Both the position numbers and the translations under genes were made by a program. The notes beneath the pieces were generated by a model, which worked only from the letters and a program-made list of their open reading frames with translations, made no database searches and was not told where the DNA came from. A DNA stretch of 55,489 bases from Bacteroidales bacterium (GTDB lineage: Bacteria; Bacteroidota; Bacteroidia; Bacteroidales; UBA932): positions 1 to 55,489 of the forward strand of contig JAGAFU010000005.1 in the NCBI GenBank assembly GCA_017627955.1, given 5' to 3'. The number at the start of each line of letters is the position of its first letter. Position 1 is the first letter of the stretch. Of this stretch, positions 1-55,489 are shown piece after piece.

Positions 1-23
1 GCCAGGATCAAACTCTTCTTTGT
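1..23 (-). rRNA. 16S rRNA gene, first ~23 bases only
   Basis: Read on the minus strand, the first bases give AAGAGTTTGATCCTGGC, the universal 5' segment of bacterial 16S rRNA (the 27F primer region). By alignment to E. coli numbering from memory, the mature 5' end falls near position 23. The rest of the gene lies off the window, so the edge is probably where an assembly stopped at a repeated rRNA operon. The gene is transcribed leftwards, out of the window. Confidence 0.93.
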
Positions 24-174
24 ATATACACTATAAATCTTAGTTCGACCCCGACAGCTTCATTCCTCTTTTAGAATTAACGCTCTCGATTCAAAAAAAT
101 TCTCGGTACTTGCTTGTACTAATCTTTCAACCTTGTCAATGATCTTTCAAATGCTCCATTTCTGAAAAGCGGGT

Positions 175-206
175 GCAAAGGTAGTATCTTTTCTGGAACC
201 TGCAAA
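175..206 (-). promoter_or_regulatory. rRNA operon promoter (Bacteroidetes type)
   Basis: On the minus strand TTTG (206-203) is followed after 19 bases by TACCTTTG (183-176), matching the Bacteroidetes housekeeping consensus TTTG-N19/20-TAnnTTTG. It points at the 16S start and leaves a leader of about 145 bases (24 to ~168) that holds no ORF. An A/T-rich tract directly upstream (207-225) may act as an UP-like element; that part is inference. Confidence 0.8.
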
Positions 207-265
207 TTTTTTTTGAAAAAAGTTTTCAACATGCCGTTGTTAGTCAAAACACGGCTTTCAAGCCC

Positions 266-1276
266 CTACAATCCAGCAACGACTATAAGTGACAATCCCA
301 CAATAAAGAAGAGGAACATCAAGCCCAGCAAACCGTAGACTTTCTTGTCGGACCCTTTGAATTCTTTCCAGACAAAAACTCCCCAGATCGCCGCGATCAT
401 AGGCGCTCCCTGACCCAGAGCATAAGACACCGCGGGACCGGCGGCCTTGGATGTGATGTAGCTGAGAGCTGTTCCCAGGCACCAAATCGCTCCACCCAGC
501 ATACCGACCAGATGAGTTTTCGCGTTTCCGGCGAAATACTGCTTATAGGTGACAGGCTCCCCGACAAAGGGCTTCCTCATCACAAGCGTGTTGAACAAGA
601 AATTACTGAGCAGGACACCCAAGGTGAATATAACGGATGCGGTGTAAGGAGTAGCGTAAGGATGTACGAAGGGGACCTCTCCTGTCACATTGCCCATGCC
701 TCGCATGACAAATGATGAGAAGAACGACATGACGATACCGGCGATGAGGGCGAGAATAACTCCCTTCTTCTGATCGGCCTTGGAAACATTGGACTCGCCT
801 TTCTTCCCGGAGGCGATACCATTACATATTATGGCCACCACAACAAGGGCGACTCCTATCGCCAACAGGGCGGCGTTACCTTTATCATTGGTGATGTAGT
901 TATTGATAACCCCAAGAACAAGGGCAATGCCGACTCCGAGAGGGAATGCCACAGACATGCCGGCGATGGAGGTAGAGGCGCTGAGAAGGATATTGGACGC
1001 GTTGAATATAATGCCTCCGAGAAGTATCCATCCCACGCTCTTCAACGAGATATGACTTATATTATAAAAGAAAGACTCGCCATCAGACCCGAAACTGCCG
1101 AGAGTAAGCGCGAGAAGCAAAGCGAACAGGACCATGCCTATCACATAATCCCAATAGAAGAGCTCATACCTCCAGCTCTTGGCCGCCAGCTTCTGGGTAT
1201 TGCCCCAGGAGCCCCAGCAAAGCATGATAATGAAGCAAAGAAAAACCGCGAGAGCGTAACTGTTAACGATTACCAT
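266..1276 (-). CDS. DMT-superfamily permease (GRP/ureide permease-like)
   Basis: A 336-residue integral membrane protein with about ten hydrophobic segments, the usual size and topology of drug/metabolite transporter proteins. The N-terminal CWGSWGNTQKL stretch and the following WRYELFYWDYVIG resemble the Bacteroidetes branch of the glucose/ribose porter and ureide permease families, often annotated as a multidrug DMT permease or sugar:proton symporter. It should move a small polar solute across the inner membrane; the substrate cannot be read from sequence. The ATG at 1276 sits just before the first membrane segment. It lies between groL and the rRNA operon, all on the minus strand, and is separated from groL by a terminator, so it is likely its own transcript. 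I recognise the family type but not an exact orthologue. Confidence 0.75.
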   Translation of the reverse strand: MVIVNSYALAVFLCFIIMLCWGSWGNTQKLAAKSWRYELFYWDYVIGMVLFALLLALTLGSFGSDGESFFYNISHISLKSVGWILLGGIIFNASNILLSASTSIAGMSVAFPLGVGIALVLGVINNYITNDKGNAALLAIGVALVVVAIICNGIASGKKGESNVSKADQKKGVILALIAGIVMSFFSSFVMRGMGNVTGEVPFVHPYATPYTASVIFTLGVLLSNFLFNTLVMRKPFVGEPVTYKQYFAGNAKTHLVGMLGGAIWCLGTALSYITSKAAGPAVSYALGQGAPMIAAIWGVFVWKEFKGSDKKVYGLLGLMFLFFIVGLSLIVVAGL

Positions 1277-1338
1277 AATAACTGAATATTAATGAATGAA
1301 AATAGTCGCATATATCGCGCAAGTTACGGTTTTTAGAC

Positions 1339-1380
1339 AAAAAAAGAAAGGGCAGAAGGCCGTTTTTAAGCCTTCCGCCC
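1339..1380 (-). terminator. Rho-independent terminator of groS-groL
   Basis: On the minus strand GGGCGGAAGGC (1380-1370) pairs with GCCTTCTGCCC (1360-1350) through an 11-bp stem with one G-U pair. A run of T residues follows (TTTCTTTTTTT, 1349-1339). It starts 26 bases past the groL stop codon. Confidence 0.85.
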
Positions 1381-1405
1381 TGACATATTCTTTATCGAGG
1401 ACTGA

Positions 1406-3311
<1,906 letters not shown>

Positions 3312-3433
3312 GATATTAAGATTTATTAATGTTTTTAACTCAAGCGTCCCGGAGCATTTCCGAGGCACGGGAAAAGAATCAAAGGCTGTGCCACCGGAAC
3401 ACGACTGACAAAATGTCACCAGCCATAAAAAAT

Positions 3434-3464
3434 ATTGTTTACTCCTTATTTTTATATATATTTG
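3434..3464 (+). promoter_or_regulatory. Promoter of the alpha-2-macroglobulin/pbpC operon
   Basis: ATTG (3434-3437), 19-base spacer and TATATTTG (3457-3464) fit the Bacteroidetes housekeeping promoter. The ATG lies 21 bases downstream, giving a short leader. Confidence 0.65.
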
Positions 3465-3485
3465 TTGTTACAAACACATTGACCC

Positions 3486-6400
3486 ATGAAGAAAACAGCA
3501 AAGGCCATTTTGGCCATACTGACCGTAGCTGCCATAGCGGCAACGGTTCCTTCTTGCAGCCGGTTCGGCAAGAGTAAGGGGCAAAGTACTGAGTTCGCCA
3601 CCTTCATCAAAGCCTACACAGGAGGCATCATATCCGACAAGTCCACCATCCGTGTGGAGCTTACCTCGGACATACAGGACGTGACTCCTGGAGCGGACAT
3701 TAAAGATGGCATCCTGACATTCACCCCCGCCATCAAAGGAACAGCCCGCTGGCTGTCCCAGAACACCATTGAGTTCATCCCGGAGAACGGGGCTCTCAAA
3801 CCTGGCCAGGCATACACCGGCAAACTACGCCTGGACAAGATCCATAAAGTCGGATCATCCAAATTCAAGAAATTCTCGTTCAATTTCCTTGTCGCGATCA
3901 AGGAAGCGGTTCTTTCGCTGGACGACATAACCATCACTCCGGCGTCTCCGGACAAGGCCAGCGTGAGCGGATCCATCGCCCTGACGGAGGAACTCCCCGT
4001 CGAGAAGGTCAGCAAGATGATAGAATACAGCTATCCTGACAAGTCCGGAGAACTCACCGTGACCGCCGGCCAGGACCAGCTCAACTACCACTTCGATCTT
4101 GTCGGCCTGAACCGTAGCGACAAAGATAACACATTGAAAATCACGCTCAAATCCGGTGACACGGGTTTCGTTGCCGACTCAAAGATAGAGACCACGATCC
4201 CTTCCATGAACGGGTTCAGGATTGTCAGCGCGGAGAGAGTGGAGGCGGAAGACCCCTACATCAGTGTATTCTTCTCAAACCCGATCGAGGATGTGGCTGA
4301 CAACTCCGGGCTCTTCAAACTCGACGGTGTCGGCAGGTATTATGTCCAAGCCGAGAACTCCAGGGCGAAGATTTTCTACGAGAACCCCGAAGACACTCCT
4401 CTCTCCCTCGTTGTTTCGGGCAATGTGAAAAGCTATGACGGGGTCAAGCTCGGAGCTGATTTCTCAAAGTCGTTCTCGGCGACCGAAGAGAAGCCAGCGG
4501 TCGAGATCCCTCTTTCCGGGAATATACTTCCCAATTCCAAGGAGCTCATCCTCCCCTTCAAGGCGGTCAACCTGTCGGCCGTGGATATCAAGGTCATCCA
4601 GATCTATGAGGACAATGTGCTCATGTTCCTTCAGGACAATGACCTGGACGGGGACAATTCCCTCCGCAGAAGCGGACGTCTAGTCTACAAGAGGTGCGTC
4701 CGCCTGGACTCCGATCCTTCAAAGAATCTCCATAAATGGCAAGACTACAGTGTCGATCTTTCCGGGCTCTTCAAGCAGGAGGCCGGGGCGATCTACAGGG
4801 TCAGGATAACCTTCAAACAGGACTACTCTGTCTACGGGAAGTCCGTCGAGTTCAAGAGCGGGACACCGACCAACGAGCTCGTGACACTTTCTCCCGAGCT
4901 GGCCTCCGACAAGGATTTCGAGGATTGGGACACCCCTTCACCTTGGTTCTACGAGTCTTACTACGATTGGGACGCTTACGAATGGGAAGACCGGGACAAC
5001 CCCATGAAGCCCACATACTACATGGATGAGGATAAGTTCCCGGCCATCAACCTCGTGACTTCGAACCTGGGAGTCATCGCCAAGTATTCCGATGGCGACA
5101 AGATCTGGGTCAGCGTGAGCGACATCCTCTCGGCGGAGCCCGTTTTCAACGCGGAGCTTTACGTCTACAGCTACCAGCTCAAGGAAATCGGATACGCCAA
5201 GACCGGGACTGACGGAATGGCAGAGGTTTCCCTGTCCGGGAAGCCTTTCGTGGTCGTCGCGAAACGAGGCGGCGCCACTAGTTACCTTAAAGTCGCCGCT
5301 GGAGATGAGAAGACCCTCAGCCGCTTCGATGTCGGAGGAAAGGTCCTCGACAAGGGATTGAAGGCCTTCATCTACGGTGAGAGAGGAGTCTGGCGTCCTG
5401 GAGACACGCTCCACGTCAGCCTCATTCTCGAGGACAAGGAAGACAAGATTCCGGACAACCATCCCGCTGTCATGGAACTTTACACTCCGGAAGGACGTTT
5501 CTATGCCAAGAATGTCAACGGCAACGCCAAGGACGGCTTCTATGTGTTCAACATCCCCACCAAGCAGGATGATCCGACCGGAATATGGAACGCGTATTTC
5601 AAGATCGGCGGAGCGACCTTCCACAAGTCGCTCAACATCGAGAGCGTCAAGCCCAACAGGCTCAAGATCAACCTTGACATGGGTGAGGGAGCCATCGAAG
5701 GAGGCGGAAGAGTCCCGATATTCATCTCATCCAACTGGCTCACCGGTCCGCCCGCATCCGGCCTGAAGACGAAAGTCAACATGACACTCAGATCCGGAAG
5801 CTCCACCTTCAAGGGATATGAGGGCTACATCTTCAGGACTCCGATGTCGAGCTTCTCAAGAAGCGAGCATGACCTCGTGGACTACAATCTCAACCAGAAC
5901 GGCGAGCTGAGGATAAACGTCGAGACCCCCAAGGCCAGTGACGCCCCCGGCATGCTGACAGCTGACATTGTCACCACCGTAGAGGAACCTGGCGGAGACA
6001 TCAGCTTCAACACCATGTCGGTCCCCTATTCTCCATACTCGTCATACGTGGGAGTCCGTCTTCCGAGTGAAGGCAACAGCCACTGGCTTGAGACGGACAA
6101 GGATTACAAGATCGATGTCATCGTCGTCGACAAGGACGGAGCCCCCGTGGCCGGAGACGACCTCTCATATTCCATCTACAAGATAAAATGGAGCTGGTGG
6201 TGGGAGAGCAGGGACGAGAGTCTCGACTCCTACGTCAACAGCTCGTCAGCCGAGATGATCTCTTCCGGCTCCATGAAATCCGCGAAGAATGGAAGCGCGA
6301 TACCTTTCAGGGTGGACTATCCCGAATGGGGCCGCTATCTCCTTATCGTCAAGGACAACAAGAGTGGTCACATCTCTGGAGGCATCTTCTACGCCGACTG

Positions 6401-9023
6401 GCCCGCATACAGGGGAAGGTCTTCAAAGTCAGATCCTGACGGACTCGCGATGCTGTCCTTCTCCACGGACAAGGAGTCCTATGATGTGGGAGAGACCGTG
6501 ACAGTCTACATCCCGGCAGCGGCCAAGGGCCAGGCCCTGGTCTCCCTTGAGAATTCCAGGACCGTCCTGTCCAGGAAATGGGTCAAGACATCCGGAGACG
6601 GAGATGTCACCTACACATTCAAGGTGACTCCTGAAATGGCGCCTAACTTCTACATTCACATAACCCTGCTTCAGCCCCATGAGAGGGCCGACAATGACCT
6701 CCCGATCCGGCTCTACGGCGTTCAGCCCATCCTTGTCAACGACAAGAACTCCCATCTGGAACCCGTGATAGAGATGCCTGACGTGCTGCGTCCTGAAGAG
6801 GAATTCAAAGTCAAGATCAAGGAGAAATCCGGCAAGGCTATGACCTACACGCTGGCCATCGTCGATGAGGGACTGCTGGATCTGACCGGATTCAAGACCC
6901 CTGATCCATGGAAGGCCATGTACGAGAGGGAGGCCCTCGGAGTCAACACCTGGGATCTCTATGACTATGTCATCGGAGCCTACAGCGGAAGATTCTCCCC
7001 GATGTTCAGCATCGGAGGTGACGAGAGCGTGAATGTAGGGGCCAAGAAAGACAACCGCTTCAATGCCGTCGTCAAGTTCATCGGGCCATTCACCCTCCAG
7101 AACGGATCGGCGACTCACAAGATTACCCTCCCGATGTACGTCGGAAGCGTCCGTGTCATGCTCATCGCTGCCCACGGATCACAGTACGGCAACGCCGAGA
7201 AGACCGTTCCCGTACGCTCCCCGCTCATGGTTCTGCCCACCCTCCCGAGGGTGATCGGAACCGGAGAAAAGGTGACGCTCCCTGTCAACGTGTTCGCGCT
7301 TGAGGACGGCGTCAAGAGCGCTAATGTCAACGTCAAGGTCGAGGGACCGCTCAAGATAACCGGAACAGACAAGACTTCAGTGAGCTTCGACAAGCCTGGA
7401 GACAAGCTGGTCAAATTCGCTCTTGAGGCTACCGGAGAAGGAGTAGCGAAGGTCACGGTCTCCGCTGACGGCAACGGTCATAAGGCCGGAGAGACGATCG
7501 AGATTTCGGTCAGGAACCCCAATCCTGCCACAGTAAGCGTCACCCGTTCGATGATCGGCAAGGGCGAGAGCAAGCATTTCGGTTTCTCCCCCTTCGCCGC
7601 GGGACCGGAGCAGTGGGCCACCTTGGAGCTTGCCAGCTTCCCTTCAGTTGACTATGAAGGCATATTCAAGTTCGTGAAGGATTATTCCTACAACTGCAGC
7701 GAGCAGCTTGCTTCCAGAGGTATCACACTCCTTTCGATAAAGGACATGATTCCCGAGGAGAAGAAGCAGGAGGCTGATAAACTCATCCCCGACATCCTCC
7801 AGCAACTCTACCAGAGACAGCTTGGAAGCGGCGGATTCGCCTACTGGCCGGGATCCTCCGATGCCAACGGATGGGTCACTTCAATGGTCGGGCAGTTCAT
7901 GGTCATGGCCTCACAGAACGGTTTCAGCGTCAGCAAGGGCGTGCTCGCCAGCTGGGCCAGATACCAGAAGAAAGCCGTCCAGGACTACCGGGCCAATCCA
8001 GATTATACCCTCTGGGACTTCGAGCAGGCCTACAGGCTCTACACTCTCGCCTTGAAGGGAGAGGCCGAGAGCGGCGCGATGAACCGTCTCAAGGATTCCG
8101 AGAACCTGTCCATGCAGGCTGGCTGGATGCTGGCTTCCGCCTATGCTGTGGCCGGAAAGAAGAATATAGCCAAAGACATGGTCGCCAATCTCAGGACAGA
8201 TTTCACCGAATACACAGAGTCAGGCAGGACCTTCGGGTCTTCAACCCGCGACAAGGCCGTAGCCCTTGAGACCTGCGTGCTGATAGATGACGTGCCCTCC
8301 GCCATGGACATCGCGCAGGAAGTTTCCAAAGCCATGTCCGGAGGATGGTACATGACCCAGGAGACCGCTTTCGCCTCCAAGGGAATGTCAAGTCTGGCCG
8401 CCAAGGTCAACACCGGCAACCTCGAGGCCGATGTCACACAGGCCGGAAAGGCCACTCCAGTGAAGACACCGAAGTCTGTCTATGGACTCGCCCTGGACAC
8501 CCAGGCCGGAGGCGCTGATGTCAAGAACAACTCAGGCGGAGTCATCTACGCCACCCTCATAACATCGACCGTACCCGAGTTCGGCGTCCGGAACGAGGCC
8601 CAAAGCAACGGGATCAACATGACCGTCACCTACACGTCCTCCAACGGTAAGATCATCAATCCCACCGAGATAGCTCAGGGAACCGATTTCACCGTCACCA
8701 TCACAGTCGGCAACACCAGCTCAATGAGGGACTACACGAACCTCGCTCTCACCGAGGTCGTTCCTTCCGGATGGGAGATATTCAACGACCGTCTGTTCGG
8801 CTCCGGTGAGAACAGGAGCGGATACTCCTACAGGGACATCCGTGACGACCGTGTCATCTGGTACTTCGATCTCCCGAGAGGCAGGAGCAAGACTTTCAAG
8901 GTCAAGATGCACGCTGCCTACGAGGGCGAGTTCACCCTTCCTTCCGTAAAATGCGAGGCTCTTTACGACGCCCACATCAGCGCCAATTCAGCCTCCGGGA
9001 CAGCGAAGGTAACATCTGAATAG
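3486..9023 (+). CDS. Alpha-2-macroglobulin family lipoprotein with thioester (YfhM-like)
   Basis: An 1845-residue protein with a lipoprotein signal (lipobox VPSC, Cys24). The length, the many beta-rich MG-type domains, and the helical thioester domain are those of bacterial alpha-2-macroglobulins. The thioester motif CSEQ is intact at residues 1404-1407 (codons from 7695), inside the context SYNCSEQLASRG. Bacterial A2Ms are thought to trap proteases that breach the outer membrane by covalent linkage through the thioester. The next gene, pbpC, starts on the base after the stop codon. The YfhM-PbpC partnership is well known in Gram-negatives and is taken to link protease defence with cell-wall repair. 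The C-terminal ~150 residues hold receptor-binding-like beta strands. Start at 3486 is the only ATG that gives the signal peptide. Confidence 0.93.
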   Translation: MKKTAKAILAILTVAAIAATVPSCSRFGKSKGQSTEFATFIKAYTGGIISDKSTIRVELTSDIQDVTPGADIKDGILTFTPAIKGTARWLSQNTIEFIPENGALKPGQAYTGKLRLDKIHKVGSSKFKKFSFNFLVAIKEAVLSLDDITITPASPDKASVSGSIALTEELPVEKVSKMIEYSYPDKSGELTVTAGQDQLNYHFDLVGLNRSDKDNTLKITLKSGDTGFVADSKIETTIPSMNGFRIVSAERVEAEDPYISVFFSNPIEDVADNSGLFKLDGVGRYYVQAENSRAKIFYENPEDTPLSLVVSGNVKSYDGVKLGADFSKSFSATEEKPAVEIPLSGNILPNSKELILPFKAVNLSAVDIKVIQIYEDNVLMFLQDNDLDGDNSLRRSGRLVYKRCVRLDSDPSKNLHKWQDYSVDLSGLFKQEAGAIYRVRITFKQDYSVYGKSVEFKSGTPTNELVTLSPELASDKDFEDWDTPSPWFYESYYDWDAYEWEDRDNPMKPTYYMDEDKFPAINLVTSNLGVIAKYSDGDKIWVSVSDILSAEPVFNAELYVYSYQLKEIGYAKTGTDGMAEVSLSGKPFVVVAKRGGATSYLKVAAGDEKTLSRFDVGGKVLDKGLKAFIYGERGVWRPGDTLHVSLILEDKEDKIPDNHPAVMELYTPEGRFYAKNVNGNAKDGFYVFNIPTKQDDPTGIWNAYFKIGGATFHKSLNIESVKPNRLKINLDMGEGAIEGGGRVPIFISSNWLTGPPASGLKTKVNMTLRSGSSTFKGYEGYIFRTPMSSFSRSEHDLVDYNLNQNGELRINVETPKASDAPGMLTADIVTTVEEPGGDISFNTMSVPYSPYSSYVGVRLPSEGNSHWLETDKDYKIDVIVVDKDGAPVAGDDLSYSIYKIKWSWWWESRDESLDSYVNSSSAEMISSGSMKSAKNGSAIPFRVDYPEWGRYLLIVKDNKSGHISGGIFYADWPAYRGRSSKSDPDGLAMLSFSTDKESYDVGETVTVYIPAAAKGQALVSLENSRTVLSRKWVKTSGDGDVTYTFKVTPEMAPNFYIHITLLQPHERADNDLPIRLYGVQPILVNDKNSHLEPVIEMPDVLRPEEEFKVKIKEKSGKAMTYTLAIVDEGLLDLTGFKTPDPWKAMYEREALGVNTWDLYDYVIGAYSGRFSPMFSIGGDESVNVGAKKDNRFNAVVKFIGPFTLQNGSATHKITLPMYVGSVRVMLIAAHGSQYGNAEKTVPVRSPLMVLPTLPRVIGTGEKVTLPVNVFALEDGVKSANVNVKVEGPLKITGTDKTSVSFDKPGDKLVKFALEATGEGVAKVTVSADGNGHKAGETIEISVRNPNPATVSVTRSMIGKGESKHFGFSPFAAGPEQWATLELASFPSVDYEGIFKFVKDYSYNCSEQLASRGITLLSIKDMIPEEKKQEADKLIPDILQQLYQRQLGSGGFAYWPGSSDANGWVTSMVGQFMVMASQNGFSVSKGVLASWARYQKKAVQDYRANPDYTLWDFEQAYRLYTLALKGEAESGAMNRLKDSENLSMQAGWMLASAYAVAGKKNIAKDMVANLRTDFTEYTESGRTFGSSTRDKAVALETCVLIDDVPSAMDIAQEVSKAMSGGWYMTQETAFASKGMSSLAAKVNTGNLEADVTQAGKATPVKTPKSVYGLALDTQAGGADVKNNSGGVIYATLITSTVPEFGVRNEAQSNGINMTVTYTSSNGKIINPTEIAQGTDFTVTITVGNTSSMRDYTNLALTEVVPSGWEIFNDRLFGSGENRSGYSYRDIRDDRVIWYFDLPRGRSKTFKVKMHAAYEGEFTLPSVKCEALYDAHISANSASGTAKVTSE

Positions 9024-11261
9024 ATGAGGGGAAAGAAGGTTCATTTCAAGAATGTGCGGCGGCCAATTATCTTTTTGGCCGCCGCCATCTTGATTGCCTA
9101 CCTTCTCTGCCTTCCCAGGAATATATTCAAAGGCACAACGTATTCAACGGTCATTGAGGATCGGAACGGCGAACTGCTCGGAGCGAGGATCGCCTCCGAT
9201 GGGCAGTGGCGCTTCCCCCCTTCCGACAAGGTTCCGGAAAAGTTCAAGGATGCCATCATCGAATTTGAGGACAGATGGTTCCCTTATCACCCGGGAGTCA
9301 ATCCGGTGGCAATCGTCAGGGCGGCTATCGGGAATATCAAGGCCGGTAAAGTGACCAGCGGAGGAAGCACGATCACCATGCAGGTCATCAGGATCTCGCG
9401 GGGCAAGGAAAGGACAATGTGGCAGAAGTTGATCGAATCCATCCTCGCCACAAGGCTTGAACTGAGATATTCAAAAAAGAAGATCCTCGCGCTCTACGCT
9501 TCCCACGCTCCGTTCGGAGGTAACGTGGTGGGACTGGAGGCCGCGGCTTGGAGGTATTTCGGCCGCCCTCCCGAGGAGCTTTCGTGGGGAGAGGCAGCCA
9601 CGCTCGCCGTCCTGCCCAACGCTCCGGCCGACATACACCCCGGGAAAAACAGGGACCGGCTCCTCCAGAAGCGCGACCGTCTGCTCAGAAGCCTCCACAA
9701 AAGAGGCAAACTGAGCGATCTGGATCTGGAACTCGCTCTTGAAGAGCCGCTTCCACTTGAGCCGGTGGCTCTTCCCAGAGATGCCCGCCACTTGACAGAC
9801 CGCTATAGCAAAACCTCAAAAGGACAACGGGTAAGGACTACTGTTGACATCCATCTCCAAAGACAAGTCCAGGAAGTCACGGACCAGTGGAACAGTGACT
9901 TCTCCCTGACCGGAATCAATGACCTGGCGGCCGTCGTCATCGATGTGAGGTCGGGAGAGATCCTGGCCTATGTCGGCAACGCTGATCCGGACCGCAAAAG
10001 GCCAGGATCGGATGTGGACATCGCCGCATCGCCACGAAGCACGGGAAGTATCCTTAAGCCAATACTTTACTGCGCATCCCTCCAGGACGGAGAGATACTT
10101 CCCCACACTCTGCTCCCCGACATTCCCGTCAATCTCAACGGCTTCTCACCCCAGAATTTCAACCGGGAATTCGCCGGGGCGGTCCCTGCCTCAGAGGCTC
10201 TCGCCCGCTCGCTTAACGTGCCGTCTGTCCACATGTTGCGCAAGTTCGGGGTTCCGAGATTCCTGGATATTCTCCGGAAATCCGGGCTCACCACCCTGAC
10301 AAAAAGCGCCTCCCATTATGGGCTCTCCCTGATCCTCGGAGGAGGAGAAGCCACCCTCCTTGACATCACTTCGATGTATTCGAGGATGTCCGCTTCCTAT
10401 CAGACAGGATTGAAGGATTTCCCGCTGACGGACAAATGCGCTCTCTGGCACACTTTCGAAGCCCTGAAAGAGGTCAACCGTCCCGATGAGATGGACTGGA
10501 GACTGGTCAGCTCGCTAAAGAAGATCGCCTGGAAGACAGGCACAAGCTACGGCTTCCGCGACGCCTGGGCCGTCGGGGTGACTGCCGATTACGCTGTCGG
10601 CGTGTGGGCCGGAAACGCCCAGGGGCAAGGAGTCCCGGGACTGACCGGCGCCAGGACGGCTGGTCCCGTCTTGTTCGACATATTCAATCTTCTTCCGGCC
10701 AAGGATGTGGAGAACGCCTATGCTGCCGGAGGATGGTTCAAGGAACCGGCTCCTGGCGATTATGAGCTGATGGAGGTCTGCCACAGTTCCGGACATCTCG
10801 TCAGCCCAAGCTGCGAGAAAGCCGACACCATGATGATCCCGAAAAAAGGCATCAGGACCGAGCCTTGCCCCTACCACAAGACTCTTGACGGGATCCGCAC
10901 GTTCATTCTCCCGCCATCGATGGAATGGTACTACAGGCAGCATCATCCCGAGTACGACCCCTACATCCCGGCCAACAAGGAGGATTATGCCCCGATGGAG
11001 TTCATCTACCCGGAAGGCGGCGCAACCATCTACATTCCCCGCCAGCTCGACGGCAGCATCGCCGGAGTCACCTTCAATCTCGCCCACAGGGACCCTGGCC
11101 AGAATGTGTTCTGGCACCTCGACAATGAATATCTTGGGCAGACCCGGTTCATCCATCAGATGAGGCTCAATCCTTCCCCTGGCAAGCACACAGTGACCGT
11201 GGTCGACGAATCCGGCAACTCCTACTCAGTAGGGTTCACCATCGCGGAGAACAAAAAATAA
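9024..11261 (+). CDS. pbpC: Penicillin-binding protein 1C
   Basis: A 745-residue class A PBP. A membrane anchor (~12-30) is followed by a GT51 glycosyltransferase with the motif EDRW (Glu82) and GGSTITMQ. The transpeptidase has SILK as SxxK (Ser342, Lys345), an SLN motif and KTG (504-506). A C-terminal BiPBP_C-like beta domain occupies roughly 650-745. It polymerises and crosslinks peptidoglycan in the periplasm; the PbpC group is tied to repair rather than bulk growth. Its ATG directly abuts the stop of the alpha-2-macroglobulin gene (TAGATG), so translation is coupled. All catalytic motifs are present and the length is normal. Confidence 0.96.
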   Translation: MRGKKVHFKNVRRPIIFLAAAILIAYLLCLPRNIFKGTTYSTVIEDRNGELLGARIASDGQWRFPPSDKVPEKFKDAIIEFEDRWFPYHPGVNPVAIVRAAIGNIKAGKVTSGGSTITMQVIRISRGKERTMWQKLIESILATRLELRYSKKKILALYASHAPFGGNVVGLEAAAWRYFGRPPEELSWGEAATLAVLPNAPADIHPGKNRDRLLQKRDRLLRSLHKRGKLSDLDLELALEEPLPLEPVALPRDARHLTDRYSKTSKGQRVRTTVDIHLQRQVQEVTDQWNSDFSLTGINDLAAVVIDVRSGEILAYVGNADPDRKRPGSDVDIAASPRSTGSILKPILYCASLQDGEILPHTLLPDIPVNLNGFSPQNFNREFAGAVPASEALARSLNVPSVHMLRKFGVPRFLDILRKSGLTTLTKSASHYGLSLILGGGEATLLDITSMYSRMSASYQTGLKDFPLTDKCALWHTFEALKEVNRPDEMDWRLVSSLKKIAWKTGTSYGFRDAWAVGVTADYAVGVWAGNAQGQGVPGLTGARTAGPVLFDIFNLLPAKDVENAYAAGGWFKEPAPGDYELMEVCHSSGHLVSPSCEKADTMMIPKKGIRTEPCPYHKTLDGIRTFILPPSMEWYYRQHHPEYDPYIPANKEDYAPMEFIYPEGGATIYIPRQLDGSIAGVTFNLAHRDPGQNVFWHLDNEYLGQTRFIHQMRLNPSPGKHTVTVVDESGNSYSVGFTIAENKK

Positions 11262-11268
11262 TTTTTTA

Positions 11269-11276
11269 TATATTTG
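11269..11276 (+). promoter_or_regulatory. -7 element for the M48 protease gene
   Basis: TATATTTG lies just after the pbpC stop and 32 bases before the next ATG. It is followed by C, as in strong Bacteroidetes promoters. A good -33 TTTG is not evident because the position falls in the A/T tail of pbpC. Confidence 0.55.
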
Positions 11277-11308
11277 CAGATTAGGAAAATAACTAAAATC
11301 ACATCGAT

Positions 11309-12112
11309 ATGAGAAAGATTCTGGCCACTTTGGCCGCAGCTTTGACACTGGTGTCATGCAGCGAGAATTTCAATGCGGCATATCTCCTCTCCAGTGGAGT
11401 CAAGATCGCCCAGGCCGCATCCGTCACCGACGAGCAGATGAAGGCTTATGTCAGCCAATATGTTCAGCAGCTTGACGCTCAAAACAAGGTACTTCCTGAG
11501 AGCAACGCCTATGTCAAGAGAGTCCGCAACCTCACCAAAGGCATCACTCAGGTCGACGGCACACCCTTGAATTTCAAGGTCTATCAGACCAATGATGTCA
11601 ATGCTTTCGCCTGCGCCGACGGAAGTGTCAGGATCTACACCGGTCTCCTGGACAGGATGACTGATGACGAAGTGCTGGGAGTTGTCGGCCACGAGATAGG
11701 CCATGTAGCTCTCCAGCATTCCTTGAAGCAGTATAAGACAGCTCTTCGCAACTCCGCGATCAGGGATGCGGTCGTCTCGACCGGCGGTGCTGTGGCCATC
11801 CTGACCGCATCACAGCTTGGGGACCTTGGAGAGGCCCTTATGAGCGCCAAATTCTCCCGTAAGCAAGAAGCCCAGGCCGACGACTACGGCTACGACTTCC
11901 TCGTCGCCCACAAGAAGAACCCCTGGGCGATGGCGATGTCTTTTGAGAAGCTTTTGAGCCTGTCTAATGGTGGAGCCTCCGCCGGAACCCAGGCCGCTTC
12001 ATCAAGCTCAGCCGTCTCGGAGATATTCTCGGACCACCCGTCAACAGAAAAGCGCATCGCGACAATGTCGCAACGCGCCATCAATGACGGCTACAAGCGT
12101 CCTGCCAAGTAG
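11309..12112 (+). CDS. M48 family metalloprotease lipoprotein (LoiP/YcaL-like)
   Basis: 267 residues with lipobox LVSC (Cys17). The zinc site is HEIGH (His128, Glu129, His132), with the downstream EAQAD glutamate (Glu187) as third ligand, which is the M48 pattern. Single-domain M48 lipoproteins such as LoiP and YcaL act in the periplasm on misfolded outer-membrane proteins. The gene has its own promoter and ends at a hairpin terminator, so it is probably monocistronic despite lying behind pbpC. A Ser/Ala-rich stretch near the C-terminus is low complexity. Confidence 0.92.
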   Translation: MRKILATLAAALTLVSCSENFNAAYLLSSGVKIAQAASVTDEQMKAYVSQYVQQLDAQNKVLPESNAYVKRVRNLTKGITQVDGTPLNFKVYQTNDVNAFACADGSVRIYTGLLDRMTDDEVLGVVGHEIGHVALQHSLKQYKTALRNSAIRDAVVSTGGAVAILTASQLGDLGEALMSAKFSRKQEAQADDYGYDFLVAHKKNPWAMAMSFEKLLSLSNGGASAGTQAASSSSAVSEIFSDHPSTEKRIATMSQRAINDGYKRPAK

Positions 12113-12121
12113 AGACAGCCT

Positions 12122-12475
12122 TTACATCTTATCTACCACACTGGGGACGATGGTGACATCGTCCCCATGTTTTTCAGGGGCACTTTGATACTGGGAGGCC
12201 GGCGGGATGTCACCTTGTTCCCTAATCATATCCCCGTCATGCGGATGGCAAGAGGTGAAAGCCGCGGGAGCGATAGCCGCGAGGCCCATGGACAAGCCGA
12301 CTAATTTGACAGCCTTGCCAAGCCTTTTACGGGCGGCAAGCTGGCTCTCGAGATACTCGACTTCCGCCTCGCACTTGGGGCAGGTCCCGGCACAGGAGCC
12401 TTTATGGCGGCACTCGGAGGTCACGAACTCGATCTCATTCTCCGCGGCGATCTGGCGGCGGATCTCTTTGAGCAT
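12122..12475 (-). CDS. Small cysteine-rich membrane protein paired with radical SAM gene
   Basis: 117 residues from the ATG at 12475, which overlaps nothing but sits one base after the stop of the radical SAM gene (TAAGATG), so the two are translationally coupled. A 9-residue longer in-frame form exists but begins inside the upstream gene. The N-terminal third carries ECRHKGSCAGTCPKCEAE, four clustered cysteines (C-x5-C-x3-C-x2-C) able to bind a metal or Fe-S cluster. A charged segment with RK residues follows, then a hydrophobic stretch (~AVKLVGLSMGLAAIAPAA) and a polar acidic tail. I remember similar proteins in Bacteroidales but know no assigned function. It may be a partner, electron carrier or substrate of the radical SAM enzyme; this is inference. 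Confidence 0.75.
   Translation of the reverse strand: MLKEIRRQIAAENEIEFVTSECRHKGSCAGTCPKCEAEVEYLESQLAARKRLGKAVKLVGLSMGLAAIAPAAFTSCHPHDGDMIREQGDIPPASQYQSAPEKHGDDVTIVPSVVDKM
12142..12173 (+). terminator. Terminator of the M48 gene, inside the opposing gene
   Basis: TGGGGACGATG (12142-12152), loop GTGA, CATCGTCCCCA (12157-12167), then TGTTTTT. This is a perfect 11-bp stem with a T tract on the plus strand. It lies within the last codons of the convergent gene on the minus strand. Confidence 0.85.
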
Positions 12476-12476
12476 C

Positions 12477-13109
12477 TTACAAATTTCTTTTCCTCTTTGC
12501 ATAATCGATGTCGTATTTGAATTTATCTATCTTTTCAAAACCCAATTCCCGGACAACGGCCTCACTCCTGAGAACATCCGCCGGAGTGTTATAACCCTGG
12601 ATTGAGGGGATCCTGACAACACAGCGGCCCGCCAGCCCTTCTCCAGCAAGAAGTCGCAGATTGTCAAGGACTTTGCCATTATCCTTCCCGGTGTAGCGGA
12701 AATATATTCCCGGATCCATGTCCTTGATGTCGATTATCCAGCAGTCAGCCACAGGAATCAATTCCTGGACGGCAGCTGAAGGGACGTTGAGCGAAGTCTC
12801 GAGGTTTATCTTCCAATCCGGTCCGCACACTTTCCTGAACTCACGAATGAATCCGCTCCAAAGGAGAGGCTCCCCTCCTCCGAATGTCACACCTCCACCA
12901 GTGGCCAGGAAATATAGCTCGTCCTTCCTCAATTCCGAATACAGGGTCTCCGGAGTATGGACCCGGCACTGATTGTCTTTCAACAAGGCTCCGGGATTCA
13001 GGCAATACTCACACTTCAAAGGGCAGTACTTGAACGCCACGAGCGTCGTGACTCCCTCACCGTCGACCCCAATCCTGAGCCGGGACACCCCGAAAACTTC
13101 CGCTTTCAT
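12477..13109 (-). CDS. Radical SAM protein, PflA-like activase type
   Basis: 210 residues with the cluster motif CPLKCEYC (C-x3-C-x2-C, near residues 29-36) and the SAM-binding GGGEPLL stretch (~75-81). Size and layout match short glycyl-radical-enzyme activases (PflA/NrdG type), which bind one 4Fe-4S cluster and cleave S-adenosylmethionine. No extra ferredoxin-like insert or SPASM domain is visible. No glycyl radical enzyme lies nearby; the only coupled gene is the cysteine-rich protein downstream. The target could be an enzyme elsewhere or that neighbour. Start ATG at 13109 gives the expected short lead to the cluster. Confidence 0.88.
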   Translation of the reverse strand: MKAEVFGVSRLRIGVDGEGVTTLVAFKYCPLKCEYCLNPGALLKDNQCRVHTPETLYSELRKDELYFLATGGGVTFGGGEPLLWSGFIREFRKVCGPDWKINLETSLNVPSAAVQELIPVADCWIIDIKDMDPGIYFRYTGKDNGKVLDNLRLLAGEGLAGRCVVRIPSIQGYNTPADVLRSEAVVRELGFEKIDKFKYDIDYAKRKRNL

Positions 13110-13155
13110 ATAGTAAATCCCGTTTTCGGAAAATCTTGCATGAAAACCGGGAAAA

Positions 13156-14064
13156 TCAATAGCGATAGTCCGGGCGAAGCGAGACGGAAGTCGCCGTCGG
13201 GAAATCGGCAGGGACCTCTCTGGTCACTTCTCCTCGGGCGCACCACTCAGCTCCCCTTATCAGAAGCTCCTGGAAACCAGCGCATTGCATTGCGGGATTA
13301 TCCTCAAGAGTCTCCCCACAGTGGCCAAGCATCGTGTGGAATATCCTACCCTTCCCATAGCGCACAGTGAAGACCAACGGCTCTTCCCTGCCAGAACCGC
13401 CAGTTTCGGGAGATGAATATGCGGTGTAAAGCAGGGCGTCGATATTTCCCGGGCCCCTCATCCTGTCGTACAGTTCATCACTGGCGTGCTTCCAGTTCTC
13501 CGGCAAGTCTTTCACGATGGGGTGCTCCGAGTCACGCCTGTTCATCACATATTCATGCCTGGCGCCGTGGGATCCCCCGGAACCGGGAGTCTCATCACGA
13601 GTGAGGCCGCCATCTTTCCAATACACGTAAGGCCCTGATTTCTCGTTTCTTCCGCCCCAACCTCCGAGGGCTATAATCTCGTTAAATTCCTTCCAATCCG
13701 TGAATGAGTTGTCTGCGGCGTGATAGACAACGACTCCCCCGCCGTTCTTCACAAAATCAAGGAAGGCGGCATTCATCTGCTCTGACCATGGATCTCCGTT
13801 ATAGTCAAGGACCACAAGCTTGTACTTGCTGAAATCCACATTGAATCCGGACATGTCCTCCCCGGCGGCCGGCGAGACAGCCACGTCCATCGTGAATATT
13901 CCCGAATTCTCGAGAGTCAGCTTTAACGCCTGATGGCTCACAGGCCAGTTATGGTTGTTCTGTCCAGTGATGATGACCCCCTGGATTGTCTTGCTGCCAC
14001 AGGCCGTTAATAAGGCCGACATTAAGGTCAGCCCGATGGCAAAAAGTTTGGAAATAGTTCTCAT
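13156..14064 (-). CDS. ThuA-like domain lipoprotein
   Basis: 302 residues with lipobox LTAC (Cys22), then a ThuA fold: VIITGQNNHNW at the start, VVLDYNGDPW, GGGVVVYHAADNSF and GRIFHTMLGH, which are typical ThuA stretches. ThuA proteins have a class I glutamine amidotransferase-like fold and are common beside sugar-utilisation genes in Bacteroidetes; their reaction is not settled. Here it is probably anchored in the periplasm or outer membrane. It lies 18 bases downstream of the PhzF pseudogene on the same strand and 46 bases upstream of the radical SAM gene, so it may share their transcript. Confidence 0.88.
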   Translation of the reverse strand: MRTISKLFAIGLTLMSALLTACGSKTIQGVIITGQNNHNWPVSHQALKLTLENSGIFTMDVAVSPAAGEDMSGFNVDFSKYKLVVLDYNGDPWSEQMNAAFLDFVKNGGGVVVYHAADNSFTDWKEFNEIIALGGWGGRNEKSGPYVYWKDGGLTRDETPGSGGSHGARHEYVMNRRDSEHPIVKDLPENWKHASDELYDRMRGPGNIDALLYTAYSSPETGGSGREEPLVFTVRYGKGRIFHTMLGHCGETLEDNPAMQCAGFQELLIRGAEWCARGEVTREVPADFPTATSVSLRPDYRY

Positions 14065-14082
14065 TCAGATATTTATTGAATA

Positions 14083-14314
14083 TTACAAATCAAAAGGGAT
14101 GTCTCCTTCCATGAACAGGCAGGCCTGCCCGGTGATGTAAACCCTCTCCTCGCCGAGCCGGACACCGACAATGCCTCCCCTTTTGGAGATTTGCTTGGCC
14201 CGCATCACGGTCTTGCCAAGTTTAGGGGCCCAGACCGTCCCGGCAAGGAAGAACAGCCGCGGGATTGCCAGTAAAAAGTTCCTCGGCAAAGGCATCTACA
14301 ATGTATTGTCTCAT
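14083..14314 (-). pseudogene. PhzF-family isomerase pseudogene with large internal deletion
   Basis: From ATG at 14314 the frame reads MRQYIVDAFA-ELFTGNPAAV, the conserved PhzF N-terminus, and stops after about 30 codons. A second frame continues with WAPKLGK, then QISKRGG, and GEERVYITGQACLFMEGDI to the stop at 14083, which is the conserved PhzF C-terminus. The join lies near 14240-14252. Normal PhzF proteins have roughly 260-300 residues, so some 200 codons are missing and the frame is shifted. Both termini remain well conserved, which suggests a recent deletion. It was probably cotranscribed with the ThuA gene. Confidence 0.85.
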
Positions 14315-14432
14315 AACGCGAAGATAGCCAATTATTCGCGGAAATAATCATGTATTGGAAGTGATAAAAACCGAGGGGATAGAGTAGGTTGCCTTTCGGC
14401 AAGGGTTCAAACCATCACATTCTCAAGAACCT

Positions 14433-14570
14433 CTAATACTTGCGATAATGGCTCTTAACCCTCTCGATTTTGCCAGAACGACGACGCAGATACGCCTTGA
14501 CCTTGACAAGCCGAATCATCTCCACTCTAATGGAGATGCGAACAACGAAGGATTGTGTTCTCTTTTTCAT
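14433..14570 (-). CDS. Short basic protein, 45 residues, unknown
   Basis: ATG at 14570 opens a 45-codon frame ending at TAG 14433-14435. The product starts MKKRTQSFVVRI and ends RRSGKIERVKSHYRKY, strongly basic with no membrane segment or cysteine. The tail resembles short basic repeats (K-x-Y-x-R...NGK-x-x-V-x-S-H-Y-R) that I associate with Bacteroidetes proteins, but I cannot name a family. A clear promoter (14726-14757) points at it across a ~150-base leader that contains a terminator hairpin. Downstream (14315-14432) I see only a small TTGCC-GAAA-GGCAA hairpin. It might bind nucleic acid; that is a guess from charge. Confidence 0.5.
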   Translation of the reverse strand: MKKRTQSFVVRISIRVEMIRLVKVKAYLRRRSGKIERVKSHYRKY

Positions 14571-14659
14571 TTATGGATATTGATTTATAGCTGTAGAACA
14601 AAGTTCCCGTGTCACAGTACCTCCCCTCGGTATTGTTCAGTCTTCTTAGCAGTAAATAA

Positions 14660-14690
14660 AACAGGCATCCATTAGAGGTGGATGCCTGTT
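14660..14690 (-). terminator. Terminator hairpin in the leader of the short ORF
   Basis: AACAGGCATCC and GGATGCCTGTT form a perfect 11-bp stem around a 9-base loop. On the minus strand the stem is followed by TTATTTA, a T-rich tail. It lies about 30-60 bases after the predicted transcription start and 90 bases before the 45-codon ORF. Transcription may therefore end here, making a ~70-nt RNA, or be regulated through it. Confidence 0.7.
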
Positions 14691-14725
14691 CATAGTTTAG
14701 CTATAAGTCATCCATAAATGACATA

Positions 14726-14757
14726 CAAAGATACAAAAAAAAATCGACCAACACAAA
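14726..14757 (-). promoter_or_regulatory. Strong minus-strand promoter
   Basis: TTTG (14757-14754), 20-base spacer rich in T, and TATCTTTG (14733-14726): a near-perfect Bacteroidetes promoter. It fires left toward the hairpin at 14660-14690 and the short ORF. Confidence 0.8.
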
Positions 14758-14790
14758 AAAGCTCGCCAATTATATATATATTTACGATTG

Positions 14791-15696
14791 ATGAGAGGTA
14801 TCCTTTTATTTCTTGCAGCGATGTCCATGACATTCCTGCATTCATGCGGCCCTAAGACCGAGGGCCCGGTGCCGGTGTGCCACCTGCTGGTCTGCTGCCG
14901 CGGGTATAACTCCGGAAGCACATTCCTGGTTCAAGACAATTGGAATCCCGCACATGACTATCGGGACATCGCCCAGGTCAGGGACATCCTCCAGAAGATC
15001 AAGGATGCCGGAATCAATGTCGTCAGCATAGACTTCACCAATCCCGCCCAATGGGAAGCTTGGGACGAATACGGTAAGATGCTCGACAACATCGTCACCG
15101 TCTGCCACGAGAAAGAGATGGAGTTTCTCATATTCATAGGCAATCCCGCCGCATGGAGGATGAAATTCTGGAACGGGATAGCCGGAAAAATTTGGGATAA
15201 ATATGCCCAGGACCCTTCCTACCGCCGCTACGGATTCGGGGATGACAGGCCACTTATGGTGGTTTTCCTGCCGGGAGAGAGCTTCTGGCCGCTTTGGGAA
15301 AACACACCGGACGAGGAAAAGGACAACCTCAAAAAGTTCCGCCTCGGGACTTGCCAGGTCAACGACCCCATAGATCCCTGTCCCTCAGATGGTTGGGGTT
15401 ATAGGAATATTTCCGAAAGTTCTGACGGGGCCGTCCGTTTCTGCAGCCCCAACTCCGGGGTTCCTCCCAAGGACTGGGCCAGGGTAGATGCAGCCGAATG
15501 GGAAAGAAGAGTCGAGTGGGCTTTGGGAGCCAAGGAATATGCCGTGATAGGATCTTATGACGACACCTGCGACGCAATCCACTGGGGCATCAGTGACGCC
15601 AGCGCCTCCGAACGATCCGTCCACATCAACCCCTCAACCGTAAACGACCCGTTCATCTACTACAACATCGTAAAGAAAGCCTTGACAGGGAAATGA
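14791..15696 (+). CDS. Lipoprotein, putative GH71/GH99-like glycoside hydrolase
   Basis: 301 residues from ATG 14791; a TTG one codon earlier is less likely. Lipobox LHSC gives Cys19. The mature part reads like a (beta/alpha)8 barrel: VRDILQKIKDAGINVVSIDF, then EFLIFIGNP, PLMVVFLPG and EYAVIGSYDDTCDAIHWG. The spacing and the final phrase recall the GH71/GH99-like group of clan-type barrels acting on alpha-glucan or alpha-mannan. I am not sure of the family, and no catalytic acid can be assigned with confidence. Placed head-on against the esterase lipoprotein (19-base gap), it may belong to the same carbohydrate-handling cluster. Confidence 0.5.
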   Translation: MRGILLFLAAMSMTFLHSCGPKTEGPVPVCHLLVCCRGYNSGSTFLVQDNWNPAHDYRDIAQVRDILQKIKDAGINVVSIDFTNPAQWEAWDEYGKMLDNIVTVCHEKEMEFLIFIGNPAAWRMKFWNGIAGKIWDKYAQDPSYRRYGFGDDRPLMVVFLPGESFWPLWENTPDEEKDNLKKFRLGTCQVNDPIDPCPSDGWGYRNISESSDGAVRFCSPNSGVPPKDWARVDAAEWERRVEWALGAKEYAVIGSYDDTCDAIHWGISDASASERSVHINPSTVNDPFIYYNIVKKALTGK

Positions 15697-15715
15697 AAGG
15701 CTCTGTCGAAATCCT

Positions 15716-16891
15716 TTAAATAGAGACTTCCACCATGCAAGGGAACGAATATGAAAGATCGTTCCTGGTGAAAAGGGTTTTCTTTCTGAGCGTTTCGGAA
15801 GGGTTCAGTTTGCCTTCGAAAAGTGTGTCATCACCATGCTTCACGATGACGGGCTCATTCAGATCCACAAGCTTCTCATTCAGGAATATACGCACTTTAG
15901 AATAGTCGCAATCCTCAATGGTTATTGTATTTCCATCGATCTTGGCGGTTAGCATGCTCCCTTTTTTCGCTTCCTGAAGCGGAATTCCAAGCCAGTAAGA
16001 ATATTCCTTCATGACATCACCCTGGCACCATACGACTTTCTTCGGATAGGGGTTCCGGGTGTACTTCGCCATCCACGGTACCGCGGCGGCATCGACACGG
16101 TCCATCCAATGAGGCTTGCCCTCAACTATATGACCTTTATGGATATAGCCTTCAGGATCAGCTTGTTGGAGCTTATCCAGCTCTTTAATCCTAGCCTCAC
16201 ACTCTTTGTTGCGATCGTATGCGCTGTCAAGCGCCCCGCACCAGATCATGAACGGGAGGTTGCGAAGGCTAAGGAGCGAGACATCTCCGGGATGACCTGC
16301 CATCATCGAAGCGGCGGCCCAGTGGTCTGCCATCCGGGGGGCAAGACGCCAAACCCCATCTCCTCCAGCGGAATAGCCCATCAGGTAAACCTTGTTTGGA
16401 TTGACATTCCAGCAGGTCACGGCAAGCTGGATGATAGTCTCATAGAAAACGTCTGATTCAGGCTGGAAATGGAGATCCCAGGTGTTCGTTATCGCTCTCG
16501 GGCAAAGATAGACACCTTCTGATGGCTTGTAAAGCTTCTTCTGGTTTTCCCACTGCTGGTCATTGACTTCAGGCGCGGCGCCTCCGCCTCCATGAAGGGA
16601 AATATACAGAGACCTACCGTCAGAAGGTTCATTACCGTAGATAATCCACCAGATGGGCATGGTATATTTCCCGATGACGATCTTTTTCTCTTGAAGAATG
16701 TTGGACAACGCCGTGTGGACAGAATCCCTCCACTGCCCCTCCAATGTGCTGAGGTCAGCCTTGTAGAAATCCTGTACCATAGTCTCAGGCGCGTCTTTCC
16801 CGGAATCATCTTCCGTATTGTTTACCCTATTATTTTTGCAACCGGCGGACAGAACTGCCATTATCGCCGCGAGAAAAAGTATCTTCTTCAT
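15716..16891 (-). CDS. Lipoprotein alpha/beta-hydrolase (esterase, PHB depolymerase-like)
   Basis: 391 residues from ATG 16891, chosen because it begins the lipoprotein signal (lipobox SAGC, Cys18); the frame is open nine codons upstream without purpose. The nucleophile elbow is GYSAGGDG (G-x-S-x-G), preceded by YISLHGGGGA, a typical oxyanion loop region, and followed by KPHWMD, a likely catalytic His site. The C-terminal ~80 residues form a small beta-rich module. Such surface or periplasmic esterases remove acyl groups from plant or host glycans. Substrate unknown. Confidence 0.78.
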   Translation of the reverse strand: MKKILFLAAIMAVLSAGCKNNRVNNTEDDSGKDAPETMVQDFYKADLSTLEGQWRDSVHTALSNILQEKKIVIGKYTMPIWWIIYGNEPSDGRSLYISLHGGGGAAPEVNDQQWENQKKLYKPSEGVYLCPRAITNTWDLHFQPESDVFYETIIQLAVTCWNVNPNKVYLMGYSAGGDGVWRLAPRMADHWAAASMMAGHPGDVSLLSLRNLPFMIWCGALDSAYDRNKECEARIKELDKLQQADPEGYIHKGHIVEGKPHWMDRVDAAAVPWMAKYTRNPYPKKVVWCQGDVMKEYSYWLGIPLQEAKKGSMLTAKIDGNTITIEDCDYSKVRIFLNEKLVDLNEPVIVKHGDDTLFEGKLNPSETLRKKTLFTRNDLSYSFPCMVEVSI

Positions 16892-16948
16892 ATCCTTATT
16901 TTTGAAAAAAGCACCCACGTCTCCGTTAGTGCTTTATAATCTGATCAG

Positions 16949-17023
16949 TGGAAACAACTGGATTCGAACCAGTGACCCCCTGCTTGTAAGGCAGGTGCTC
17001 TGAACCAGCTGAGCTATGCTTCC
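16949..17023 (-). tRNA. tRNA-Val (anticodon TAC)
   Basis: The minus strand folds into a complete 75-nt cloverleaf: acceptor GGAAGCA/TGTTTCC (one G-U), D arm with AGCTCAGCTGG, anticodon loop CTTACAA (TAC at 16988-16986) and T arm with GGTTCGAATCC. The discriminator is A. CCA is not encoded. It has its own promoter. Confidence 0.95.
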
Positions 17024-17048
17024 ATAATGTCGTCCCTTGAAGGGAGTG

Positions 17049-17080
17049 CAAAAATACTATAGTTTTTTTAATTCCACAAA
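17049..17080 (-). promoter_or_regulatory. Promoter of tRNA-Val
   Basis: TTTG (17080-17077), 20-base spacer, TATTTTTG (17056-17049), then C, on the minus strand. The tRNA begins 26 bases downstream. Confidence 0.75.
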
Positions 17081-17129
17081 ATAAAAATTTCATATCTTGC
17101 GGATCATTTTGAATAGTTTGCGCCAATAT

Positions 17130-18812
17130 ATGAGCACCCGAAGAAGTAATTCAACAGTCCTTAAGGCCGCCCTGTCGGCCGCGATCATCGTCTTCGCGTC
17201 TTCCTGCGGCACCGTAAAGCAGGGCCAGTCATCAGAGGCTTCCGCCAAGAGATATTTCCAGACATCCTCGTTGCCGGACGCTGTCGCTATCATTCCCGCA
17301 CCGGTCAAGACTGACGATCCCAGGTTCGCCGGAGACAAAGCGTATTACGAATGGGGAAAGACAATACGGGAGAGAGCCAGAGGAAAGATCGCCCAAGAGG
17401 ATGCCGCATCATCAATGGACTACATGGCAAAACTCTTCGAGGAAGCTATCGGTTTGAGATTCAGCGAGGAACTCACGCCAAACCTGTATCGTCTCCTTTC
17501 CAAGGCAACCAAGACATCTTCCGCGGCTAACAAAAAAGCCAAATCATATTACTCCCGCCTACGTCCCTATGTCGAGTTCTCAGAACCCACAGGAGTCCCG
17601 GAGGATGAGGAAAGCCACAGGAAGTCAGCGTCATATCCTTCCGGACACACAACAAGAGGTTGGACCATGGCTCTCATCTTGTCTGAGTTGCTCCCCGAAA
17701 GGAGCCAGGACATCTTGGAGGTGGGATACAGATATGGGGCAAGCCGCGTCATCATTGGCTACCACTATCAAAGCGACGTCCAGGAAGCCAGGGCCGCGGC
17801 TTCCGGAATCGTGGCGGTGCTCCATTCCAGCGAAGATTTCTGCGAGGACATGAAGAAAGCCCAGAAGGAGATTGACTCGATGTCACGTTTCGGAAAGAAC
17901 CGAAAATCAAGCGGAAACCCCTTATTCCCAGGCTGGTACGCTGATCCTGAGGGAGTGGTGTTCGGCAATGAGTACTGGATTTATCCCACATGGTCGAGAC
18001 CATTTGACGAGCAGCTTTTCATGGATGCGTTCTCTTCAAGGGACCTGGTCCACTGGACAAGGCATGAGAAGGTTATCTCCAAGGAGAATATAAGCTGGCT
18101 TCGCCGGGCGCTCTGGGCGCCGTCCGTCATCGAGAAAGACGGCACTTATTATTTCTATTTCGGAGCGAACGACATGCATGAGAAAGGTGAGGGAGGCATA
18201 GGAGTGGCTGTCGCCGACAATCCGGCCGGACCTTTCAAGGACGCTCTCGGTCATCCGCTCATCGACGAAGTCATCAACGGGGCCCAGCCCATCGACCAGT
18301 TCGTGTTCAAAGACGATGACGGGTCATACTACATGTACTACGGAGGATGGCGTCACTGCAATATGGTGAGACTGGGAGACGATCTGACGAGCCTGGTTCC
18401 ATTTGAGGACGGAACCATGTTCAAGGAGGTCACTCCCAAAGGCTACGTCGAGGGCCCTTTCATGCTGAAGAGGAACGGCAAATACTATTTCATGTGGAGC
18501 GAGGGCGGCTGGACCGGTCCCGACTACCGTGTGGCCTACGCGATGTCCAACAGTCCTTTCGGCCCATTCGAGAGAATCGGTACTATCCTGGAGTCTGACA
18601 TGGACATAGCCACCGGCGCAGGCCACCATTCAGTCATGAAAGGTTCCGGCAAAGATGAATACTACATAGTCTATCATCGCCACCCGCTTCAGAGTTCCGA
18701 CGGAAACCACAGGGTGGTCTGCATAGAGAGGCTGTATTTCGGTCAGGACGGAAAGATCCTTCCAGTCAAAATCACGTTCGAGGGAGTCCCCGCCAGCAAG
18801 CTACGTCACTGA
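17130..18812 (+). CDS. Lipoprotein fusion: PAP2 acid phosphatase + GH43-like glycosidase
   Basis: 560 residues from ATG 17130, which gives a signal with lipobox ASSC (Cys26); the TTG at 17097 is less likely. Residues ~30-245 form a class A acid phosphatase: K-x6-RP (KAKSYYSRLRP, ~135-145), PSGH (~170) and SR-x5-H-x3-D (SRVIIGYHYQSD, ~204-215), all three catalytic motifs intact. Residues ~260-560 form a five-bladed GH43-like propeller: GWYADPEG at its start (first catalytic Asp), ALWAPSVIEKDG, IDQFVFKDDDG and EGPFMLKRNGKYYF (likely catalytic Glu). No stop or frameshift separates the parts. The pairing suggests one extracytoplasmic enzyme that removes a phosphate and cleaves a glycosidic bond of the same glycan. 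Substrate unknown. Confidence 0.88.
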   Translation: MSTRRSNSTVLKAALSAAIIVFASSCGTVKQGQSSEASAKRYFQTSSLPDAVAIIPAPVKTDDPRFAGDKAYYEWGKTIRERARGKIAQEDAASSMDYMAKLFEEAIGLRFSEELTPNLYRLLSKATKTSSAANKKAKSYYSRLRPYVEFSEPTGVPEDEESHRKSASYPSGHTTRGWTMALILSELLPERSQDILEVGYRYGASRVIIGYHYQSDVQEARAAASGIVAVLHSSEDFCEDMKKAQKEIDSMSRFGKNRKSSGNPLFPGWYADPEGVVFGNEYWIYPTWSRPFDEQLFMDAFSSRDLVHWTRHEKVISKENISWLRRALWAPSVIEKDGTYYFYFGANDMHEKGEGGIGVAVADNPAGPFKDALGHPLIDEVINGAQPIDQFVFKDDDGSYYMYYGGWRHCNMVRLGDDLTSLVPFEDGTMFKEVTPKGYVEGPFMLKRNGKYYFMWSEGGWTGPDYRVAYAMSNSPFGPFERIGTILESDMDIATGAGHHSVMKGSGKDEYYIVYHRHPLQSSDGNHRVVCIERLYFGQDGKILPVKITFEGVPASKLRH

Positions 18813-19738
18813 TTTTCGTATTCCAGGACTACCTTTATCAGCTTATATTTGCTGATCATACCTTCATGGCTATGGTCATGCGAAGCTGTCCTGGTGGCAA
18901 ACGCGAGGTATCTCTCCCCTCCTATGAATATGAATCCCGGAGAGGCCAGGCCCCATTGCTCGTCCGGCTCGACCCAGCGGTTCAACTCGCAAGGGAGCTC
19001 CCGCACAAAACCACTGTCCACGAGATATGTACGGAACCAACTGTCGTCGGTGGTACCCCCATGGGTGTTGTAATAAGTCGGAAACAGCAGGTCGTAACGA
19101 TCGTCCACCTTGCAGGCCGCGGAGTTATACAGGCAGTCGCCAGCCATGATCTCCGGTTTTCCGAGAGCCTCACCATCAAGGGTGAAGTCCGCTAACGTGA
19201 CTCTACGGTTCTGGAAGTGCTCTTGAGTCTGCCGTGAATAGAGCGTCATCCTTTTCCCCCTGGGAATGAAGACGTTCTGGGTGTCGTGCTTGAAGTCGTA
19301 AAGCAACTTAGGATCGACAAATTCTATCCCGTCCTTGGATCTCCAGAGGAACATGCAATGCTTCCCGTCCACTTTCTGGTTGCCGACCAGGCGGTAAGGC
19401 CAATCCTTATCCTCCACCAAACAGACCGAAGACTCGATCAGAGAATCCATTATCTTGGTTTTCAACTCATAGTGGAATCCATCGGACGACTCCGCGAGAT
19501 AAAGGTTCTGGCTCCATTCATCTTCCGCGATCGAATTTTTCTCATTACCCGAGAAATACATCCTGTAAGTCCCGTCCGGCGCTTGGATGATATTGAAATA
19601 ATTGATCAGTCTCATCCCGAAATCCGCGTTTTGGACTATCTGGACAGGAGCTTCAGGAAAGCTTACAGCGACAATGTTTTTCTTGCCGCAGGAGCAAAGC
19701 AGCGCGGCAAGAAAAACAATGGGCAAAAACTTTCTCAT
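18806..19738 (-). CDS. Lipoprotein with GH43/GH32-like beta-propeller
   Basis: 310 residues, with a lipoprotein-type signal ending at Cys17 (LLCSC). Repeated blade-like phrases are visible: NIIQAPDGTYRMYFSG, LYLAESSDGFHYE, MFLWRSKDGIEFVDP and QWGLASPGFIFIGGERYLAFA, which are typical of five-bladed propellers of GH43/GH32/GH68-type proteins. I see no certain full set of catalytic acids, so it may be a glycosidase or a sugar-binding relative. It starts 3 bases after the stop of the second alpha-2-macroglobulin gene, so they form an operon. Its 3' end overlaps the end of the phosphatase-GH43 fusion by 7 bases, tail to tail. Confidence 0.65.
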   Translation of the reverse strand: MRKFLPIVFLAALLCSCGKKNIVAVSFPEAPVQIVQNADFGMRLINYFNIIQAPDGTYRMYFSGNEKNSIAEDEWSQNLYLAESSDGFHYELKTKIMDSLIESSVCLVEDKDWPYRLVGNQKVDGKHCMFLWRSKDGIEFVDPKLLYDFKHDTQNVFIPRGKRMTLYSRQTQEHFQNRRVTLADFTLDGEALGKPEIMAGDCLYNSAACKVDDRYDLLFPTYYNTHGGTTDDSWFRTYLVDSGFVRELPCELNRWVEPDEQWGLASPGFIFIGGERYLAFATRTASHDHSHEGMISKYKLIKVVLEYENQ

Positions 19739-19741
19739 ATC

Positions 19742-22700
19742 CTATTCAAGAACGTTGACCGTTCCGCCGAACTTGTCATTGGCGCGGTAGTGAGGAGCAT
19801 AGAGCGACTCGATGGTGACGACAGGAGCGCTGAAAGTGCCTTCCTGGGTGATGTAGAATTCCTCTGTCACCGTGGTGTTCTCCTCAGGATAGACATCGAA
19901 ATAGTACTCGGTGCGGTCGGCCTTCACGTTCCTGTAACCCTGAGGCGAGACAGCCCATGAGCCGATCGGGCGGTACCACCAGCCGACATGGCCGGAGAGC
20001 TGATCCACAGGTCTGAAAGCGGCCTCGCGAGGAGCAACGAGTTTCACGAAACTGCGGTTCTCCTGGTTCCAGATCTTGTATTCGGTGATTATCTTCTCTC
20101 CCCTGCTGAGTTTCATTCCAGGATAGATCTCAAGAAGGTTCACAGAGGAGTTCTCGCCCTGGACCTCCTTGTAGAAATGGCGCTCGATGGTGAAGCCGTT
20201 GCCGGCCGCGACAATCTTGTTGAATGGCTCGCGATAGGTCTTGCTCATCAGGATAACGCGCGTTGACAGAACATCTTCTCCGCCCGTCAGCACAGAGTTG
20301 ATGGCGTCGACGAAGGCGGGATCCTCTCCCCATTTCTGGGTTTCTTTCTGGAGCATCATCCAGATGCGGATGCCGTCGGCGATCTTGGCTTCCTGCCCTT
20401 CGGCTCCGCTCGGCCCTTCGGCTCCGCTCAGGGACCGGGAAACCCTGGTATCCGAAAGCAGGTCGCAGAGCAGTGAGTGGGCATAAAGCTCGCTCTCGAG
20501 AAGTCCCCTCCACGGCATCACGGCATTGGGATAGTACCAACCTCCGTCACGATGCTCGACAGCATATTCATCAAGAGAAGCGATGTCGGCCACGATTGAG
20601 CTTCTCATCTTCTGGTCGGCGGACATCTTGATTCCCCAGTCAGAGGCCAGCTTCAAGCCACCCTCACCATAGACCAGATTGACCAAAGTCTTGATTCTGC
20701 GGGCCTTAGCTAGGATCTGTCCCTGCAAGCCACGCCCATCCTTCTGGGAAGGAATCAGGTAGTCCTTGATGTATTTCTTGAACTCCTTGAAGTTCTTGGA
20801 ATATTCACTCGCCTCGCTGATGGTCTCCTTTGAGACATCGAACTTGACTGAGGAATACATCGAGCGGACATGGGCGTACTGGGCTGTGGAAAGCCAACCG
20901 CTCCAATAAGGCCAATCGCTATGGACGAACTGGTTCTTATCCAGGAAGGCGACAGCCTTCTGGGAATCAGCGACTTCTTCCGCCAGACCGGCGTCCCTCA
21001 GCTTGGCGAAACGCTCCAGGACCACAGCCGTGATGACCGGCGAAGACTTCATTCCCTCGAACCATCCGAAACCGCCGTCGGCATTCTGGCAGGCGACTAT
21101 TTTATCAAGGATGTCCTCATCCGAAGTCGTGAACTTGAAGTCAGCGCCAAGTTTCTCCGCGACCCGGCGGACATAGTAGGCCTCGGTCAGCGAGAGGATA
21201 TCCTTTCCGGCCGGCTCGACCTTGGAAGGAATGGCGTCCAGAACCATCTGGCGGACATCGATTTCCTTGTATTCAGCTCCGGCTGAGGTGGTTCCGGTGA
21301 AGGCGGAACGGATACGCTGGAGGAGAGCGTTCTTGTCCATCCCGGCAAGAAGGACAGCTGAATGGGATTCAGTCAAGGTCTGTTCAGCCTCGTAGACAGG
21401 AAGAGGGACAAGCACCGCGTCCGAGAATGACTTGGCGTTGTCAGCGAACACGACCTTCAGCCCAAGCATGTCATGTCCCTTGGGATCGACCGTGAACTCG
21501 ACCGGAACAGTCTTCCTTGCGGGGACTGTCACCTTCTTGGAGACAGTCGCGAAAGGCTTAGCCCCTTCGATGTCAAGTCCGGAATATGTCTGGAGAGCCA
21601 CAGTTCCTGAGACCGGTTTGTCGGTGGAACTCGAGACGGTAGCGTGGAGGACATATTTGTCACCCTTGTAAATATACTTAGGTTCCACCACATTGACCTT
21701 CACTGGGATAGAGACCGTCATCTCCTGACGCAGGATGGCGTTCCTCATCTCCTTGGTGTGGGCGAAAACCTGGACAACGAAGGTGGAAAGCTTATCTGAA
21801 GTCTTGAATTTCAAGGTTGCGGAGCCATTGCTGTCAGTCTTAAGATACGGCTCGAAAGCGAGGGCCGTCGAGAAATCGGAGCGGACGGAGACTTCGTCGA
21901 GAGCGGCACTGGACGATTCTTCCGCATCCTCCGCTACCCTGTCCATCATCATGGCACTCTCTTCCACCATCATCGGGGCCGCCTCAAGCACCATGGCATC
22001 ATTAACAGCTCCGGCAGCCCTGGATTTCAACATCTTCCGGTCACCATAATCGAAAATCCTTCCCCGGTCAATACTTCCGTCCATCACGTCGAAATAGACG
22101 GGCCTGGCGCCAAGGTTGACGAGCCTGACGGTCTCCCACTGGTTCGGGGAAATCCTCTCCGAGGCCTTGTCAAAGATAGCGGCGACCATCTCGGTCCCCG
22201 GATCCGACTTCAGGGTGAATGAATATTGCTTCCCAGGATAAGCCTTATCCTCGAATGATGAGAAGGTCAAAGGAAGGTTCAGGATAGTCTTCTCCCTCTG
22301 GAACTCACGGTGGAAAATATAGTGCGTCCCGTTACGGAAGTAGAAGATATACAGCGTCAAAGCATCCGGATATTCACTCTTGTACTCGAACGACAAAGTC
22401 TTGACGGAGCCTTCCGAACCGGGCTTTCCATCCAGATGGACCAGCTCCCGTCCGAGAGGTTTTCTGTTCTCATCGAAGAGTTCGGCGACAGCCCAGACAG
22501 GACCCGCACCAGCTCCGAACTGGACCTTAATTTCCTCACCGTCCTTCACAGAGCAGTCGGAGCAAGAGCCGACCAGCTTAAAGAAATTCTCCACATCGGC
22601 ATTCAGAGCATTGTCCCCGTCTCCGATGACAAGGATCTTCATCTCGGACTTGGAGGATATCTCCTTCCCATCAGTAGCTTTGACGCTTGAAGTCGCGACG

Positions 22701-25042
22701 AGGATGTAAAGTCCTGGAGCAGGGATAGTTATCTCCTTGGTGGAGCCTGACTCGGCCTCTCCGCCAGCCACGACTTTATCATTGCTGTCTTTCAACTCGT
22801 ACTTGATGTCCACGGGTACCGGCTGTCCCTCGTTATTTCTGGAGGTGAACGTCACCTTTGCCACATTCTCCGACAAAAGCTCGCATTGTCCGTATTTGTC
22901 TTTTCCAAGGGAGATGTCTCCCACCGCGGCATTCACAAGAGCCATTTCGATGTTGAAGGCATCCAGGACAAAGACCCTCCTGGAGAACTCGCTGGTCTCA
23001 CCGGTGGCATCCATGACCTTGACCGTGACCCTGTACCAGTACCTGTCCTTGACTGAAGGGAACTTCACGGAGAAAGAACCGTCGGACTCGAGCTTGACCT
23101 CCCCGTCGGCGACGATATTGCCCCAACAGTCAACTTCGTAATTCACTTCGGCGGCGTCGAGCGGGTGCCCGCTGTAACTGGACACCTTTCCCTTCACCTC
23201 GATCTCGTCACCCATGAAATAAAGCTTGTCAATGCTGTCGAAGGCGAGGTCATAAGTCGGGAGGACAAACTCATCCACGACAATCGACTTGGTCTCAAGG
23301 GTGCTGTTCTTGTGACGGACCTTGATAGTGTACCGGCCGTTTTTCTCCCCTTCAGGAATCTTGAACTCCCCGGCCACCGATCCAAACTCATTGGTTTTCA
23401 GTTCAGTCTTGGCAATCTCCTTATCATCTGCATTAATGAAACTGACCTCGACAGCCTCACCGGCCTCAAAGACCTTGAAACTGACATACTGGTTGCCTGA
23501 ATAAAGGACAGCCTTGTACTTCACGGTCTCACCGGGATTGAAAGCGGTCTTGTCGGTGAATATCTCACAGTAATCGCTGACACGGCCTTTACGCTCGGAG
23601 TAGTAATCCCTTGAATCGCGAATGCTCTGCTCTTTGGAGAAGTGCAGGAAGCCGTCGGGATCCTTCCAGCATGCGCGGAGGTAATAATAGGTGTCTTTCT
23701 TCATCACCTTCTTCAAATCCTCCGGCAGAGGAGTGAAGCCGTCGACCTTGACATCCTTGGCCTCGGCGACGACCTTGCCTGAGAGAATGAGCGCAAGGTC
23801 CACTTGAGGCAGAGGCTTGCCGGTAAGGTATTCAGCCACATAGAACTTGCGACCGTCGAAATCCTCTCTCAAAGCTATTGACAAAGTCTTGGGAATATAC
23901 TGTCCCATGGTCTCTACCTTGCCGTTCTTGGCCTTGACGATGTAGTTGCCATCGTCGCACCTCGGGATGGGAACCTTCACTGTGTCAAGGACATAAAAGC
24001 TCTTCACGGGATTGTCAACCGTTTTCTTGAATAGAGGGGTACCTTCTTTGTCGTCAAGGTACATGGACACCTCGACACTGGGGAGATTCCTCAACGTCAC
24101 GACGATGTCATCACCTTCGAAGAAGATCGAGACATCCTTTTCCTCAAGTGTCTCTATCTGGTTCTTGAAACTCTCGATGGTTCCAGCGATCTTGGAGTCG
24201 ACCCCGGACCTGAAGGAAAGACGCTCTTTCTCGGCGGCCTTGATGTCGGCGTACAGGGCTTTATAGTCAGCCTCTGTGCCTTTGTTGCGGGACAGGTTGC
24301 TCATCCTGTCATCGAACATAAGGGCCTTTCCGAAAAGGCCGACAGCCTTTCCGGAATATTTGGCGACGAACGCCTTGACATCGTCTTCCCTATAGGCCCA
24401 ATACCGGCCCTGAAGGGACACATACTCATTCCAGGCGGCGTTCGGGTAAGTTTCTCCCAAATATTCCTTTAGCGCCTCGAAGCCCTTTGAAGAGTTCCTG
24501 CCTCCGAGCCTCTCGGACCAGAGGGCATATTCATAGTCATCCTTGATGAAACCGTTCAGGAGCCCGTTCATCTGCCCGTCCGTCCTGGTGTGAAAAGCCT
24601 TGTTCTTCCCGGCCTGGAGGCGGGTCTTGTTGGCAAGCACGAAGTCAAGAAGACCGGAGCCGCCGTATGAGGACCTGTAGGCGTAGGTCACGATCGGCTC
24701 GTCATATTCCTTAATCGCGTTAGAGAGGAAGGTGTTCATCTCCTGTCGGACCTTCCAGTTCCTCGAGACCTCCGCGTCGACCTTCTTCACGGCAGCGTCA
24801 TAAAAGTCCCAATGGTAACGCTTCGCCTTGGCCTGCTCCATTATGGCGTCAAGCGCCTCGCTCATCTTCTTGGGCAGGTCGGCTTTCTGGGCGGAATAGT
24901 AGTTTTTCCAGAGCGAGGTCAGAGCGTGGCCTTGCTCATCAGGGTTCTTGGGCTTGTCTGTCTTGACATAAGCGCAAGCGACAATGGCGGCGGCACAAAT
25001 GACCACAGCCACGAGAATCAGGTAGAACATATTCTTTTTCAT
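19742..25042 (-). CDS. Alpha-2-macroglobulin family protein lacking the thioester
   Basis: 1766 residues. The N-terminus is hydrophobic with a possible lipobox (IVAC, Cys23). MG2-type repeats (DKTAFNPGETVKYKAVLY, ~510) and an A2M core (FEPYLKTDSNGSATLKF) are followed by an alpha/alpha-toroid domain (CQNADGGFGWFEG, ~1310). Where thioester A2Ms carry CxEQ, this one reads LSLTEAYYVRR, so no covalent trap is possible. Before the core lies a flexible Met/Glu/Ser-rich stretch resembling a bait region. It likely acts as a non-covalent inhibitor or scaffold at the outer membrane. It is followed by the propeller lipoprotein gene (3-base gap) and preceded by folC (34-base gap). An 18-bp tandem repeat lies within its 3' part. 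Confidence 0.88.
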   Translation of the reverse strand: MKKNMFYLILVAVVICAAAIVACAYVKTDKPKNPDEQGHALTSLWKNYYSAQKADLPKKMSEALDAIMEQAKAKRYHWDFYDAAVKKVDAEVSRNWKVRQEMNTFLSNAIKEYDEPIVTYAYRSSYGGSGLLDFVLANKTRLQAGKNKAFHTRTDGQMNGLLNGFIKDDYEYALWSERLGGRNSSKGFEALKEYLGETYPNAAWNEYVSLQGRYWAYREDDVKAFVAKYSGKAVGLFGKALMFDDRMSNLSRNKGTEADYKALYADIKAAEKERLSFRSGVDSKIAGTIESFKNQIETLEEKDVSIFFEGDDIVVTLRNLPSVEVSMYLDDKEGTPLFKKTVDNPVKSFYVLDTVKVPIPRCDDGNYIVKAKNGKVETMGQYIPKTLSIALREDFDGRKFYVAEYLTGKPLPQVDLALILSGKVVAEAKDVKVDGFTPLPEDLKKVMKKDTYYYLRACWKDPDGFLHFSKEQSIRDSRDYYSERKGRVSDYCEIFTDKTAFNPGETVKYKAVLYSGNQYVSFKVFEAGEAVEVSFINADDKEIAKTELKTNEFGSVAGEFKIPEGEKNGRYTIKVRHKNSTLETKSIVVDEFVLPTYDLAFDSIDKLYFMGDEIEVKGKVSSYSGHPLDAAEVNYEVDCWGNIVADGEVKLESDGSFSVKFPSVKDRYWYRVTVKVMDATGETSEFSRRVFVLDAFNIEMALVNAAVGDISLGKDKYGQCELLSENVAKVTFTSRNNEGQPVPVDIKYELKDSNDKVVAGGEAESGSTKEITIPAPGLYILVATSSVKATDGKEISSKSEMKILVIGDGDNALNADVENFFKLVGSCSDCSVKDGEEIKVQFGAGAGPVWAVAELFDENRKPLGRELVHLDGKPGSEGSVKTLSFEYKSEYPDALTLYIFYFRNGTHYIFHREFQREKTILNLPLTFSSFEDKAYPGKQYSFTLKSDPGTEMVAAIFDKASERISPNQWETVRLVNLGARPVYFDVMDGSIDRGRIFDYGDRKMLKSRAAGAVNDAMVLEAAPMMVEESAMMMDRVAEDAEESSSAALDEVSVRSDFSTALAFEPYLKTDSNGSATLKFKTSDKLSTFVVQVFAHTKEMRNAILRQEMTVSIPVKVNVVEPKYIYKGDKYVLHATVSSSTDKPVSGTVALQTYSGLDIEGAKPFATVSKKVTVPARKTVPVEFTVDPKGHDMLGLKVVFADNAKSFSDAVLVPLPVYEAEQTLTESHSAVLLAGMDKNALLQRIRSAFTGTTSAGAEYKEIDVRQMVLDAIPSKVEPAGKDILSLTEAYYVRRVAEKLGADFKFTTSDEDILDKIVACQNADGGFGWFEGMKSSPVITAVVLERFAKLRDAGLAEEVADSQKAVAFLDKNQFVHSDWPYWSGWLSTAQYAHVRSMYSSVKFDVSKETISEASEYSKNFKEFKKYIKDYLIPSQKDGRGLQGQILAKARRIKTLVNLVYGEGGLKLASDWGIKMSADQKMRSSIVADIASLDEYAVEHRDGGWYYPNAVMPWRGLLESELYAHSLLCDLLSDTRVSRSLSGAEGPSGAEGQEAKIADGIRIWMMLQKETQKWGEDPAFVDAINSVLTGGEDVLSTRVILMSKTYREPFNKIVAAGNGFTIERHFYKEVQGENSSVNLLEIYPGMKLSRGEKIITEYKIWNQENRSFVKLVAPREAAFRPVDQLSGHVGWWYRPIGSWAVSPQGYRNVKADRTEYYFDVYPEENTTVTEEFYITQEGTFSAPVVTIESLYAPHYRANDKFGGTVNVLE
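20395..20430 (-). repeat. 18-bp tandem repeat inside the second A2M gene
   Basis: Two copies of GCCCTTCGGCTCCGCTCG, differing only in the last base, stand head to tail. On the coding strand they add SGAEGP twice, in frame. The unit resembles the dispersed GAGCG(A/G)AGC(C)GAAG repeats common in Bacteroidetes intergenic DNA, one of which is at 31940-31966 here. Confidence 0.8.
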
Positions 25043-25076
25043 AATGATTGGGAGTTCGTTACGGCGTAGGAATACT

Positions 25077-26525
25077 TCAAAAACCTCGCGCCGAAAGAAA
25101 AGGCAAGGCTTCCGAGAGAAGATAAGTGCTTCCCCCTATGAATATCAAAGGATTACGTTTCTCGTCGAGAGAAAGGGCAGCAGCTATCGCCTCCTCCGTG
25201 GACCCTGTCCGGACCACTCTGCAAGATCTTCCGGACTCCTTGAAGAAAGCTTCCATGCGACATGCGGCGTCTTTCGAGGGTAGCGCCCGGGAAGAATTCA
25301 GATCGGGAAGGATAAATGTAGCCTCCCGGGGCATGAGGGGCATGATCCCGTCCAGATCCTTGTCCGCCATGACGGCGTAAACGATGATCAAGGAGGAGTA
25401 TTCACCTGTCGCCATCATCTCCTCCAGCTGGGTGAAATTCTCTTTCAAGGCGGCGGGATTATGGCCAAGGTCAGCCACGACGAGAGGATTCTTCCTGACA
25501 ATCTCCCAGCGTCCGTGGAGCCCAGAGATGGCTGCGGTCCTGGAAAGCGCCCCAGCTGTCCTCGCGTCATCGGAAAGACCGGAATAAAAAGGATTCTCTT
25601 TAAGAATATCCAAGGCTGCCAAGACCGTCCTTAAATTCTTTGCCTGATAGTCACCTCGAAGGTCCAGGGACTGAAGGATTCCCGCGAAAAGTCTTTCCAT
25701 TGACAATTCGGAGTCCTGGGCGAATGTCAGGGGGCTTCCAACTTCCCTGGCCTTCGATTCGAAGACCGGACGTGTTTCGGGAAGATACTCCCCGACAACG
25801 GCAGGAACGCCAGGCTTGATGATCCCGGCTTTCTCACCTGCGATAGCCTCGAGAGTATTGCCGAGCAAGGCGCAGTGGTCAAGGGCGATGCTGGTGATGA
25901 CGGAGAGGTCAGGGGTAATGATGTTCGTGCTGTCCAGTCGCCCTCCAAGACCTGTCTCTATCACCGCCACGTCGACTCCCTCGTCAGCGAACCACTTGAA
26001 AGCCAAGCCCGTAGTTATCTCAAAGAAAGACAAGTCCAGTTCGTCCATGTCTTTCTCGTAGAGGCACAGGAAGTCGTAGACGTATTCCTGCGGCACCAGT
26101 GAACAGCACACCGATTCTGACGGCATTTCTTCCGGCGACGGGGACAAGTCCCGTCTCGCAGCGCTTCGCGCCCTATCCGGGTAAATGCTCGCCGGGGCTT
26201 GTCCCGTCACCGGAGGGCACAAGATCCTCGCGCGTTCACGGAAGTCAATGATATGGGGGGAAGTGTAGAGGCCGACTTTGAGGCCGGCGGACATGAGCGC
26301 GACCGAAAGCATGCTCGCCACGGAGCCTTTGCCGTTCGTACCAGCGACATGAATTGTCCTATACCGCTCCTGAGGATTCCCGAGCAGGGCCGCGAAACGC
26401 CTCATGTGATCAAGGCCAGGCTTATACGCGTCGCCAAAAGGCACTTTCTGAACAGAAGGAAACCTTTTGAAAATCGACTCCAATTTATCTTTGTAAGCTT
26501 TTTCCGAATATTTTTTCACCGGCAT
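25077..26525 (-). CDS. folC: Bifunctional folylpolyglutamate/dihydrofolate synthase with in-frame insertion
   Basis: 482 residues from ATG 26525. The frame is open for 53 more codons upstream, but those overlap the divergent gene and do not resemble FolC. The P-loop HVAGTNGKGS (~58-67), YTSPHIIDFRER (~89-100), ETGLGGRLDSTN and ADLGHNP are standard. It ligates glutamate to dihydropteroate and to folates in the cytosol. About 40 residues (~102-142) stand where the family usually has a short RVNG-type loop; their DNA is an imperfect palindrome (26132-26213). The frame is kept and all active-site motifs remain, so the enzyme may still work. A -7 element TATTTTTG (26559-26552) lies just upstream. 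Confidence 0.95.
   Translation of the reverse strand: MPVKKYSEKAYKDKLESIFKRFPSVQKVPFGDAYKPGLDHMRRFAALLGNPQERYRTIHVAGTNGKGSVASMLSVALMSAGLKVGLYTSPHIIDFRERARILCPPVTGQAPASIYPDRARSAARRDLSPSPEEMPSESVCCSLVPQEYVYDFLCLYEKDMDELDLSFFEITTGLAFKWFADEGVDVAVIETGLGGRLDSTNIITPDLSVITSIALDHCALLGNTLEAIAGEKAGIIKPGVPAVVGEYLPETRPVFESKAREVGSPLTFAQDSELSMERLFAGILQSLDLRGDYQAKNLRTVLAALDILKENPFYSGLSDDARTAGALSRTAAISGLHGRWEIVRKNPLVVADLGHNPAALKENFTQLEEMMATGEYSSLIIVYAVMADKDLDGIMPLMPREATFILPDLNSSRALPSKDAACRMEAFFKESGRSCRVVRTGSTEEAIAAALSLDEKRNPLIFIGGSTYLLSEALPFLSARGF
26132..26213. repeat. Palindromic element inserted in folC
   Basis: The left arm CCGGCGACGGGGACAAGTCC (from 26132) and the reverse complement of the right arm, CCGGTGACGGGACAAGCCCC (from 26213), match with one indel and a few changes. 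The centre contains a second short palindrome around GCGCTTCGCGC. The unit is open in the folC frame and adds residues absent from ordinary FolC. It looks like a small dispersed palindromic repeat. Confidence 0.75.
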
Positions 26526-26586
26526 TGGCAATGACTTTTTTGAACTCAACTCAAAAATACTTAAATTTACGGACATTTGACACTGA

Positions 26587-27762
26587 ATGAAAGAAAAAAC
26601 CTCAGCTTTACACTCTGAATATATCATCGACGGGATCCCCCGCCGTTTCACCCCGGCGGACATTCTCAACGGATGCTTGGACAATGAACCCGAGGAGGAT
26701 ATCCCTTACGAGGAGTTCGAACCGATTGTGGACGAGAGTGTGGACCCGTGCCTGGCTGCCAATCTATTCAAGAGCCAGGACGCCCAGGAGTATCTAGCCG
26801 GCATTTCCGGGATCCTTGGGTCGCCGAGAAATTGTCCGATGTCTTTCCCGGAGGAGTTCACGAGGAGCCGGATAGCCAAGGCTCTTCTGGACACCATCTG
26901 GATGAAGGGGCATTTCAGGCTCAGTGACCTCACCCTGGCGGCGAAATGGAGATGGAACATGAAGCCGCTTGGCAATATGGCGGCTTTCTACGCCTCCGTC
27001 GAAGCCTCCGCCGACTATCTTGACAGCCTGGGGATCAGTCTGGGAGCATATTCATTCACCGAGAGCGAGAAGGTCAACCAGATCTCATTCAAAGTCGCCG
27101 CCACAGATCGTCCGGAGGATCCTGACGAGGAGATCGGCCTTGAGGATGAAGAGATTGACCTCCCGGGCAACGCTCCGTTCGGAAGCCCGCATCCGGTGAT
27201 CGGAAGACGCAGGGCCATCCCTGACAAGATTGTTCCGGACCCTGACAGCTGGCTGCTCTTCGTACCTTTTGACAGTTGCGAATTCAGACTCGGAAATTCC
27301 TTGTTATGTGAGGTTTACGGGCAAAATGGAGACACGGCTCCGGAGGTCGGGGACGGGGACTATTTCATCGACTGCTTCGAAGTCATCCGGGAATTCGTGG
27401 AGGACAAGGTCGCTCTGGCTGGAAGGACCGTGAGTGACGGCGGCCTGCTGGCGGCTCTCAAAGCCATGTGCGGAGACTCCATCGGAGCGAAGATCGACAT
27501 CAGCGGGATCATGAACGCCTACGACGAGGACAAGAGCGTCAGGATCCTGTTTTCCGAGATCCCTGGAGCGCTTATCCAGATCAAGGACATCGACTACGAT
27601 TACGCCGACGCCGAGTTCCTGCTCCAGGACATAGCATATTACCCCATCGGGCATCCTGTTCCCGGTGAGAACACCATCAAGATAAAATCCGGGAGGGGTG
27701 GAGGAATATCCGACATCCTCCAGTCCCTGCTCAACAGCCAGGCTTCGGAAGGAGAAGATTGA
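26587..27762 (+). CDS. Protein with PurL/AIRS C-terminal-like domain, unknown function
   Basis: 391 residues. No signal or membrane segment is seen. The N-terminal ~190 residues are acidic and unfamiliar (for example EPEEDIPYEEFEPIVDES). The region ~205-375 resembles the C-terminal half of AIR synthase/FGAM synthase proteins: AGRTVSDGGLLAALKAMCG matches the VSDGGL signature of PurL, followed by alternating strands (VRILFSEIPGALIQI) as in that fold. A complete PurL needs several further domains, so this is not a purine enzyme by itself. It ends 9 bases before the PIN-PhoH gene, so the two are cotranscribed, and it diverges from folC across 61 bases. Confidence 0.7.
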   Translation: MKEKTSALHSEYIIDGIPRRFTPADILNGCLDNEPEEDIPYEEFEPIVDESVDPCLAANLFKSQDAQEYLAGISGILGSPRNCPMSFPEEFTRSRIAKALLDTIWMKGHFRLSDLTLAAKWRWNMKPLGNMAAFYASVEASADYLDSLGISLGAYSFTESEKVNQISFKVAATDRPEDPDEEIGLEDEEIDLPGNAPFGSPHPVIGRRRAIPDKIVPDPDSWLLFVPFDSCEFRLGNSLLCEVYGQNGDTAPEVGDGDYFIDCFEVIREFVEDKVALAGRTVSDGGLLAALKAMCGDSIGAKIDISGIMNAYDEDKSVRILFSEIPGALIQIKDIDYDYADAEFLLQDIAYYPIGHPVPGENTIKIKSGRGGGISDILQSLLNSQASEGED

Positions 27763-27771
27763 CAAATAGAT

Positions 27772-29145
27772 ATGGCAAGATACACTAGAGTCCCGACAGC
27801 GGGACAGGGCGGCAGGAAGCCCAAGATCTTTGTGCTGGACACAAACATCATCCTGCATGACTATAAGGCGATCCGCAAGTTCAAGGATAACGACATCGTG
27901 ATTCCGATCGCCGTGATAGAGGAGCTCGACAAGTTCAAGAAAGGAACCGACCAGCTCGCCTACAACGCCCGCGGCTTCATGAGGGACCTTGACAGGATTT
28001 CCGACGGACATCTGTTCGGGAAAGACGGGATTCCGATCGCGAAGGGACTCGGCAGGATCAAGATCGAGCCGAACCACCCTTTCCCCGACGACATGAAGGA
28101 TCTGTTCAAAGATGACATCCAAGACCACCGGATCCTCTCGACAGCCATCTGGATAAGGGACAACAATCCCGGGCGTTTCGTCGCCCTTGTCACCAAAGAC
28201 ATCAACTTGAGGATGAAATCCAAAGCCGCGGGCATGGAGGTCCAAGACTACATGACCGACCGCTTGGAGGACGAGAAGGTTGAGAATTCCATCAAGGAGG
28301 TCCTGACGCTGGAGAATATTGGCGAGGAGGTGTACAAGGGCCTGGCCTTCGATCCCCAGAACGCCGTGCCTTGGAACGCCATCTCCAAGGCACGCCCGAA
28401 GCCCAACCAGCTGTACAAGATACGTCAAAACGGAGAGACACTTTGCGCCCGCTTCGATGACGATCAAAACAAGGTGGTCCTTGTCAAAACCCGGTATGTC
28501 TACGGGATAAAGCCTCTTAACGACGAACAGAAATTCGCCATCGACGCTTGCCTGAACCCCGACATCAAGCTCGTCTCCATGACCGGAGGCGCCGGTACCG
28601 GCAAGACCCTCATCGCGTTGGCTTCAGCCCTGGAACAGGCCAGGGAATATGACCAGATCATCCTGACGAGGCCTACAGTGGTGCTTGGCAACCAGGACAT
28701 CGGTTTCCTTCCCGGAGACCAGAAGAGCAAGATGAGCCCATTCGTCCAGCCACTGATGGACAACCTCAACGTCATAAAGTCAAAGTTCAAGTCCACCAGC
28801 AAGGAGGCTTTGAGGCTGGAAGCCATGCTGAAAGAAGAGAAACTCCTTATCTCTCCCCTCGCCTACATAAGGGGACGGAGCCTTGGAAGGGTTTTCTTCA
28901 TCTGCGACGAGGCGCAGAACCTGACTCCCAACGAGGTGAAAACCATCATCACGAGGGCCGGCGAGGGCACAAAAATGGTGTTCACTGGAGACATATTCCA
29001 GATCGACCAGCCCTATCTCGACCAATGGTCGAACGGCCTTACCCATTTGAACGAGAAGATGAACGGCCAAAAGCTCTTTGAGCATGTGTTCCTCAGGGTC
29101 GGGGAAAGGAGCGAGCTTTCGGATCTCGCGTCAAAATTGTTATAA
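27772..29145 (+). CDS. PIN-PhoH family ATPase/RNase
   Basis: 457 residues. The N-terminus (~18-150) is a PIN nuclease domain: FVLDTNIILHD carries the first acidic residue, and VTKDINLRMK holds a later one. The C-terminal PhoH ATPase (~235-457) has Walker A GGAGTGKT (~272-279), Walker B FFICDEAQN (~378-386) and TGDIFQID as sensor. PIN-PhoH proteins are helicase-coupled ribonucleases. The family is often called YlaK. The short spacing from the PurL-like gene suggests translation coupling, and it is followed by ppdK behind its own promoter. Confidence 0.93.
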   Translation: MARYTRVPTAGQGGRKPKIFVLDTNIILHDYKAIRKFKDNDIVIPIAVIEELDKFKKGTDQLAYNARGFMRDLDRISDGHLFGKDGIPIAKGLGRIKIEPNHPFPDDMKDLFKDDIQDHRILSTAIWIRDNNPGRFVALVTKDINLRMKSKAAGMEVQDYMTDRLEDEKVENSIKEVLTLENIGEEVYKGLAFDPQNAVPWNAISKARPKPNQLYKIRQNGETLCARFDDDQNKVVLVKTRYVYGIKPLNDEQKFAIDACLNPDIKLVSMTGGAGTGKTLIALASALEQAREYDQIILTRPTVVLGNQDIGFLPGDQKSKMSPFVQPLMDNLNVIKSKFKSTSKEALRLEAMLKEEKLLISPLAYIRGRSLGRVFFICDEAQNLTPNEVKTIITRAGEGTKMVFTGDIFQIDQPYLDQWSNGLTHLNEKMNGQKLFEHVFLRVGERSELSDLASKLL

Positions 29146-29167
29146 CCAATCATTTTTGTTATCTTTG
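29136..29167 (+). promoter_or_regulatory. Promoter of ppdK
   Basis: ATTG (29136-29139), 20-base spacer, TATCTTTG (29160-29167), then C. It begins at the end of the PhoH gene and leaves a leader of about 40 bases. Confidence 0.78.
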
Positions 29168-29210
29168 CAACCCTTAAGAAAGACTATAATCAATTAAGCA
29201 GTTTTTAAAT

Positions 29211-31934
29211 ATGTTCGACAAGAAGAAAAGAGTCTATCGCTTCGGAGGCAAGACCGCCGAAGGAGACGGGCACATGAGGGAATTACTCGGCGGAAAGGGA
29301 GCCAACCTCGCCGAGATGAGCAAGCTTGGAATGCCGGTTCCCGCCGGATTCACCATCACCACAGAATGCTGCGCCGAATATTACTCCCTTGGCGGCGGCT
29401 ACACCAATGATCTTAAGAAAGAAGTCGCCGAGGCGATGAAGGCCACCGAGACCATCATGGGAAAGAAGTTCGGCGACCCTTCAGATCCGCTGCTCGTGAG
29501 CTGCCGTTCCGGAGCGAGAAGCTCCATGCCCGGCATGATGGACACTATCCTCAACATCGGACTTTGCTCCGCCACTCTTCCCGGCATGATTCAGAAGACC
29601 GGCAACCCGAGATTCGTCTACGATGCTTACAGGCGTCTGATCATGATGTACTCCGACGTCGTCATGGAGAAGGCCGAGGGTATCGAGCCCGCTGACGGGC
29701 AGGGTATCCGCCAGCAGCTTGACAGGATGATGATGGAACTCAAGGAAAAGAAGGGCTACAAGTCCGACACCGACATCACCGCCGACGAGCTCAAGGACCT
29801 CTGCGAGATATTCAAGATCAAGGTCAAGGAAGTCCTTGGAGTTGATTTCCCCGACACCGCCCAGGAGCAGCTCTGGGGCTCAATCGGAGGAGTCTTCAAG
29901 TCATGGAACGGAAAGAGGGCCATCGCCTACCGCAGGATCGAGAAGATTCCTGATGACTGGGGTACAGCTGTCAACGTGCAGTCAATGGTCTTCGGTAATA
30001 TGGGCAACACCTCCGCCACCGGAGTCGCCTTCTCCCGCAACCCCGCCAACGGAGACAACAAGTTCTACGGAGAGTGGCTCATCAACGCCCAGGGCGAGGA
30101 TGTGGTCGCAGGTATCCGTACTCCCAACCCCCTCAATGAGGCCACCAAGACAGAAAAGAACAAGGATCTCGAGTCCCTCGAGACCGCTATGCCAGAAGTC
30201 TACAAAGAGCTTGACGGCATCCGCCTGAAGCTTGAGAAGCACTTCCATGACATGCAGGACATCGAGTTCACCATCCAGGAAGGCCACCTCTGGATGCTCC
30301 AGTGCAGGATCGGAAAACGTACCGGCCTGGCAGCCCTCCAGATGGCTATGGATATGGTCGACGAGAAGATGATCGACGAGAAGACCGCCGTCATGAGGGT
30401 CTCCCCTTCACAGCTCGACGAGATTCTCCACCCGATCCTTGACCCTTCTTCCGAGAAGAAAGCCAAGGTGCTCGCCGTCGGTCTGCCCGCTTCTCCGGGA
30501 GGAGCCGTTGGCCAGATAGTGTTCACCTCCGAGGCCGCCATGGAGGCCGCCGCCAACGGAATGAAAGCCATTCTTATCCGTGAAGAGACCTCTCCGGAAG
30601 ACATCGAGGGCATGAGGGCCGCCGCCGGAATCCTCACGACTCGTGGTGGTATGACCTCACACGCCGCCCTTGTGGCCCGCGGTTGGGGCAAATGCTGCAT
30701 CGTGGGATGCGAGGCCATGAAGATCAACTTCGAGGAAAAGACCGTGACCTTCAATGAGAAAGACACCTTCAAAGAGGGTGACTGGCTCAGCCTCAACGGT
30801 TCCAAGGGCTTCGTCTATGGTTCCAAGATCGAGACGATGGATGCCTCTGAGAACCCTCTGTTCAAGAAATTCATGTCGATTGTCGACAAGTTCCGCAAGC
30901 TCGGGATCAGGACCAATGCCGACACCCCTGAGGACGCCGCCAAGGCTCTCAGCTATGGTGCCGAAGGTATCGGACTGTTCCGTATCGAGCACATGTTCTA
31001 CGGCGCACATTCCGAGAAACCTCTCTCCAAACTCCGCAAGATGATCCTTTGCGACACCGATGCCGAGCGCAAGGCTGCCCTTGAGGATCTGGAGCCTTAC
31101 ATGAAGGCCGCCGTGAAGAGCACGATGAAGATCATGGACGGCAAACCGGTCGTGTTCCGTCTGCTTGACCCGCCTCTCCACGAGTTCGTTCCCAAGACCG
31201 AGGAGAAGAAGAAAGAGGTCGCCAGGGAGCTTGGTGTCTCTGTCGAGGAGATCGAGAAGAGGGGTGAGGCCCTTCACGAGGTCAACCCGATGATGGGACA
31301 CAGGGGCGTGCGTCTGCATGTCAGCTTCCCTCTGATAGCCGAGACCCAGTACAGGGCAATCTTCGAGGCCACCGCCGAGCTTCTTCTCGAGGGCTATCAT
31401 CCGATGCCCGAGATCATGATCCCTGTGACCATCTCCGCCCGCGAGCTCAGCTTCCAGAAAGCTATCTGCGACCGCGTCAAGGCCCAGGTTGAAGGGATTA
31501 AGATCCAGAACATCGACTACAAGTTCGGAACCATGATCGAGATTCCGAGAGCTGCATTGACCGCTGACAGGATGGCCCGCGCCGCCGAGTTCTTCTCATT
31601 CGGAACCAACGACCTCACCCAGATGACGTTCGGTTTCTCACGCGACGACATCGGCACCTTCATGGGTGACTACCTCGGCAACAAGATCCTCGATTCCGAC
31701 CCGTTCCAGACCATCGATGTCAAGAGCGTCGGCAAGCTGGTCGAGTTCGGCATCCAGGGCGGACGTTCCAAGAGGCCTGACCTCAAGTGCGGTGTCTGCG
31801 GAGAGCATGGTGGAGATCCGGATTCGATCCGTTTCTTCAACAGGATTGGAGTCGACTACGTCTCCTGCTCGCCTTTCCGCGTTCCTATCGCCCGCCTTGC
31901 CGCCGCCCAGGCCGCCATCGAGCAGAGCAAATAG
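29211..31934 (+). CDS. ppdK: Pyruvate, phosphate dikinase
   Basis: 907 residues, the usual length. An ATP-grasp N-terminal domain (CRSGARSSMPGMMDT, ~98-112) is followed by the phosphohistidine domain with GGMTSHAALVARGWG (His484) and the PEP-binding barrel with the catalytic Cys in CGVCGEHGGDP (Cys863). The enzyme interconverts ATP + Pi + pyruvate with AMP + PPi + PEP in the cytosol and serves glycolysis or gluconeogenesis in anaerobes. It is monocistronic: own promoter, own terminator. Codon usage is strongly biased, as in a highly expressed gene. Confidence 0.98.
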   Translation: MFDKKKRVYRFGGKTAEGDGHMRELLGGKGANLAEMSKLGMPVPAGFTITTECCAEYYSLGGGYTNDLKKEVAEAMKATETIMGKKFGDPSDPLLVSCRSGARSSMPGMMDTILNIGLCSATLPGMIQKTGNPRFVYDAYRRLIMMYSDVVMEKAEGIEPADGQGIRQQLDRMMMELKEKKGYKSDTDITADELKDLCEIFKIKVKEVLGVDFPDTAQEQLWGSIGGVFKSWNGKRAIAYRRIEKIPDDWGTAVNVQSMVFGNMGNTSATGVAFSRNPANGDNKFYGEWLINAQGEDVVAGIRTPNPLNEATKTEKNKDLESLETAMPEVYKELDGIRLKLEKHFHDMQDIEFTIQEGHLWMLQCRIGKRTGLAALQMAMDMVDEKMIDEKTAVMRVSPSQLDEILHPILDPSSEKKAKVLAVGLPASPGGAVGQIVFTSEAAMEAAANGMKAILIREETSPEDIEGMRAAAGILTTRGGMTSHAALVARGWGKCCIVGCEAMKINFEEKTVTFNEKDTFKEGDWLSLNGSKGFVYGSKIETMDASENPLFKKFMSIVDKFRKLGIRTNADTPEDAAKALSYGAEGIGLFRIEHMFYGAHSEKPLSKLRKMILCDTDAERKAALEDLEPYMKAAVKSTMKIMDGKPVVFRLLDPPLHEFVPKTEEKKKEVARELGVSVEEIEKRGEALHEVNPMMGHRGVRLHVSFPLIAETQYRAIFEATAELLLEGYHPMPEIMIPVTISARELSFQKAICDRVKAQVEGIKIQNIDYKFGTMIEIPRAALTADRMARAAEFFSFGTNDLTQMTFGFSRDDIGTFMGDYLGNKILDSDPFQTIDVKSVGKLVEFGIQGGRSKRPDLKCGVCGEHGGDPDSIRFFNRIGVDYVSCSPFRVPIARLAAAQAAIEQSK

Positions 31935-31939
31935 GCACT

Positions 31940-31966
31940 GTCATTCTGAGCGAAGCGAAGAATCTG
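31940..31966. repeat. Dispersed intergenic repeat (TCATTCTGAGCGAAGCGAAG type)
   Basis: The stretch TCATTCTGAGCGAAGCGAAG then AATCT directly follows the ppdK stop. I recognise this as a short repeat seen many times in Bacteroidetes and other genomes, usually between genes. Only one copy is seen in this window, so the repeat nature rests on knowledge, not on a second copy here. Confidence 0.6.
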
Positions 31967-31974
31967 ATTAAAAG

Positions 31975-32007
31975 GAGTTTGTCCACAAAGACAAACTCTT
32001 TTTTTTT
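31975..32007 (+). terminator. Rho-independent terminator of ppdK
   Basis: GAGTTTGTC (31975-31983), loop of six, GACAAACTC (31990-31998), followed by nine T residues. A textbook terminator. Confidence 0.92.
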
Positions 32008-32036
32008 GTATAGCGTCCATCCGCCCCACCGCTAAC

Positions 32037-32101
32037 TCCGAAAAATTTCAAGAGAGGTCCGAAAAATATTAGGAGATTTCGGATTATTTTTCATACTTTT
32101 G
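32037..32101 (+). promoter_or_regulatory. Promoter and likely BlaI-type operator
   Basis: TACTTTTG (32094-32101) is a good -7 element, 26 bases before the regulator ATG. Upstream, TCCGAAAAAT occurs twice (32037-32046 and 32058-32067, 21 bases apart, about two helical turns), and the inverted TTTCGGA follows (32077-32083), forming a dyad TCCGAAA-N12-TTTCGGA. BlaI/MecI repressors bind such dyads at their own promoters; assignment is inference from position. Confidence 0.6.
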
Positions 32102-32126
32102 TAAAAAGAGGTTGTAATATTATAAT

Positions 32127-32486
32127 ATGCGCAGACTTACAAAGAAAGAGCGGATAATCATGGATCACTTCTGGAAACAGGGCCCGATGTTCGTACGGGA
32201 CCTGCTGAACAGCTACCCTGATCCGAAGCCCACGTTCAACACCCTGGCTTCACAAGTCCGGACACTGGAGCAGGACGGATTCCTTAAGCGGGATCTGCTG
32301 GGGAACGCATACCGCTATTCTCCAAGCATTTCCGAGCATGAATACGGGCGAAAGACCATTTCCGGGACCATTGAGGATTATTTTAACAACTCCTACCTGG
32401 ATGTCATCCACTCGCTGGTGAAAGAGGAAAGGATCTCACTGGAGGAACTCAAAGACCTGGTAGAACGAATCGAGAAAGGAGAATAG
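32127..32486 (+). CDS. BlaI/MecI/CopY family repressor
   Basis: 119 residues with the winged-helix of the BlaI family: LTKKERIIMDHFWKQG, PTFNTLASQVRTLEQDGFLKR (recognition helix and wing), and a short C-terminal dimer helix. The usual length is ~120. These repressors are cleaved or released when a partner M56 peptidase senses a signal. The gene precedes such a partner by two bases, so both are cotranscribed, and the repressor likely controls the whole four-gene operon through the dyad at 32058-32083. Confidence 0.92.
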   Translation: MRRLTKKERIIMDHFWKQGPMFVRDLLNSYPDPKPTFNTLASQVRTLEQDGFLKRDLLGNAYRYSPSISEHEYGRKTISGTIEDYFNNSYLDVIHSLVKEERISLEELKDLVERIEKGE

Positions 32487-32488
32487 CG

Positions 32489-33550
32489 ATGGGAGATTTC
32501 CTGATCTACACGGCCAAGGTGGCCGCGGCGCTCGTCGTCTTTTATCTTTTCTTCAGGCTTCTTTTGAGCCGGGAGACTTTCCACCGTTTGAACAGGATCG
32601 CGCTGATCTGCGGTCTGGTCATCTCTTTCGCGCTACCACTTTGTGTTATTACAGTCAACATAACAGTCGACCCGCAGCGTATCCCCAGCGCACCAGATCC
32701 TCTCAATATCAATCTGGTAGATGCGGATTGGCGGGTCACAGTTCTTTTTGGAGTCTTTATCCTCGGGGCAATCGCCACTCTTGCCAGGCTCGCCATAGCC
32801 TACTGCCGAGTCCACAAAATGATCAAAGATGGAGAGAAGCATCCCCAACCGGACGGGAAAATAGTAGTTGTCATCAACAATCCAGAAGAGGAGGAATATC
32901 GCTCCCCTTCCAGTTGGATGGGCTACATATTCCTTTGCCGGGAGGACTTCCTATCCGCTGAAGCGACTGGGCTCTATAGCAGTCCGGCCTACATCCACGA
33001 GGCTGCCCATTCGGATCTTCATCACTCCATAGACCTGATGTTCATAGATCTCTGCTCACTATTCCAATGGTTCAATCCCGCCATTTGGCTTCTCCGCCGG
33101 GAGCTGACAACGATCCATGAATATGAGGCCGACAAGGCCGTGCTGGACAAAGGGTTCAACCCCAAGGATTACCAATTGCTGCTTGTGCGAAAGGCCATGT
33201 CCGAGGCCGGGTATTCAGTTGCCAACAATCTGAACCACAGCGCTCTGAAAAGCCGGATCGACATGATGCTCCGTCAACCATCCAGAAACAGGAGAGCCTT
33301 AAGACTACTGATTCTGATTCCTCTGGTTTGTATCGGCCTGGCCATGAACGCCCAGAAGGTCTATCATGACCGCCAAGATAAGCCATTCTTCATCGTTGGT
33401 GACAATGAGAACGTCTTCTTGCGAGTGGACGGTAAAGAGTTCGACAAGAAGCACATGGATGAGATAGATCCATCCAACATCGAGTCTATCACAGTCAATA
33501 AGGACGGAAAGGGCGGAGGAACGATTGATATCTATTTAAAAAACGAATAA
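32489..33550 (+). CDS. BlaR1/MecR1-like M56 peptidase with short plug-like tail
   Basis: 353 residues. Four hydrophobic segments surround the M56 peptidase; HEAAH (His170-His174) and the downstream YEADKAVL glutamate form the zinc site. True BlaR1 ends in a penicillin-binding sensor; here only ~60 residues follow the last membrane segment. That tail reads VDGKEF, then SNIESITVNKDGKGGGTIDI, which resembles the end of a TonB-receptor plug (compare VKDIQVLKDAASAAIYG...GVILVTTK in the SusC of this window). The enzyme should cleave the repressor upstream. The signal is unlikely to be a beta-lactam. Confidence 0.88.
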   Translation: MGDFLIYTAKVAAALVVFYLFFRLLLSRETFHRLNRIALICGLVISFALPLCVITVNITVDPQRIPSAPDPLNINLVDADWRVTVLFGVFILGAIATLARLAIAYCRVHKMIKDGEKHPQPDGKIVVVINNPEEEEYRSPSSWMGYIFLCREDFLSAEATGLYSSPAYIHEAAHSDLHHSIDLMFIDLCSLFQWFNPAIWLLRRELTTIHEYEADKAVLDKGFNPKDYQLLLVRKAMSEAGYSVANNLNHSALKSRIDMMLRQPSRNRRALRLLILIPLVCIGLAMNAQKVYHDRQDKPFFIVGDNENVFLRVDGKEFDKKHMDEIDPSNIESITVNKDGKGGGTIDIYLKNE

Positions 33551-33566
33551 CAATATTATTTACAAT

Positions 33567-34541
33567 ATGGTCAGGAACTTATCAATAATCGCTTGCGCTT
33601 TATTCATGTCGGCCTTTATCAGCGTTGACGCCCAGGAGCAAGTAGCTGTCTCTGCCAAGCCCAGGCAGATGGAGAAATCCAAGGTGGCCGGGTACGACCG
33701 GATTGGTGACGCCCTCTATGAAGTTATCTACGAGTACCGCGTCCAGACGAAGGTCAGCGGTAAATTGTCTGCCAGTTCCGAGGGCTCTACAATCACGGTA
33801 AGGAGCGGTCAAGCCGAAACACCGGAAGGTCAGGACAATACTGTCAGCGACACCTACTCGACCATCCTGCAGTTCGGTACCGAGCAGGCTCGTTTCCTTG
33901 ACTATCTCGCATATAGAGTGGACTCTCTTGCCAACGCCGGAGCTCCGGAAGATTCGATTGCCAAAGCAAATAACGATGTAGACCGCAGCGCTTTCTACTT
34001 CGACCCAGTAATCTTCCAGAACTGGCCGGAAGGTTCCATGACCGTCGACGATGTCCTGGTTCCCGGGACGTTCACATATTCAGAGAATATGGCACATGGG
34101 TGGACTTTCGGGGACGGCCAGAAAGAGGTCTGCGGCTATCCTTGCCAGGAGGCGAAGACCAGTTACGGCGGCCGTGAGTGGACCGTCTGGTTCGCACCGA
34201 GTATCCCCTCCAACGTCGGTCCTTGGAAACTCGGCGGTCTGCCAGGCCTTATCATGGAGGCCCAGGATGCTGAAGGTATCCACCATTTCACAGCCACTGC
34301 ACTGCGCAAGGCGGCCTGCCCAATTGTACGTGTCCAAGACGCCGGACGTGACAAGACCCAGCGTGATCGCTTCATCCAGCGCAAGAATGCCTCCGGAGGC
34401 AATTCGCTTAACAATATTCCGACAGAGAGCATCACCAGCATTTCCGTCTTCAAGAATGATAACGGTGGCACAATCAAGGTTAATGGCCGTGTGACCGTTC
34501 GCATGACCAATCACACTTGGGTTCCTCTCGAACTTGAATAG
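33567..34541 (+). CDS. GLPGLI family secreted protein
   Basis: 324 residues with a Sec signal peptide (cleavage after SVDA, ~23). The family signature appears as LGGLPGLIMEAQD (~222-234), preceded by a GYPCQEAKTSYGGREWTVWFAP run that is also typical. Function unknown in the family; proteins of this kind nearly always lie beside TonB-linked outer-membrane proteins, as here (3-base gap to the next gene). A stretch near residues 285-305, ESITSISVFKNDNGGTIKV, echoes the tail of the M56 sensor. Confidence 0.88.
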   Translation: MVRNLSIIACALFMSAFISVDAQEQVAVSAKPRQMEKSKVAGYDRIGDALYEVIYEYRVQTKVSGKLSASSEGSTITVRSGQAETPEGQDNTVSDTYSTILQFGTEQARFLDYLAYRVDSLANAGAPEDSIAKANNDVDRSAFYFDPVIFQNWPEGSMTVDDVLVPGTFTYSENMAHGWTFGDGQKEVCGYPCQEAKTSYGGREWTVWFAPSIPSNVGPWKLGGLPGLIMEAQDAEGIHHFTATALRKAACPIVRVQDAGRDKTQRDRFIQRKNASGGNSLNNIPTESITSISVFKNDNGGTIKVNGRVTVRMTNHTWVPLELE

Positions 34542-34544
34542 GCT

Positions 34545-37124
34545 ATGCGCAAGGTAGTCGCCCTTCTGATCCTTTTGCTTGTCTCGTACGCTCTCTCCGC
34601 CCAGATTGTCATCCAGGGCAGCGTGCGCGACGAGGAAGGAGTTGCTATAGCCGGCGTCGTGGTCTCGCTGCAGCAACAGGGCAAGACTCTCAGTTATGGG
34701 ACAACCGGGAAGGATGGCCGCTACCGTCTCAGTGTCCAGTCAGGAGAAGGCACCGCGACAGTCATATTCAATCACCTGACTTTCGAGAAACTGGAAGTTC
34801 CGACCATTTTTAGGAGCCGGAACATTGATGTCATCCTTAGGGAACGGAGCGAAACCCTCAAGGAAGTCACAGTCACTGCACCGGTTGTCAAACTAAGAGG
34901 AGACACACTTTCATTCTGGCTGCCTGCACTTGCGGCTCGGGAGGACTACTCTTTGGAAGATGCCATGAAGCGTATCCCTGGAATAGAAGTTGACGAGAGC
35001 GGAAGGATTTCATACCAAGGAAGGGCGATCAGCCATTTCTACATTGACGGGGTGGACATACTGGGAGGAAAGTATACCCTCGCCACACGAGGCATTTCGG
35101 CGAAAATGGTCGACCAGGTCGAGATTCTGGACAATCACCATAGCGTCAAAATGGAGCGCAACACTGGCCGGACCAACGAGGTGGCCATGAATATAAAACT
35201 GAACAAGGAAGCCAGAATCAAGCCGACAGGCAGCAGTGAAGCCAGGGCCGGCTGGGGTTCTGAAGGGTTCCTCGGCCGCATCGGCGGCTCGCTAATGCGA
35301 TTCGGGGGCAAGGATCAGGCTATTCTTGCAGCCAAATTAGGCAATGACGCCCAATTTGCTCAAAGCGAGACCTCCGACTATTTTTCCTCCAATCAGATTT
35401 CAGGGAAGGCCTCTACCCTGGCCGGATCCGTGTCCGGCTCCTCTGCACCACTCGATGCCAGGTACTATCTGCGCCCGATGGATGCCTATGTCAGCCTGGA
35501 CGCCTCACATAAGCGGTCAGAGGATGTCAGGTTAAGGCTCAACAGCCATTACGCTTACAGTTATGGCACTTATGACTATTCTACCCGCAGCGACTACTAT
35601 GCCGGTGACAATGTTGTGAGCCTTCAAGAGGTCTTCAATCCTTCAAGCAAACTACATGTTCCTTCAATCGGGCTTGATTACCAGCTGAATTCTGACGAAC
35701 GCTACCTGAACGAACGGTTTAGAGCGACCGCGAATTTTATCACGAACACCATGGCGACCATGCGTGCGGGCGATCCTCTGGACCAAAGATCGGGTATTCG
35801 AGCCTTAAGGATTCAGAACAGTCTGGACTGGAGAAAACTCATAGGGAATCGGCGAATCTATTTTAACAACACTATCGCATGGACAGCGTCGCCTTCTGTC
35901 CAGTATAATTTTTCCGGCCTCGGCCTGGAAGGCCTGCAAGACGGCTTCAGCCAAAACATGAATGTGGCACAGCGAATCAGCACCGCGCGCGACTGGCGCC
36001 GGCTATCCCTTGAATTGCCTCTAACCGCCACAATCGATTATGACAGGATTGGCAACACATTGGATTTTGGGGATATAACAGCCCAAGGTAACCTGGCCGG
36101 GGTCAATGGTACCATGTTGTTTTCGCCTTACCTGCGATGGATTTCTCTTTCCAAGCAACTTCAAATTGATTTAAAGGTCGACTTTGGCGGAAGGGGGCTC
36201 TATGCCCGTGAACATCTCACCGGCAATGTCGACAAACGCTTTCTGCCCATACTGGACCCGAGACTCTCTCTCAACTGGACTGCTACAGCGCGTTCAGAAT
36301 TCGGGCTTACGGCATCTTCTAGCCGGACCGCAGGTAACATTCTGGATTTTCTCAGGACTCCGGTCATATCCACCTACCGCAGCATCAGGCAGAGCCCCGG
36401 GATTTTACGAGAAGGGAGAAACAGCAGTATATCACTTACTTACGATTGGAAGCGTCCCATCGAGCTCTGGTTCTTCCACTCCGATGTCACCGCGTCCAGA
36501 AACAAAGCCAATCTCAGGAGTTCACAGACTATTGATACGGACCGGATCTGGATCACAAGTATTCCTGAACCTGTCAGTTCCGATGCCATCAGCATATCCG
36601 GGAATCTCTCCAAACGATTCCAGCGGACGGCCACCAAACTCATGGTCGGAATCAGGGCAGGCAGCAGCCGGAACTCCATCACCCAACAAGGCCGCGCCAT
36701 AGATTACAATGGAGACAACCTTCGGTTCAACTGGGAAGCCAGTTCAGCGCCATGGAAATTGATATCCCTTTCTTATAAGGGTAATTGGAGCCGGACAGGA
36801 AGCGCCTACTTGGGGAATCGATCCGCCTTTGTCACACAGACACATTCCGGGACGCTGTCCTTATTCCCCGTGGCAGCCTTAAGGGTGTATTTCAACACGG
36901 ATTATATCCGCACACAAATCTCGGAAGATCAGTTCAAGAATATGGCGCTCGGCCAGGCAGGGGTCGATTGGAACAAGGGCAAATTCCGCTACTCGCTTCT
37001 GGTGCACAACGTTTTTGACACCAGGAGCTATGCCTATTCCATATTCACCGGCCTGGACACCTTTTCCTACGATTTCGCCCTGCGAGGACGCGAGATCCTG
37101 CTTTCCATCACCTACACTCTTTGA
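34545..37124 (+). CDS. TonB-linked outer-membrane protein with carboxypeptidase-like domain
   Basis: 859 residues. Signal peptide (LLLVSYALSA, cleaved near 20), a carboxypeptidase-regulatory-like Ig domain (~22-105), a plug domain (AMKRIPGIEVDESGRI, ~145-160; FYIDGVDILGG) and a long beta-barrel ending in ILLSITYTL. No STN domain is present. No SusD partner lies nearby, which separates this from glycan SusC pairs. Proteins of this type with GLPGLI neighbours may carry peptides or metals. It is the last gene of the BlaI-controlled operon. Confidence 0.87.
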   Translation: MRKVVALLILLLVSYALSAQIVIQGSVRDEEGVAIAGVVVSLQQQGKTLSYGTTGKDGRYRLSVQSGEGTATVIFNHLTFEKLEVPTIFRSRNIDVILRERSETLKEVTVTAPVVKLRGDTLSFWLPALAAREDYSLEDAMKRIPGIEVDESGRISYQGRAISHFYIDGVDILGGKYTLATRGISAKMVDQVEILDNHHSVKMERNTGRTNEVAMNIKLNKEARIKPTGSSEARAGWGSEGFLGRIGGSLMRFGGKDQAILAAKLGNDAQFAQSETSDYFSSNQISGKASTLAGSVSGSSAPLDARYYLRPMDAYVSLDASHKRSEDVRLRLNSHYAYSYGTYDYSTRSDYYAGDNVVSLQEVFNPSSKLHVPSIGLDYQLNSDERYLNERFRATANFITNTMATMRAGDPLDQRSGIRALRIQNSLDWRKLIGNRRIYFNNTIAWTASPSVQYNFSGLGLEGLQDGFSQNMNVAQRISTARDWRRLSLELPLTATIDYDRIGNTLDFGDITAQGNLAGVNGTMLFSPYLRWISLSKQLQIDLKVDFGGRGLYAREHLTGNVDKRFLPILDPRLSLNWTATARSEFGLTASSSRTAGNILDFLRTPVISTYRSIRQSPGILREGRNSSISLTYDWKRPIELWFFHSDVTASRNKANLRSSQTIDTDRIWITSIPEPVSSDAISISGNLSKRFQRTATKLMVGIRAGSSRNSITQQGRAIDYNGDNLRFNWEASSAPWKLISLSYKGNWSRTGSAYLGNRSAFVTQTHSGTLSLFPVAALRVYFNTDYIRTQISEDQFKNMALGQAGVDWNKGKFRYSLLVHNVFDTRSYAYSIFTGLDTFSYDFALRGREILLSITYTL

Positions 37125-37154
37125 TGGCATATCATAAGGTTTGGAAAGATTCGT

Positions 37155-37162
37155 TATATTTG
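37155..37162 (+). promoter_or_regulatory. -7 element of proC
   Basis: TATATTTG lies 7 bases before the proC ATG. Transcription would start within a few bases of the start codon, so the message would be nearly leaderless. A clear -33 box at normal distance was not seen. Confidence 0.5.
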
Positions 37163-37169
37163 TAACATC

Positions 37170-37937
37170 ATGAAAATAGCCATTATCGGTGCGGGGAATA
37201 TGGGTGGCGCCACCGCATTGGGATTCGCCAGATTTTGCCCACTTACGCAAATCATCGCCACAGCCAGACACCAGGAGACTCTGGACAAATATTCATCACA
37301 AGGGATCAAGACCACCCTCGATAACGCCGAGGCGGTCAAGGATGTCGATCTTGTGGTAATGGGAGTCAAGCCGTGGCTTCTGAAAGAGGTTCTCAGTCCC
37401 CTGCTGCCACTGATGAAAGGTAAGATCCTGGTCTCCCTGGCAGCCGGAATTCCTGCCGCTACCATAAGAGAATGGACGGAAGGTTTTAATATTCAAGGAG
37501 TTTACACTGTCATTCCGAACCTTGCCATCGAGATTGGCGAGAGCATGACCTTCATCAACGAGGTCTTCGGCACAGATGAGACCCGTTCCGCCGTGACAGG
37601 TCTTTTCGAGGCTGTCGGAAAGGCTTTGCTCGTCGATGAGAAGCGGCTCGGAGCGGGAATGATGGTGGCTTCCTGCGGTACTGCCTTTGCCTTGAGATAT
37701 GTCAGAGCCGCCACCGAGGGAGGAGTAGAGCTCGGATTATACCCAAAAGAGGCTCTTCAGGCCGCCCTGCAGACCGTCAAGGGAGCCGCGATGCTGGCTG
37801 ACGCCCATGGCACCCATCCGGAGCAGGAGATAGACAAGGTGACGACTCCCGGCGGGATCACCATCCGGGGGCTTAACGCGATGGAGGAGGCAGGCTTCTC
37901 CAACGCGGTCATACAAGGCCTTAAAATCTGGAAATAA
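37170..37937 (+). CDS. proC: Pyrroline-5-carboxylate reductase
   Basis: 255 residues. The Rossmann motif GAGNMGGATALG (~7-18) binds NAD(P)H. Later motifs VVMGVKPW, SLAAGIP, and the C-terminal signature (EVDKVTTPGG-type: EIDKVTTPGGITIRGLNAMEEAGF) fit ProC, which makes proline from pyrroline-5-carboxylate in the cytosol. Slightly shorter than the common ~270. It ends 3 bases from the convergent lipoprotein gene. Confidence 0.95.
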   Translation: MKIAIIGAGNMGGATALGFARFCPLTQIIATARHQETLDKYSSQGIKTTLDNAEAVKDVDLVVMGVKPWLLKEVLSPLLPLMKGKILVSLAAGIPAATIREWTEGFNIQGVYTVIPNLAIEIGESMTFINEVFGTDETRSAVTGLFEAVGKALLVDEKRLGAGMMVASCGTAFALRYVRAATEGGVELGLYPKEALQAALQTVKGAAMLADAHGTHPEQEIDKVTTPGGITIRGLNAMEEAGFSNAVIQGLKIWK

Positions 37938-37940
37938 ATA

Positions 37941-38561
37941 CTATTTCTTCTCCGTCATGACGAATATGACTGAGAGGTCATAATTCTTTGAGTCTTTCTC
38001 GAAAGATGACTTGAGAGTCAGCAGGCAGTACTCATCCTCAAACTCAACCTTGGCTGTGCCGTTGGCGATCTCATAGCCCAATGCGGTAGCTTCTTTCCAG
38101 GCATATTTCAGCACTCCCTTGTCGAGCGAGGAGAAATCGCAGTCGGCCACATCAGGATTGCCGGAGCTGTATTTGACGGTAGCCTCGCCTGAAGGAGCGA
38201 CGGTGATGCTCTCAATCTTGATCCCGGACAGGTCCCTCTTGACCTCGATACCCTGCTTTCTCGCAAAATCAGCGATCTCACCCAGATCACAGCCGGTGAA
38301 ATCAGCATTCGCCTTGACACTTCCGGAGATGCTTACCCTGGTCTTTGTTATCACCCATGTGCGGCAAAGCTTCCCTTTGGCGACTTCCAATGCCGACGGG
38401 GTTACAGGGGTCGGAGTAGGTGTAGGAGTCGGGGTTGGAGTTGGAGTTGGGGAAACAGGAGTGGTATTATTCCCGGAGGAAGGTGAATCCTTGTCGCCCC
38501 CGCATGCGGACAACGACGCCAACACTGAGGCCAAAGTCAAGAATATCAGCAGCTTTCTCAT
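37941..38561 (-). CDS. Lipoprotein with Pro-Thr linker, lipocalin-like
   Basis: 206 residues from ATG 38561, chosen because it begins the lipoprotein signal (LSAC, Cys20). GGDKDS after the cysteine resembles the acidic signal that sends Bacteroidetes lipoproteins to the cell surface. A (PT)7-like linker (~38-52) comes from 6-bp tandem repeats near 38409-38451; changes in copy number would not shift the frame. The C-terminal ~145 residues hold a beta-rich domain (LCRTWVITKTRVSI, KYSSGNPDVADCDF) similar in layout to lipocalin-like Bacteroidetes proteins. It follows the OMP gene by 4 bases. Confidence 0.65.
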   Translation of the reverse strand: MRKLLIFLTLASVLASLSACGGDKDSPSSGNNTTPVSPTPTPTPTPTPTPTPVTPSALEVAKGKLCRTWVITKTRVSISGSVKANADFTGCDLGEIADFARKQGIEVKRDLSGIKIESITVAPSGEATVKYSSGNPDVADCDFSSLDKGVLKYAWKEATALGYEIANGTAKVEFEDEYCLLTLKSSFEKDSKNYDLSVIFVMTEKK

Positions 38562-38565
38562 GTCA

Positions 38566-39333
38566 TCAAAATAAATTATAGTAAAAATGGACACCAAGGA
38601 GCGGGTATAGGACCACTTTCTCCGCCTTGGAGATAAGACCATTGTCATGGCCGTTCAAGGATGAGGAAGACACCCGGACATCAACCAAATCACCTATGAG
38701 GGGCTCTCCGGGAGCGTAAAGGCCCGGCTTGCCCCAATACATAGCTCCAAGATCGACCGCGAAGCGGAAACGGTGATCCGCTCCGACAGGGAGAGAGTAT
38801 CCGAGGCCAAAATAAGGCCTCAAAGAATTAACCGCTATGTACCCGTTGATGTTGTTGGAGACCGCTCTTACAGTGTAACCGTCCACGTCCAGCCCCACAA
38901 TATTATAGTCATCCGGAAGTGGAGTCATATTCTTTATCCTGACTATGTCCCGAGGGCCATATAGAAGCCCCGCTGTCAGATGGAAACCATTGTCCTGTAT
39001 CGGATAATAGTCCAGAAGCAGTTCCAGGTCCGAGATATTGGCAGTAGCCTTCGCATCCACAGGGACATCTTTTCCCCTGGCCGTACCTACCGCGCCGGGA
39101 TGCTCCGGGACATTGACTGTCCTGCTGAGCGAGACTGGAGGAAGGTAGGCGTAACCAGCGCGGATCTCAAAACCATAGCCCAGTGTGGCGGCCAATTCAG
39201 CTCCAACCCCTCCTGAACCCGCCTGGAGGCCAATCCAAAACCTTCCGGGGCCTTCTTTTTCCTGAGCGTCCGCGACGGTGGAAAAGCCCAACGTGACAAG
39301 GACAAGAAATAATATTCGCGACAGATATCTCAT
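38566..39333 (-). CDS. Outer-membrane beta-barrel protein
   Basis: 255 residues with a Sec signal peptide cleaved after VADA (~24). Alternating strands such as FWIGLQAGSGGVGAELAATLGYGFEIRAGY are typical of small barrels, and the protein ends with the aromatic terminal signature ...HFYYNLF. Role unknown. It forms an operon with the lipoprotein downstream (4-base gap) and lies 45 bases after the PspC gene. A weak TATATTGA lies in that gap. Confidence 0.78.
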   Translation of the reverse strand: MRYLSRILFLVLVTLGFSTVADAQEKEGPGRFWIGLQAGSGGVGAELAATLGYGFEIRAGYAYLPPVSLSRTVNVPEHPGAVGTARGKDVPVDAKATANISDLELLLDYYPIQDNGFHLTAGLLYGPRDIVRIKNMTPLPDDYNIVGLDVDGYTVRAVSNNINGYIAVNSLRPYFGLGYSLPVGADHRFRFAVDLGAMYWGKPGLYAPGEPLIGDLVDVRVSSSSLNGHDNGLISKAEKVVLYPLLGVHFYYNLF

Positions 39334-39378
39334 GGGACATAGGAAAATCGGGTCAATATAGCAATTTTTGAGAGTATT

Positions 39379-40443
39379 TTATATCGATCCCCGGACAAAA
39401 AACATCGCGCATAAGACCGCCAGGACCGTCAAGGCTATAAGCCACACGACGAATAGACACAGCCCTGGACGCCATTTGGGAGCTTTCAAGTCGAAGAGAA
39501 GCAATATCCCCGCATAGATAAGGGCTATGAAAGGAACCACCACGACGACCGCAAGCGCGGCTACCAGCGGCGGATAGGAAAACATATCCAAGGCCAGAGG
39601 AGCCTCCCGAGCCACTTCCTCCAGGAACTTATTGAGGAAGAATGTCTTGGACAAGAAGTTATCCCCTATTGTCACGCAGCCGAGAGACACCACTCCCGAT
39701 ACTCCCGCGACCAGGAAAACTATCCCGATGCATAGAGCCAATAATCTCCAGAAGGCTTTGGCGGAATCGGACTTGGCGACATTGTTCGCCGCTACCTCGA
39801 CCTCTTTCGCGGCACTCTGGATCCTGGCGCTTATCGCGTCAACAGTTCCTTTTTCGCCATGGAGCTCATCCCTCTGCTGAACGGTCTTGGCAATTGGCAT
39901 GCATATCCACAGGATGGCATAGACAATAGGCGCGAACAGGGACGGGGTGTTGAACCAGCCGTGTCTGACGAAGAACCCGCAACCCGCCAGGGTCAGCACC
40001 ACGAAAAGGATCCTGAACACGGTAGCGTCCACTTTGAAAAAGGCTCCGAGTCCGGAACAGACGCCTGCCACCTTGCCGCTCGAGGGATCACGATACAGTT
40101 TTCTCTTCACCTTGAAATCATCCTCATCCCTCTCCTCCTTGCGGGCTGAGGGTTCCTCTCCGGAGACGGAGGCGTCTTTCGACTCTTCCTCTATGGCTTC
40201 CGGTCTACCGAGCGTGGCGATCGCGATCTCCACCATCGGAAGGGTAACCACGCCTCCCTTGCCGCTTTGCTCCAGGAGAATCTCAGACATCCTCTCCTCA
40301 ATACCTTCCATGACCTCAGAGCCGCTCTCGACTTTTGAATAGAAGGTCTCAAGCTCGGACAAATACTGCCTCGCCGCCTCACAGGCATCATTCTCAAGGC
40401 TGAACACATATCCCCCGATACTGACATTTTCCACAGGTTTCAT
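39379..40443 (-). CDS. PspC domain protein (large)
   Basis: 354 residues. The N-terminal ~95 residues form a non-membrane domain (SIGGYVFSLENDACEAARQYLSELE...) shared with the other PspC protein here. A PspC domain follows (RKLYRDPSSGKVAGVCSGLGAFFKVDATVFRILFVVLTLAG, ~115-160), then four or so membrane segments to the C-terminus. PspC proteins respond to envelope stress in the inner membrane. The gene starts 2 bases after the PadR stop (TAGCCATG), so it is the third gene of the operon. Confidence 0.88.
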   Translation of the reverse strand: MKPVENVSIGGYVFSLENDACEAARQYLSELETFYSKVESGSEVMEGIEERMSEILLEQSGKGGVVTLPMVEIAIATLGRPEAIEEESKDASVSGEEPSARKEERDEDDFKVKRKLYRDPSSGKVAGVCSGLGAFFKVDATVFRILFVVLTLAGCGFFVRHGWFNTPSLFAPIVYAILWICMPIAKTVQQRDELHGEKGTVDAISARIQSAAKEVEVAANNVAKSDSAKAFWRLLALCIGIVFLVAGVSGVVSLGCVTIGDNFLSKTFFLNKFLEEVAREAPLALDMFSYPPLVAALAVVVVVPFIALIYAGILLLFDLKAPKWRPGLCLFVVWLIALTVLAVLCAMFFVRGSI

Positions 40444-40445
40444 GG

Positions 40446-40778
40446 CTATTTTTCTTTTATTGTTTTAATGGTCTCGACAATCTCATTCCAGGCCGTGTCC
40501 ATCTCAGCGAGCTGCTGACGGCCTTTATCCGTTATGCAGTAATACTTACGCGGAGGCCCCTGAGTGGATTCCTCCCAACGGTAAGACAATAATCCCTGAT
40601 TCTTCTGACGGATCAGGAGAGGATATAGAGTTCCCTCGACAACAATCATGTTTGCCGCTTTCAACTCCTCCAAAATCGATGAGGCGTAAGCCTCCTTTTT
40701 GTCCAGGATACTGAGTATGCAATATTCAAGCACCCCTTTGCGCATCTGCGAGCGCACGTTTTCGGCACCATTTTCCAT
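40446..40778 (-). CDS. PadR family transcriptional regulator
   Basis: 110 residues from ATG 40778 (an open upstream extension overlaps the first PspC gene). The winged helix reads MRKGVLEYCILSILDKKEAYASSILEEL, VVEGTLYPLLIRQKNQGLLSY, and GPPRKYYCITDKGRQQL, all PadR hallmarks. It probably represses its own operon of PspC proteins in response to an envelope signal or ligand. It lies 10 bases after the first PspC gene. Confidence 0.93.
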   Translation of the reverse strand: MENGAENVRSQMRKGVLEYCILSILDKKEAYASSILEELKAANMIVVEGTLYPLLIRQKNQGLLSYRWEESTQGPPRKYYCITDKGRQQLAEMDTAWNEIVETIKTIKEK

Positions 40779-40788
40779 AAAGCCTCTC

Positions 40789-41400
40789 CTATTTCTGATA
40801 ATCACTATACTTCGCCATGTTCTCCGCCGTAGGCTCAAGTCCCCTCATCTCACATTTATCCGCAGGTGTCTTGGCCAAAGGAACGACAATCCAAAGGACA
40901 ATGTACACCAGGAGACCGGTCCCCCAGAGCAGCAGGGTAAGCAAGAGAAGGATCCTGACTAGCGTGACATCGATGTTGAGGAAAAAGGCCACTCCGGAGC
41001 ACACTCCGCCGATAGCCTTGTTGTCCGGATCCCTGAATAGACGGCGCGACGGCCCGTTCTCCTTCTCGGTATGGTCTTGCCCGGCCGTCTTCGTGTCATG
41101 TCCGGTTTGACCGGGCATCCCCTCCATCTGCTCCGGAGACCCATCCGGCATCCCAAGCTGCCTTACGACCCTGCTGACAAGCCCAAGGTCGACAACCCGG
41201 TAGGACGCTCCCCCGGTACCCTCATCGAAAAGCTCCGCTATCCTTGACTCCAAGTCAGACATCACCTCTTCACTAACAGACTGAGTGTCACTATTGAGCC
41301 TGGCCTTGAAATGGTCGAAATAGGCTGAAAGCCTGTTGTACGCGTCCTCATCAAGGGCGAAACTCTTGCCTCCAATACTCGCGTTGATAACTTTCTTCAT
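40789..41400 (-). CDS. PspC domain protein (small)
   Basis: 203 residues from ATG 41400. N-terminal ~90 residues resemble those of the larger PspC (SIGGKSFALDEDAYNRLSAYFDHFKARL), then a PspC domain (RRLFRDPDNKAIGGVCSGVAFFLNIDVTLVRILLLLTLL) with two membrane segments and the conserved YIVLWIVVPLAKTP. First gene of the PspC-PadR-PspC operon, with the promoter just upstream. Confidence 0.88.
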   Translation of the reverse strand: MKKVINASIGGKSFALDEDAYNRLSAYFDHFKARLNSDTQSVSEEVMSDLESRIAELFDEGTGGASYRVVDLGLVSRVVRQLGMPDGSPEQMEGMPGQTGHDTKTAGQDHTEKENGPSRRLFRDPDNKAIGGVCSGVAFFLNIDVTLVRILLLLTLLLWGTGLLVYIVLWIVVPLAKTPADKCEMRGLEPTAENMAKYSDYQK

Positions 41401-41433
41401 AATATTCTTGGTTTTGCAATTAAGTTTCCATCG

Positions 41434-41466
41434 CAAAGATATATAAATTTTAGAATACCTTGCAAC
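41434..41466 (-). promoter_or_regulatory. Promoter of the PspC-PadR operon
   Basis: TATCTTTG (41441-41434), then C, with a weak TTGC (41466-41463) about 21 bases upstream, on the minus strand. Leader of ~30 bases. Confidence 0.65.
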
Positions 41467-41496
41467 ACATAGTACCTAAAAATCGCATATTTTTTA

Positions 41497-41504
41497 TAAA
41501 TTTG
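41497..41504 (+). promoter_or_regulatory. -7 element of the GH125-GH92 genes
   Basis: TAAATTTG lies 25 bases before the GH125 ATG, within the 129-base divergent region shared with the PspC operon. It fits the housekeeping consensus and does not match the motif found upstream of fecR and susC. Confidence 0.55.
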
Positions 41505-41529
41505 TAAAAACAGGTAAAGAACACTATCA

Positions 41530-42945
41530 ATGAAACGTTCCATCATTCTCATCTCAAGCATCATGATGCTTTGCGCCTGCGCCACGCAAGCCCAGAATTA
41601 CGAGTCAAAACGTCCGGCTCCGGAGCAGCGCCTCTTCAGCTCACAGGCTGTGGAGAAGAAAATCGTCCAGACACAGAGCCAGTTGAAGAACCCGAGACTG
41701 GCATGGATGTTCGCCAACTGCTATCCGAACACCCTTGACACCACCACCCATTTCGGCAAGGATGAGAATGGAGACTGGAGGACATTCATCTACACGGGTG
41801 ACATCCACGCGATGTGGCTTAGAGACTCAGGAGCCCAGGTATGGCCCTACGTGCAGCTAGCCAATGAGGACGAGGAACTCAAGCACATGCTGGCCGGAGT
41901 CATCAACTGCCAGTTCTCCCTGATAGCTTTGGACCCTTATGCCAACGCCTTCAACGATGGCCCGAAGGGCAGCGAATGGGAATCCGACCTTACTGACATG
42001 AATCCCTGGGATCATGAGCGCAAATGGGAGATCGATTCACACTGCTACCCTATCAGGCTCGCCTACCAGTACTGGAAAGTGACGGGAGATGATTCCATCT
42101 TCGGAGACAAATGGCTGAACGCCATCAAGGCCACCCTCAAGACCTTCAAGGAGCAGCAGCGCAAAGACGGCCCAGGCCCTTACCGTTTCGCCAGGGTGAC
42201 TGACCGCCAGTTCGACACCAAGTCCAACGACGGAAGAGGCAACCCCGTCAAGCCCTGCGGCCTGATCGCCTCCGCCTTCCGTCCTTCCGACGACGCCACG
42301 ATCTTCGAGTTCCTGGTCCCCTCCAACTTCTTCGCTGTCACTTCATTAAGAAAGGCCGCGGAAATCCTCAAGACAGTCAACAAGGAGCAGGGACTCGCCA
42401 AAGAGTGCGAGGCTCTCGCCGCCGAGGTTGAGAAAGCCCTCAAGGAATATGCTGTCTACAATCACCCCAAATACGGCAAGATCTACGCTTTCGAGGTAGA
42501 TGGTTTCGGCAACCATCTCCTGATGGATGACTCCAATGTGCCGAGCCTGCTCGCCATGGCCTACCTCGGCGATGTGGACATCAATGACCCTATCTACCAG
42601 AACACCAGGAAGTTCGTCTGGAGCGAGGACAATCCTTATTTCTTCAAAGGGACCGCTGGAGAAGGAATCGGTGGCCCGCACATCGGCTACGATTACATCT
42701 GGCCCATGAGCATAATGATGAAAGCTTTCACCTCCCAGGACGACAAGGAGATAAAGTGGTGCGTCGAGACCCTGATGAAGACCGACGCCGGCACCGGATT
42801 CATGCATGAGTCTTTCTTCAAGGACGACGCCACTAAATTTACCAGGGCATGGTTCGCATGGCAGAACACCTTGTTCGGAGAATTGATCCTGCATCTTATC
42901 GACGAGGGTAAGCTCGACCTCCTGAACTCAATCAAAGTCAAATAA
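41530..42945 (+). CDS. GH125 exo-alpha-1,6-mannosidase
   Basis: 471 residues with a signal peptide (MMLCACATQAQ; either SPI cleavage or lipidation). Full-length similarity to GH125 (DUF1237): TYPNTLDTTTHF-like start, TGDIHAMWLRDSGAQVWPY (~98-116), WEIDSHCYPIRLAYQYW and GPHIGYDYIWPMSIMMKA. The enzyme removes terminal alpha-1,6-mannose from mannan or N-glycan cores. It heads the PUL and is 11 bases upstream of GH92, with which it would act in series. Confidence 0.94.
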   Translation: MKRSIILISSIMMLCACATQAQNYESKRPAPEQRLFSSQAVEKKIVQTQSQLKNPRLAWMFANCYPNTLDTTTHFGKDENGDWRTFIYTGDIHAMWLRDSGAQVWPYVQLANEDEELKHMLAGVINCQFSLIALDPYANAFNDGPKGSEWESDLTDMNPWDHERKWEIDSHCYPIRLAYQYWKVTGDDSIFGDKWLNAIKATLKTFKEQQRKDGPGPYRFARVTDRQFDTKSNDGRGNPVKPCGLIASAFRPSDDATIFEFLVPSNFFAVTSLRKAAEILKTVNKEQGLAKECEALAAEVEKALKEYAVYNHPKYGKIYAFEVDGFGNHLLMDDSNVPSLLAMAYLGDVDINDPIYQNTRKFVWSEDNPYFFKGTAGEGIGGPHIGYDYIWPMSIMMKAFTSQDDKEIKWCVETLMKTDAGTGFMHESFFKDDATKFTRAWFAWQNTLFGELILHLIDEGKLDLLNSIKVK

Positions 42946-42956
42946 AACCACGTAAT

Positions 42957-45206
42957 ATGAACCGAGCAGCTTTACTGCTGGCAGCCACTATCGCGCTGAC
43001 AGCGGTCTCATGTGGCGAACCGCCCAAAACGGCGATGTCGGATCCCGTTGACTACGTCAATCCACTTACCGGCACGGCCTCTTCCTATGAGCTATCCACC
43101 GGGAACACTTATCCGGCGATAGCGCTGCCATGGGGCACCCATTTCTGGACTCCGCAGACAGGGCGTAACAGGGACGGTTGGACTTACACCTATTCAGCCA
43201 CCAAGATACGGGGGCTGAAACAGACCCACCAGCCCAGCCCGTGGATCAATGACTACGGCTCATTCTCGATCATGCCTGTCACGACAGGCCCATTCTATGA
43301 CGAGGAAAGCCGCCAAAGCTGGTTCTCCCATAAGGCCGAGACCGTGAAGCCCTATTATTATAGTGTCTATCTGGCTGAGCATGATGTGGTCGCGGAGCTG
43401 GCCCCGACCGAGCGGGCAGCGGCGTTCAGGCTCACATACCCCCAGAAAGACACATCCTTCCTGGTCATTGACGCGTTCCGGAACGGAGTTGTCGAGATCG
43501 ACAAGGAGAATAACGCCATAAGGGGCTACTCTGTTTACAATCATGGAGGTGTGACGGAGAACTTCCGCAATTATTTCGAGGTGCTTTGCGACACTCCTTT
43601 CGAATACGAGATGGTCGACGGCAGCATCGCCATGGTAGGTTTCAAGACGACAAAAGGACAGCAGGTCAACCTTGTGGTGGCTTCTTCATTCATTAGCTAC
43701 GAACAAGCCAACCAGAACCTCATGGAGCTGGAAGGCAAGAGTTTCGACGAGGTCGCCCAGGCCGGGCGTGACCGCTGGAACGAGGTTCTGGGCAGAATCA
43801 AGGTAGAGGATGACAACATCGACAACCTGAGGACCTTCTATTCCTGCCTCTACCGTTCAGTGCTCTTCCCGAGGGATCTTTCAGAGATCGACGCGTCCGG
43901 AAAAAGGGTGCATTACAGCCCCTTCGACGGCAAGGTCCACGAGGGATATCTCTTTGGAGACACCGGCTTCTGGGACACTTTCAGGAGCCTCTTCCCGCTG
44001 CTGGATCTCGTCTATCCTGACCAGGAGGTCAAAATGCAGGAGGGTCTTGTCAACACATGGAAAGAGAGCGGGTTCCTGCCCGAATGGGCGAGCCCCGGAC
44101 ACCGGGGCTGCATGGTCGGGAACAACTCGGCCTCAGTGGTCGCCGGAGCCTACATCAAAGGCCTGAAAGGCTACGACGCCGAGGAGCTTTGGAAGGCTGT
44201 CACCCACGGGGCGCATGCCGTACATCCAACAGTATCCTCGACCGGAAGGCTTGGGTGGGAATATTACGACTCACTGGGTTATGTTCCTTGCGATGTGGGC
44301 ATCCGTGAGAACGCCGCCCGGACGCTCGAATACGCCTACGACGACTGGTGCATATATTCATTCGGCAAGGCTCTCGGCAAGAGCGAGGAGGAGCTGGCCC
44401 CTTACGCCAAGGCCGCCCTCAACTACCGGAACCTCTACGACCCGGAGTACAAGCTGATGGTCGGAAAGAACCAGGATGGCACTTTCTCAAGGCCTTTCAG
44501 CCCGCTCAAATGGGGTGGTGACTTCACCGAAGGCAACAGCCTCCATTACACATGGAGCGTGTTCCACGACCCTCAGGGCCTGATCGACCTGATGGGAGGA
44601 GACGAGGAATACGTCGCCATGCTGGACAGCGTGTTCACGATCCCGCCGCTCTTCGACGACAGCTACTATGGTTTCCCCATCCATGAGATCCGGGAGATGC
44701 AAGTCATGAACATGGGCAATTACGCCCATGGCAACCAACCCATCCAGCACATGCTCTACATGTACGATTGGGCCGGTCAGCCTTGGAAAACCCAAGCCCA
44801 CGTCCGGGAAGTCATGGACAAGTTCTACAACTCCAACTTCGACGGCTACTGCGGCGATGAGGACAACGGACAGACCTCCGCATGGTATGTCTTCTCCGCC
44901 CTCGGATTCTATCCAGTCTGCCCTGCCTCCGATGAATATGCGATTGGCACTCCCCTGTTCAAGAAAGTGACCGTGTCGCTTCCGAACGGGAATGACATAA
45001 CGCTGGAAGCTCCTGACAATTCGAAAGATAACTTCTACATCAGAGACATCCGCCTCGGCGGGAAGCCTTGGGGGAAGAACTATTTCAGGCACAGCGACTT
45101 GATCAAAGGAGCCAAGATCGAATATTCTATGTCCCCGGAGCCCGTCACCACCCGCGGCACCGCCCCCGAGGACAAGCCGTATTCATTTTCCATAGCGAAG
45201 GAATAA
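42957..45206 (+). CDS. GH92 alpha-mannosidase lipoprotein with Gln at the acid position
   Basis: 749 residues with lipobox AVSC (Cys19). N-terminal beta-sandwich and C-terminal (alpha/alpha)6 barrel of GH92 are recognisable: GNTYPAIALPWG near the start, GYLFGDTGFWDTFRSLFPL, PEWASPGHRGCMVGNNSASV, and GYCGDEDNGQTSAWYVFSALGFYP. The motif GNQP (592-595, Gln594) stands where many members have GNEP with the catalytic Glu. From memory, one characterised GH92 that cleaves mannose-1-phospho-6-mannose also has Gln there, since phosphate is a good leaving group. The product may therefore cleave phosphomannose linkages; this is inference. Confidence 0.93.
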   Translation: MNRAALLLAATIALTAVSCGEPPKTAMSDPVDYVNPLTGTASSYELSTGNTYPAIALPWGTHFWTPQTGRNRDGWTYTYSATKIRGLKQTHQPSPWINDYGSFSIMPVTTGPFYDEESRQSWFSHKAETVKPYYYSVYLAEHDVVAELAPTERAAAFRLTYPQKDTSFLVIDAFRNGVVEIDKENNAIRGYSVYNHGGVTENFRNYFEVLCDTPFEYEMVDGSIAMVGFKTTKGQQVNLVVASSFISYEQANQNLMELEGKSFDEVAQAGRDRWNEVLGRIKVEDDNIDNLRTFYSCLYRSVLFPRDLSEIDASGKRVHYSPFDGKVHEGYLFGDTGFWDTFRSLFPLLDLVYPDQEVKMQEGLVNTWKESGFLPEWASPGHRGCMVGNNSASVVAGAYIKGLKGYDAEELWKAVTHGAHAVHPTVSSTGRLGWEYYDSLGYVPCDVGIRENAARTLEYAYDDWCIYSFGKALGKSEEELAPYAKAALNYRNLYDPEYKLMVGKNQDGTFSRPFSPLKWGGDFTEGNSLHYTWSVFHDPQGLIDLMGGDEEYVAMLDSVFTIPPLFDDSYYGFPIHEIREMQVMNMGNYAHGNQPIQHMLYMYDWAGQPWKTQAHVREVMDKFYNSNFDGYCGDEDNGQTSAWYVFSALGFYPVCPASDEYAIGTPLFKKVTVSLPNGNDITLEAPDNSKDNFYIRDIRLGGKPWGKNYFRHSDLIKGAKIEYSMSPEPVTTRGTAPEDKPYSFSIAKE

Positions 45207-45210
45207 TACA

Positions 45211-45795
45211 TTGCTGAACGACGTAAAGACACAAGAGGCGGAGCTGATCACCATGCTCAAGCAAGGCTCCGAGGAGGCGTTCAAGTCTTTATATGACATG
45301 TACGCCAAGAGGCTTTACGCGTTATGCCTGGAATACACCAAGTCCCGGGAAGACACGGAGGAGATTGTCCAGGATGCCTTCGTTTGGCTCTGGAAGAACC
45401 GTTCCTCCATCCGCCAGGAAACCACAATCAAGAACCTTATATTCCTTAGAGTCAGGCATTTCCTAATCAATGCATGGAGGACGAGGTTGAAAGAACCCGT
45501 GTTCGAGGACTATGTTGACTACATTAATCTTTTACAAGACAAATCTTCCGACAGACTCGAATATGACGAGTTCCTCTCCACGGTCAAGTCGGTCCTCGAC
45601 AAGCTGCCTCGCACGCAAGCCAGGGTCGTCATGATGTCCAGGATCGAGGGATTCAAGAACAAGGAGATAGCCCAGAAACTTCGGCTCAGCGAACAGACTG
45701 TAAAGAACTCCCTATCAGTTGGGTTGAAATCCCTGAAAGAGGAGCTTGGGAAAATGATCATTTTGGTACTTTCTTTCATTATTACTTGTCTATAA
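45211..45795 (+). CDS. ECF-type RNA polymerase sigma factor
   Basis: 194 residues from a TTG start at 45211, chosen because it keeps the usual ~15-residue lead before GSEEAFKSLYDMYAKRLYALC; the next ATG (45253) would trim it. An AAGGA is upstream. Region 2 (EDTEEIVQDAFVWLWKNR, ~50-67) and region 4 (PRTQARVVMMSRIEGFKNKEIAQKL, ~137-160) are intact. The tail is hydrophobic. Partner of FecR 7 bases downstream, and presumably activates SusC expression when glycan binds. Confidence 0.94.
   Translation: MLNDVKTQEAELITMLKQGSEEAFKSLYDMYAKRLYALCLEYTKSREDTEEIVQDAFVWLWKNRSSIRQETTIKNLIFLRVRHFLINAWRTRLKEPVFEDYVDYINLLQDKSSDRLEYDEFLSTVKSVLDKLPRTQARVVMMSRIEGFKNKEIAQKLRLSEQTVKNSLSVGLKSLKEELGKMIILVLSFIITCL
45763..45793 (+). 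promoter_or_regulatory. Candidate ECF-sigma promoter before fecR
   Basis: TTGGTACTTT (45763-45772), 13-base gap, TTGTCTAT (45786-45793). Both boxes recur before susC at 46869-46898 with a 12-base gap. It lies in the last codons of the sigma gene, 9 bases before the fecR ATG. Assignment as promoter is inference. Confidence 0.5.
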
Positions 45796-45802
45796 AGAAC
45801 AA

Positions 45803-46774
45803 ATGGATACTTTGCTGGAAGAAAAATACAGAAGGGACACTCTTACACCCGGAGAATTGCGGCTTTTGAGAGAAAAGCTTGCGGGATCCTCCGATGAAGA
45901 CATTTCCTCGGAAATGGAAAGGCACTGGATGACCGGTGACTTCGACGGCTCCGCTATTTCTGAAGAAAGAGTTGATAACATATATCTGGACATCCGTAAG
46001 AAACTTGCTCCGGAAAAACAGTCCAGGACTTGGATATGGTGGAGCGGGATCGCCGCATCCCTCCTGTTACCCTTAAGTCTGTTCTTCACGGCAAGGAGCA
46101 TCACCACCATCCGGCAGCAGTCTTCACAAGAAATCGTCATCTCAACAGCCAAGGGAGAGCAGAGCACAATAAGCCTTCCTGATGGAACCACAGTCAAACT
46201 CAACGAACTGTCCAACCTAAAGTATTCACCGGGCTCATTCAGCAGAAAGAAAAGGGAGATTGAATTCGAAGGAGAGGGCTTTTTCAATGTTACGAAAAAC
46301 GATGAGTGCCCTTTTATCATAGAAGCGGACAAGATGACAACGACCGTGCTTGGGACTTCCTTCAACCTTGAAGCCAGAGTATCGGATGCGTTTAACAAGG
46401 TCCTGCTGATTGAAGGTAGTATCAAGCTGGTGTCATCGATTTCCGGAGAGACCATCGTGATGAATCCAAATGAAGAAGTGACCCTGAACAAGAATACCGG
46501 CAAGATGGTTGTCACAAGGCCCGATAGTAAGGAGAGTATCACCAGTTGGGTGAAAAAAGAAATTGTCTTAAAGAGGGTGAGCCTCAGGGAAATCACAGAC
46601 CTCCTCTCCGATAAATACGACATCGTGTTTGACATCGATAAAGGCGTGGACATGGAGGAGCTTTTCACCGGGACTCTGCCGACAAATGACCTGCTATTAT
46701 GTGCTGAGATTCTTGAATATGCCTACGGCGTGAAGATCAAACTTTCCGGAGGGGCCGCGATTATAAGTAAATGA
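45803..46774 (+). CDS. FecR-family anti-sigma factor
   Basis: 323 residues. Cytosolic N-terminus (~1-70), one membrane helix (WIWWSGIAASLLLPLSLFF, ~75-93), then a periplasmic FecR domain (KGEQSTISLPDGTTVKLNE, ~114-132; TVLGTSFNLEAR) and a C-terminal DUF4974-type domain (LKRVSLREITDLLSDKYDI, ~255-273). It holds the sigma factor at the membrane until the STN domain of SusC signals. Ends at a strong terminator. Confidence 0.94.
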   Translation: MDTLLEEKYRRDTLTPGELRLLREKLAGSSDEDISSEMERHWMTGDFDGSAISEERVDNIYLDIRKKLAPEKQSRTWIWWSGIAASLLLPLSLFFTARSITTIRQQSSQEIVISTAKGEQSTISLPDGTTVKLNELSNLKYSPGSFSRKKREIEFEGEGFFNVTKNDECPFIIEADKMTTTVLGTSFNLEARVSDAFNKVLLIEGSIKLVSSISGETIVMNPNEEVTLNKNTGKMVVTRPDSKESITSWVKKEIVLKRVSLREITDLLSDKYDIVFDIDKGVDMEELFTGTLPTNDLLLCAEILEYAYGVKIKLSGGAAIISK

Positions 46775-46810
46775 ATCATTTAAACTTTTGACCAAGTCCC
46801 ACGTCTCGCT

Positions 46811-46843
46811 AAGTCCGGCCAGTTTTTCTGGCCGGACTTATTT
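46811..46843 (+). terminator. Rho-independent terminator after fecR
   Basis: AAGTCCGGCCAG, loop TTTTT, CTGGCCGGACTT (46811-46839): a perfect 12-bp stem followed by ATTTT. It separates sigma-fecR from susC, which therefore needs its own promoter. Confidence 0.9.
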
Positions 46844-46868
46844 TCACGCCAATAAAAAATGTGATTAC

Positions 46869-46898
46869 TTGGTACTTTTTGTCAGTCACGTTGTCTAT
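46869..46898 (+). promoter_or_regulatory. Candidate ECF-sigma promoter before susC
   Basis: TTGGTACTTT (46869-46878), 12-base gap, TTGTCTAT (46891-46898). The same two boxes lie before fecR. No TAnnTTTG element is present in this interval, which supports a non-housekeeping sigma. The leader to the susC ATG would be ~45 bases. Confidence 0.55.
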
Positions 46899-46949
46899 TA
46901 TTATATAAAACCTTTTTATATTGTAGTTTAACCACAAAAACAAAATGAC

Positions 46950-49900
46950 ATGAACAGCTCACGAATGTGGAAATTCTTTTTGCTGGTATCTTTGATGTCA
47001 TTTTTCTACTCCGGGGCTTTTGCCCAGACAGGAAAGGTGAACGTCAAAGTTGACGGAGCTCCACTCTCGCAAGTCATCCAACTAATTGAGAACCAGACGA
47101 AATACCGGTTCTCGTACAGGGATGAAATCCTGAGTGGACAGAAAAACATCACCCTGGATCTTCAAAACGCGACTGTACAGGAGGTCCTGGATGCCGCGTT
47201 CTCCGGCCGGGACATCAGTTACCGGATTCTCTCCGACAAATCCATCGTGTTGTTCACAGAACCCGAAGAAGTGAACAACACTATCACCCTGACGGGAACC
47301 GTCAAGGACAATGATGGCAATCCGTTGATCGGAGTCGGAGTCATCCTCGATGGAAAGCCCAATGTAGGCACGGTAAGCGACGAAAACGGAAACTGGTCAC
47401 TGACTGTCCCCAAAGGATCAACTCTTCAATTCTCATCTATCGGTTACAAGACAGTCACGGTCGCCGTAGGGAACCGGTCTGTCATCAATGTCACTATGGA
47501 GGAAGACATCAATCGTCTGGACGATGTGATTGTGATCGGATACGGTACGGCGCGCAAGGCGGATCTCACCGGCTCTACCGCATCGGTTCAGGGTGACAAA
47601 CTTGCAACAAAGAACTCTCCGAACCTTTCCATCCAGCTCCAAGGTCTGATGCCAGGAGTACAGGTAACGCGTAATACAGGAGACCCAGGGTCAGGAGCGA
47701 CGATACGAGTGCGAGGTATCACAACCATGTCAACCAACGATCCGCTTGTGATCATAGACGGAGTGCCAGGATCACTGGACAGTGTTTCTCCTGAAGATGT
47801 GAAAGACATTCAAGTACTTAAAGACGCCGCTTCCGCAGCGATTTATGGATCAAGGGCAGCCGCGGGAGTCATACTTGTCACCACAAAGAGGGCAAAAAAC
47901 AACGACTTCTCACTCAGCTACAACTTCGAGTACGGAATCGACAAGGCTACGGCCATCCCCCAGCAGGCGAGCATCGTTCCCTGGATGATAGGATTGAACG
48001 AACTTGCCTACAACGACGGTGCCTCCTCAATGAATTCCCGCTACCCGGAGGATCTGATTAACAACTACGCTTCCATGAGAGCCGGCGACCCGGACCTCTA
48101 TCCCGACACCGATTGGTTCGGTCTTGGCCTGAAAAAGACCACCAATCATCAACGTCACGGATTTACCCTCTCCGGTGGAACGGAAAAACTGACGACAGTG
48201 TTCTCGTTCAACTATTATGATGCCGACGCCTTGTACGACAACAAGAACTACAAACGCTACAACGCCAGAATCAACAATGACTACAAGATAAATGATTGGA
48301 TCCATGCGAGCGTGGACATGAGTTTATCTCACAGTGACGCCCACAATCCTCAGGTTATGAGCGGTAGCTATGTTTACTCTCTCATGGAGAGATCTCCTCT
48401 ATTCAATGCCTACTGGTCAGACGGAGAATTCGCTGACGCGAAGGATGGAGATAACTCAATCGCCGCAATTCACCTTGGTGGAAAAAGACTTAACCAGTCT
48501 TACTCACTGAACGGAAAACTCCAACTTGATATAACACCTTTCAAAAACTTCACATTGACAGCCCTTGTCGCCCCGCAGTTCAATTTCTACTATGGAAAAA
48601 GCCATGTGAAGAAATTCGATCTGAGGAACGCGACGGGAGGATATATCGCCGGTACGGGATTCGGTTCCACTTCCCTTAGCGAGAGTAGGAACAACTCAAA
48701 GGCAATGACATCCCAGCTTTATGCCAACTACAAGATAGATCTGGGCGGACACAGCATCAGCGCCATGGCAGGCTTTGAGGGTTATTCCTATTCATGGGAG
48801 AATCTCGGTGCCAGCAGGACGAACTATACCCTCAATAACTTCCCCTATCTGGATCTCGGGCCTGCCGACTACCAGTTCAACAACGGTACTGCCGGACACA
48901 ACGCTTACCAGTCGTTCTTCAGCCGTTTGATGTATTCCTTCAGGGGCAAGTACTTGCTACAGGCCAATGTCCGTGCCGACGGTTCTTCCCGTTTCGCAAA
49001 GGAATACCGCTGGGGAGTATTCCCTTCGGTATCAGCCGGTTGGGTTATCTCTGAAGAGCCTTGGTTCAATGTCGGACCGATCAATTATCTTAAGATCAGA
49101 GGATCTCTTGGGCAGCTTGGAAACGAGCGTATCGGTTCCGAGTTCCCTTATCAGGCAGCCTTGAATTTCGGAAGCGGTTTTATTCCCAACTCCTCTACAG
49201 GAGAAACAGACATTGTCCAGACCGCTTACCAGGCCGACTACGCTTTCAAGGATATAACATGGGAGACAACTACCACCTACGGAGCCGGGCTTGACTTAGC
49301 CATGTTCCGAAGCAGGTTGCATGCCACCTTCGACGCTTATTACAAAAAGACGGAGGACATGCTTATCGCCGTCGGTTTCCCCTCATATTTCGGCTACAAT
49401 TCTCCCCAGGGCAACAATGCGGACATGTTCACAAAGGGCTGGGATCTCGACCTGTCATGGAATGACAGCATCGGAGATTTCAGGTACGGAATCAGCTTCA
49501 ACATCTCAGACTATAGGTCAAGGATGGGTTATATGGCTGACAAGCAGAGCATCTCCAACAACAAACTCACAGAGGAAGGCTCCTTCTACCAGGAATGGTA
49601 TGGCTACCAGAGCAAGGGGATCATCCTCAACGAGGAAGCCATGTATAATTCGGACGGAACCAAGATCGCTGTCCTTACGAACAACGACAAACCTGGAGCC
49701 CTCGCCTACGTCGACCAGGACGGTGACGGTAAGATAACGGCGAGCCAGGATCGCGTGAAGCTTGGCAATTCCCTTCCTGAATATCTGTATGGAGGATCAA
49801 TCAACGCGGGTTGGAAAGGCTTTGACTTCAACTTGTCATTCCAGGGAGTAGGTCATCAGCTCAGCTACTGGTCATGGGGTGTCACGCCCTTCCTCTACCA

Positions 49901-50255
49901 GGCATATTCAGCTCCACAGGTCCTGCTTGACAGTCATTGGAGCCCTAATGCAACAGATGAGCAGAATTCTAAAGCAAAGTATCCCTACCTGACGACCAAC
50001 ACCACTAATATTTTCGCTGGCAGTGACTTCTACCTGTTTAACGGAGCTTACATGCGAATAAAGGACATCACTCTCGGATACACTGTCCCGTCAAAGATCT
50101 CGAGAAAGATCCGCGTCAACAGATTCAGAATCTACGCTTCGATAAACGACTTGCCCGCATTCTCAAAGTATCCGAAAGGATATGACCCCGAATGGAACAA
50201 GTACAGCGATTTCATAATGACTTCGTTTATATTCGGAACTAACATCACATTCTAA
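46950..50255 (+). CDS. SusC-like TonB-dependent receptor with STN domain
   Basis: 1101 residues. Signal peptide cleaved after AFA (~25). STN domain (~28-97) for talking to FecR, carboxypeptidase-like domain (~112-190: LTGTVKDNDGNPLIGVGV), plug (~200-320: LQGLMPGVQV, PLVIIDGVPG, VKDIQVLKDAASAAIYGSRA) and a 22-strand-type barrel ending in MTSFIFGTNITF. It imports oligosaccharides captured by SusD across the outer membrane using TonB energy. The STN domain and the upstream sigma/FecR pair indicate trans-envelope signalling. Confidence 0.97.
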   Translation: MNSSRMWKFFLLVSLMSFFYSGAFAQTGKVNVKVDGAPLSQVIQLIENQTKYRFSYRDEILSGQKNITLDLQNATVQEVLDAAFSGRDISYRILSDKSIVLFTEPEEVNNTITLTGTVKDNDGNPLIGVGVILDGKPNVGTVSDENGNWSLTVPKGSTLQFSSIGYKTVTVAVGNRSVINVTMEEDINRLDDVIVIGYGTARKADLTGSTASVQGDKLATKNSPNLSIQLQGLMPGVQVTRNTGDPGSGATIRVRGITTMSTNDPLVIIDGVPGSLDSVSPEDVKDIQVLKDAASAAIYGSRAAAGVILVTTKRAKNNDFSLSYNFEYGIDKATAIPQQASIVPWMIGLNELAYNDGASSMNSRYPEDLINNYASMRAGDPDLYPDTDWFGLGLKKTTNHQRHGFTLSGGTEKLTTVFSFNYYDADALYDNKNYKRYNARINNDYKINDWIHASVDMSLSHSDAHNPQVMSGSYVYSLMERSPLFNAYWSDGEFADAKDGDNSIAAIHLGGKRLNQSYSLNGKLQLDITPFKNFTLTALVAPQFNFYYGKSHVKKFDLRNATGGYIAGTGFGSTSLSESRNNSKAMTSQLYANYKIDLGGHSISAMAGFEGYSYSWENLGASRTNYTLNNFPYLDLGPADYQFNNGTAGHNAYQSFFSRLMYSFRGKYLLQANVRADGSSRFAKEYRWGVFPSVSAGWVISEEPWFNVGPINYLKIRGSLGQLGNERIGSEFPYQAALNFGSGFIPNSSTGETDIVQTAYQADYAFKDITWETTTTYGAGLDLAMFRSRLHATFDAYYKKTEDMLIAVGFPSYFGYNSPQGNNADMFTKGWDLDLSWNDSIGDFRYGISFNISDYRSRMGYMADKQSISNNKLTEEGSFYQEWYGYQSKGIILNEEAMYNSDGTKIAVLTNNDKPGALAYVDQDGDGKITASQDRVKLGNSLPEYLYGGSINAGWKGFDFNLSFQGVGHQLSYWSWGVTPFLYQAYSAPQVLLDSHWSPNATDEQNSKAKYPYLTTNTTNIFAGSDFYLFNGAYMRIKDITLGYTVPSKISRKIRVNRFRIYASINDLPAFSKYPKGYDPEWNKYSDFIMTSFIFGTNITF

Positions 50256-50262
50256 AGGCACT

Positions 50263-52101
50263 ATGAATATGAAAAAGATATCATTAATGGCTATCGCCAT
50301 TTCCTTCGTTCTCTCTTCATGCGCCAATCTTGACCTGAACCCGCTGTCCTATGGATCAAGCGAGAACTGGTATCATGACGCGACCGAGATAGAAATGTCG
50401 CTCAATGACCTGTGGAGGGCAGACTTCTTCCCTATCGATGATCTTGACTGGGATGACGACTGGATGAACAGGAACGGATCCAACGTTGTCACTCTCGGAA
50501 CCATAACTTCCCAATGGTCTACGGCGTCCGGACGTTGGACCGCGCTGTATAAAGGCATAACTCGCTCACAGAAGATCATCGCGGCGCTTGAGGAGGGTTC
50601 CGCGAAAGGCCTTTCCGATGCTCTCGTGAAGCAGTACCTGGGAGAAGCTTACTTCATGCAAGGATTCGCTTACGGCGAATTGGCGACCTACTTCGGGGAT
50701 GTTGTCCTGAACAAGGAGGCCATCACCCTGGATGAAGCTTATGTGGCTAAACAGTCTCCAAGAAGCGAGGTTTTCAAGTACTGTTACGAATGTCTGGACA
50801 AGGCAGCAGGTTTCCTTCCTGCCACAAGGTCCGGACAGCAAAGACCGACTTCAGGAGCAGCCCTCGGCTTCAAGGCACGTTTTGCTCTTGTAAACCAAGA
50901 CTGGCAGACAGCTGTCTCTGCCTGTGAAGCAATCATGAGCAGTGGTGTTTATTCTTTGCACCCCAACTACAAGGATCTATTTACCGCCACTTCCTCGCCT
51001 GAACTCATGTTCTACTTTCAGGGCAACCTGACACAAAAGAAGGGCATTGGTAAGTTCACTAACGTTAAAGACTTGGTTATCCGAAAGATAGGCGGCTATT
51101 CCAACCAGGGGCCCTCATATGAACTATTCGTCTCTTACCCTTGCATCGACGGTCTAAGGATCGACAAGTCACCGCTTTTCGACTCAAAGGATCCTTTCAA
51201 GAACAGAGACCCGAGAATGGCATACACTATCCAACCATTCATGTCTAAGTACTCTGAAGATTTCGAGGCTTACCAACAAGCAAGGATAGATGGTACACTG
51301 CCAGAGAAATTTCCGGACTATATCACCCTTGGTTATGAGTACAACAACAGTCCTTACGCCAACAGGGTCTTCGAAGTGAAGAGCGGGAAGTTGGTTGTCA
51401 ACACAGACTCAAAGGCTTCCAACCAGCACTCAGTCTACACGGGACTGCAATTGAGAAAATTTGTCAAAGACTCATGGGCAGACTACAATTCGTACAATTC
51501 CGTGGGTGACAACGTATATCCCTATCTGCGGTATGCTGAAATCCTCCTTTCCTACATAGAGGCTAAAAATGAGCTGGGTTCTGTCACTCAGGCTGATCTT
51601 GACAAGTCAATCAACCTTGTCAGAGCCAGAGCCTACGCTGGGACAGGGATTGACTACCCGAAGATAACCGTAGCGAGCCAAGATGAGCTGCGGCAGACCA
51701 TACGCAACGAACGCAGGATCGAGCTCTGCTTCGAAGGACACCGGTACAGGGACATGCTCCGTTGGAAACTTGCTGAATACGCTTTCGCGAGGCCGAAATA
51801 TTACCTCCCAAGAGCCTGGTCCGGTAACGCCAATTGGAACGGTTCCGTCGAAGACTCCAACGTGTCTCTCTCTGACGAGTTCAAATCTATCCTGAAGAAC
51901 TGGGATGACGGTAATTTCCCTCTCGGCGGAGATATCGTGTTCGACGAGAACGGACTCCCGGATCTTTCCAACCAGGAAGCGCATGGTTACATCACGACAT
52001 TCTACGCGCGAGGTTTTGACAAAAATAAAAACTATCTTTGGCCTATACCGGCCGATGACATCCTTGTCAATCCGAGCCTGATTCAAAATCCTGGTTATTA
52101 A
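50263..52101 (+). CDS. SusD-like glycan-binding lipoprotein
   Basis: 612 residues with lipobox LSSC (Cys20). TPR-like helices and RagB/SusD phrases: YFMQGFAYGELATYFGDVVL, GAALGFKARFALVNQDW, ILLSYIEAKNEL and the C-terminal ERRIELCFEGHRYRDMLRWKLAE. It caps the SusC barrel at the cell surface and binds the glycan. It starts 7 bases after susC. Confidence 0.96.
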   Translation: MNMKKISLMAIAISFVLSSCANLDLNPLSYGSSENWYHDATEIEMSLNDLWRADFFPIDDLDWDDDWMNRNGSNVVTLGTITSQWSTASGRWTALYKGITRSQKIIAALEEGSAKGLSDALVKQYLGEAYFMQGFAYGELATYFGDVVLNKEAITLDEAYVAKQSPRSEVFKYCYECLDKAAGFLPATRSGQQRPTSGAALGFKARFALVNQDWQTAVSACEAIMSSGVYSLHPNYKDLFTATSSPELMFYFQGNLTQKKGIGKFTNVKDLVIRKIGGYSNQGPSYELFVSYPCIDGLRIDKSPLFDSKDPFKNRDPRMAYTIQPFMSKYSEDFEAYQQARIDGTLPEKFPDYITLGYEYNNSPYANRVFEVKSGKLVVNTDSKASNQHSVYTGLQLRKFVKDSWADYNSYNSVGDNVYPYLRYAEILLSYIEAKNELGSVTQADLDKSINLVRARAYAGTGIDYPKITVASQDELRQTIRNERRIELCFEGHRYRDMLRWKLAEYAFARPKYYLPRAWSGNANWNGSVEDSNVSLSDEFKSILKNWDDGNFPLGGDIVFDENGLPDLSNQEAHGYITTFYARGFDKNKNYLWPIPADDILVNPSLIQNPGY

Positions 52102-52103
52102 CA

Positions 52104-54065
52104 ATGAGAACAAAAGCTTTACTCTTATTGACCATATCGTTGTCCCTGCTCTCCTGTAGCAGGGGCACCGATGTCTGCATCTACGGCGGCAGCTCCGCAT
52201 GCGTGACCGCGGCATATTCAGCCGCTCATGAAGGATCCAAAGTGGTCATTATCTGCCCGGACAAAACCATCGGAGGAATGACCACAGGAGGACTAGGACA
52301 GACCGACATAGGAAACAAACAGGCTGTGATCGGCCTCGCGAGGCAGTTTTACCGCAAATTAGGCGCTCACTACGGGAAATTGGAGCAGTGGCTTTTTGAG
52401 CCCCACGTGGCTGAAGAGATTCTTATGGAATATCTTGACAATCCAAGGATAACTCTGATGCAGGGATGGTATCTTGATTCAGTGCGGAAAGATGGAACCA
52501 GAATACAATCAATAACTTGCACCGACCGCAAAGGCAAGAGTGTCACCATCAAGGCTAAACAGTTCATTGACTGTACATACGAGGGTGACCTTATGGCGGC
52601 ATCCGGAGTCAGTTATCGTGTAGGACGAGAGGACAACAGTGAGTATGGTGAGACCTGGAATGGGTTCGAACTCTTGGATCAGCACCAGTTCCCTGACGGG
52701 ATCGACCCGTTCGTCGAGCCCGGCAATCCCGAGAGCGGACTGCTGTGGGGCATCAGCGACGCGAAGGAGAAAGATAAAGGCACTGGAGACACTTGTGTCC
52801 AGGCCTATAACTACCGTATCTGCCTTACAGACCAGCCGGACAACATGATTCCGATCGAGAAGCCCGAGCGCTATGACCCGTCAAAGTACGAGCTTCTCGT
52901 CCGGGTGTTCGAGGCCGATCCCGATCCTCAGCTATGGAAGTACTTCATTTGGAGCAGGATGCCTGGTCACAAGACGGACATCAACAACAAAGGGCCCTTC
53001 TCTACGGACATGATCGGAATGAACCATTCCTACCCTGAAGCGTCATGGGACGAGCGCGATAAGATCTTGCAGGATCACCTTGACTACACCTTGGGCCTGT
53101 TCTATTTTTACCAGACTGACCCAAGAGTGCCAGCCAATATCCAGAACGAGATCCGCCGCTGGGGACTTCCGAAGGATGAATATGTCAACAACGGCCATTG
53201 GACGCCACAGATATATGTCCGGGAATCCCGCAGGCTCGTCGGGGAATACGTGGCCACCCAGGCCGACTGCGAAGGGAAGACAGAAATCACCGATGGAATA
53301 GGATACGCCGCCTATGGAATGGATTCCCATAACTGCCAGAGGATTGTCGTCGAAAGGGACTGCAAGCTGATGGTGAAGAACGAGGGAGATGTCCAGAAAG
53401 GTGTCAGCCACCCTTATCCAGTCTCCTACCGCAGCCTGACTCCGAAGAGGGAGGAATGTGTCAACCTGCTTGTTCCAGTGTGCCTTTCCGCATCACACAT
53501 AGCCTATGGATCCATCAGAATGGAGCCTGTCTTCATGGGTATGGGTCAAGTGGCTGGTCTCGCCGCCTCCATGGCCGGAAATGGAGATGTTCAGACTATA
53601 GACGTCAGCAAGATCCAGCGGATCCTCAAGGAGGATCCCTACCTTGACGGCAAGGAACCCGAGATTCTTATAGATGAGGATTCAGAGTATATTACCGGAA
53701 AGGAAGGCTGGGAGGTCGTTTTGGGAGGTGGAGCCTACGGGAGATCCTACTTGAAGTACACCGGAGATCCGAAAGACAACAATCTGGAATACAAGATCCC
53801 ATCGACCCTTGACGGCGAATACGAGATTTACGCCTTCCAGCAGGGGAACGGTTGCAAGGAGACCACTTTCAAGATCGAGGTCGGGGACGAGGCCAAGACC
53901 GTCGTTTTCGACAGGGCAAGTCTAGTTGTGGAAGGCCAGACGCGTGGAGAATGGGTAAGTCTCGGAACATATAACCTTGAAAAAGGAAAGACAGGAAGAC
54001 TTCGCTTCCTGTCTGACGATCCGGACATCCATGCTGATGCCGTACTGATTATGCGTGTCAATTAG
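52104..54065 (+). CDS. FAD-dependent oxidoreductase lipoprotein with golvesin-like C-terminal domain
   Basis: 653 residues with lipobox LLSC (Cys18). Dinucleotide-binding motif VCIYGGSSACVTAAYSAAHEG (~23-43) and IGGMTTGGLGQTD (~57-69) place it in the FAD_oxidored family often found in Bacteroidetes PULs. Residues ~100-520 complete the FAD and substrate domains. The last ~115 residues (from GWEVVLGGGAYG) form a beta-rich, carbohydrate-binding-like module akin to the golvesin/xanthan-lyase C-terminal domain. It starts 2 bases after susD. Whether it oxidises a sugar or uronic acid is unknown. The last domain and 37 bases past the stop are duplicated downstream. Confidence 0.87.
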   Translation: MRTKALLLLTISLSLLSCSRGTDVCIYGGSSACVTAAYSAAHEGSKVVIICPDKTIGGMTTGGLGQTDIGNKQAVIGLARQFYRKLGAHYGKLEQWLFEPHVAEEILMEYLDNPRITLMQGWYLDSVRKDGTRIQSITCTDRKGKSVTIKAKQFIDCTYEGDLMAASGVSYRVGREDNSEYGETWNGFELLDQHQFPDGIDPFVEPGNPESGLLWGISDAKEKDKGTGDTCVQAYNYRICLTDQPDNMIPIEKPERYDPSKYELLVRVFEADPDPQLWKYFIWSRMPGHKTDINNKGPFSTDMIGMNHSYPEASWDERDKILQDHLDYTLGLFYFYQTDPRVPANIQNEIRRWGLPKDEYVNNGHWTPQIYVRESRRLVGEYVATQADCEGKTEITDGIGYAAYGMDSHNCQRIVVERDCKLMVKNEGDVQKGVSHPYPVSYRSLTPKREECVNLLVPVCLSASHIAYGSIRMEPVFMGMGQVAGLAASMAGNGDVQTIDVSKIQRILKEDPYLDGKEPEILIDEDSEYITGKEGWEVVLGGGAYGRSYLKYTGDPKDNNLEYKIPSTLDGEYEIYAFQQGNGCKETTFKIEVGDEAKTVVFDRASLVVEGQTRGEWVSLGTYNLEKGKTGRLRFLSDDPDIHADAVLIMRVN

Positions 54066-54142
54066 CTACAAATCATAATCATAATTCACATTATTTTTGT
54101 ATCCGTCATTGACATATAAGACATGTAAGTCAATAAACTGAA

Positions 54143-54166
54143 GAGGGTGGCCATCTGGTCACCCTC
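54143..54166 (-). terminator. Terminator of the lost fumarase gene
   Basis: GAGGGTGGCC, loop ATCT, GGTCACCCTC: a 10-bp stem with one G-U pair. It stands 26 bases after the fumarase-like stop codon on the minus strand. T-richness of the tail is modest. It could also end plus-strand transcripts of the PUL. Confidence 0.6.
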
Positions 54167-54191
54167 AATTGTCAATTGCTTTTCGTTCAAG

Positions 54192-54252
54192 CTAAAGCCC
54201 GAGTTTCTTGATGAAGTCGTTGCCTTTATCATCGACGAGGATGAAGGCTGGG
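54192..54252 (-). pseudogene. 3' remnant of a class I fumarate hydratase gene
   Basis: The minus strand reads FPAFILVDDKGNDFIKKLGL then TAG (54194-54192). This matches my memory of the C-terminus of Bacteroidetes class I fumarases. No further fumarase sequence is present: coding homology stops at 54252, where the duplicated oxidoreductase segment begins in the shared GAAGGCTGGGA. The gene was lost or moved. Confidence 0.7.
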
Positions 54253-54642
54253 AGGTCGTTATGGGAGGTGGGGCCTACGGAAGGTCATACCTTAAATACA
54301 CAGGCGACCCTGAAGACAACCACCTTGAATATAAGATTCCTTCGACCCTTGATGGTGAATACGAGATCTACGCCTTCCAGCAGGGGAACGGTTGCAAGGA
54401 GACCACTTTCACAATCGAGGTTGGGGACGAGGACAAGACCGTCGTCTTCGACAGGGCAAGTCTAGTTGTGGAAGGCCAGACACGTGGAGAATGGGTAAGT
54501 CTCGGAACATATAACCTTGAAAAAGGAAAGACAGGAAGACTTCGCTTCCTGTCTGACGATCCGGACATCCATGCTGATGCCGTACTGATTATGCGTGTCT
54601 ATTAGCTACAAATCAAAATCATAATTCACATTATTTTTGTAT
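54243..54642 (+). repeat. 400-bp duplicate of the end of the oxidoreductase gene
   Basis: Bases 54243-54642 align without gaps to 53703-54102 (offset 540). By hand count the first ~205 bases differ at ~27 sites, mostly third positions, while the last ~195 differ at only 3. The copy runs through the stop and 37 bases of 3' flank. The uneven identity suggests recombination or gene conversion of the 3' half. Confidence 0.9.
54246..54605 (+). pseudogene. Orphan golvesin-like domain fragment
   Basis: An open frame from GWEVVMGGGAYG to MRVY and TAG 54603-54605, about 119 residues, repeats the last domain of the upstream oxidoreductase. The frame can be read back to a GTG at 54147, but that part runs through the terminator hairpin and the antisense of the fumarase end, so it is not a natural start. 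No signal peptide or promoter serves it. It is likely a remnant of a second oxidoreductase gene. Confidence 0.8.
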
Positions 54643-54647
54643 ATTTG
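54640..54647 (+). promoter_or_regulatory. -7 element of the BIG2 lipoprotein gene
   Basis: TATATTTG, then C, lies 52 bases before the ATG. The equivalent place after the first copy of the duplication (54100-54107) reads TATCCGTC, so only this copy has the element. Confidence 0.55.
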
Positions 54648-54698
54648 CTATATAGAAAAGCTATTCGACCAAATATCAACCACATTATAACAACCTTC

Positions 54699-55489
54699 AT
54701 GAAAACTAATCTCAGCAAGACCCTTTTGGCCTTCCTAACGGCCACAGTCGTGTCGTTTGTCTCCGCCTGCGGCGGCGACGAGCCCGATCAGCCGACTCCC
54801 CCGGCTCCCACCACAGTGGCTGTCACAGGAGTCAGCCTCAACAAGACCACCCTGGCCCTCGTCGAGAGCGGGAGTGAGACTCTCTCTGCTACCATCGCCC
54901 CTTCCAATGCGACCAACAAGAACGTCACCTGGACATCCTCCGCCACCAATGTCGCCACTGTCGACGGCAGCGGCAAGGTCACAGCGGTAGCGGCCGGTAT
55001 CGCCACCATCACCGTCGCCACAGCTGACGGGGGAAAGACCGCCACTTGCGCCGTCACGGTAACAGCCAAGAAGATAGCCGTGACAGGGGTCACGCTTGAC
55101 AAGGAGACTCTAGAGATTGTCGAGGGCGAGGAGGCGACTCTCACAGCCACTGTCGCCCCCGAGAACGCGACCGATAAGTCCGTCACTTGGGCCACCTCCG
55201 ACGAGACTATCGTCATGGTTGACGCTGGAAAGGTCATGGCCGTAAAGCCTGGCACAGCCACCGTCACCGTCAAGACCACCGACGGGGAGAAGACAGCCAC
55301 CTGCGCCGTCACCGTGGTCGAGAAGGTCTACCCGGTCGAGAGCGTCACCCTCGACAAGGAGACTCTTGAGCTCGTAGAGGGCGACACAGCCGCCCTGACC
55401 GCGACCGTCGCTCCTGAGAACGCAACTGACAAGACCGTCACATGGAAGTCCTCCGACGAGGCCGTAGCCACTGTCGCCGAGGATGGTAC
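54699..55489 (+). CDS. BIG2-repeat lipoprotein, partial (runs off the window)
   Basis: At least 263 residues from ATG 54699, still open at the edge. Lipobox VSAC (Cys24) followed by GGDEPDQ, an acidic surface-export-like signal. Then Ig-like group 2 repeats of ~80 residues: VTGVSLNKTTLALVESG (~46), VTGVTLDKETLEIVEGE (~128) and VESVTLDKETLELVEGD (~213), each with a NVTW/SVTW-TS core and a TATCAVTV close. It is likely a surface lipoprotein or the stalk of a larger enzyme whose C-terminus lies outside. Confidence 0.88.
   Translation, partial: MKTNLSKTLLAFLTATVVSFVSACGGDEPDQPTPPAPTTVAVTGVSLNKTTLALVESGSETLSATIAPSNATNKNVTWTSSATNVATVDGSGKVTAVAAGIATITVATADGGKTATCAVTVTAKKIAVTGVTLDKETLEIVEGEEATLTATVAPENATDKSVTWATSDETIVMVDAGKVMAVKPGTATVTVKTTDGEKTATCAVTVVEKVYPVESVTLDKETLELVEGDTAALTATVAPENATDKTVTWKSSDEAVATVAEDG

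Follow-up and report, generated by a model that had tools for sequence, protein, structure and literature searches.

A class A acid phosphatase and a GH43 glycosidase joined in one predicted lipoprotein of ruminant-gut Bacteroidales, a pairing made at least twice

The window, by which we mean the whole stretch of 55,489 nucleotides that was analysed (contig JAGAFU010000005.1 of the Bacteroidales bacterium assembly GCA_017627955.1), carries a gene whose features are collected in Table 1. The gene is a single unbroken frame on the + strand, from an ATG at 17130 to a stop ending at 18812; the alternative in-frame start is a TTG at 17097. The first-pass annotation had proposed a two-domain fusion in one frame, and Pfam bore this out, with PAP2 at 51.1 bits (cutoff 27.2) and Glyco_hydro_43 (PF04616) at 180.4 bits (gathering cutoff 32.2). 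Its coordinates and both sets of motifs were correct on re-check, and the lipoprotein signal that it had noted was confirmed by pattern, as the lipobox ASSC with Cys26. Judged by sequence, both enzymes in the single chain of this predicted 560-aa lipoprotein, the class A acid phosphatase and the GH43, are intact. The lipobox pattern was matched in 6 of the 8 proteins of this type, while L007 and L008 have at that position LCSCG, which the pattern rejects. Identity in the joint was below that of both domains in 7 of 10 pairs (28 pairs in all), and the full-length structure prediction gave pLDDT below 50 at residues 243-262.

Table 1. Features of the fusion gene, in window coordinates
Feature	Position	Strand	Basis
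Entire fusion gene, encoding 560 aa in the order lipoprotein signal, PAP2 (class A acid phosphatase), short joint and GH43	17130..18812	+	Pfam, matches to solved structures, motifs, homologues
Signal peptide with lipobox ASSC	17130..17207	+	Predicted by pattern; signal peptide by eye
Putative lipidated Cys26	17205-17207	+	Lipobox pattern
Class A acid phosphatase domain, residues about 41-245	17250..17864	+	Pfam PAP2; phmmer to 8yc1, 1iw8, 1d2t; dN/dS
Motif K-x6-RP, residues 138-146	17541..17567	+	Pattern
Motif PSGH, residues 170-173	17637..17648	+	Pattern
Motif SR-x5-H-x3-D, residues 205-216	17742..17777	+	Pattern
Joint between domains, residues about 246-262	17865..17915	+	Low identity; low pLDDT
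GH43 domain, residues about 263-555	17916..18794	+	Pfam Glyco_hydro_43
Asp272 (YADPEG), putative catalytic base	17943..17945	+	Invariant; aligns with HADPE of 3qz4
Asp389 (QPIDQF), putative pKa modulator	18294..18296	+	Invariant; alignment to solved GH43
Glu441 (YVEGPF), putative catalytic acid	18450..18452	+	Invariant; alignment to solved GH43

The N-terminal half is a class A acid phosphatase by its sequence and motifs. Like the class A phosphatases PhoN and PhoC (solved structures 1d2t, 1iw8, 2a96 and 8yc1), which act via a phospho-histidine mechanism, it has a domain of ~205 residues with all three signature motifs, and the combined class A pattern, with order and spacing kept, arose in none of 200,000 shuffles. 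Using phmmer, 8yc1, 1iw8 and 1d2t were matched over the whole domain with E about 1e-43, and the alignment to 1iw8 covered residues 52-259 of a 571-aa query (E 1.1e-43). To our knowledge, the described class A phosphatases are single-domain secreted enzymes of about 25-27 kDa. The window phosphatase is unlike these PhoN/PhoC enzymes in that it is one half of a lipoprotein, joined to GH43 and not a single secreted polypeptide of that size, and it scored 167 bits against the NCBIfam PhoC equivalog NF045654, below the curated cutoff of 430 bits. The full-length structure prediction was reliable in the GH43 half only, and the phosphatase half predicted alone, with just 6 sequences covering it, had a mean pLDDT of 38 with 203 of 216 residues below 50.

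The C-terminal half has the fold of GH43, a five-bladed propeller. Retention of the catalytic acids had been set beforehand as a test of this half, and D272, D389 and E441, presumably the base, the pKa modulator and the acid, are unchanged in all 20 aligned sequences. The best solved match is 3qz4 (E 4.6e-49), the alpha-L-arabinofuranosidase BT_3675 of subfamily GH43_34; BT_3662 (5msx), also of GH43_34, ranks well below 5a8c against the window GH43. BT_3675 is just 39% identical to the window GH43 and its deposited chain of 311 residues is a GH43 alone; at this identity GH43_34 is a candidate subfamily for the window enzyme, and its specificity is putative. In a published account, BT_3675 acts on alpha-1,3-arabinofuranose of gum arabic, and beta-D-galactofuranosidases also belong to GH43_34 (PMC8939339). 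Because the nearest solved relative is BT_3675, the window GH43 most likely trims terminal sugars, L-arabinofuranose foremost. The same account describes BlArafE, a multi-catalytic GH43 protein made of GH43_22 and GH43_34 (PMC8939339). The window protein is like BlArafE in having two catalytic domains on one anchored chain and unlike it in mixing a phosphatase with a glycosidase, since both BlArafE domains are glycosidases; the BlArafE domains act in turn on one glycan, which for the window protein would be no more than a possibility.

Absence of the architecture from relatives had been named as a possible refutation of the fusion; the same fusion was found in seven other assemblies. Among the 80 loci kept from a list of at least 590 relatives in the genome collection, the fusion is complete in five (L005-L009), with 93% identity to the window protein in L005 and 83% in L006-L009, and the phosphatase was not found in the stretches of DNA retrieved for the other 75, a few of which (e.g. 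L073 and L084) start at a contig end. In a sample of 400 genomes of the genus, the window-type fusion was present in 7, the window's own included, and four of these carriers are the same assemblies as L005, L006, L007 and L009. Once identical proteins were removed, there were 8 distinct window-type proteins, one per assembly. For 10 of the 28 pairs, dN/dS was 0.063-0.128 in the phosphatase half and 0.024-0.044 in the GH43 half, and for the distant pairs, which are near synonymous saturation, pN/pS was 0.16-0.20 and 0.08-0.09, respectively. The signal region changes far more quickly (dN/dS of 0.31-1.13 where computable). The low dN/dS in both domains indicates that both enzyme halves are held by selection. 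The source of L008 is goat omasum and that of L009 water-buffalo omasum, and the RUG names in the records denote rumen genomes; the fusion belongs to a ruminant-gut Bacteroidales lineage.

A second type of PAP2-GH43 fusion was found in 2 of the 400 genus genomes (G164 and G165), 39-40% identical over nearly the full length. One of its proteins is PAP-GH43 (L149) and the other PAP-PAP-GH43 (L150), with the complete phosphatase pattern in every copy; the lipobox pattern was not matched in either, and an ordinary signal peptide was recognized by eye. The GH43 of this type matched 5a8c (CtGH43 arabinofuranosidase) with E 1.2e-75, 4nov (Xsa43E) with 4.9e-62 and 3qz4 with 1.7e-32, so the ranking of 3qz4 and 5a8c is reversed relative to the window GH43. 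Its nearest solved relatives, 5a8c and 4nov, thus lie nearest to a GH43 group other than the window's, and their chains of 326 and 345 residues are without a phosphatase domain. The five nearest homologues of the second-type GH43 in the genus (76-80% identical, frames of 339-396 aa) also lack the phosphatase. In a separate locus (L235:1450-3597, minus strand), a GH43 belonging to the group of the second type is fused to a seven-bladed lactonase (PF10282).

Trees of both domains place the window type and the second type apart, and the AU test rejected a one-clade constraint for the phosphatase (p 2.6e-5, 76 rows, with the N-terminal phosphatase copy of L150 excluded) and for GH43 (p 2.9e-9, 88 of 130 rows). 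The 42 GH43 rows dropped were at least 85% identical to a kept row and were all without a fusion label; among them are some GH43-only sequences that count as the nearest sisters of the window clade. These are quick trees with some long branches, certain GH43 outer rows being very long. A single old fusion behind both types is rejected by the tests on both domains, and the PAP2-GH43 pair was therefore made at least twice.

The phosphatase half is present in 197 of the 400 genus genomes (E up to 1e-15). Among the 150 class A rows listed, 40 lie in frames of at least 430 aa, one of which (L214) is a mere upstream run-on, leaving 39 fused when class A phosphatase rows alone are counted. The partners in the rows listed are GH43 (9, of which 7 window-type and 2 second type), VanX-like M15 (8), M28 (8), GDSL (7), a second PAP (3), DUF3089 (2, L209 and L213), a ThuA-like domain whose match is below the Pfam cutoff (1) and one undefined at a contig end; these counts are of rows, at least one per genome, and not of independent events. 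Pfam was run on one representative per fusion kind; assignment of the remaining members is by inspection of the sequence. The changes needed on the tree were one each for the window type and the GDSL type, three for M28 and four for VanX. A VanX/DdpX-like M15 D-Ala-D-Ala dipeptidase domain follows the phosphatase in 13 loci (L132-L138 and L215-L220; Pfam on L136), five of them outside the 150 rows listed; SxHxxGxxxD is present in all 13 and the narrow EWWH pattern in 10. An M28 peptidase domain follows it in eight loci (L200, L201, L204-L208 and L210; Pfam on L200) and a GDSL-like hydrolase domain in seven (L131 and L194-L199; Pfam on L131).

The GH43 domain has partners of its own. In the sister GH43 clade (81% identical), an N-terminal DUF3089 hydrolase stands in place of the phosphatase (L019, L021, L022, L085, L119 and L121-L124), and the DUF3089 parts of the phosphatase-fused and GH43-fused proteins are 42-43% identical. 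DUF3089, being fused to either domain, forms a further link between the two halves of the window protein. In L262, DUF3089 and GH43 genes are convergent neighbours. The window's GH43 group is further fused to GH42 (L026), GH92 (L035), a rhamnosidase (L142) and a second GH43 (L031). Part of the partner pattern is glycan-specific, since the partners of GH43 found here are glycan enzymes save for PAP2, DUF3089 and, among the relatives of the second type, the lactonase.

Beyond the genus, neither the 393 genomes of the order (window protein as query, E up to 1e-60) nor the 395 genomes of the phylum (L149 protein as query, E up to 1e-55) yielded such a fusion; both totals count the genome of the window itself and a few more from its genus. 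The genus, order and phylum searches scored at most three candidates per genome, and a weaker fusion could be missed. Among plasmids, none of the 291 matching records covers 80% of the query. The first-pass annotation knew of no described enzyme with this pair, and our search of the open-access literature likewise found no description of a phosphatase-GH43 protein or of a multidomain phosphatase.

The reading that we favour, at somewhat better than even chances, is that the protein would be a bifunctional lipid-anchored exoenzyme whose join gives co-secretion and co-anchoring of two scavenging activities, PAP2-GH43 being one combination among several. The N-terminal phosphatase would free inorganic phosphate from organic phosphomonoesters and the C-terminal GH43 would remove terminal sugars from oligosaccharides, both at the outer membrane, so that one anchored molecule would yield phosphate and sugar. 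Surface lipoproteins of Bacteroides carry an acidic export signal after the lipidated Cys; such a signal is absent from the residues after Cys26, and by this rule the enzyme would probably face the periplasm. Since peptidase and esterase-like partners are joined as readily as GH43, joint delivery of scavenging activities appears the simplest benefit. In this genus the phosphatase behaves as a fusion partner for hydrolases in general: its partners comprise five other domain types that score above the Pfam cutoff, besides a weak ThuA match and further copies of itself. A wider proposal, possible though we would sooner doubt than accept it, is that the phosphatase may have become a catalytic hub module, to which lineages of the genus repeatedly attached hydrolases, GH43 twice independently among them, giving anchored or periplasmic enzymes that couple the release of phosphate and of other nutrients. 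This would be an undescribed way of organising nutrient scavenging.

The first-pass annotation had instead suggested a stepwise attack on a shared phosphorylated glycan, in which removal of the phosphate by one half makes the sugar accessible to the other. A glycan containing arabinofuranose or galactofuranose would be an example. This was not supported and we consider it unlikely, as a dedicated two-step pathway would not be expected to swap partners so broadly. Among the fused rows listed, peptidase domains (16) and GDSL (7) between them exceed GH43 (9), and the domains fused to or encoded near the GH43 group include galactosidase, mannosidase, rhamnosidase and DUF3089. Carbohydrate-uptake genes of the SusC/SusD type are absent among the 16 window proteins scanned. 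Yet PAP2 and GH43 came together twice, each time with a GH43 of a different group, and this repeated origin could reflect a real functional coupling with GH43. Microbial galactofuranose glycans often bear phosphate, which counts for the stepwise reading, as does a GDPD-family gene that a single gene separates from a close homologue of the GH43 in Bacteroides xylanisolvens (L034). So does the inclusion of beta-D-galactofuranosidases in the subfamily of BT_3675 (PMC8939339). On balance, the broad partner range and the DUF3089 of the sister GH43 clade make a modular scavenging exoenzyme likelier than a cascade acting on a single glycan.

The remaining alternatives have less in their favour. Fusion by chance, with two working enzymes joined and retained without benefit, is decidedly unlikely: both modules are prone to fusion and sister GH43 genes are found alone (e.g. 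L010-L018), but the protein is intact in eight assemblies at 83-93% identity, even with different neighbours (L007 and L008), and the pair arose twice. Class A phosphatases form homo-oligomers, and the phosphatase half might mainly oligomerise and so display several copies of its partner hydrolase, with phosphatase activity secondary. The varied partners and the tandem PAP-PAP and PAP-PAP-GH43 forms agree with such a scaffold, which we hold to be very unlikely, since all fused proteins checked, a set of kinds other than M28, retain the complete class A pattern save L137, and the phosphatase is under strong selection that a pure scaffold would not need at its active site. Nothing relevant on phosphatase oligomers was found in the open-access literature. 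The named records that carry the fusion are metagenome assemblies, which would allow a chimera or a sequencing frameshift joining two adjacent genes; the probability of this is negligible. An assembly join is ruled out by eight distinct full-length proteins from eight separate assemblies that share one junction, together with low dN/dS in both halves. A merger of adjacent operon genes was likewise rejected, as in nine of nine loci with the closest class A phosphatases that stand alone, no adjacent GH43 was found (L254-L261 and L263; the contig of L258 begins at the phosphatase, cutting off its upstream side).

What we describe is thus a conserved, twice-evolved pairing of phosphatase and glycosidase that we did not find described in the open-access literature. 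If the halves cooperate, a single molecule would link the liberation of phosphorus to the breakdown of fibre in the ruminant gut; if they do not, the pattern offers a natural test of the purpose of repeated enzyme fusion.

The surroundings of the gene are partly conserved. In the window, L005 and G212, the fusion gene has on one side an esterase-like gene with a tRNA-Val and on the other a macroglobulin gene. All three neighbours are retained in L006 and G114, the macroglobulin side alone is retained in L009, and none of these neighbours was found in L007 or L008. The macroglobulin gene close to the fusion in the window (19742-25042, minus strand) is separate from a macroglobulin and penicillin-binding protein pair at 3486-11261 on the plus strand. 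Two lipoprotein-like genes close to the fusion in the window, at 14788-15696 (plus strand) and 18806-19738 (minus strand), had no Pfam match above the cutoff. The latter adjoins the fusion in L005 and G212 too, and copies 50-51% identical to it occur in L007, L012 and L223.
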